A stretch of 32,041 nt of DNA from an uncultured Syntrophobacterales bacterium (GTDB lineage Bacteria > Desulfobacterota > Syntrophia > Syntrophales > UBA5619), in contig CAIYSL010000031.1 in assembly GCA_903928915.1 (NCBI GenBank), positions 1-32,041 of the forward strand. The letters are read 5' to 3'. The notes beneath the pieces are model-generated. The model ran no database searches and was not told the DNA's origin. It saw nothing but the letters and a program-made list of their open reading frames with translations. The number at the start of each line of letters is the position of its first letter. Position 1 is the first letter of the stretch. Made by a program: the position numbers and the translations under genes. Below, one piece after another: positions 1 to 32,041 of this stretch.

Positions 1-132
1 CCTGTACCACTTTATCCACTGAAAAATGATGTCTCATTGTGAAGCTCTCTGAAGGTATATTAGCTTAAAGTCTTTAATATATCAATGTTATTGTGACTCC
101 CTCTGATGGATTGTGAAAGTCGCAAGAAGTAG
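1..132. mobile_element. Edge of an AT-rich integrated element (partial)
   Basis: The first 120 bases are about 35% GC by direct count, whereas the DNA beyond position 230 is strongly GC-rich. No coding sequence is visible in this short piece. It stops at the point where recognisable tRNA-Asn sequence begins in the anticodon loop, so it most likely is the outer end of a genomic island or prophage whose body lies to the left of the window. No integrase is visible here, as expected if this is the end distal to the integrase. The element's identity cannot be told from this much sequence. Confidence 0.6.
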
Positions 133-177
133 CTGTTAACCATCGGGTCCGTGGTTCGAGTCCGCGCTGGGGAGCCA
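133..177 (+). tRNA. 3' part of tRNA-Asn(GTT), probable att site
   Basis: The segment contains an anticodon loop CTGTTAA (133-139, anticodon GTT at 135-137), the 3' anticodon-stem strand CCATC, a five-base variable loop, a T arm (CGTGG, loop TTCGAGT, CCGCG at 150-166), the 3' acceptor strand CTGGGGA (167-173), discriminator G and encoded CCA (175-177). The 5' half is absent: positions 128-132 cannot form the anticodon stem, and no D arm or 5' acceptor strand TCCCCAG lies upstream. This is the usual product of tyrosine-integrase insertion into a tRNA gene, where the displaced chromosomal 3' end remains as attR or attL. It should not give a functional tRNA. Confidence 0.85.
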
Positions 178-185
178 ACCAATCC

Positions 186-223
186 CGGCTGTAAGAACTC
201 CGCTTCTTACAGCCGTATTTTTT
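186..223 (+). terminator. Rho-independent terminator of the tRNA-Asn gene
   Basis: A perfect 12-bp stem (CGGCTGTAAGAA at 186-197 with TTCTTACAGCCG at 204-215) encloses a six-base loop and is followed by TATTTTTT. It sits 9 bases after the CCA of the tRNA remnant, so it is the native tRNA terminator, orphaned by the insertion. Confidence 0.9.
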
Positions 224-260
224 CCGGCGCCGCCGTCAGCCCACCCGGATCAAAATCTCC

Positions 261-289
261 TTGACGCGGATGGTCGATTTCCCTATCCT
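261..289 (+). promoter_or_regulatory. Putative sigma-70 promoter for the BT1 transporter
   Basis: TTGACG (261-266), a 17-base spacer, then TATCCT (284-289), about 87 bases before the start codon at 376. The architecture resembles several other TTGACA-17-TAT promoters in this window. The -10 is only a moderate match. Confidence 0.4.
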
Positions 290-375
290 CACGCCACAGA
301 AACACCGTCGTCCGCGCTGCAATCGTTCCCGGTCACCGGGCGCTGTTCAGCGGCGGGCGTTCAAAAGGAATACCG

Positions 376-2001
376 ATGCTCGCCACCGTCAGCCGCTGGA
401 TCGACCGTAACGTCCTCGAACTTGGTCGAGAATTCCGCCTGTCCTATCTGCCCCCGCTGATGGTGTACATGGCCGCCGGGATTTCGGGGTTGACCGGCAT
501 CGTGGGTACCTTTTTCGTCAAGGAATACCTCGGCCTGTCGGCCTCGTTCCTCGCCGCCCTCGGCTTTTGGGCCGGTATCCCCTGGGCGCTGAAGATGCCG
601 CTCGGCCACCTGGTGGACCTTATCTGGCGTTGGAAGAGCGCCTTGATCTACCTCGGCGCCGCGCTGATCTCCCTCAGCCTGCTGATCATGGTCGGGCTCT
701 TGAGCGAGCGTGAGGCCATGGCCGCGATCATGCCGGCCGAAACATGGTTCGTGCTCTCGGCGCTGCTGGCGCCGGTCGGGTACGTGACCCAGGATGCTGT
801 GGCCGACGCGATGACCGTCGAGGCGGTGCCGCGCGTGGACGCGCAGGGCGCCCCCCTCGACCCGGCGACCCGCAAACTGATGAACACCACGATGCAGACG
901 CTCGGGCGCGTCGCGATCATCGGCGGCAGCGTGCTGGTCGCCTTCATCAACCTCTACCTCTTCGCCGGAGCGCACCGCCTGCCGCCGGCAGAGGTGGCGC
1001 ACATCTACCGCAACGTGTACCTGATGGCGCTCGCGATTCCGTTGATCTCGGTGCTGGGCGTTCTGACCGCGACGTTGATCCGGCGGCGCACCGCCCGCCG
1101 CCTGCGCCGGTTGGGCCACACCCGCGATCAGGTCGCGGCCATGCTCAGCCCGCGCGGCGAGCCCACCCCGCCCAACTGGTGGATCCTGGCCGGCAGCCTC
1201 CTGTTCGTGGTGTTCACGCTGGCGGTTGGCCTCGGCGGGATGGCGTACAGCGCGGAGATCGTCTTCTGCGGTTCGTTGGCCATCGTCGCCTTCCTGATCG
1301 TCAAGCTAACACGCGCCCTCGAACCTGAGGCGCGTACGACCCTGGTCGGCACCGCCGTCGTGATCTTCCTGTTCCGCGCCATCCCCTCGCCCGGCGCGGG
1401 CCTGACCTGGTGGATGATCGACGAACTCGGGTTCGACCAGCAGTTCCTCTCGGTGCTTTCGCTCATCGGCAGCACCCTCACGCTGGCCGGAATGTTCCTG
1501 TTTCGCCGGTTTATGGCCGAGCGGTCGATCGCCTATGTGGTGGGGTTCCTCACCCTCGCCGGATTCGTGCTCGCCCTGCCGATCGTCGGCCTGTACTACG
1601 GCCTTCACCAGTGGACCGCGGCGATGACCGGCGGGCTGGTGGACGCGCGTACCATCGTGATCGTGGACACCACGCTCGAATCGCCGCTCGGCCAGATCTC
1701 GATGATCCCGATGCTCGCCTGGATCGCCAACTCCGCCCCGGCCAACCTCAAGGCGACCTACTTCGCGGTCATGGCGTCGTTCACCAATCTTGCCCTTTCG
1801 CTCAGCCAACTCGGCACGAAATACCTGAATGATATCTTCGTCGTTACCCGCGAGGTCCGCCACGGCTCGACCGGCGCGATTCTCGTTCCGGCGGACTACA
1901 GCCAGCTCGGGGACCTCTTGATCGTCCAGGTCGCGCTGGGCCTCGCACTGCCCTTTGCCGCGATCCTGTTCGTACGGTTGTTGCGCTTTCGCAGCGCCTG
2001 A
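376..2001 (+). CDS. BT1-like MFS transporter
   Basis: A 541-residue polytopic membrane protein with about 12 or more hydrophobic segments. Its N-terminal half has the layout of the folate/biopterin transporter (BT1) branch of the major facilitator superfamily: an early segment with FFVKEYLGLS, then WALKMPLGHLVD at about residues 71-82, and QDAVADAMTVEAVPR at about 140-154, close to the acidic QD..AD..V motif of BT1 members. AAAGGAAT lies just upstream of ATG 376 and serves as the ribosome site. It stands alone between the tRNA terminator and the caspase-gene promoter. The substrate cannot be read from sequence; bacterial members are mostly uncharacterised, so folate or pteridine transport is only a family-level suggestion. 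Confidence 0.7.
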   Translation: MLATVSRWIDRNVLELGREFRLSYLPPLMVYMAAGISGLTGIVGTFFVKEYLGLSASFLAALGFWAGIPWALKMPLGHLVDLIWRWKSALIYLGAALISLSLLIMVGLLSEREAMAAIMPAETWFVLSALLAPVGYVTQDAVADAMTVEAVPRVDAQGAPLDPATRKLMNTTMQTLGRVAIIGGSVLVAFINLYLFAGAHRLPPAEVAHIYRNVYLMALAIPLISVLGVLTATLIRRRTARRLRRLGHTRDQVAAMLSPRGEPTPPNWWILAGSLLFVVFTLAVGLGGMAYSAEIVFCGSLAIVAFLIVKLTRALEPEARTTLVGTAVVIFLFRAIPSPGAGLTWWMIDELGFDQQFLSVLSLIGSTLTLAGMFLFRRFMAERSIAYVVGFLTLAGFVLALPIVGLYYGLHQWTAAMTGGLVDARTIVIVDTTLESPLGQISMIPMLAWIANSAPANLKATYFAVMASFTNLALSLSQLGTKYLNDIFVVTREVRHGSTGAILVPADYSQLGDLLIVQVALGLALPFAAILFVRLLRFRSA

Positions 2002-2050
2002 CCGGGCGTTGAAAAGCACGGATGCACCCCCTGCGGGTTGCGGGTGGATC

Positions 2051-2080
2051 TTGACAGCTCCGGGTACGCTCCGTTATGAT
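2051..2080 (+). promoter_or_regulatory. Sigma-70 promoter of the caspase-like gene
   Basis: TTGACA (2051-2056), an 18-base spacer and TATGAT (2075-2080) lie 52 bases before ATG 2133. An imperfect 11-base direct repeat, TAGCGTCGCGA (2082-2092) and TAGCGTCACGA (2103-2113), follows at the likely transcription start, spaced by two helical turns. Confidence 0.6.
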
Positions 2081-2132
2081 TTAGCGTCGCGAGCGGTTCG
2101 TCTAGCGTCACGAACAAGGAGGGATACTGCAC

Positions 2133-5100
2133 ATGCGCATGAAGAAGTCGATTATCACGTTCCTGCTTGCCTGGACTGCCCTGCTGGTAGCCGTGCCCAT
2201 TTCCGCGGCGTCGCTGTACTTTCCCCACGTGGACACGACCTACGGCTGGCAGACCGAGATAGCCCTCATCAATACGAGCGCCAGCCAGAGCGTCACGGGA
2301 ACGCTCCGGGCAATGAGCAACTCCGGTCAGGCCGGGGAGACGAAAGCGGTCACCCTTTCCCCCCGCGGCCGCATCCAGATCATCGTTGCCAACGAATTCG
2401 CCAACCCCACGGCCATCGGCTACATCGTCTTCGATTCCTCCTCCGATGCAATCCACGGCTACACGAAGTTTTACCGGCAAGGGCAATACGGGAACTATCG
2501 CGTGGCGGTCCCGGCGATCCGGCACATAAACACGTCGGATATCTACGTTACCCACATCGACTCGGGCGCGCAGTGGTGGACCGGGCTCAGCCTGGTGAAC
2601 ACCACCTCGGAAGCGAAGACCATTACCATAACCTTCAACACCGGCGAAACCGTGAGCAGGACCATCAATGCCAACGCACACGATGCCTTCACGATCGGCG
2701 GACTGTTCAACAACCAGCCGAAGCCGTCGATACAATCCGCAGTGATCTCCAACGCCAGCGGCATCATCGGGCTGGAGCTGTTCGCCACCCATGACGGCAA
2801 ACTCATGGAAGGAATCGTGCTTACGGATGCCACCGCTTCCACCCTGTACTACCCCCACGTGGTCGGCGGCCCCGGCGCCGAGTGGTGGACCGGAGTCGTC
2901 GCCTACAACCCATCCGATTCGCCCTGTACGATCACGGTCACCCCCTACAGCACGGCGGGGACCCCGCTTACCCAATCGTTTCTTACCCTGGCGGGGAAGC
3001 AGAAGTACGTCGGCGCGGTGTTCACCGACCTCCCCCTGCCCACGCAAACGGCGTGGTTCAAGATAGAGTCCACGCGACCGCTCAGCGGGTTCGAGCTGAT
3101 CGGCACCAGCGATATGGAGCAGCTTGCGGCATACGCCGATGTGGGGCGGACCGGGGCCAAGGAAGGCGTCCTCGCCAAGATCGAGAAAGCGGGGTGGACG
3201 GCGATTGCCCTGGTCAACACCGAGGCCACCGCGGCAGCCGTGACCCTGACCTCCTACCGCGACAACGGAACGGTCGTGGACAGCCAGCAGCTCACGGTCA
3301 ACCCCTACGAGAAATTCTTCGGCCAGGCCGTGGCGAGCGATGCCACCTACATCGCCTACACCTCGGACCGGAACATCGTCGGGATACAGCTCGACGGTTC
3401 CACCGACTGGACGCTCCTCGACGGGCTCCCGGCGCTCGGGGGCAGCGCCCCCGCCCAGGTGATCCCCGAGACGAACGTCATCGTCGAAAGCGGCATGAAC
3501 AAGACCGGCGGGGTCGCCCGGCAATCGACCCAGACGATGACCGGATCGCTACCCAACCCCACGGGGTCGACCGATGCGTACCAGGGCAAGGCGTACCTGG
3601 TGCTCAACGGCGACCGGATCCCCCTGAGCGTGACCAAATCGACCGCTGCCGCCCCGCTGAGGCAGGCGCGCACGATCCTGAAAGACGGCAAGGAGTACTA
3701 TCTCGACAACGCGGACAAGATCGCCGAGGTGCTGCCGCTGCTGGAGGCGCGCGCCGCCGCGCCGGTGACCTGGGTGTTCTCGGTCACCTTCTCGATCAAC
3801 GCGGGCCCCAACACGGTCAGCATCGAGGTGTACGACCTCAACAACACCCTCTTTGCCCGGATGGAAAACTGGAACATCGTCGGGGCCATCGAGCCCACGA
3901 GCATGGTGGTCACCCTCTGGTGGAATACGAACAGGACCGACATCGACCTGCACATGTCGCCGGACAACGGTACGACCCACTGTTACTACAGCAGAAAGAC
4001 CGCCGGGGAGATGAAACTGGACTACGACAACACCTCGGGGTACGGCCCGGAGCACATCACCATCGAAAACGCCACCGGCGTGAAGACCTACAAGATCAAG
4101 GTCTACTACTACCGCGATCATAACGACAACCCGTCGGGGACGACGCCGACCACCGCCTCGGTCACCGCCTCGATCAACGGAGAGCTGAAGCTCTCCGGGT
4201 CGCGCACCTTGACGGCCCAAAGCACCTCCTCGGGCTGGATGTCTGGGGCGCATGTGTGGGATGCCGGGGAGATCGAGGTGGTCGCACCGAACAAGTACAC
4301 CGTGGTGCTCGACAATCCGCAACTGTCCGGCTATCCGAGCGTCAGACTGACGGTAACGGTCACGGACCCCGGCAATTCTGCAGCGCCCAAGGTCACGGGG
4401 CTCACGGCTGCCAATTTCTTCGTTGTCAACGCCGGCAAGGTCATGTCGCCGGTGACCGTCGCGGCGGCCGAAAACGTCTACACGCTCACCTTCACCGACA
4501 TCCTGGCCGGAAAGCGGGACCTCTTCGTTTACGTGAACGTCCCGGCGCAGGGGCAGACGCCGATGAAAGGGGGCCTCTCGAACACGAAGACCTACGGCAC
4601 CAACTATGCGGTGATCGCCGGGCTGAACGAATACCCGGCGCAGACGGTCAGCGGAAGCTGGTTCGACGATCCTGCCCAGCCCACCAAGTTCTTCTACCGG
4701 ACAAAGACGACGAAGAAGGCCGATCCCGCCACCGGGTTCACCGTCGATGCGGCGGATTTCACCGTCACCCTGACGGATCAGGCCGGGGGAACCAACCGCG
4801 CCCAGGTCTCCGTCACCGGGAGCGGGATCACCGCCGAGGGGTGGGACGCGGCAGCAGGCAAGTATACCTACCTCGTCTCCTTCACCCGGCCGGCAAACTA
4901 CCTCGACTACGACAGAATCTCGGCCACATTCAAGAAAGAGATCTGGCTGACCTGGTGCGTGAAAGATACGGCGGACCTGAAGAGCGCCCTCCTGGCCAAG
5001 GGAACCGGCATGTCGAGCACCGCCTGGGATTCCGCCAACATCACTACTTATCTGAACGGCGCGGCGACCAAGGCGACGATCCTCGCGAAGATTGAAGCGG

Positions 5101-5816
5101 TTGCGGGATCGATGCAGAAGTACGACCTGCTTCTGTTCCACTTCTCGGGCCACGGCAGCGGCATGCCCGCCGCCGGCAACGCTGCCCAGTATCTGTGCGC
5201 ATACGAGGACAGCGCCTGGATCACGGTCAACGACCTGCAGGCAAAGCTGAACCTGATCCCCAGCCCCGGGGCCGGGATCGCCAACGCTATCGTCCTGATG
5301 GATGCCTGTCACAGCGGAAATTTCATCGGCAAGGATCCGGCGGTCGCCGCGGAGACGGAGAAAACCTCCGTGCCCCGGCCGTTCGCTGCCCAGCCCGAAG
5401 CGCCGGCGGGACCGCAGCGGCTGCTGAAATACCGGCCCTTCGTCGCCCAGGCCGGGGCCGCTGCCGACGCTGCGAATCCGGCCGTATTCAGCGACCTCTC
5501 GGCGCTCTCCAACGTATTCGTGATGGCCGCCCAAACAGGCACGTCATCGGCCTGGGATGACGGAACCCTGAAAAACGGGGTGTTCACCCACTACCTTGTG
5601 GAAGGAATCAACGTGAGCGGCAAGCGCGTTTCCGCTGCCCTGGCAAACAGCGACCACAGCGTCTGGATCAGCGGGGAGGAGGCCTTCAACTACCTCGACC
5701 CCAAGGTGCGGGCCTGGGTCAGCACGGCCAACGGCTATCCTGCCGGAGAATTCCAGCATCCCCAGCTTCAGGATAACAGCGGCACCTCTGCCGCCGTGAT
5801 GATCTACAACTGGTAA
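2133..5816 (+). CDS. Exported caspase-like (C14) multidomain protein
   Basis: 1227 residues. An N-terminal signal peptide (about 1-25, ending PISAA) directs export. Four units starting near residues 28, 136, 237 and 345 share a W-x-T-x-(I/L)-x-x-x-N core (GWQTEIALINT, WWTGLSLVNT, WWTGVVAYNP, GWTAIALVNT) and look like roughly 100-residue beta repeats. Residues about 590-690 resemble YfaP/DUF2135 (NRTDIDLHMSP, then SGYGPEHITI). The C-terminal part is a caspase-type peptidase: strand YAVIAGLNEYP at 825, catalytic His1007 in HFSGHG and Cys1059 in DACHSG. A Pro/Ala-rich stretch after the Cys could be an inter-subunit linker. Between the first strand and the CVKDTADLKSALL helix (about 942) there is an extra insertion of about 100 residues. 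AAGGAGGG (2116-2123) precedes the start. Peptidase class is firm; target and role are unknown. Confidence 0.85.
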   Translation: MRMKKSIITFLLAWTALLVAVPISAASLYFPHVDTTYGWQTEIALINTSASQSVTGTLRAMSNSGQAGETKAVTLSPRGRIQIIVANEFANPTAIGYIVFDSSSDAIHGYTKFYRQGQYGNYRVAVPAIRHINTSDIYVTHIDSGAQWWTGLSLVNTTSEAKTITITFNTGETVSRTINANAHDAFTIGGLFNNQPKPSIQSAVISNASGIIGLELFATHDGKLMEGIVLTDATASTLYYPHVVGGPGAEWWTGVVAYNPSDSPCTITVTPYSTAGTPLTQSFLTLAGKQKYVGAVFTDLPLPTQTAWFKIESTRPLSGFELIGTSDMEQLAAYADVGRTGAKEGVLAKIEKAGWTAIALVNTEATAAAVTLTSYRDNGTVVDSQQLTVNPYEKFFGQAVASDATYIAYTSDRNIVGIQLDGSTDWTLLDGLPALGGSAPAQVIPETNVIVESGMNKTGGVARQSTQTMTGSLPNPTGSTDAYQGKAYLVLNGDRIPLSVTKSTAAAPLRQARTILKDGKEYYLDNADKIAEVLPLLEARAAAPVTWVFSVTFSINAGPNTVSIEVYDLNNTLFARMENWNIVGAIEPTSMVVTLWWNTNRTDIDLHMSPDNGTTHCYYSRKTAGEMKLDYDNTSGYGPEHITIENATGVKTYKIKVYYYRDHNDNPSGTTPTTASVTASINGELKLSGSRTLTAQSTSSGWMSGAHVWDAGEIEVVAPNKYTVVLDNPQLSGYPSVRLTVTVTDPGNSAAPKVTGLTAANFFVVNAGKVMSPVTVAAAENVYTLTFTDILAGKRDLFVYVNVPAQGQTPMKGGLSNTKTYGTNYAVIAGLNEYPAQTVSGSWFDDPAQPTKFFYRTKTTKKADPATGFTVDAADFTVTLTDQAGGTNRAQVSVTGSGITAEGWDAAAGKYTYLVSFTRPANYLDYDRISATFKKEIWLTWCVKDTADLKSALLAKGTGMSSTAWDSANITTYLNGAATKATILAKIEAVAGSMQKYDLLLFHFSGHGSGMPAAGNAAQYLCAYEDSAWITVNDLQAKLNLIPSPGAGIANAIVLMDACHSGNFIGKDPAVAAETEKTSVPRPFAAQPEAPAGPQRLLKYRPFVAQAGAAADAANPAVFSDLSALSNVFVMAAQTGTSSAWDDGTLKNGVFTHYLVEGINVSGKRVSAALANSDHSVWISGEEAFNYLDPKVRAWVSTANGYPAGEFQHPQLQDNSGTSAAVMIYNW

Positions 5817-5821
5817 CCGCT

Positions 5822-5852
5822 CGGCCGCCTCCGGGATCCCCGGGGGCGGCCG
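5822..5852 (+). terminator. Intercistronic GC hairpin
   Basis: A 14-bp stem (5822-5835 with 5839-5852, one G-T pair) with a three-base loop lies 5 bases after the caspase-gene stop and touches the Shine-Dalgarno GGAGGG of the next gene. It has no T tract, so it may partly terminate, protect the upstream mRNA end, or restrict translation of the downstream gene. Confidence 0.5.
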
Positions 5853-5860
5853 GAGGGAAC

Positions 5861-6775
5861 ATGAAGACCATCCGCAAGGCCGTATCCCTGCTTCTGTGCC
5901 TTCTCCCCCTCTTGGCGGGGTTCGCTCCCGGGGAGGCCGGTGCGGGCGGACGGACTAAACCCTCGGGGGAGCAGACGCAAAGCGCGATCCTCTGGACGGC
6001 CTGGCATCGGGACACGGCCGTCCAGGTGGCGATCGCGAATGCAGGGTACCGGGCCCGCCCGCTGAAGGTCTCCGTCGGGAGGAAGGATCGGCGGTCCCGC
6101 CCCTACGCCAGCCAGTCCCTCGTGCTCCCGCCCCGGGCGATCACCCTGGTCTATTTCCCGGTTTCGCAGGCACTGTTCGGGCAAGGTGGACCGCCCGATC
6201 ACGCGATGCTCAGCGGCCCGGGCGCCGGCGGCCCGTTCGATCATACCCCGATCCAGCAACCGGCCGGCGCCCCTTCGCCGTCGCTCGACCATTTCCTGGC
6301 CAGCCCGGGCGATTCGGTCCTGCTGCGGTACGAAATCGCACCCGGGAATTCCCGGCAACTGCTCTTCTTGCCCCGCTCGGTCGGTGTCCAGGGAGCGACC
6401 GTCCGGCTCGTCGAGCCGGGCGGGGGCATCCCGCGCTCGATCGACCGCAAGACCGTCGCGCAACTCGACCTCCCCGTGGATCACCGGCCGGCAATCCTGC
6501 GCGCGCTGGACGATAACGTCGGCTGTTACGTTCCCCCCGGTGAGCGCGTCGAGTTCAGCCTGCGGTATGCCATCCCGGAGGTCGAGGACTGCGCGATTGT
6601 CCGGATCTCCGAAGCCCGGTATGAATTCCTGCCCGGCGGCGGGGTTCGCACCGGGCACGGAAGCGGCGTTGCCTTTCTGGTTTACAACCCCGAGCGGATG
6701 AAACTCCTGCCTCCGCACGCGGTAGCCGCCGAAAGAGACGCATCCGCCGCCAAGAAGCCGATCAGGACCGATTGA
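5861..6775 (+). CDS. Secreted protein of unknown function
   Basis: 304 residues with a clear signal peptide (MKTIRKAV, then a Leu-rich core, cleavage near residue 28). The mature part is Pro/Gly/Arg-rich and begins with a beta-type segment (SAILWTAWHRDTAVQVAIAN) reminiscent in style of the repeats in the upstream caspase-like protein. Only two cysteines are visible in the mature part and I recognise no catalytic motif or named family. GGAGGG lies 5' of ATG 5861, and the gene follows the caspase gene by 44 bases with a strong hairpin in between, so the two are probably co-transcribed. A partner or substrate-binding role beside the caspase-like protein is inference only. Confidence 0.7.
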   Translation: MKTIRKAVSLLLCLLPLLAGFAPGEAGAGGRTKPSGEQTQSAILWTAWHRDTAVQVAIANAGYRARPLKVSVGRKDRRSRPYASQSLVLPPRAITLVYFPVSQALFGQGGPPDHAMLSGPGAGGPFDHTPIQQPAGAPSPSLDHFLASPGDSVLLRYEIAPGNSRQLLFLPRSVGVQGATVRLVEPGGGIPRSIDRKTVAQLDLPVDHRPAILRALDDNVGCYVPPGERVEFSLRYAIPEVEDCAIVRISEARYEFLPGGGVRTGHGSGVAFLVYNPERMKLLPPHAVAAERDASAAKKPIRTD

Positions 6776-6878
6776 CCGACTGCTGCGCTGCGACCGTGCG
6801 GGCGCCCGAAAAATCGGTGAAGCGCGCTCGCTGAAGCACGGTCACGGCCAGCCTGAGCCACCCCGCGACAGAATCGCC

Positions 6879-6907
6879 TTGACAGCGCCGGGTGCTTTTT
6901 CTATCAT
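6879..6907 (+). promoter_or_regulatory. Sigma-70 promoter of the dodecin gene
   Basis: TTGACA (6879-6884), a 17-base spacer and TATCAT (6902-6907) lie 132 bases before the dodecin start codon. Confidence 0.6.
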
Positions 6908-7039
6908 CATCTCCCCACGTCCAACTTCATTCAGGTCACACCGCGCATCGTTCGCTCACCCCTTCGGTAACGCACCAGCGACGGCGTAACCCGTTATCAT
7001 CCCCTAACCGAACCAGCCATTTCGAAAGGAGGCGACGCG

Positions 7040-7249
7040 ATGTCCATCTACAAGATCGTCGAGATTGTGGGAACGAGCCCGAAGTCCTGGGAAGATGCCA
7101 CCCAGAGGGCCCTGGCAACGGCGGCAAAATCGCTTGAAGAGCTGAGGGTCGCCGAAGTGGTCCGGCAGGATGTCACCGTGGAAGCGGGTAAGATCACCGC
7201 CTTTCGGGTGCGGCTCAACCTCTCGTTCAAGTACCGTGAGGAACGGTAG
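7040..7249 (+). CDS. Dodecin family flavin-binding protein
   Basis: 69 residues, the usual dodecin length, with the family pattern throughout: YKIVEIVGTSPKSWEDATQ at the N-terminus, the single helix, LRVAEVVRQDVTVEAGKI, and the terminal strand RVRLNLSFKY. Dodecins form hollow 12-subunit shells that store or buffer flavin (FMN, riboflavin, in some cases CoA) in the cytoplasm. Characterised members carry a flavin-stacking Trp in the LRWAEV position; here it is Val37, while Gln43 in the RQD motif is kept. An ideal AAAGGAGG (7024-7031) precedes ATG 7040. It is monocistronic, with its own promoter and a downstream hairpin. Confidence 0.92.
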   Translation: MSIYKIVEIVGTSPKSWEDATQRALATAAKSLEELRVAEVVRQDVTVEAGKITAFRVRLNLSFKYREER

Positions 7250-7289
7250 GGCCGGCTCGGACCCGGCAGGCTACCGGCCGCCGAACCGC

Positions 7290-7322
7290 AAGACGGGGCG
7301 CTGTCGGGCAGCGCCCCGTCTT
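7290..7322 (+). terminator. Terminator-like hairpin after dodecin
   Basis: A perfect 14-bp stem, AAGACGGGGCGCTG (7290-7303) with CAGCGCCCCGTCTT (7309-7322), and a five-base loop, 40 bases after the dodecin stop. There is no long T tract, but position and strength fit a transcription terminator. Confidence 0.7.
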
Positions 7323-7600
7323 CACTCCCCGGCCCCTCTGTCCAAAGGGCCGCACCCGGCGCAGGAGCGGCCTCCCGATCGCAGTCGCCTCCCCAAACGT
7401 ACAATGAGACCTGAGTCCGTCATCCCCTTTCGCTGATAGGTATTGCCTACCAATGAGCCTCTACTTTACCCGCATTGTATTCATGGATTCATTACGTTAG
7501 CCTGCATTTAACCATAGACTCGGGCATCGCTTCGCCTGCCCAGCCGGCACAGCGAGCGGAGGCCCTTCACCGTTTGCGGAACCCACAGGAAGGAGCTCAC
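7323..7600. other. Non-coding gap with no recognised element
   Basis: Between the dodecin hairpin and the small zinc-ribbon gene I see no convincing open frame, promoter pair or structured RNA. The part from about 7420 to 7520 is less GC-rich than its surroundings and could hold the promoter of the next gene, but no clear -35/-10 pair was found. Confidence 0.4.
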
Positions 7601-7819
7601 ATGGGAAAATCGCCTTTTTCACGCTGTTCGCGCTGCGGCGGCAACATGGTCCAGGAGATTTTTTTCGGCCCTACCGAGCAGTTCACGGGATTGAAGTGCG
7701 TGATATGCGGAGAAGTGATCGACCCGGTAATCCTGCAGAACAGGGAGTTGATGCGGGCGGGTCATGTGCTGCTCCTGCCCAAAGAGCGCGGTGCGGCGGC
7801 GGAATACATCCACGCCTAG
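7601..7819 (+). CDS. Small zinc-ribbon protein, function unknown
   Basis: 72 residues from ATG 7601. An upstream in-frame start at 7475 exists, but AGGAAGGAG (7588-7596) sits directly before 7601 and the extra N-terminus has no protein-like character. Two Cys pairs, CSRCGG (residues 9-14) and CVICGE (34-39), form a typical four-cysteine zinc ribbon or rubredoxin-like knuckle pair; the rest is a short tail, RELMRAGHVLLLPKERG. It has no obvious operon partner and is followed by a hairpin. Such orphan ribbons occur as regulators or adaptor proteins, but nothing here points to a particular role. Confidence 0.7.
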   Translation: MGKSPFSRCSRCGGNMVQEIFFGPTEQFTGLKCVICGEVIDPVILQNRELMRAGHVLLLPKERGAAAEYIHA

Positions 7820-7849
7820 GGACCGTTGCCGCACCCGGGGAGCCCGGGG

Positions 7850-7872
7850 CGTACCCACGGGTAGTGGGCACG
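7850..7872 (+). terminator. Possible hairpin terminator
   Basis: CGTACCCAC (7850-7858) pairs with GTGGGCACG (7864-7872) with one mismatch around a five-base loop, 30 bases after the zinc-ribbon stop codon. No T tract follows, so this is a weak call. Confidence 0.3.
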
Positions 7873-8056
7873 CGGACCGACCTCGCTCGCGGCGCATCTT
7901 CCTGTCTGCACCCTGGACGGCCGATGCCGCAGGCATCCGCCCGTCCCCTCAGGCGGTGCGGGAAGCACAGCAGCAGCAGAAAACCGCGGCAGAAGCATCG
8001 AGCGCAGCCGGAACGTGCCGTTGCCCGTACAGACCGGGCAGACACGGCAAATTCCC
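7873..8056. other. Non-coding stretch, nothing recognised
   Basis: GC-rich sequence between the hairpin and the thiolase promoter. Open frames exist on both strands but none has a ribosome site plus protein-like composition. No tRNA, repeat or riboswitch was recognised. Confidence 0.4.
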
Positions 8057-8085
8057 TTGACAGCCTCCCCCCTCCCCGCTACACT
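8057..8085 (+). promoter_or_regulatory. Sigma-70 promoter of the thiolase gene
   Basis: TTGACA (8057-8062), a 17-base C-rich spacer and TACACT (8080-8085). The start codon is at 8317, giving a leader of about 225 bases in which I recognise no riboswitch. Confidence 0.5.
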
Positions 8086-8316
8086 CTCGCCGACACCGGT
8101 GACCGGACGGCGCCGGAAGAACCGGGAACCCCCTCCGGTGCCTGAGCACCCAATCGCAGTCATCCTTGTTTTCGATCGCCTGTTTCGTGCGCTCGTCTCC
8201 CGCGGCGGGCGCCCCGGGGATGCCCCGGTTGCTTTCTTGGCGAGCGCGGCCGGAGGCAGAGGACGCCCGGGAACCGCACCGTACCTTGGAGACGTTACGC
8301 TGAGAGGAGGAATTCC

Positions 8317-9567
8317 ATGCGAGAGTGCGTCGTCGTATCCGCCTGCCGGACCGCCATCGGCACCTTCGGCGGTTCGCTCCGTGACCTGAACTGTGCTGCC
8401 CTCGGAAGCGTGGTGATGCGCGAAGCCGTCGCCAGGGCGGGGATCGATCCTGCCCTGCTCGACGACGTCCGGTTCGGCTGCTGCATGGAGCCGGTGGATG
8501 CCCTCAACGTCACCCGTATCGCCGCCCTGATGGCGGGGATCCCGGAGACCGTCACCGCCGTCACGGTCAACCGGGTCTGCATCTCCGGCATGGAAGCGGT
8601 CGTCTCGGGAGTGGCGATGATCCAGGCGGGCATGGCCGAGGTGATCCTCTGCGGCGGCATGGAACACATGTCCGGGGTCGCCTACTCCGTCCCGGCTGCG
8701 CGCTGGGGGTGCCGTTTTCAGGACCAGGCCTTCGTGGACGACATCGTCCATGGGCTCCACGCCGGTTCCCACCTCCTGCCGGGCCTGGAGAAGGGACCGG
8801 TGAAGGAAGGGGGCGTGGTGGAGCTCTTCCGGGGGAAGCCCTACATCATGGGCGTCACGGCGGAGCTGATCGCCCAGATGTACGGCCTGACCCGGGAGGA
8901 GATCGACGCCGTGGCGCTCCGCAGCCACAACAACGCCGAGCGGGCGACCCGCGACGGCAATTTCCGGGAGGAGATCGTCCCCGTGGAGATACCCCAGAAG
9001 CGGGGCAAGACCCCGGTCGTCTTCGCGCAAGACGAACATTTCCGGCCGGGGCTCACGATGGCTGCACTCGCGGCGCTGCCAGCAGCCTTCCTCCCGCAGG
9101 GGGGAGTAGTAACGGCGGGCAACTCCTCGGGCATAAACGACGGGGCGAGCGCCATGCTGATCATGTCGGCCGAAAAGGCGAAGGAACTCGGGGTTGAGCC
9201 GCTCGCCCGGATCCGGGCGGTTGGCCGCGGCGGCTGCCACCCTTCCGTCATGGGGCTGAGCCCCGTTCCTGCCGTGCGAAACCTCCTGTCCCGGACTCAG
9301 TTCAAACTCGCCGATTTCGAGCTGATCGAAGTCAATGAGGCCTTCGCCGCCCAGTACCTCGGCTGCGAACGGGAGCTCGGACTCGACCGCGAGCGCGTCA
9401 ACGTCAACGGCTCCGGCGTCGGCCTCGGTCATCCGGTAGGCTCGACGGGCTGCCGGATCATGGTCACCCTTCTGCACGCCATGAAGAAGCAGGGCAAGAG
9501 CCTGGGAATGGCCACGCTCTGCGGCGGCGGCGGCGTTTCTCTGGCAACGGTTCTGGAGATGGCGTAA
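8317..9567 (+). CDS. Thiolase (acetyl-CoA C-acyltransferase family)
   Basis: 416 residues, slightly longer than the usual 390-400. Thiolases cleave 3-ketoacyl-CoA with CoA or condense two acyl-CoAs in the cytoplasm. All catalytic elements are present: nucleophile Cys88 in VNRVCISGMEAV, NEAFAAQ in the C-terminal half, His372 in GLGHPVGSTG and the second Cys402 in LCGGGG. The residue after Cys88 is Ile where Gly, Ala or Ser is most common. GGAGGAATT precedes ATG 8317. It has its own promoter and a 269-base gap before the ferredoxin cluster, so it may or may not belong to that pathway. Beta-oxidation-type degradation of the imported carboxylate is a reasonable inference; chain-length specificity is not visible. 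Confidence 0.93.
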   Translation: MRECVVVSACRTAIGTFGGSLRDLNCAALGSVVMREAVARAGIDPALLDDVRFGCCMEPVDALNVTRIAALMAGIPETVTAVTVNRVCISGMEAVVSGVAMIQAGMAEVILCGGMEHMSGVAYSVPAARWGCRFQDQAFVDDIVHGLHAGSHLLPGLEKGPVKEGGVVELFRGKPYIMGVTAELIAQMYGLTREEIDAVALRSHNNAERATRDGNFREEIVPVEIPQKRGKTPVVFAQDEHFRPGLTMAALAALPAAFLPQGGVVTAGNSSGINDGASAMLIMSAEKAKELGVEPLARIRAVGRGGCHPSVMGLSPVPAVRNLLSRTQFKLADFELIEVNEAFAAQYLGCERELGLDRERVNVNGSGVGLGHPVGSTGCRIMVTLLHAMKKQGKSLGMATLCGGGGVSLATVLEMA

Positions 9568-9744
9568 ACATCGCTCTGCGCATGATCGCCGCGGCACATT
9601 CGGCTACCCGTTCGCCGGATAGGGAGCGTCACGGCAACCGTTTCCGAAGGGCCCCATCCCCTCGATTCACGGAAGGAAGTGCGAACCGGAACATCCCACC
9701 ACGGTCTGTCGCCGCACACCCTCGGGGCTGCACAACATTTTCTC

Positions 9745-9772
9745 TTGACATCACCGATCGAAGCTGTATAAG
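9745..9772 (+). promoter_or_regulatory. Sigma-70 promoter of the metabolic cluster
   Basis: TTGACA (9745-9750), a 16-base spacer and TATAAG (9767-9772), 65 bases before ATG 9837. It is the only good promoter seen before the co-directional genes up to 20873, so it could drive a long operon including the GntR gene. Confidence 0.6.
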
Positions 9773-9836
9773 GATTGCCTGTCTTACCGGTCAGACCAAT
9801 TTTTCGTTTCACCGGAGAAAGGAGTTCAGCGATCGC

Positions 9837-10571
9837 ATGGCGAGGATAAATCAGGAGAAATGCGTCGGATGCAAGATCTGTCAGACCTACTGCACTGTCG
9901 ATGCCATCGGCTACGTCGATTCCGCGGAGAAGTGTGAGATAGACCCCGGCCTCTGCGTCGAGTGTTACGTCTGTCTGCGGCAGAAGGTCTGCCCCAAGGA
10001 CGCCATCGAGCCCGTAGAATTGGACAGTTTCTACAAACAGTTTCAGCATGTCATCAGTGATCCCGTGGAGAATCACGGAGTCACCGGGGTTACCGGACGC
10101 GGGACCGAGGAGGTCAAGACCAACGATGTCTCCGGCAGGGTCAGGAGGGGCGAGGTCGGCGTCTGTATCGACATGGGCCGACCCGGGATGGGCGTTTACC
10201 TCCGGGACGCGGAAAAGGTGGCCATGGCCTGCGCAAAGGCCGGCGTAGAGCTGGCCCCGGCGGAACATACCCCGCTCGCGGCTCTGATGACCGACCTTGC
10301 GACGGGTAAACTGGCGGATGATTGCCTCAATTTCCGACTCCTGTCGGTCATCATCGAGGGCAAGTGCCGGGAGGGGGAACTCTCCGGGGTGTTGAAGGCC
10401 CTCAAAACGGTCGAAAAGGAGATCGACACGGTCTTTTCGCTCGGACTGATCCTGCGGGTCGACGAAAACGGCATGAATCCGACGCTCGGCTGCCTGGACG
10501 AGCTGGGCATCGCGCAACCCCATCGCGGCAAGGTAAACGTGGGGCTCGGAAAACCATTATCACTGGCATAG
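9837..10571 (+). CDS. Dicluster ferredoxin fused to unknown domain, copy 1
   Basis: 244 residues from ATG 9837 (GAAAGGAG just upstream; the longer in-frame extension to 9582 crosses the promoter and is not protein-like). Residues 1-57 form a 2[4Fe-4S] ferredoxin: Cys9-x2-Cys12-x2-Cys15-x3-Cys19, then Cys40-x2-Cys43-x2-Cys46-x5-Cys52-Pro. Residues about 75-244 are a domain I do not recognise, marked by GRGTEEVKTNDVSGR, VGVCIDMGRPGMGVYLRD and C-terminal KVNVGLGKP. The same architecture recurs at 18584. The next gene starts 9 bases after the stop and also has a paralogue beside the second copy, so the two form a module. Likely cytoplasmic electron transfer to or from the partner; the reaction is unknown. 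Confidence 0.85.
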   Translation: MARINQEKCVGCKICQTYCTVDAIGYVDSAEKCEIDPGLCVECYVCLRQKVCPKDAIEPVELDSFYKQFQHVISDPVENHGVTGVTGRGTEEVKTNDVSGRVRRGEVGVCIDMGRPGMGVYLRDAEKVAMACAKAGVELAPAEHTPLAALMTDLATGKLADDCLNFRLLSVIIEGKCREGELSGVLKALKTVEKEIDTVFSLGLILRVDENGMNPTLGCLDELGIAQPHRGKVNVGLGKPLSLA

Positions 10572-10580
10572 GGGGACGTG

Positions 10581-11207
10581 ATGACACACTCACTGCACCG
10601 CAGCGGCGACATCGACTCGCAGAAGCGGGATTTCAACTGGTTCATGTACCAGACCAAGGGCGTGAACGACAAGAACATCAAGGACAAGGCCCTCGAATTC
10701 ATCGCTGCCGCCGAGGCTGTCGGTTCGGAAAACTGGGGGGACGTCAAGACCGGTCCGATCACTCAGTACCCCTCCGCAGAGATCCGGGAGAAGATCTCGG
10801 ACAAATCCCGCATCCGCGGCGTGTTCACGCGCCGGGAGCAGGTCGTGGCCTTCCTGAAACGGATCAAGGAGAAGGACCTCGGGCAGTCCGTGGTGATCAC
10901 CGGAATCCTCTCCGAGGTGCTTCCCGCCTGCAAAGAGGCCGGCGTTACCCCCCATTCGGTCAACTACTCCCTCGGTGTTTGGGGAAAGAAGGACAACCTC
11001 CCCGACGACATAACCCTGTCGATCACCACGATGTGCGGGCACCACATGATCCCGCCCAAATTCGTCAAGCACGTGATGAAGCAGGTGGAGAAGCGAAAGC
11101 TCACGCCGGAGGCAGGGGCCATAAAACTGGCCAACTTCTGCTATTGCGGCATCTTCAACCAGGTGCGGTGCGCGGACATCATCCGGAAGGCGACGAATGC
11201 CCTTTGA
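10581..11207 (+). CDS. Unknown Cys/His-motif protein ('MTHSLHR'), copy 1
   Basis: 208 residues from ATG 10581, chosen over GTG 10578 because the paralogue at 19325 starts with the same MTHSLHR. I do not recognise the family. Shared marks with the paralogue are the N-terminus MTHSLHR, SLGVWGKKDNLPD near the middle, TTMCGHHM, and a C-terminal CYCGIFNQVRCADI. The conserved TTMCGH and CxCGI elements could ligate a metal or Fe-S cluster supplied or reduced by the adjoining ferredoxin-fusion protein. No signal peptide or membrane segment is seen. The 3' end overlaps the start of the GntR gene by 11 bases, so regulator and enzyme are translationally coupled. Confidence 0.75.
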   Translation: MTHSLHRSGDIDSQKRDFNWFMYQTKGVNDKNIKDKALEFIAAAEAVGSENWGDVKTGPITQYPSAEIREKISDKSRIRGVFTRREQVVAFLKRIKEKDLGQSVVITGILSEVLPACKEAGVTPHSVNYSLGVWGKKDNLPDDITLSITTMCGHHMIPPKFVKHVMKQVEKRKLTPEAGAIKLANFCYCGIFNQVRCADIIRKATNAL

Positions 11208-11988
11208 GAAGGTCGGCCAGACCAAGTTCAAGAAGAAGAGCTCCTTCATCGCCGATCAGATCCTGCTGATGATCGCTTCGGGCCGGTACAAGGCCGGCAG
11301 CAGACTCCCGTCGGAGCGGATCATCACGGAACAGATGGGGGTGAGCCGGCCGTCCCTGCGCGAAGCGATCAGCGCCTTGCAGATCGTCGGCATTCTCGAA
11401 AGCCGTCCCGGCGACGGCACCTACGTCACGAACCCCGATGCCACCGACGACATACGGCACCGGGTCGTCTCGGTGCTCGAAGACAGCGACAGCCCCTTCG
11501 AGAACATGCAGGCGCGCAAGGCCCTGGAGATCGGCTCCGTGCGTCTCGCCGTTTCCGTCGCCGCCGACGCCGACCTCGCTGCCCTGCGGAGCGCCTGGGA
11601 AGAGAAATGCCAGCGGGGACGCCGGGGGGACCTCGACGAGTACCTCGCCTACGGAAAGGAGTTCCATCTGGCCATCGCCCGGGCCACCAAGAACCGGGTC
11701 ATCGAGGGGATCATGGAAAAGCTCCTCGACATGACGATCCAGCCCCTCTGGACCAGCATGCGGCGGAACTATTTTCTGAAAGACCCCTCCCGGATCGAAT
11801 TGATGCTCGACGTGCATGACCGGATCGTGCAGGCGATCTGCGGCCGCGATGCGGATCGGGCGATCCGGGAATTGGAGACCCATTACGACATCCAGATCGA
11901 GCAGATCTACGAACAGAACGACGATAGCGCCGCCGAGCAGACTAGCGGCGGGGCGAATCGGGAGCACGACGTTCCGCAAAGGAGGTGA
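11197..11988 (+). CDS. GntR-family regulator, FCD (FadR-like) subfamily
   Basis: 263 residues. The N-terminal winged helix (about 15-85) contains AGSRLPSERIITEQMGVSRP and ends in the wing SRPGDGTYV, typical of GntR. Residues about 100-235 form the all-helical FCD ligand domain, including EFHLAIARATKN and a DVHDRIVQAICGRDADRAI segment with the His/Asp positions used for metal and carboxylate binding in this subfamily. Such proteins usually repress catabolic operons and respond to organic acids. It lies between the first ferredoxin module and the tct genes and overlaps the upstream gene by 11 bases, so it is the likely local regulator of the cluster. Its operator is not established. Confidence 0.92.
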   Translation: MPFEKVGQTKFKKKSSFIADQILLMIASGRYKAGSRLPSERIITEQMGVSRPSLREAISALQIVGILESRPGDGTYVTNPDATDDIRHRVVSVLEDSDSPFENMQARKALEIGSVRLAVSVAADADLAALRSAWEEKCQRGRRGDLDEYLAYGKEFHLAIARATKNRVIEGIMEKLLDMTIQPLWTSMRRNYFLKDPSRIELMLDVHDRIVQAICGRDADRAIRELETHYDIQIEQIYEQNDDSAAEQTSGGANREHDVPQRR

Positions 11989-11990
11989 TC
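11978..11990 (+). promoter_or_regulatory. Extended Shine-Dalgarno-like sequence without start
   Basis: AAAGGAGGTGATC complements 13 bases of the usual 16S rRNA 3' end and overlaps the GntR stop codon. No ATG, GTG or TTG follows at normal spacing; tctC begins at 12101 with its own GGAGGAGG site. It may be chance or a ribosome standby site. Confidence 0.4.
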
Positions 11991-12100
11991 GCGACGGGAT
12001 TCCGGTGAAGAGTGGAGGAGTGTTTGCGATTCATCATTTACCCGACCGGCCGCGGGCGGCTGATTTCCGCCGGCGATCCGGCCACGATTGGAGGAGGCAC

Positions 12101-13081
12101 ATGAAGAGATTCGGTAAGTTGTCACTGTTGTTCGCGGTCGCTTTCTGTATCGCTCTGGGGGCGGCAAACGCCATCGCTGCCAGCAAATACCCGGAAAAAC
12201 CGATCACCGTCATCATCCACGCCGGCGCCGGCGGAGGGAGCGACATCTTCGCGCGGACCATGGCCGCGGCGATCGAAAAGGAGAGAATCCTTCCGCAGCC
12301 GCTGGTGGTGGAGAACAAGCCGGGCGGAAGCGGCGGCATTGCCTTTGCCTATGTAGCGGGCAAGAAAAAGGACCCCTACTTCCTCGTCACCGCGGTCACC
12401 AGCTTCCTGACCACGCCGCTGATGGGCCTCACCCCGGTGGGACTCAAGGACTTCACCCCGGTGGCCAACTTCGCCTTTGACGAGTACATGCTGATGGTCA
12501 ATACAAAGTCCAAATTCAAGACGGCGAAAGAGGCGATCGACTTCGCCAGGGCCAACCCGAAGAAGGTCACTGTCGGCGGGACCCAGCTCGGCTCCTCCGA
12601 TTCCATCTGCACCTACCTGATCGAGAAGGCAGCCGGCGTCCAGCTCAACTACGTCGTGTTCAACGGCGGCGGCGAGGTCAACGCGGCCCTCCTGGGCGGG
12701 CATATCGACATGGCGGTCGCCAACCCCGGCGAGGCGCTCGAGCTGTACAAGTCCGGCAAGGTCCGCATCCTTGGTGTCTTCCAGGAAAAGCGCCTGGTCG
12801 GCGCCCCCGATATCCCCACCCTCAAGGAGCAGGGAATTAACGCGATCTACGTCCAGAACCGCGGCCTCTGCGCCCCGGCAGGCATTCCCGCCGACGCGCT
12901 CAAGACCCTGGAGGAGGCCTTCCTGAAATACACCAAGACCGAGGCCTTCAAGAAGTACTGCAAGGACAACATGCTAACCGAGGCCTACATGGACTCCGCG
13001 GCCTTCGGAAAGTTCCTCGAGGAGTGGAACGGCAAGTACGCCGTCATCCTCAAGGATATGAACCTGATCAAGAAGAAGTAA
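12101..13081 (+). CDS. tctC: TTT transporter solute-binding protein TctC (Bug family)
   Basis: 326 residues from ATG 12101, preceded by GGAGGAGG. A Sec signal peptide (about 1-27, ending NAIAA) sends it to the periplasm. The mature protein shows the Bug/TctC pattern: YPEKPITVIIHAGAGGGSD at the N-terminus, VVENKPGGSGGIAF, a GTQLGSSDSICTYLIEK ligand loop and FNGGGEVNAALLGGHIDMAV. It captures a carboxylate for the TctAB permease encoded next. The ligand is not predictable; family members bind citrate, tricarballylate, aromatic acids and others. It starts 112 bases after the GntR gene and is separated from tctB by a hairpin that could keep its transcript more abundant. Confidence 0.93.
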   Translation: MKRFGKLSLLFAVAFCIALGAANAIAASKYPEKPITVIIHAGAGGGSDIFARTMAAAIEKERILPQPLVVENKPGGSGGIAFAYVAGKKKDPYFLVTAVTSFLTTPLMGLTPVGLKDFTPVANFAFDEYMLMVNTKSKFKTAKEAIDFARANPKKVTVGGTQLGSSDSICTYLIEKAAGVQLNYVVFNGGGEVNAALLGGHIDMAVANPGEALELYKSGKVRILGVFQEKRLVGAPDIPTLKEQGINAIYVQNRGLCAPAGIPADALKTLEEAFLKYTKTEAFKKYCKDNMLTEAYMDSAAFGKFLEEWNGKYAVILKDMNLIKKK

Positions 13082-13107
13082 TCGTCCCAGAAGCCTGTCC
13101 GGGAGCC

Positions 13108-13135
13108 GGGCCGCGGACCTCAGCGTCCCCGGCCC
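13108..13135 (+). terminator. Intercistronic hairpin between tctC and tctB
   Basis: GGGCCG (13108-13113) and GGAC (13115-13118) pair with GTCC (13125-13128) and CGGCCC (13130-13135) around a six-base loop, with a C-C mismatch. Such hairpins after binding-protein genes commonly give partial termination or 3'-end protection and raise the binding protein over its permease. Confidence 0.5.
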
Positions 13136-13170
13136 GCTTCCGGGCGGATCTTTAGGAAGCGAGGCGGCTG

Positions 13171-13632
13171 ATGAAAAAGGCAGAAATGATAACCGGCATA
13201 GTGCTTCTCGTGCTGTCCGGCCTGGTGATCTGGGGAGCGCTGCAGATGCCTCCTTCGGCTTCCTTCGGCCCGGGCGCGGGATTTCTCCCCTTCTGGCTGG
13301 GGGTGCTGCTGACGGTGCTGGCCACGATCCTCTTCGTGAGCGCCTGGAAGCGGCCGGCGAACGACAAGGAGGCCGAGCCTGTTTTCCCGGGAAAGCAGGC
13401 GCTGTTCGCGATTGCCTCGGTCCTGGTCGGGGTCGCGGTCTACATCTCCCTGATCGATACGCTCGGCTATCTGGTGGACACGTTCCTGCTCATAGTCTTT
13501 CTGATGAAGGTCGTGGAACGGGAGAAGTGGCCGCTCACGCTGACCATTTCCGTAGTCACGACCGGTACCCTGTACGTGGTCTTCCAGGTCCTGCTGAAGA
13601 TAACACTACCCTCGAGTACGTTCGGGTTTTAG
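13171..13632 (+). CDS. tctB: TTT transporter small membrane subunit TctB
   Basis: 153 residues with four hydrophobic segments, the standard TctB size and layout. The first segment (MITGIVLLVLSGLVIWGAL) is followed by SFGPGAGFLPFWLGVLLTVL, a recurrent TctB feature, and the C-terminal pair ends in VLLKITLPSSTFGF, close to the family's LP.G termini. It is an inner-membrane partner of TctA; its exact role in transport is not well defined in the family. It is placed between tctC and tctA with a 16-base gap to tctA, in the usual C-B-A order. Confidence 0.9.
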   Translation: MKKAEMITGIVLLVLSGLVIWGALQMPPSASFGPGAGFLPFWLGVLLTVLATILFVSAWKRPANDKEAEPVFPGKQALFAIASVLVGVAVYISLIDTLGYLVDTFLLIVFLMKVVEREKWPLTLTISVVTTGTLYVVFQVLLKITLPSSTFGF

Positions 13633-13648
13633 GGGAACGAGGACTCAT

Positions 13649-15163
13649 ATGCTGAATATATTCGACAATTTGATTCTTGGGTTTCAGGTCGCGACCTCTT
13701 GGGAAAACATCCTGTTTTGCTTCATCGGGGTGCTGATCGGAACGCTCATCGGCGTGCTTCCCGGGATCGGCCCCACCACCGGGATCGCGATCCTGATCCC
13801 GATCACCTTCGGAATGAGCGCGACCACGGCGATCATCACGCTCGCCGGGATCTACTACGGCGCCATGTACGGGGGATCGACTACGTCGATCCTGATCAAC
13901 CTGCCCGGCGAGTCCGCCTCGGTCATGACCATGCTCGACGGCTACCAGATGGCCAAGAAGGGCAGGCCCGGGCCGGCGCTCGGCATGGCCGCGCTGGCCT
14001 CCTTCATCGCCGGGACCGTGGCGATCGTCCTGCTGACCCTGATCGCCCCCCCGCTGGCGAGCTATGCCGTCTCCTTCGGGCCTCCCGAGTACTTCGCCCT
14101 CACCTTCATGGGCCTCACCCTGGTGTCGGCACTGGGCGGCGACAAGCCGCTGAAGGCGTACATCAGCGCAGTGGTGGGACTGATGATCTCCTGCGTGGGC
14201 ATCGACGCCATCAGCGGCGTCGCCCGGTTCACCATGGGCAGCATGAGCCTGCTCGACGGCGTCGGGTTCATCGGCATGGCCATCGGTCTGTTCGCCATCT
14301 CCGAGATCCTGGTGAACATCGAGGAGCCGATCAAGCAGGTCTTCTCGGACGCCAAACTGGGTATCCGGAGCCTCTTTCCGAACCTTCAGGACTGGAAGGA
14401 CTCCTTCGGGGCCCTCTGGCGCGGCTCGCTGCTCGGGTTCTTCATCGGCACGCTGCCCGGGTCCGGGGCGACGCTCTGCTCCTTCATCGCCTACGCGGTG
14501 GAGAAGAAGCTCAGCGCGCATCCCGAGAAGTTCGGCACGGGCGTCATCGAGGGGGTGGCTGCTCCGGAAGGGGCGAACAACGCGGCCGCCGGCGGGGCCA
14601 TGGTGCCGCTGCTCACCCTGGGCATCCCCTCGGGGGGCGCCACGGCGGTGATGCTGGGCGCGCTGATGATCCACGGCCTGCGCCCCGGCCCGATGCTCTT
14701 TTCCACCAACCCCGAGTTCGTCTGGGGGCTGATCGCGAGCATGTACATCGGGAACGTCTTTCTAGTCATCCTGAACATGCCGCTGGTGGGGCTCTGGGTG
14801 AAGCTGCTGAAGGTCCCCTACAAGGTCCTGATGCCGCTGATCCTGACGATCTCGGCGACAGGCATCTTCGCCACGGACAACAACGTGTTCGACATGTGGG
14901 TCATGTTCTTCTTCGGCATGGTCGGGTATGTGATGCGGAAGCTCGACTTCCCTGCCGCGCCGATGGTGCTGGCCTTGGTCATCGGGCGGCTGGTGGAGAT
15001 GTCGCTCAGGCAGTCGCTGACGATATCGCACGGTGACATCAGCATCTTCTTCACCCGGCCGATCTCCGGGGTGTTGACGGTCGTGGCGCTTCTCTCCCTG
15101 TTCTCCCCCCTCTTCCGGATCCTCTGGTCGAGGTACAAGGCGCCGGGCAAGAGCCTTGCGTAG
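13649..15163 (+). CDS. tctA: TTT transporter large permease TctA
   Basis: 504 residues, the usual TctA length, with about 11-12 membrane segments. The two inverted-repeat signature loops are intact: GVLPGIGPTTGIAILIP with YYGAMYGGSTTSILINLPGE in the first half, and GTLPGSGATLCSFIAYAVEK with PEGANNAAAGGAMVPLLTLG in the second. It is the channel-forming inner-membrane subunit that imports the carboxylate delivered by TctC, driven by the ion gradient. It ends 117 bases before the four-cluster ferredoxin gene, with a GC hairpin in between, so downstream expression may be reduced but not necessarily separate. Confidence 0.95.
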   Translation: MLNIFDNLILGFQVATSWENILFCFIGVLIGTLIGVLPGIGPTTGIAILIPITFGMSATTAIITLAGIYYGAMYGGSTTSILINLPGESASVMTMLDGYQMAKKGRPGPALGMAALASFIAGTVAIVLLTLIAPPLASYAVSFGPPEYFALTFMGLTLVSALGGDKPLKAYISAVVGLMISCVGIDAISGVARFTMGSMSLLDGVGFIGMAIGLFAISEILVNIEEPIKQVFSDAKLGIRSLFPNLQDWKDSFGALWRGSLLGFFIGTLPGSGATLCSFIAYAVEKKLSAHPEKFGTGVIEGVAAPEGANNAAAGGAMVPLLTLGIPSGGATAVMLGALMIHGLRPGPMLFSTNPEFVWGLIASMYIGNVFLVILNMPLVGLWVKLLKVPYKVLMPLILTISATGIFATDNNVFDMWVMFFFGMVGYVMRKLDFPAAPMVLALVIGRLVEMSLRQSLTISHGDISIFFTRPISGVLTVVALLSLFSPLFRILWSRYKAPGKSLA

Positions 15164-15233
15164 AGCGCGGTCCCGAGACGGGTCGCGGAGCGCCGAGCCG
15201 GCCGCGGGCCGGATACGGTTCAGGAAGCACGAT

Positions 15234-15255
15234 CCCGGGGGCGTCACGCCCCGGG
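15234..15255 (+). terminator. GC hairpin between tctA and the ferredoxin gene
   Basis: CCCGGGG (15234-15240) pairs with CCCCGGG (15249-15255), extended by CG/CG after a bulged G. No run of T follows, so it may attenuate or stabilise rather than fully terminate. Confidence 0.4.
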
Positions 15256-15280
15256 TTCAAAACAATCAGGAGTTTCGTTC

Positions 15281-15817
15281 ATGAAAGTCATCGGAGTTCA
15301 TACGGACCGCTGCACGGGCTGCAAGACCTGCGAGCTGTACTGCGGCGCAGAGAGGGGAAGCGAGGGAAAGACCCTTCTCAAGGCAGTCCAGGAAACCCCC
15401 TCCCCCCAGCCGCGCGTCCGCGTCGAGGGGAGCCGGGATGCAGCGTTCCCGCTCCAGTGCCGTCACTGCCTGCAGGCCCCCTGCCTGGACGCCTGCCTCA
15501 CCGGCGCACTCGGCCGGGACGAGGCGAGCGGCATGGTGATCATCCGGGAGGATCGCTGCATCGGGTGCTGGACCTGTACGGCCTTCTGCCCCTACGGGGT
15601 GATCTCGCCTTCCCCGGAGCAAAAGATCGCGATCAAGTGCGATCGCTGTCTGCACCGGGAAGAGCCGACCTGCGTGGACGTGTGTCCGACCGGGGCCCTC
15701 GCATTGGTAGAGATCGAGGCAATCGACGACCTTGCCCGGGAAAAGCGCCGCACCGCAGCGGCAGCGGCGACAGCAGCGGGCAACGGCGGAATGGTAATTC
15801 TGGACCTGGGGAGATAA
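15281..15817 (+). CDS. Four-cluster ferredoxin, CooF/HycB type
   Basis: 178 residues with four cysteine groups sufficient for four [4Fe-4S] clusters: RCTGCKTCELYC (Cys11, 14, 17, 21), QCRHCLQAPCLDAC, RCIGCWTCTAFCPYG and CDRCLHREEPTCVDVCPTGA. This pattern is shared by CooF, HycB, HydN and DmsB electron-transfer subunits. It has no Tat signal, so it should be cytoplasmic. The neighbours, a CODH-like protein 39 bases downstream and an FAD/NAD(P) oxidoreductase after that, reproduce the cooF-cooS-FNOR arrangement, which favours a CooF-like role of wiring a redox protein to a flavin enzyme. AGGAG at 15268-15272 precedes ATG 15281. Confidence 0.88.
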   Translation: MKVIGVHTDRCTGCKTCELYCGAERGSEGKTLLKAVQETPSPQPRVRVEGSRDAAFPLQCRHCLQAPCLDACLTGALGRDEASGMVIIREDRCIGCWTCTAFCPYGVISPSPEQKIAIKCDRCLHREEPTCVDVCPTGALALVEIEAIDDLAREKRRTAAAAATAAGNGGMVILDLGR

Positions 15818-15856
15818 CCCGGGACGCATCAGCGAAACAGTCAGGGAGTTGAATTT

Positions 15857-17305
15857 ATGGAAACGATCCATTTCAAGACAGTCGACCCGGTGAGCCAGGA
15901 ACTGCTCCGCGGGGCCTCCCGGCGGGGCGTCGAGCTCAACTGGGAGCGGTACGAAAAACAGCAGCCGCAGGACGGGTTCCTGCGCCTCGGGCTTTCCTGC
16001 CCCTACGGATGCATGCAGGGCCCCTGCCGGATCGACCCCTACGGACGGGGAGCCCAGCGGGGCATCTGCGGGTTGGACCGCGACGCCATGGCAGCCGCGT
16101 TCCTCCTGCGGCTTACCCTGCAGGGACTCTGGGAAGGGTTGGACCTCTCCGGCTCCCCCCGGCGCGGAATCGAGATTGCCTGGCCCGCCCCCCTCGAAAA
16201 GGCGGCCGCTGCGGCCCAGAGCACAATCGGCGGCGCCCCCCTTGCGGCCGCCGATATCGGCGAGAGCGCCGCGCTCCTCTCCCGCCCCTCGGCGGACCCG
16301 GAGACCCTCGTCCGCCAGGCCATCCGCCTGGGACTGCTCGCCATTGGCAGCGCCAAACGGGGGAAGTCTGCCGCTACGCTGGGATACCGCGTGGGCTACG
16401 GCCTTTTGGCCAAGGAGGCGGTCACGATCGCGGTCGCGGGCAGGATTCCCGAGACCCTGGCAAAGGCGCTCCTGAAGGCGGCCGCCGGCAGGAAAAACCC
16501 GAAAGTGCGGCTGGTTTCGCTCGGGGACTGGCTCCCCGCCGGGAAGAGCTTTCTCCCGATCGTCTGCACATCCGGCGAGGCGGAGACCGTGGTTGCGTCG
16601 GGCAGGATCGACCTTCTGCTTGCCGGACCGGGCTGCGACCCGGGGCTTGCGACGCTCGCGGCAAGCCTGAACATCCCCGTGCTGAAGGGGGAACAGGCGT
16701 CCGCGGAGGAAGAACTCTTCGCCCAGGCCCGCAGGGCCTTCGACCGTCGCGATCCGGGTTCCTTCGCCCCGGACGCCGCCCTGGTCGGCACGGGCAGCGC
16801 CGCGCTCGGCAGCGCGGAGGTCCAGGCCGGCCTGAAGAGCGCCTCCTCGTCCAAGATCGCCCTTCTGGGCGGCTCCGACACCCTCTTCCAATCCCTCGGC
16901 CATCTTCCCGTGGAATTGGCCAAGGCGCTCATCGGCGAAGGACACGCCATCGCCTCCTGGGGAGACGCAGCCCTCTGGATGGCAAAACAGGAGATCCCCG
17001 CAACGACCCTCGCCCCGCAGGACGGTCCGCTTGCCGCCGTCGCCAGTCTGGCCGCCACGGGTTCGTTGACCAGCCTCACGGGCATCTGCTTTACGGGCCT
17101 CAATGCCTGCCGCGATTTGACCCTCGCGTTGGGGCTCGCCGCCCTCGGGCTGAAGGTCGCCGTGGCCGTACCCCTGCCCCTCTGGGGGAGCGCGGCGGTC
17201 CGCACTGCCCTGGGGACGATCCTGGCCGCCACGGGGGGGAGCCTGACGCATTACGACCACCCGGCCCAGGGCGAGGAACTCCTGGCATGGTTCGTCCGGG
17301 CGTAG
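15857..17305 (+). CDS. CODH-like protein lacking active-site ligands
   Basis: 482 residues against about 640 for CooS. The N-terminus carries a CooS-type B-cluster motif, Cys48-x3-Cys52-x4-Cys57-x13-Cys71 (CPYGCMQGPCRIDPYG, RGICG). VTIAVAGRIPETLAKALLKA (189-208) matches the CooS segment with the C-cluster histidine, but HGH is replaced by AGR (194-196). Cys260 in GPGC lies where CooS has DxQC, whereas the later GGCN and GC positions read LLGGSD (336-341) and ASWGDA (366-371), without cysteine. The D-cluster cysteines before Cys48 are also missing. It belongs to the Ni-CODH/hybrid-cluster fold by pattern, yet should not bind a normal Ni-Fe C-cluster. It may be an electron-transfer or new-reaction derivative. 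Alignment to CooS was by eye. Confidence 0.75.
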   Translation: METIHFKTVDPVSQELLRGASRRGVELNWERYEKQQPQDGFLRLGLSCPYGCMQGPCRIDPYGRGAQRGICGLDRDAMAAAFLLRLTLQGLWEGLDLSGSPRRGIEIAWPAPLEKAAAAAQSTIGGAPLAAADIGESAALLSRPSADPETLVRQAIRLGLLAIGSAKRGKSAATLGYRVGYGLLAKEAVTIAVAGRIPETLAKALLKAAAGRKNPKVRLVSLGDWLPAGKSFLPIVCTSGEAETVVASGRIDLLLAGPGCDPGLATLAASLNIPVLKGEQASAEEELFAQARRAFDRRDPGSFAPDAALVGTGSAALGSAEVQAGLKSASSSKIALLGGSDTLFQSLGHLPVELAKALIGEGHAIASWGDAALWMAKQEIPATTLAPQDGPLAAVASLAATGSLTSLTGICFTGLNACRDLTLALGLAALGLKVAVAVPLPLWGSAAVRTALGTILAATGGSLTHYDHPAQGEELLAWFVRA

Positions 17306-17325
17306 CGCACGAAGGAGAGGGTTGT

Positions 17326-18570
17326 ATGGACATCCTGATCGTCGGCGGCGGCGTTGCCGGTTTCACGGCCGCCGCGGCCTGCCGAAACGCCTGGCCCGAC
17401 CGGGCCGTGACCCTGATCGACGCGGAGAATGAAGTCGGGTACTACCGGACGCTTCTTCCCCAATTCATGGTCGGGACCCTCCCGGAAACGAAGCTCTTCT
17501 TCCCCCCCGGGGATCCGGACCCGCTCTTCACGGTGCGGACCGGGGTCCGGGTGAAATCCCTCGACCGCGCGGGGCAACTGCTCCAGCTCGCCACGGGAGA
17601 GTCCCTCGGGTACGACCGGCTGATCCTCGCCCACGGCGGCGAGGCATACCTGCCGGGAATCCTCGCCGGTCCGCCGGCCCGGGGCATCTTTCCCGTCCGC
17701 GACCTGACCACGGCGCGGGCTGCGAAGGCCTGGCTCGTCGACCACCGGAAGGTGATCGTCTTCGGCGGCTCCCTCGTGGCGGTCAAGACCGCGGTCCACC
17801 TCCGCCAGGCGGGGTTCGAGGTCTCGCTGGTGGTGCGGCGCGGGCATATCCTCCTGCGCGCCCTCTCTTCTGAGTCGGCGGCGCTGGTCGAAGACCACCT
17901 GCGCCGACAGGGAGTCAGGATCGTCGTGAACGCGCCCCTGGAGGATATCCGCATCACGCAGGGCACCATTGCCGCGATCAAGGCGGGCGGGGAGTGGGTC
18001 GAGGGGAACAGCCTCATCGTCGCCGCGGGGGTGGTCCCCGACACCGCGTTCGTGGAGGGGACGGGCCTGCTCACCGACGGACAGCTCGTCGTTTCCGAGG
18101 CGATGCAGACCTCCGACCGCCGGGTATTCGCCGCGGGCGACGTGGCCGCGATCGGCGAGCGCCGGCTCAGTCCGAACACCTGGCCGCAGGCGGTCTCCCA
18201 GGCAAGGACTGCGGCCGCGAACCTGTACCGGACCGCTCCCATTCCCCTGCGCGACCCGGCGGGAATCAACGCCATGGAACTCGACGGTCTTGCCATGGTC
18301 ATCCTCGGGCCGCCGGTAGCGGGAGCGGAGACGATATCCTTCGGAAACGCCGCAGCCGGGATCAGGCGCGAACTCTTCCTCCGCGGAGGGAAACCGGTGG
18401 GGGGCGCGCTGATCGGCGACATCTCCGCCGCCGGAACGCTCCATGCCCTGCTCTCCTCCGGCAGGACCATGACCGCAGCCGAACTCCGGCTGCTGGCAGC
18501 GAGGTCCCGGACCGTCATCCCCTTCCCGGAACGGGCGGGGAGAAGAACAGCATACATTCTGAAAGGATGA
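17326..18570 (+). CDS. FAD-dependent NAD(P)H oxidoreductase (FNOR-like)
   Basis: 414 residues from ATG 17326, preceded by GAAGGAGAGG. It has the two-dinucleotide-fold plan: FAD site VGGGVAGFTAA at 6-16, NAD(P) site VFGGSLVAVKTAVHL at 145-159, and the second FAD motif RRVFAAGDVAAI. There is no redox CxxC, so it resembles rubredoxin/ferredoxin-NAD reductases and NADH oxidases, including the FNOR proteins encoded beside CooS-CooF in several anaerobes. It lies 20 bases after the CODH-like gene and 13 bases before the second ferredoxin module. The probable role is hydride exchange between NAD(P) and the iron-sulfur chain of this cluster. Direction and partner are inferred from context. Confidence 0.88.
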   Translation: MDILIVGGGVAGFTAAAACRNAWPDRAVTLIDAENEVGYYRTLLPQFMVGTLPETKLFFPPGDPDPLFTVRTGVRVKSLDRAGQLLQLATGESLGYDRLILAHGGEAYLPGILAGPPARGIFPVRDLTTARAAKAWLVDHRKVIVFGGSLVAVKTAVHLRQAGFEVSLVVRRGHILLRALSSESAALVEDHLRRQGVRIVVNAPLEDIRITQGTIAAIKAGGEWVEGNSLIVAAGVVPDTAFVEGTGLLTDGQLVVSEAMQTSDRRVFAAGDVAAIGERRLSPNTWPQAVSQARTAAANLYRTAPIPLRDPAGINAMELDGLAMVILGPPVAGAETISFGNAAAGIRRELFLRGGKPVGGALIGDISAAGTLHALLSSGRTMTAAELRLLAARSRTVIPFPERAGRRTAYILKG

Positions 18571-18583
18571 GGTTACCGAGCCT

Positions 18584-19309
18584 ATGATGATCCGAGAAGA
18601 ACTCTGCGTGGGCTGCGGCCGCTGCCAGCCCTACTGCCCGACCGTTGCGATCCGCTACGACGGCCTGAAGAGCATCATCGACCAGGACATCTGCTACGAA
18701 TGCAGCACCTGCCTTAGGGCGGCCCACTGCCCCGTCGACGCCATCTGCGAATCGCCGAACGTGTTCGACCACCCGCGCGACCTGCGTCGCCACTTCAGCG
18801 ACCCGGCCTCGCGCCACGTGGCAACGGGCATCGAGGGCCGCGGGACCGAGGAGACCAAGTCCGGCGACGTCACGCGCCGCCTGCCCCCCGGGAAGGTGGG
18901 TATCGCCATCGAGGTCGGCCGCCCCAACCTCGGCATGTCGCTTAGGGACGTCCAGAAGATCACCCGGGCCATCGCCCGCGCCGGCATTCACAAGATCGAG
19001 CCCTGCAACCCGATCCACTCGATGCTGGCCGACGAAGCCACGGGAGACCTCAAGCCCGAGTTGCTCGGAGAGCGGGTCCTCTCGGCGATCATCGAGATCG
19101 AGATGGAGAAGGGCCAGATCCGGAGCATCCTCAAGACCCTCAAGGAGGTCGCCCGGGAGGTGGACAGCGTCTTCTGTATCGACTGCTTCATGGTCGTCGA
19201 ACCCGGGATCGAGATCCCCGGAGACGTACTGGAAGAAATCCGCGCGGAAGGCCTGAGCTGGCGGCCGAACGCCAAGATCAACATGGGGCTCGGACGGGCC
19301 TGGGAATAG
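18584..19309 (+). CDS. Dicluster ferredoxin fused to unknown domain, copy 2
   Basis: 241 residues from ATG 18584; an adjacent ATG at 18587 is equally possible. It is a paralogue of the protein at 9837. Two [4Fe-4S] motifs occupy the N-terminus (CVGCGRCQPYC, then CYECSTCLRAAHCPVDAI). The unknown domain repeats the marks GRGTEETKSGDVTRR, VGIAIEVGRPNLGMSLRD and the C-terminal KINMGLGRA. Copy 2 carries an additional CIDC pair (VFCIDCFMVVEPG) where copy 1 has no cysteine. It is placed 13 bases after the flavoprotein and 15 bases before the second Cys/His protein, which supports electron delivery from NAD(P)H through the flavoprotein to this module. Chemistry unknown. Confidence 0.85.
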   Translation: MMIREELCVGCGRCQPYCPTVAIRYDGLKSIIDQDICYECSTCLRAAHCPVDAICESPNVFDHPRDLRRHFSDPASRHVATGIEGRGTEETKSGDVTRRLPPGKVGIAIEVGRPNLGMSLRDVQKITRAIARAGIHKIEPCNPIHSMLADEATGDLKPELLGERVLSAIIEIEMEKGQIRSILKTLKEVAREVDSVFCIDCFMVVEPGIEIPGDVLEEIRAEGLSWRPNAKINMGLGRAWE

Positions 19310-19324
19310 GAGAGGGAGCGCATC

Positions 19325-19975
19325 ATGACACACAGTCTGCACCGGGAAGGAACTCTGGAATCGCTGGAGAAGGACTACGTCCTGTTCGTCTATCCGGCCC
19401 GGGGGTTCAACTACAAGGGAAGCGCCCCGAAGGTACGGCGCCTCGTCGAGCTTCTGTACCTGGCCGGACCGGTCAACATGTGCGTGACCACGTTGCGCCG
19501 CAACATGTACAGCGGCGTCAAGCCCGAAGAGGTGCTGGAGAGCATCAAGGTCGAAGGGGCCCGCGTTTTCAGCGTCTTCGACAGCCGGGAGAAGGTCAAG
19601 GACGCCCTGATCCGGATCAAACAGGCGGACGAGGGCATCTCGATCATGGTCAGCGGCGTCACCGACAGCGTCCGCGAGCTCTCCGCGGAGCTGGGCATCG
19701 AACCCTACATGATCAACCTCTCCCTCGGCGTCCACGGGCGGACCGACCTCCTGCCGCCGCCCGACATCCGGGAATTCACCACCATGTGCGGCCACGGCGT
19801 CGTCTCGCCCAACCTGGTCCGCGACGTCATCCGCCGCGTCCGCGCGGGGAAGGTAACCGAGTGGGACGGCAGCGTCATCATCGCCGAGCCCTGCGCCTGC
19901 GGGATTTACAACCCCGTCCGCTCCGCGGAGCTGCTCAGGGAAAAGGCGCCGCTGTACGCGGTCGACCGCTGGTAG
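19325..19975 (+). CDS. Unknown Cys/His-motif protein ('MTHSLHR'), copy 2
   Basis: 216 residues, a paralogue of the protein at 10581. Conserved marks are MTHSLHR at the start, NLSLGVHGRTDLLPP, TTMCGHGVVSPNLV, and CACGIYNPVRSAEL near the C-terminus. The first halves have diverged: this copy has DYVLFVYPARGFNYKG and a Cys at VNMCVTT that copy 1 lacks. The intact C and H residues in both copies suggest a shared metal or cluster site. It follows copy 2 of the ferredoxin-fusion gene by 15 bases and precedes the dehydrogenase gene by 4 bases. I do not recognise the family and assign no reaction. Confidence 0.75.
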   Translation: MTHSLHREGTLESLEKDYVLFVYPARGFNYKGSAPKVRRLVELLYLAGPVNMCVTTLRRNMYSGVKPEEVLESIKVEGARVFSVFDSREKVKDALIRIKQADEGISIMVSGVTDSVRELSAELGIEPYMINLSLGVHGRTDLLPPPDIREFTTMCGHGVVSPNLVRDVIRRVRAGKVTEWDGSVIIAEPCACGIYNPVRSAELLREKAPLYAVDRW

Positions 19976-19979
19976 GGCA

Positions 19980-20873
19980 ATGGATCGGATGCTGCGACTG
20001 GGGTTCATCGGGTTCGGAGGCGCGGGGTACGGCCTGGCGAAGGGGCTTCGCCAGGCAGGTCTCGCCGAGGTCCATTTCTTCGACCGGATGCAGGAGACAC
20101 CCCCCTTTGCGGAGGTGATCGGCCGCCATAGCGCCGAGCTCGGCGCCGTGCGGGCAGCCACGATCGCCGAGCTCCTCGCCCGGACCGATTGCGTCATCTC
20201 CTGCGTCACCGGTTCCATGGCCGTGTCCGTGGCCGAAGAGGCGGCGCCGCACCTTACGCCCGCCCACCTGTACGCCGACGTGAATACCGCCTCGCCGCAA
20301 GTCAAGAAGCAGGCCGCCGCGATCGTCGAGCGGGCTGGGGCCAGCTTCACGGATGCGGCGATGATGGGGGCGATCCCCGCCTTCCTCCACCGCGTGCCGA
20401 TCCTCGCCTCGGGGAGCGGCGCCTCCCGGTTCCGCGACGCCCTGACCCCCTACGGGATGAACATCCGGGCGATCGGCGAGGAGCCGGGCCAGGCCTCCGC
20501 CATAAAGCTCTGCCGCAGCATCTTCACGAAGGGGCTCCTGTCGCTGCTGATCGAGCTGCTGACGGCGACGCACCGCCTGGGTGTCGATGATACGGTCCTG
20601 GCCTCGATCGCCGAATCGCTGGACGGAACACCCTTTACGGAAACGGCGCGGCTGCAGATGACCAAGGGGGTCGTCAACGCCGAACGGATGGCCCACGAGA
20701 TGGAGGAGGTGGTTGCCACCCTGGAGGAGCTCGCCGTGCCTGCGGCCATGTCCCGGGCATCCCGGGAGACGCTCCTCAGGTGTGCCGGGCTCGGCCTGCG
20801 CGAACGCCTCGGCGGCGAGATACCCTCCACCCTCGCCGAGGTCCTTGCCGCGCTGGAGAACCCGCCGGGTTAG
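19980..20873 (+). CDS. NAD(P)-dependent dehydrogenase, DUF1932-type C-terminus
   Basis: 297 residues. The N-terminus is a Rossmann fold with GFIGFGGAGYGLAKGL, as in the 6-phosphogluconate/3-hydroxyisobutyrate dehydrogenase superfamily, followed by YADVNTASPQVKKQAA and a TDAAMMGAIP segment typical of it. The C-terminal helices (SAIKLCRSIFTKGLLSLLIE, with the presumed catalytic Lys in SAIK) match the DUF1932 type. These enzymes oxidise 3-hydroxy acids or reduce the semialdehydes; the substrate here is unknown. ATG 19980 is 4 bases after the previous stop; ATG 19989 is an alternative start. It is the last gene of the tightly spaced run and a plausible step in metabolism of the imported acid. Confidence 0.85.
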   Translation: MDRMLRLGFIGFGGAGYGLAKGLRQAGLAEVHFFDRMQETPPFAEVIGRHSAELGAVRAATIAELLARTDCVISCVTGSMAVSVAEEAAPHLTPAHLYADVNTASPQVKKQAAAIVERAGASFTDAAMMGAIPAFLHRVPILASGSGASRFRDALTPYGMNIRAIGEEPGQASAIKLCRSIFTKGLLSLLIELLTATHRLGVDDTVLASIAESLDGTPFTETARLQMTKGVVNAERMAHEMEEVVATLEELAVPAAMSRASRETLLRCAGLGLRERLGGEIPSTLAEVLAALENPPG

Positions 20874-20937
20874 ACAGTAAACCCCATCCGGGCCCCCGTT
20901 CAAGGGATGCATGCTGCGGCCCCGGGCAGCGCCAATG

Positions 20938-20968
20938 TTGCCATTGATGTTGCTATATAATCTATAAT
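20938..20968 (+). promoter_or_regulatory. AT-rich promoter region before tauE-like gene
   Basis: Two overlapping -10 matches, TATAAT at 20956-20961 and 20963-20968, lie in an AT-rich island in otherwise GC-rich DNA. The only -35-like site is TTGCCA (20938-20943), 19 bases from the second -10. A promoter here is likely; its exact -35 is uncertain. Confidence 0.45.
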
Positions 20969-20982
20969 TGTTCTATCGTTAG

Positions 20983-21000
20983 ACAGTTTTCTTAAACTGT
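20983..21000. promoter_or_regulatory. Palindromic operator-like site
   Basis: ACAGTTT (20983-20989) and AAACTGT (20994-21000) form a perfect 7-base dyad with a four-base centre, at about +10 to +30 of the presumed transcript. Size and placement suit a dimeric repressor, possibly the GntR protein of the cluster; that link is untested. Confidence 0.4.
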
Positions 21001-21029
21001 TACTTTCAGACAAGTCCGACTGGGTGCGC

Positions 21030-21770
21030 ATGGATATCGACCTCACCACGGTGACGGTGCTTACCATCCTGTTCGTCTCCTCGCTGGTGCGCGCCATCTT
21101 CGGGTTCGGCAACGCCCTGATCGCCATGCCGCTTTTGGCAATGACGGCACTGGGCATGCAGGCGGCCACCCCGATCGTTGCCCTGATCGCCACGGTGATG
21201 TCCTTCGTGATCATCGTCAAGGATTGGAGGATCATCGACCTGAGAGGCACCTGGCGGCTCCTGGCCGCCACCGTCTTCGGGATACCCCTGGGGCTGCTCC
21301 TGCTGACCGGCCCCTTTGAAAAGGCGGGCAAGCTCCTCCTGGCAACCGTGATCGTGGGGTTTTCGCTGTACAGCCTGCTTCGGCCCCGGATTGCTGCCTT
21401 CACCCAGGAGTGGGCCGCCTACCCCTTCGGGTTCATCGCCGGCATCCTGGGCAGCGCCTACAACTCCAACGGCCCCCCGATCGTGATCTACGGCACCATC
21501 CGGAGATGGTCTCCGGACCGTTTCCGTGCGAATCTCCAGGGGTATTTCTTTCCGGCCAACCTCATCATCATCGCCGGGCACGCCATGGGAGGGCTCTGGA
21601 CGCCGACGGTGGGGTGGTATTTCCTGCTCTCCCTGCCGATCATCCTCCTGTCGATCCTGCTCGGGAACGCGCTCGCCCGCCTGATACCCCAGGGACAGTT
21701 CGATCGGCTCGTCCACATCATCCTGGTCATGATCGGAACGCTGCTGTTCGTGCGCACCATCGCGGCCTGA
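21030..21770 (+). CDS. TauE/SafE family anion permease
   Basis: 246 residues from ATG 21030 (GTG 21024 is in frame; neither has a strong ribosome site). About eight membrane segments in two halves match the TauE/SafE family (formerly DUF81): IFGFGNALIAMPLLAM near residues 22-37 and GSAYNSNGPPIVIYGTIRR with RANLQGYFFPANL in the second half. Family members are linked to export or uptake of sulfonates, sulfite and organic anions such as sulfoacetate. It has a separate AT-rich promoter with an operator-like dyad and follows the metabolic cluster by 156 bases, so it may export a product of that pathway. This is inference from position. Confidence 0.88.
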   Translation: MDIDLTTVTVLTILFVSSLVRAIFGFGNALIAMPLLAMTALGMQAATPIVALIATVMSFVIIVKDWRIIDLRGTWRLLAATVFGIPLGLLLLTGPFEKAGKLLLATVIVGFSLYSLLRPRIAAFTQEWAAYPFGFIAGILGSAYNSNGPPIVIYGTIRRWSPDRFRANLQGYFFPANLIIIAGHAMGGLWTPTVGWYFLLSLPIILLSILLGNALARLIPQGQFDRLVHIILVMIGTLLFVRTIAA

Positions 21771-21921
21771 CCGTTTCGCAGCGGTTTCCCCCCGGCTCGG
21801 ATCGCTCACCTGCCCGGTCTTGCCTCCCCGAACCGCTCCCGCGCGCCGCAGCAACCTTGCGCCCCGCGGGAGGGGCGGCTCCGTCGCCCGAGCTCGCCCA
21901 TTTTCGTTCCGGGCCTGCGAC

Positions 21922-22740
21922 CTATTCCCCCACCCCGGTTCCTCCGCGGCCTTCCGGTCCTTGCGCAGGCGGCCCCAGCTCCTCCGGCCCGGCCGGCTCC
22001 TCTCCGGCCGGTACGGGCTCCTGCGCCATCGCCTCGTACTCGGGGATGACGATCCCGCGCCGCACCATGATCCGGTAGATCGTCTGCGCCCTCCCCTCCA
22101 CGTACCGCCCCCCCTTCACGGGGTCGTACCTGAGCGGGCTGGGCAGGACCACGGCCAGCCGGCTTGCCTCCAGCGCCGTCAGGTCGGCCGCGGCCTTGGC
22201 GAAATAATGCCGCGCCGCCGCTTCGATCCCGAAGATCCCGTCGCCCCATTCGGCCACGTTCAGGTAGATCTCGATGATCCGTCGCTTGGAGAGGTTGTGC
22301 TCCAGTCGCCAGGTCAGAATTGCCTCCTTGATCTTCCTGAGCGGGTTTTTCGACGGGCTCAGGTAGAGGTTCTTGGCGAGCTGCTGGCTGATCGTGCTGC
22401 CCCCCCGCTTGAATTTCCGCTCCTTCAGGTCCTTCTCCAGGGCCTTCTGGATCGCCTCGAAGTCGAACCCTTCATGGCCCCAGAACTTGTCGTCCTCGGC
22501 GATGATCACCGCCTTGACCGCATAGGGGGAGATCCTTGCCAGCGGCACCCAGTGCTGGCGGATCTCGCGGCGAATCCCCCGGCTCTGCCACTGCCGCTCA
22601 CGGTACTCCATGAAGGCGGTCGTTCCGGGCCGCTCCCTCTTCAGCCGCGCGACGTCGGGATGGACAAGGCTGGCGGCGATGTTCAGCATCAAGCCGGCTA
22701 CGACGGCAAGGGCGACCCCGATCGACCATCTCTTGATCAT
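21922..22740 (-). CDS. mtgA: Monofunctional peptidoglycan transglycosylase MtgA
   Basis: 272 residues read leftward from the start codon at 22740. A longer in-frame start at 22848 is rejected: the extra 36 residues are charged, unlike the family, and GGAGA lies just before 22740. One N-terminal membrane anchor (SIGVALAVVAGLMLNIAASL) is followed by a glycosyltransferase family 51 domain with the catalytic Glu in IIAEDDKFWGHEGFD, then RGGSTISQQLAKNLYLSPSK, and EIYLNVAEWGDGIFGIEAA. It polymerises lipid II into glycan strands on the periplasmic face. The last 30 residues form a Pro/Glu/Gly tail beyond the usual end. It converges with the tauE-like gene and diverges from the LysM-NlpC gene. Confidence 0.95.
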   Translation of the reverse strand: MIKRWSIGVALAVVAGLMLNIAASLVHPDVARLKRERPGTTAFMEYRERQWQSRGIRREIRQHWVPLARISPYAVKAVIIAEDDKFWGHEGFDFEAIQKALEKDLKERKFKRGGSTISQQLAKNLYLSPSKNPLRKIKEAILTWRLEHNLSKRRIIEIYLNVAEWGDGIFGIEAAARHYFAKAAADLTALEASRLAVVLPSPLRYDPVKGGRYVEGRAQTIYRIMVRRGIVIPEYEAMAQEPVPAGEEPAGPEELGPPAQGPEGRGGTGVGE

Positions 22741-22892
22741 TGTTCCATTCTCCGAACCTCTGCTGTCCGGCGGGTCCGGACGGCGGTGAGCATACCCTTT
22801 TTTCCTGCCCGTGAAAAGGGCGATATGCGGGGGCAAATTGAGATTCAACTATCGATTATCATGATCTTTTAACGCTCCACTGCAATTTCAGT

Positions 22893-22921
22893 TTGACATC
22901 CCCGGACAATTCCCCTATAAA
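22893..22921 (+). promoter_or_regulatory. Strong sigma-70 promoter of the NlpC/P60 gene
   Basis: TTGACA (22893-22898), a 17-base spacer and TATAAA (22916-22921), about 100 bases before ATG 23021. This is the best promoter match in the window and probably drives the hydrolase and the overlapping deacetylase-like gene. Confidence 0.7.
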
Positions 22922-23020
22922 GGCGAGCGATTATCGTGTGCAGCTTGTCATCCACCGGCAAAATCTGTGCACCGTAGCAGGAGTGGGGGAGCCCCCGGAT
23001 TAACCACGAGGAGGTACTTC

Positions 23021-24007
23021 ATGATGAGACGGCGGATTTTCCTCTGGATGGGACTCGGAGTCCTGTTCGTGGCCTTGGCCTTTTCCGGCCAGGCTTTGGC
23101 CCGGGAAACCTACCGGGTGGTCAAGGGCGACACCCTGGCCGGGATCGCCAAGAAGACCGGCGTCACGGTTTCCTCCCTGATGACAGCCAACAGCCTCAGG
23201 GGCAGCAGTCTCAAGATAAACCAGGTCCTCGCCATCCCCTCCCCCGCAACCGCAGCCGCAAGAACGACGAAACCCACTTCCCCCAAGACCGTAACCGCAA
23301 AGAAAGCGAAATCCGCCCCGGTCGCTGCGGCCGAGCGGAGCTACCGGGTTGCCAAGGGGGATACCCTTGCCGCGATCGCCAGGAAGACCGGCGTTTCCGT
23401 GGCCGACATCCGTTCGCTCAACAGCCTCCGGGGAAGCAACCTGAAGATCGGACAGCGGCTCGCGCTCAGCCGAAAGCCGGAGCCGGAGGCGCCGCAGGAG
23501 CTGACGCTCCTTGACGCGGACGAGGAAGAGGATGACGGTGGCCTAGCCGGCGACACGGCCGCCGCCGAACTGGAGCGGCGCCAGAAGGAGCGCGAGGAGC
23601 TCCTCGGTACATGGAACAGCCCGGAAGACCCGAAGCTGCTCGTCAAGGTGGCCATGGGATTCCTCGGCGCTCCGTACCGCCTGGGCGGCTCTTCCGTGAA
23701 GGGGATCGACTGTTCCGCCTTTGTCAAGAAGATCTACCAGTTCTTCAACATCGACCTTCCCCGGACCGCCTTCGAGCAGGCCCATACGGGGCTGGGTGTG
23801 GCGCGCAGCGAGCTCGTCGAAGGGGATCTCCTGTTCTTCAACACACGGCGCAAGCTCGGCCACGTGGGGATTTACATCGGCAACAATGAATTCGTCCACG
23901 CCTCCTCGCGCAAGCGGGGGGTCCGCGTCGATAACCTGGACACCCCCTACTACAACAAGCGGTTCGTCAAGGCGGTCCGCCTCAAGGAATGCGATGAGGG
24001 GCTGTAG
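23021..24007 (+). CDS. LysM-NlpC/P60 peptidoglycan endopeptidase
   Basis: 328 residues from ATG 23021 (GAGGAGG upstream). A signal peptide (about 1-27, ending GQALA) leads to two LysM domains starting with YRVVKGDTLAGIAKKTGV (about 31) and YRVAKGDTLAAIARKTGV (about 107), which bind glycan chains. A Lys/Ala/Thr-rich linker and an acidic stretch separate them from the NlpC/P60 domain (about 203-325), whose triad is Cys231 in GIDCSAF, His281 in LGHVGIY and His293 in VHAS. It cleaves D-Glu-diaminopimelate-type peptide cross-links in the periplasm. The 3' end overlaps the next gene by 14 bases, so hydrolase and deacetylase-like protein are translationally coupled. Confidence 0.95.
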   Translation: MMRRRIFLWMGLGVLFVALAFSGQALARETYRVVKGDTLAGIAKKTGVTVSSLMTANSLRGSSLKINQVLAIPSPATAAARTTKPTSPKTVTAKKAKSAPVAAAERSYRVAKGDTLAAIARKTGVSVADIRSLNSLRGSNLKIGQRLALSRKPEPEAPQELTLLDADEEEDDGGLAGDTAAAELERRQKEREELLGTWNSPEDPKLLVKVAMGFLGAPYRLGGSSVKGIDCSAFVKKIYQFFNIDLPRTAFEQAHTGLGVARSELVEGDLLFFNTRRKLGHVGIYIGNNEFVHASSRKRGVRVDNLDTPYYNKRFVKAVRLKECDEGL

Positions 24008-24959
24008 AACCCGGACCCTGCCCTTTTTCCTCATCCTGATCATCAGTATGACGGCGGCGGAGCTTCCCGCCGCCCCGATTGCCGACTACCGGCCGGCCCT
24101 CGTCCCCTTCATCGGCGAGGGCGGGAAGGTCCTGGCCGCCACGCGCCGGTTTCTGCGCGGCGCCGAGGCCCGCTTCCTCGTCCTGGACCCGGAGCGGTTC
24201 GCCTTCCGGGAGATGGACAGCCAGGCAGTCCTTGCCGCCCCTCCGGCGCCGGACGGGGCCTGGCGGGAGACCCCCTTTGCCCGCGCCCTCGCCCGCCACA
24301 CCTCCCCCCCCTTTCCGCTCCAGAACAACGGCCTGCGCGAGGCCGAACGCCCCGTACCGGGGTTCTTCCTCACCGCGGACCTCTGCCCCAGCGGGCGTCC
24401 CCTGGACCGCGTTCTTTTCGCGGAGCTGGCGGCCCTCCCGCTGAAGAAGCCCCTGCCGGTCGCCCTGGCTCTGAGCGGCCGCTGGGTCCGGCAACACCCG
24501 GAGGATTTCGCCTGGCTGAAGGGGCAGGCCGCCGCGGAGACGATCGCGGTAACCTGGGTCAACCACTCCTTAACCCATCCCTACGACCCGGCAGCCCCCG
24601 CGGAGCGGAACTTCCTGCTCGGCCCGGGCATCGATTTCCAGGCCGAGGTCCTCGGCCTGGAGCGGCTGCTCGTCGAGGAGGGGCTCCTCCCCTCACCCTT
24701 TTTCCGGTTCCCCGGCCTGGTCTCGAACCAGCGGCTGGTCGAGGAGCTCGCTAGCCTCAACCTCGTCCCGGTCGGCAGCAACGCCTGGCTCGCCAAGGGC
24801 GAGCGGCCGCGTCCCGGGAGCATCATTCTGGTCCACGCCAACGGGAACGAGCCCGAGGGGATCCGTCTCCTCAGGGAATTCTTCACCCGCCAGCGGGAGA
24901 CCTTCCGCCAGCGCGATGCAGTGCTCCTTCCCCTGCGGGAGGCCTTCGGCCAGCCCTGA
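23994..24959 (+). CDS. Secreted polysaccharide-deacetylase-like protein
   Basis: 321 residues from ATG 23994, which overlaps the NlpC gene by 14 bases and gives a signal peptide (charged start, then LPFFLILIISM). The NodB-type motifs are partly recognisable: FFLTADLCPSG with Asp129 in place of motif 1, VNHSLTHPYDP with the metal histidines His191 and His195, and FRFPGL (Arg238) as motif 3. The usual second Asp of TFDDGP is not evident, so activity is uncertain. It may remove acetyl groups from cell-wall or exopolysaccharide sugars in the periplasm, which fits its coupling to a peptidoglycan hydrolase. Cleavage of another carbohydrate-linked substrate is possible. Confidence 0.75.
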   Translation: MRGCRTRTLPFFLILIISMTAAELPAAPIADYRPALVPFIGEGGKVLAATRRFLRGAEARFLVLDPERFAFREMDSQAVLAAPPAPDGAWRETPFARALARHTSPPFPLQNNGLREAERPVPGFFLTADLCPSGRPLDRVLFAELAALPLKKPLPVALALSGRWVRQHPEDFAWLKGQAAAETIAVTWVNHSLTHPYDPAAPAERNFLLGPGIDFQAEVLGLERLLVEEGLLPSPFFRFPGLVSNQRLVEELASLNLVPVGSNAWLAKGERPRPGSIILVHANGNEPEGIRLLREFFTRQRETFRQRDAVLLPLREAFGQP

Positions 24960-25063
24960 ACGGCCTGCTGGTTCCTGCAGAAGCCGCCCCGCCCCCGCAT
25001 CATTCCGCGGCCCCACCTGCGGGTGACTACACCTGTCCTGTCGGCGGGCCGGCCATTTTGGGG

Positions 25064-25092
25064 TTGATTTTGCGTCCCTTCCCCTCTATATT
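25064..25092 (+). promoter_or_regulatory. Sigma-70 promoter of the OmpA lipoprotein gene
   Basis: TTGATT (25064-25069), a 17-base spacer and TATATT (25087-25092), 127 bases before ATG 25220. Confidence 0.55.
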
Positions 25093-25219
25093 TTCCCCAC
25101 GCACCGCGGGTCGGCACCAGGGCGTGGCGGTGCGGACCGTGCTGCCCCCTGCGGCCCGAGGCCGGAACCCCTGACCGGCGGCCCGGCTTCCCGTACCGCC
25201 CGAGGAGAAAGTGAAACCC

Positions 25220-26086
25220 ATGGACCGGAAACCCCTTTTCATCACCGCGCTCGCCATCGCAGCCCTGCTGTGCGGCGGCTGCGTCGCACGGAGCGATTAC
25301 CTGCAGAAACAGGCCGAGGCCGATTCGTTGAGCCGGAACCTGGCCTCCGCAACGGCCGAAAACACCGCCCTCAAGGAGCAGGTCGGCCGGCTGACTGCCG
25401 AACGGGCTTCCCTGACTGCCCAGCGGGAACGACTGGCCGCCGAGCGGGACGACCTCACGCGCCGTCTGGCGGCCAGCGCGGAGGAACTCACCAAGGTTAC
25501 GACGGAGTCGCGCAGCACGATCAACGACCTCACGCGGCGCAACAGCGAGCTCGAGGGCGACATCCAGATGCTCCGGGAGAGCATAGCCCTGGTGAAGAAG
25601 CGGGAAGAGGCGTCCGTCCAGAAGGTATCCTCCACCTACGAGGGGCTCCTGAAGGAGATGAAGGAGGAGATCGAACAGGGGCAGATCGCCATCTCCGAAC
25701 TCAAGGGGAAACTGACCGTCGACGTGGTCGACAAGATCCTCTTCGATTCCGGCCGGGCCGAGATCAAACCGGAGGGGCTCGCCGTGCTGAAACGGGTGGT
25801 GGACATCCTGATATCGGTCACGGACAAGGCCGTCCGCGTGGAGGGTCACACGGACAATGTTTCGATCATGGGGGCCCTGACCAAGCGGTACGCAACCAAC
25901 TGGGAGCTCTCCGCGGCCCGGGCGCTCACCGTCACCCGGTTCCTCGAAAAGGAAGGACTCGACCCCAAGCTCCTGTCTGCCGCCGCCTTCGGGGAGCACC
26001 AGCCTGTAGCCGACAATGAAACTGCCGAGGGCAGGGCCAAGAACCGGCGGATCGCCATCATCCTGCTGCCCAAGGAGGAGAAGTGA
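25220..26086 (+). CDS. OmpA-family peptidoglycan-binding lipoprotein
   Basis: 288 residues from ATG 25220; GTG 25211 is in frame and lies closer to the GAGGAG site, so the start is uncertain by three codons. The signal ends in LLCGGC, a lipobox-like sequence with Cys21 as the acylated residue. Residues about 28-160 are a long heptad-type coiled coil rich in Ala, Glu and Arg. The C-terminal OmpA/MotB domain has ILFDSGRAEIKPEGLAVLK, VRVEGHTDN and NWELSAARALTVTRFLEKEG, which bind diaminopimelate of peptidoglycan. It is expected to be an outer-membrane lipoprotein tethered to the wall. Its stop codon overlaps the GTG start of rlmN. Confidence 0.92.
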   Translation: MDRKPLFITALAIAALLCGGCVARSDYLQKQAEADSLSRNLASATAENTALKEQVGRLTAERASLTAQRERLAAERDDLTRRLAASAEELTKVTTESRSTINDLTRRNSELEGDIQMLRESIALVKKREEASVQKVSSTYEGLLKEMKEEIEQGQIAISELKGKLTVDVVDKILFDSGRAEIKPEGLAVLKRVVDILISVTDKAVRVEGHTDNVSIMGALTKRYATNWELSAARALTVTRFLEKEGLDPKLLSAAAFGEHQPVADNETAEGRAKNRRIAIILLPKEEK

Positions 26087-27204
26087 GCGCCCCCGCAGCC
26101 TGCCCTTCGCCCGCTGCGGCCGATCGCGCAGCGGTCCGACGGCCCAACATCCGCGACCTGTCGCTCGGGGAGATCGAGGAGCGCATCGCGGAGTTGGGCA
26201 AGGAGAAATACCGCGCCCGGCAGATCATGAAGTGGCTGTACCAGGGAGGGGCCACCTCCTTCAGCCAGATGACCACCCTGGCCCGGGAGTTCCGCACCCG
26301 GATGGAGGAGCTGTTTGCGATCCGCGAGCCGGAAATCGAGCTCGTCCAGCGATCGGAGGACGGCACGAAGAAGGTCCTCTTCCGCCTCAGTGACGGCCTC
26401 GCCGTGGAGAGCGTCCTGATCCCCGGCAAGAACCACTGGACCGCCTGCATCTCCACCCAGGCAGGCTGCGCCATGGGCTGCCGGTTCTGCCTGACGGGCC
26501 GGCAGGGATTGAAGCGGAACCTCCTCCCGTCGGAGATCACCGGCCAGATGACCATGCTTCGGCGTCACACCCCCGAGGGGCCCGCCATCCTGAACATCGT
26601 GATGATGGGGATGGGGGAGCCGCTGGCGAATTACGAAAACACGGTCAAGGCGATCGGCATCCTCACCTCCGACCACGGCTTGGGCTTCTCCACCCGGAAG
26701 ATCACCGTCTCCACCTGCGGGCTGGCCCCGGAGATCACCCGGCTGGGGAAGGATATCTGCGTGAACCTCGCCATCTCGCTCAACGCCCCGGACGACCGGC
26801 GGCGGAGCGAGCTGATGCCGATCAACCGGAAGTATCCCCTGGCTGCGCTCCTGGAAGCCTGCCGCGACTATCCCATGCCGGGACGGCGCATGCTCACCTT
26901 CGAATACATCCTGATGGCTGGGGTCAACGATTCGCCGTCGGACGCGGCAAAGGTCGCACGCCTGCTCAAAGACGTCCGGTGCAAGCTGAACCTGATCGCC
27001 TTCAACGAGTTTTCGGGATCGCCGTACAAGACGCCGAGCCCGGAGGCGGTGAGCGCCTTCCAGCAGGTGCTCCTGGACAACAACTACACGGCGATCCTCC
27101 GGCAGAGCCGCGGCCGGGACATCCTTGCCGCCTGCGGCCAGTTGAGCGGCAAGTTCTCCGGAGACCCCGCGGCATCCCCGGCGGAGCCCGTTCGGCCGCA
27201 GTGA
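26083..27204 (+). CDS. rlmN: 23S rRNA/tRNA adenine-C2 methyltransferase RlmN
   Basis: 373 residues beginning with GTG 26083, preceded by AAGGAGGAG and overlapping the upstream stop by 4 bases. This radical-SAM enzyme methylates C2 of A2503 in 23S rRNA and A37 in some tRNAs. The key parts are all present: the cluster motif Cys129-x3-Cys133-x2-Cys136 (CAMGCRFC), VESVLIP with Glu109, GMGEPLANY, SLNAPDD, and the methyl-carrying Cys351 in AACGQLSGKF. The N-terminal 20 residues are Ala/Pro-rich and not part of the family core. Length and motifs are ordinary, so it is probably functional. Confidence 0.97.
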   Translation: MSAPAACPSPAAADRAAVRRPNIRDLSLGEIEERIAELGKEKYRARQIMKWLYQGGATSFSQMTTLAREFRTRMEELFAIREPEIELVQRSEDGTKKVLFRLSDGLAVESVLIPGKNHWTACISTQAGCAMGCRFCLTGRQGLKRNLLPSEITGQMTMLRRHTPEGPAILNIVMMGMGEPLANYENTVKAIGILTSDHGLGFSTRKITVSTCGLAPEITRLGKDICVNLAISLNAPDDRRRSELMPINRKYPLAALLEACRDYPMPGRRMLTFEYILMAGVNDSPSDAAKVARLLKDVRCKLNLIAFNEFSGSPYKTPSPEAVSAFQQVLLDNNYTAILRQSRGRDILAACGQLSGKFSGDPAASPAEPVRPQ

Positions 27205-27346
27205 CAGCACCTCCCACAGGGCCGGCCCCACGGAGGATGGAGCGGACAACTACCGGCTCGGGTCCGGGTCCGGACGGCGGCAGGGTTCTCTGCCACCGGC
27301 TGTCGGTAGCAGGGCCAACAGCGGATGTTCTTGCGAAGGGCAAGCG

Positions 27347-27838
27347 ATGGAAAAGGCAAAATGGGCGACAGCCAGGATCGCGTTCATGGTTGCGGCAGGC
27401 AGCAGCATCGCCACGGGCAACGTCCTGGGCTATCTCCTGGGCCCGCTCTATTCCTGGTATTTTTTCAACGACTTCAATTTTTTGAAATACCACCGGTATT
27501 TCTTCTCCATGACGCTCTGCGGCTGGCGGATGCTGAACGAATTGCTCCGGACCCCCGGATACCGCCAGATGTTCGCGATCCCCCTCACTGCGCCGCCCAA
27601 ACAGGGCCCCGACCTGTCGCTCGTCCGCGTGCGCCCCGAATGGCGGGAATCCCACGGCGGCTGCAACGGCTGCGTCCAGTGCTGCACCCGCCGGGCCTGT
27701 CCGCTGCTGGATGTTGAACGGAACATCTGCCGGAGCTACGGCTCCTTTTTCTGGCGCTACTTCAACTGCGGCAGGTACCCGGAAAACGCCGCGCAGATCA
27801 GCCACTACGACTGCCCGAAATGGGAGATGAACACCTGA
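27347..27838 (+). CDS. CxxCxxCC (YkgJ-like) metal-binding protein
   Basis: 163 residues. The N-terminal 40 residues contain a hydrophobic segment (IAFMVAAGSSIATGNVLGYL) that could anchor it in the membrane. The C-terminal half has Cys106-x2-Cys109-x2-Cys112-Cys113-x4-Cys118, then Cys128, Cys141 and Cys156, resembling the YkgJ-type zinc- or iron-chelating domain (CxxCxxCC followed by C..Y and C). The role of that family is unknown. The ribosome site is weak (AAGGGCAAG). It lies 142 bases after rlmN and has no obvious operon partner. Confidence 0.65.
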   Translation: MEKAKWATARIAFMVAAGSSIATGNVLGYLLGPLYSWYFFNDFNFLKYHRYFFSMTLCGWRMLNELLRTPGYRQMFAIPLTAPPKQGPDLSLVRVRPEWRESHGGCNGCVQCCTRRACPLLDVERNICRSYGSFFWRYFNCGRYPENAAQISHYDCPKWEMNT

Positions 27839-27940
27839 CCCGTCCACCCGCCTTTTTCCGTTGACACCCCACCCGCGATCGTGAGAAGGAGGGCCGCCCC
27901 CGGCACGGCACCGGTGCGGGTGCTGCCCGGCGGAATTCGT

Positions 27941-27962
27941 CATTCCGGCGGAGGCCGGAATG
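27941..27962. repeat. REP-like palindromic element
   Basis: CATTCCGGC (27941-27949) and GCCGGAATG (27954-27962) form a 9-bp stem with a GGAG loop. It resembles the CATTCC...GGAATG intergenic palindromes that are multicopy in many proteobacterial genomes. Only this one copy was noticed in the window. Confidence 0.5.
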
Positions 27963-28015
27963 CGGAGGCCATCCCGGCGCATCGCACGAAGTGATAGGAG
28001 AAGGTCCGTTTCCCC

Positions 28016-29917
28016 ATGTTACCCGCCTGGATGATACTGCTGGCCGTGCTGGCCTTCTTCGCGCTGATCCTGGCCATCGGGCGGATCACCGGCAGATGGA
28101 TCGCCTCGCATTCCGATTTCTTCGTCGGCGGACGCGAGGTGAGCCTGGCGATCAACGCCTGCGCCATCGGCGGGATCGGCCTTGCCGCCTCCTTCGTCGC
28201 CTCGCTGTCCCAGTTCTCCGTGACCCTCGGGTTCTTCCCCGCCTACCTCTTCGGCCTGATGTGGGCCCTGTCGGTGGTCCTGTACGGGCTGATCGCCGGG
28301 AGGTTCATCCGCAGGAGCGGTACCTACACCATCTCCGAGTGGCTGGGGATGCGGCTCGACACCCGCACCCGGGTCGTCTGCGCCGCCTGCCAGGTCCTGG
28401 GGACCGTGAGCGTGATGGCGGCCAACGTGGCGGGGATCTCCACGATCCTGGAGCCCCTGACCGGTACCCCCTATGCCGTGAACGTCGTGGCGATCACCGC
28501 GGGGTTTCTGCTGTACACCTTCCTGGGCGGGATGTGGGCCGTGACGATCGTGGACGTGGCCCAGATCCTGATCGGGCTGCCGGTGTACTACCTCGTCTGC
28601 GTGAAGCTCCTCGTCCAGACCGACTTCCTGGCCAGCCTGCCCGGGGCCGCCTGGCGCCTGCACAGCCTCAGCGGCCACATGCCGGCCTTCAGCCTCACCT
28701 TCCCCAGCGCCCTCACCTTCGTGCTCACCTGGCTGCTGTTCGTGTTCGGGAGCCAGTACTACTGGATCCGCATCGCCTCCAGCCGGAGCGAAAAGGGGGC
28801 CGTCGGGGCTGCCGTCGGCGGCGGATTCCTGGGGATGGGGCTCCTGCTCGCCCCGCTCGGGCTGATCGGCCTGTTCGCCGCGACCCTGATCCCGGGCGAC
28901 TGGCCGCCGAACCAGGCCTGGGGCAGGCTGGTCCGCACCCTGCCGGCGCCCCTGGCCGTCTGGATGGTGGTCGGCGTCCTGGGCGGGAGCATGTCCACCG
29001 CCTCGACCGCGCTGATGGGCGCCTCCTCCACGATCCTCCGCGATTTCTACCAGCGCTTCTTCCGACCCACGGCCACCTCCCGGCAGCTCGTGCTGCCCAG
29101 CCGGGTCGCGGTCCTGGCCGCAGGGGGGCTCACCTGCCTCCTGGCCCTCTTCTACCCCGGCGGGGCGGCCTGGCTTCTGGCCGTGGCAGGGGCCTGGTTC
29201 GGGACCCCGGCGGTGCTCCTGGTCCTGTCCATCTCCTGGAAGCGGCTCACCCCAGCGGGCGGGTTCTGGGGGATCGTCACCGGGCTCGTGGCCACGATCG
29301 GCTGGCAGCTCGGCCCCTGGTGGCAGAGCGTGGCCCACATGGTCTGCGTAGCCCTGGCCGTGACCCTGGTCGTGACCGTCCTGGTCTCGCTGGCGACGCA
29401 GCCGCAAACCGCGCCGAGTACGGGACCGCTTGACCTCGCCGACCGGCACCGCCGAGTCCTGGCCCTCGTCCGGGAGGGCCGCGCCACCCTCGACGCCCTG
29501 GCGGACAGCCTGGAGATCGACGGCGAGCAGGCCTTTCGCGCAATCACCGAACTGGTCGACGCCGGGCTTCTCCGCCGCTTGGGCGAGGCGGGCGCCGACC
29601 GGCTCGTGTTCATCCTCACCGACGCGGGGAGCGCGGCACTGCCGGTCCTCACCGCGGAAGAGGCTGCGATCCTCGGCAAAGGGATCACCCTGGCCGACTA
29701 CCGGGTCCTCGCAGCCTTCGGCAAGGACCGGACAGCCGGTACATCCACCCTGTCCCCACCCGCAGGGATGGAAGGCCAAGAGCTCCGCAAGCACGTCGTC
29801 CATCTGATCCGTCAAGGCTATCTCGAAGAATACGGTCTGTTCAGAAGGCGCGTGAAGCTCTCCCCGCGGGGGAGCGCTCTGATCCTGGCCCAGGAGCGAC
29901 ATGCCCGGCCGGGCTGA
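28016..29917 (+). CDS. Sodium:solute symporter with winged-helix-like tail
   Basis: 633 residues. Residues about 1-460 form the SSS transporter with more than ten membrane segments and family marks such as GGREVSLAINACAIGGIGLA at the N-terminus, SGTYTISEWLG and GGMWAVTIVDVAQILIG. Residues about 465-633 are soluble and presumably cytoplasmic: a first winged-helix-like unit (RRVLALVREGRATLDALADS, then AFRAITELVDAGLLRRLG) and a second (ADYRVLAAFGKD, then LRKHVVHLIRQGYLEEYG, KLSPRGSALIL). SSS proteins more often carry histidine-kinase or PAS tails. The tail may be regulatory or bind DNA or protein partners. GGAGAAGG precedes ATG 28016. The transported solute is not predictable. Confidence 0.85.
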   Translation: MLPAWMILLAVLAFFALILAIGRITGRWIASHSDFFVGGREVSLAINACAIGGIGLAASFVASLSQFSVTLGFFPAYLFGLMWALSVVLYGLIAGRFIRRSGTYTISEWLGMRLDTRTRVVCAACQVLGTVSVMAANVAGISTILEPLTGTPYAVNVVAITAGFLLYTFLGGMWAVTIVDVAQILIGLPVYYLVCVKLLVQTDFLASLPGAAWRLHSLSGHMPAFSLTFPSALTFVLTWLLFVFGSQYYWIRIASSRSEKGAVGAAVGGGFLGMGLLLAPLGLIGLFAATLIPGDWPPNQAWGRLVRTLPAPLAVWMVVGVLGGSMSTASTALMGASSTILRDFYQRFFRPTATSRQLVLPSRVAVLAAGGLTCLLALFYPGGAAWLLAVAGAWFGTPAVLLVLSISWKRLTPAGGFWGIVTGLVATIGWQLGPWWQSVAHMVCVALAVTLVVTVLVSLATQPQTAPSTGPLDLADRHRRVLALVREGRATLDALADSLEIDGEQAFRAITELVDAGLLRRLGEAGADRLVFILTDAGSAALPVLTAEEAAILGKGITLADYRVLAAFGKDRTAGTSTLSPPAGMEGQELRKHVVHLIRQGYLEEYGLFRRRVKLSPRGSALILAQERHARPG

Positions 29918-30200
29918 CACTTCGGAACGAGGCCCATCACGCTGCGTGTCGAACATGCCCCCCGGGGTATTTGCTAGCTTCCTTTCGTGCGATGCTCGTC
30001 GTAGATGCAACCATTAAAACGATATTCATTGCTTCACATCCAATTTCACTCAAGAGATCTCATCCTGTGGATCTATGGAATGATCTTGACAATCTGGCCA
30101 TCCGATGTTATCGGTCATCACTCTTCTATAAATCATTCCCTATTGAAACTCAGATTGGTTCGGTGAGCACAAAACCCGATTCGGGACAGGAGACTACTGA
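29918..30200. other. Low-GC intergenic region
   Basis: From about 29980 the composition falls sharply; 30001-30060 is 35% GC by count. A 79-codon open frame (29971-30210) lacks a ribosome site and protein-like composition. A TTGACA at 30086-30091 has only a poor -10 (TATCGG, 17 bases on), and TATAAA at 30127 lacks a -35. No terminator with a T tract was found after the symporter gene. Confidence 0.5.
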
Positions 30201-32041
30201 ATGGAGATGATTCCCCTGCTGGTGAGGAACTGTGGCAATACAGAGCCACATCGAAATATCTTCACGGTTTCTTTTCTGACACTGATGATTTTTATGCACT
30301 GCTTTGCTTTCGCCGAGGTGTCCGCCGGAAGCAACGGGTCAAGAAACCACGTACCCCGGCCTGCCACGGAATACAATCCGCAGAAGCCTCTGCGGACGAT
30401 GATCGTTCAAAACTATGCCCCCTATAGCTTTGTGAACGAGAGAGGGGTTCCGGACGGCTTTAGCATAGACCTGATTCGTGCCGTCACGAGAGTGATGGAC
30501 ATGGAAATCGAAATCAGCCCCGGTCACTGGAACGATGCGATCAAAGCCTTGGCAGACGGGGAGATCGACCTTCTACCGATGATGGCTTATTCTGCCGAAC
30601 GCGACAAAAGCTTCGATTTCTCCGTGCCTCATACGATTGCTCACGACGCTTTCTTTGTTCGCAAGGACTCTCCGAGGATTACTTCACAATCGCAACTCAA
30701 GGACAAATCGATCATAGTAATGGACATGGATCAGGCTCATCAGTACCTGCGGTTCACAGGGTTGATTCCAGCAGATCGCTTCATTCTTGTTGACAGCCTG
30801 CCAGAGGGTCTCCGGGCGCTTGCATCCGGCCGCGGGGACGTCGCTTTGATGCCGAAGTTGGTCGGACTGATGATCATCAAACGACTGAATCTGAAAAACA
30901 TCGATACCAACCCTGCAATCATCGACGGCTACAATCGGCCCTTCAGCTTCGCAGTTGTTGAAGGCGATCACGCGCTTCTCGAACGGCTGAACCAGGGGCT
31001 CAAGATTGTAAAGACTACCGGGACGTATCAGGAGATCTACTATAAATGGTTTGGTCTGCTTGAGACCCATAGGGGGTTGTCGAAAGACCTGCTTGAATAC
31101 CTGCTCGCTGGCATCACTATCCTATTTGTTCTGGGACTGATTATAGGGGGCTGGTCAATATTCCTAAGAAGAAAGGTGGCAGAGCGGACGCACTATCTGG
31201 AAATCGAAATAGCGGAGCGCAAGCATGCGGAGGAGGCATTTCGGAAGAGTGAAGAAAGATACCGGCTCCTCTTCGATTCGGCGGGCGATGCGATCTTTGT
31301 TCATGATAATAACGGGCAGATTATGGCCGCAAATGAGCTGGCAGCGAAGCGGTATGGGTATACGCGGGAAGAACTTCTGTCAATGAGAATATGCCAGATT
31401 GATACGCCAGCGGAAAGCATTCACGCGCCTGAAAGAATATTGCGGTTGATGCGGCAGGGCTATCATGCCTTTGAGACCTCACACCAGTGCAAGGATGGTT
31501 CTGTCATTGAGATGGACGTCAGTGCCCGCCGGATTACCTGGGATAATGGAATGCCGGCAATGATGAGCATCTGCCGCGACATCACTGAGCGAAAGCGCGG
31601 CGAGGCAAACCGCATCAAGGCACTTCGAGAGGCTGAGCTTAGGATGCAAGAGTCCACGGCATTGCTCAATGCCGCCGCGGCCGTGCTCGAGAACACGAAA
31701 TTTGAACCGGCAGCAAGGAGAATATTTGCCCAGTGTAAGCAAATAACAGGTGCAACCGGAGGCTATGTCGCTCTTCTAGATTCAGAGGGCCGTGAAAATG
31801 AAGTTCTCTTCCTCGATGCCGGTGGGCGGTCTTGTTCTGTCGATCCCAACCTTCCGATGCCCGTCAGAGGGCTTCGCGAAAAAGCATACCAATCGGGCAA
31901 GCCTGTTTATGAAAACGACTTCCCGCGCAGCGAATGGATGCAATTCATCCCATCGGGTCATGTGTCGCTCGACAACGTTATGTTTGCTCCTCTTCCGCTG
32001 GAGGGCAGCGTTGTCGGTGTGATCGGACTGGCGAACAAGCC
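30201..32041 (+). CDS. SBP3-PAS-GAF membrane sensor (3' end outside window)
   Basis: At least 613 residues, open to the window end with no stop codon. ATG 30201 has AGGAG eight bases upstream. After a signal or anchor segment (FTVSFLTLMIFMHCFAFA), residues about 63-285 form a family-3 solute-binding domain (NYAPYSFVNERGVPDGFSID, GEIDLLPMMAYSAERDKSFD). A membrane helix near 300-320 follows, then a PAS domain (about 345-465, starting SEERYRLLFDSAGDAIFVHD, ending CRDITERKR), and a GAF domain from about 490. The missing C-terminus is probably a histidine kinase or a diguanylate cyclase. It would detect a periplasmic amino acid-like ligand. Codon and base use are less GC-rich than in its neighbours, suggesting transfer. 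Confidence 0.88.
   Translation, partial: MEMIPLLVRNCGNTEPHRNIFTVSFLTLMIFMHCFAFAEVSAGSNGSRNHVPRPATEYNPQKPLRTMIVQNYAPYSFVNERGVPDGFSIDLIRAVTRVMDMEIEISPGHWNDAIKALADGEIDLLPMMAYSAERDKSFDFSVPHTIAHDAFFVRKDSPRITSQSQLKDKSIIVMDMDQAHQYLRFTGLIPADRFILVDSLPEGLRALASGRGDVALMPKLVGLMIIKRLNLKNIDTNPAIIDGYNRPFSFAVVEGDHALLERLNQGLKIVKTTGTYQEIYYKWFGLLETHRGLSKDLLEYLLAGITILFVLGLIIGGWSIFLRRKVAERTHYLEIEIAERKHAEEAFRKSEERYRLLFDSAGDAIFVHDNNGQIMAANELAAKRYGYTREELLSMRICQIDTPAESIHAPERILRLMRQGYHAFETSHQCKDGSVIEMDVSARRITWDNGMPAMMSICRDITERKRGEANRIKALREAELRMQESTALLNAAAAVLENTKFEPAARRIFAQCKQITGATGGYVALLDSEGRENEVLFLDAGGRSCSVDPNLPMPVRGLREKAYQSGKPVYENDFPRSEWMQFIPSGHVSLDNVMFAPLPLEGSVVGVIGLANK

Follow-up and report, generated by a model that had tools for sequence, protein, structure and literature searches.

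A CODH-like protein without C-cluster ligands, a proposed electron relay in a conserved five-gene redox cassette of Syntrophales

The window analyzed here is a stretch of 32,041 nucleotides from an uncultured Syntrophobacterales bacterium (contig CAIYSL010000031.1). At 15857–17305 on the forward strand it encodes a 482-aa CODH-like protein, P0001, which keeps the cysteines of the B-cluster and has lost the D- and C-cluster ligands as well as the acid-base residues. Judged by its sequence, P0001 belongs to the CODH fold superfamily but is not a Ni-CODH. With modest confidence, we favor the reading that it is a catalytically dead CODH that has been kept as a [4Fe-4S] electron relay in a multi-subunit redox complex.

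The P0001 open reading frame runs intact from ATG to stop, and its product is ~155 residues shorter than CooS-type CODHs (~636–639 aa). A profile of P0001 and its relatives is homologous to ChCODH-II over the entire chain (E 6e-69), with profile positions 4–491 aligning to ChCODH-II residues 4–627. An AlphaFold2 model of P0001 (mean pLDDT 82.8, pTM 0.86, with the B-cluster loop as its weakest part) retains the Rossmann-type core and aligns to solved CooS structures over ~460 residues with a Z of ~29. The model matches the class III hybrid cluster protein with a Z of 22.8, and the sequence profile favors CODH. An earlier note on this DNA had described an intact frame for a CODH-fold protein about 160 residues short, and frame, fold and shortening all agree with these data; homology to a different fold, which that note had named as evidence against its reading, is rejected by the profile match and the structural alignment. 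The match of P0001 to the NCBIfam model TIGR01702 (CooS) is limited to residues 9–90 and scores 58 bits against a cutoff of 478, and the Pfam Prismane score is slightly below the gathering score. Automated annotation could therefore miss or mislabel P0001. The same genome has a separate canonical CooS sequence, accompanied by a CooC-like gene, and thus P0001 is not the sole CODH homologue there.

Metal-cluster ligands were mapped by alignment to ChCODH-II, whose ligand identities and numbering we take to be established, and family conservation was assessed over 13 aligned sequences. The B-cluster cysteines C48, C51, C56 and C70 of ChCODH-II correspond to C48, C52, C57 and C71 of P0001 and are invariant in 13/13 sequences; P0001 has an additional residue between its first and second cysteine (CPYGC). 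At the D-cluster, C39 is replaced by D39 (Asp in 13/13) and C47 by S47 (Ser in 12/13, Cys in one orthologue). P0001 has no D-cluster CxxC, and the cysteines of type I, II and III D-clusters are all missing.

All six C-cluster ligands, the histidine and five cysteines, are replaced or deleted in P0001. The HGH of ChCODH-II (259–261) aligns with A194-G195-R196, so that the ligand H261 becomes R196; this position is R, Q or H across the 13 sequences and is replaced in most. C295 becomes S221, C333 falls on a gap or a G, C446 (GCNN) becomes S340 (A, S or V in orthologues), C476 (GC) becomes D370 within an invariant WGD, and C526 is deleted together with its loop. The equivalents of C446, C476 and C526 are replaced or deleted in every one of the 13 sequences, and the acid-base pair H93/K563 is also lost in P0001. 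Residues D341, D370, S221 and C237 are invariant in the 13 sequences. A few other cysteines are left in P0001, and among these only C237, which is specific to P0001's type, is invariant; none of them occupies the position of a ChCODH-II C-cluster ligand. Most C-cluster-less sequences of types 1–3 (types 2 and 3 are described below) carry Asp or Glu at the position of C476, possibly a preferred replacement. The earlier note had claimed a B-cluster motif, AGR in place of HGH at 194–196, replaced cysteines at the GGCN and GC positions and absent D-cluster cysteines, and the alignment bears out each of these. The contrary outcome that it had named, C-cluster ligands conserved elsewhere in the chain, is rejected, as the alignment found none. 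From these replacements, P0001 is predicted to be unable to assemble either the Ni-Fe C-cluster or the D-cluster, in which case it should not oxidize CO.

P0001 belongs to a cassette of five genes, all on the forward strand. In order, these are a CooF/HydN-like polyferredoxin subunit (15281–15817; 178 aa, several [4Fe-4S] motifs), P0001 (from 15857), an FNOR-type FAD/NAD(P) oxidoreductase (17326–18570; Pyr_redox_2, 414 aa), a 2[4Fe-4S] ferredoxin with a ~180-aa C-terminal domain without a Pfam match (18584–19309; 241 aa) and a protein that we call ‘THSL’ (19325–19975; 216 aa, with invariant T2-H3, H6-R7, C155-G-H157 and C190-x-C192). Intergenic gaps are 4–39 bases from CooF through an NAD-binding 6-phosphogluconate/3-hydroxyisobutyrate dehydrogenase-like protein with DUF1932 (19980–20873, forward), which ends the tight run after a 4-base gap. 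Associated with the cassette, and on the same strand, are genes for a TctC-TctB-TctA tripartite tricarboxylate-type transporter (12101–15163), with a GntR/FCD regulator upstream of them (11197–11988).

The full five-gene set is found in the window and at L012–L014, L016, L069–L072 and L075, while the cassettes at L015, L017, L018 and L073 are cut by contig ends. CooF lies immediately upstream of the CODH-like gene in every locus with upstream sequence, and ferredoxin and THSL lie downstream in every P0001-type cassette with downstream sequence. FNOR directly follows the CODH-like gene in all loci that have downstream sequence, the one exception being L074, which has no FNOR between the CODH-like and ferredoxin genes. 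The CooF-like and flavoprotein neighbors pointed out in the earlier note are thus real and conserved; the ferredoxin/THSL genes, the paralogous cassettes and the repeated C-cluster loss go beyond it. The gene set is kept in Syntrophales, in other family-level groups of the phylum and in a Rhodospirillales MAG. The dehydrogenase/DUF1932 gene is conserved in the Syntrophales loci L012, L014 and L075. TctABC adjoins most P0001-type cassettes, as does the GntR regulator in Syntrophales, and the importer usually adjoining the cassette is of the TTT or TRAP type.

Ferredoxin/THSL pairs also occur outside these cassettes. A second pair in the window (9837–10571 and 10578–11207, forward) follows a thiolase gene, is 42% and 34% identical to the pair at 18584/19325 and has no CODH-like gene of its own. 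Others are found alone (L121, at G000:C33, in the genome of P0001) or beside a ThDP lyase and CoA-transferases (L120, L122). Genes for TauE/SafE-type exporters lie near ferredoxin/THSL in two loci (window 21024–21770, called by Pfam match; L115:8947–9756, called by sequence judgement only), which may hint at an exported product.

The THSL protein itself matched no Pfam or NCBIfam family, and its matches to PDB sequences were at chance level only. A fold search gave no clear match; it returned only a widespread ferredoxin-like arrangement for the N-terminal half (Z <8). Across 14 THSL members, H3, H6, R7, C155, H157, C190 and C192 are invariant, and the invariant His and Cys suggest a metal site. 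We infer from these residues, in a protein without a clear fold match, that THSL may be an enzyme. The genes beside the cassettes vary (a BhcA-like aminotransferase, D-threonate kinase/PdxA-like genes, a ThDP lyase with CoA-transferases, an IlvD-like gene), and because of this variation a reading of the substrate from the neighbors failed.

Orthologues of P0001 share 46–65% identity and come from Syntrophaceae/Syntrophales MAGs, other family-level groups of the phylum (f40, f47) and one Rhodospirillales MAG; all their named sources are MAGs. A further family-level group of the phylum (f92) holds only a P0001-type fragment. The P0001 family is under purifying selection, with a pairwise dN/dS, a check proposed in the earlier note, of 0.17–0.33 in all pairs measured, and the frames of full-length orthologues are intact. 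Residues 1–90, the B-cluster domain, have a mean pairwise identity of 80%, versus 35–64% for the rest of the chain. Decay of P0001 is rejected by the dN/dS values. Together with the identity of the B-cluster segment and the retention of the gene set across groups, they support the suggestion of the earlier note that the protein was probably repurposed rather than decayed. The Rhodospirillales locus, L016, is the only P0001-type occurrence found outside the window's phylum and could reflect horizontal transfer or mis-binning. Among 385 genomes of the class of that MAG, no THSL was found beyond the MAG itself and one partial match, and the plasmids searched gave only one canonical cooS N-terminal match and no THSL.

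The gene set also occurs in other arrangements that house other types of CODH-like protein, most of them beside TTT or TRAP transporters. These are type 2 (561–583 aa; L114, L115 and, in the genome of P0001, L076), type 3 (497–536 aa; L077, L080, L081, L117) and a mini-CooS-like type (L078, the same gene as L032). A CODH-derived form of ~300 aa keeps the B/D-cluster segment and the chain edges without most of the C-cluster domains, and it adjoins CooF and FNOR without THSL (L079; L011/L082, again in the genome of P0001). The CooF/FNOR cluster of this form (L011/L082 at G000:C129; L079) includes an Old-Yellow-Enzyme-like gene. At L076 (G000:C76:67000–79259), a 578-aa type 2 protein that has lost the C-cluster lies beside a BhcA-like aminotransferase and TctABC.

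Within type 2, three members (L115, L135, L137; clade G-like) keep the C-cluster ligands and eight have lost them. The three retain H261, C333, C446, C476, C526 and K563, and they carry Thr in place of C295, Tyr in place of H93 and a D-cluster motif of type III, a combination published as the G-1 signature (PMC6344411). The eight lack C333, C446, C476, C526 and K563, although the adjacent residues stay alike. In type 2 the cassette thus surrounds a C-cluster-competent protein at L115 and C-cluster-less ones at L114 and L076; it outlasts the C-cluster. An unrooted tree of the CODH-like types was calculated from an alignment in which the eight columns of C-cluster and acid-base residues had been masked. 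It places the C-cluster-less type 2 proteins together with the G-like ones, gives the division within type 2 good support (99/97 and 99/91) and requires two state changes, a count to be read with the long type 3 branches and the odd composition of some rows in mind. A single clade of all C-cluster-less sequences, and with it a single loss for all types, is rejected with the ligand columns masked (p-AU 0.0003). The C-cluster has therefore been lost at least twice within the same cassette, since we consider it implausible that five ligands were regained. L115, L135 and L137 are candidate active CODHs linked to ferredoxin/THSL, with the full cassette seen in L115.

We propose that P0001 descends from a CooS-type Ni-CODH, binds one [4Fe-4S] cluster at the B-cluster site and has been kept because its B-cluster domain would relay electrons within a complex. 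Gene order suggests that this complex comprises CooF (polyferredoxin), the CODH-like protein (B-cluster), FNOR (FAD, NAD(P)H) and the ferredoxin/THSL pair. The pair would be the likely substrate-transforming unit, its substrate being an organic acid brought in by the neighboring TTT/TRAP transporter, and P0001 would carry electrons between it and NAD(P)(H) via CooF/FNOR. For CODH gene clusters, CooF together with FNOR has been proposed to provide the coupling to NAD(P)H (PMC6344411). A relay is supported by the invariance of the B-cluster cysteines despite loss of the C-cluster ligands, by the B-cluster domain being by far the most conserved part of the chain, and by full-length CODH homology and fold combined with purifying selection. 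The constancy of the flanking genes, the occurrence of the type 2 cassette with and without the C-cluster after at least two losses, the ~300-aa form that still adjoins CooF and FNOR, and the separate canonical CooS in the genome also support it. Counting against a relay, loss of the D-cluster removes the usual electron exit path, so the geometry of the relay must differ.

The main rival explanation holds that P0001 is itself an enzyme, its old C-cluster pocket having been converted, with D341, D370, S221 and C237, into a new site for catalysis or for binding a ligand (a mononuclear metal, an organic acid or a nucleotide). The invariance of these residues argues for such a site and against a pure relay, which would need neither the polar D341, D370 and S221 at the former C-site nor C237. 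The retained Rossmann-type core fits as well, as does the Asp or Glu found at the C476 position in three types. However, conservation is centered on the B-cluster domain and not on the surroundings of the pocket, C237 is confined to P0001's type, and the ~300-aa form has dropped most pocket domains yet adjoins CooF/FNOR. We consider a rebuilt pocket unlikely. A regulatory or structural scaffold, in which P0001 would be a redox-sensing or assembly subunit joining CooF/FNOR to the ferredoxin/THSL modules through a structural or sensory B-cluster, seems to us quite improbable. Reduced CODH-like forms do occur among redox partners, and redox sensing has been proposed as a role of CODHs from clades C and D that show little or no activity (PMC13056359), but no DNA-binding or signalling domain was found, and neighbors that are electron carriers favor transfer over sensing.

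Two other explanations have very little to recommend them. The loss of ligands and the shortened chain could mark a decaying cooS pseudogene, which we regard as extremely unlikely given the low dN/dS, the intact frames of full-length orthologues and the invariance of the replacing residues D39, D341 and D370. Equally hard to credit is a working Ni-CODH or hybrid-cluster protein that takes its ligands from elsewhere in the chain; the fold is kept and a few other cysteines remain, but the equivalents of C446, C476 and C526 are replaced or deleted throughout, H261 is replaced in most sequences, only C237 among the other cysteines is invariant, and the C526 loop is absent.

The proposed relay can be set against known systems. 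With CooS-type Ni,Fe-CODHs (ChCODH-II, R. rubrum CooS; TIGR01702), P0001 shares homology and fold over its full length, the B-cluster cysteines and the CooF and FNOR neighbors; in contrast to them, it lacks the C-cluster ligands, the D-cluster and the acid-base residues, is ~155 residues shorter and scores far lower with TIGR01702 (58 vs 478). Clade G and mini-CooS Ni-CODHs (PMC6344411; PMC8776680, citing Techtmann 2012) resemble it in small size and CooF/FNOR context, and its intact relatives in equivalent cassettes include L115, L135 and L137, which carry the G-1 signature, and L031/L032 (482–510 aa), which keep the C-cluster Cys and His. Mini-CooS has a complete metal-cluster motif (PMC8776680) and clade G keeps the C-cluster ligands, whereas the 482-aa P0001 lacks the motif and has none of these ligands. 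ChCODH-V (CooS-V, clade D) and the class III hybrid cluster protein, with the solved structures 7b7q and 7e0l between them, belong, like P0001, to the Prismane/CODH superfamily. CooS-V is not known to oxidize CO (PMC13056359), and neither is the class III hybrid cluster protein. Both carry a hybrid or modified cluster, whereas P0001 lacks the superfamily cysteine positions that hold it, those equivalent to C446, C476 and C526 being S/A/V, D and deleted; the fold match of P0001 to the class III protein is also weaker than that to CODH (Z 22.8 vs 29). Finally, CODH/CooF/FNOR gene clusters such as that of Geobacter sulfurreducens (PMC6344411) place CooF and FNOR beside a CooS-fold protein, but here the CODH is predicted to be inactive, and the set constantly or frequently includes ferredoxin/THSL and an importer for organic acids.

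Our literature search found no description of a C-cluster-less CODH-like cassette family. Because CODH surveys removed sequences with missing or mutated ligands (PMC8776680, PMC6344411, PMC11338639), they could have overlooked a conserved family of CODH-derived pseudoenzymes in a redox cassette. A cooS-like match in an anaerobe can be mistaken for a sign of CO metabolism. The THSL/ferredoxin pair is an uncharacterized candidate enzyme. More tentatively, and at somewhat less than an even chance, the C-cluster-less CODH family may be a relay dedicated to ferredoxin/THSL, which would be a new two-component metalloenzyme of anaerobe organic-acid metabolism, and the CODH scaffold would have lost the Ni-Fe site at least twice in that role. 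The type 2 lineage, in which close relatives with and without the C-cluster share the same gene set, makes the role of a CODH without its active site directly testable.
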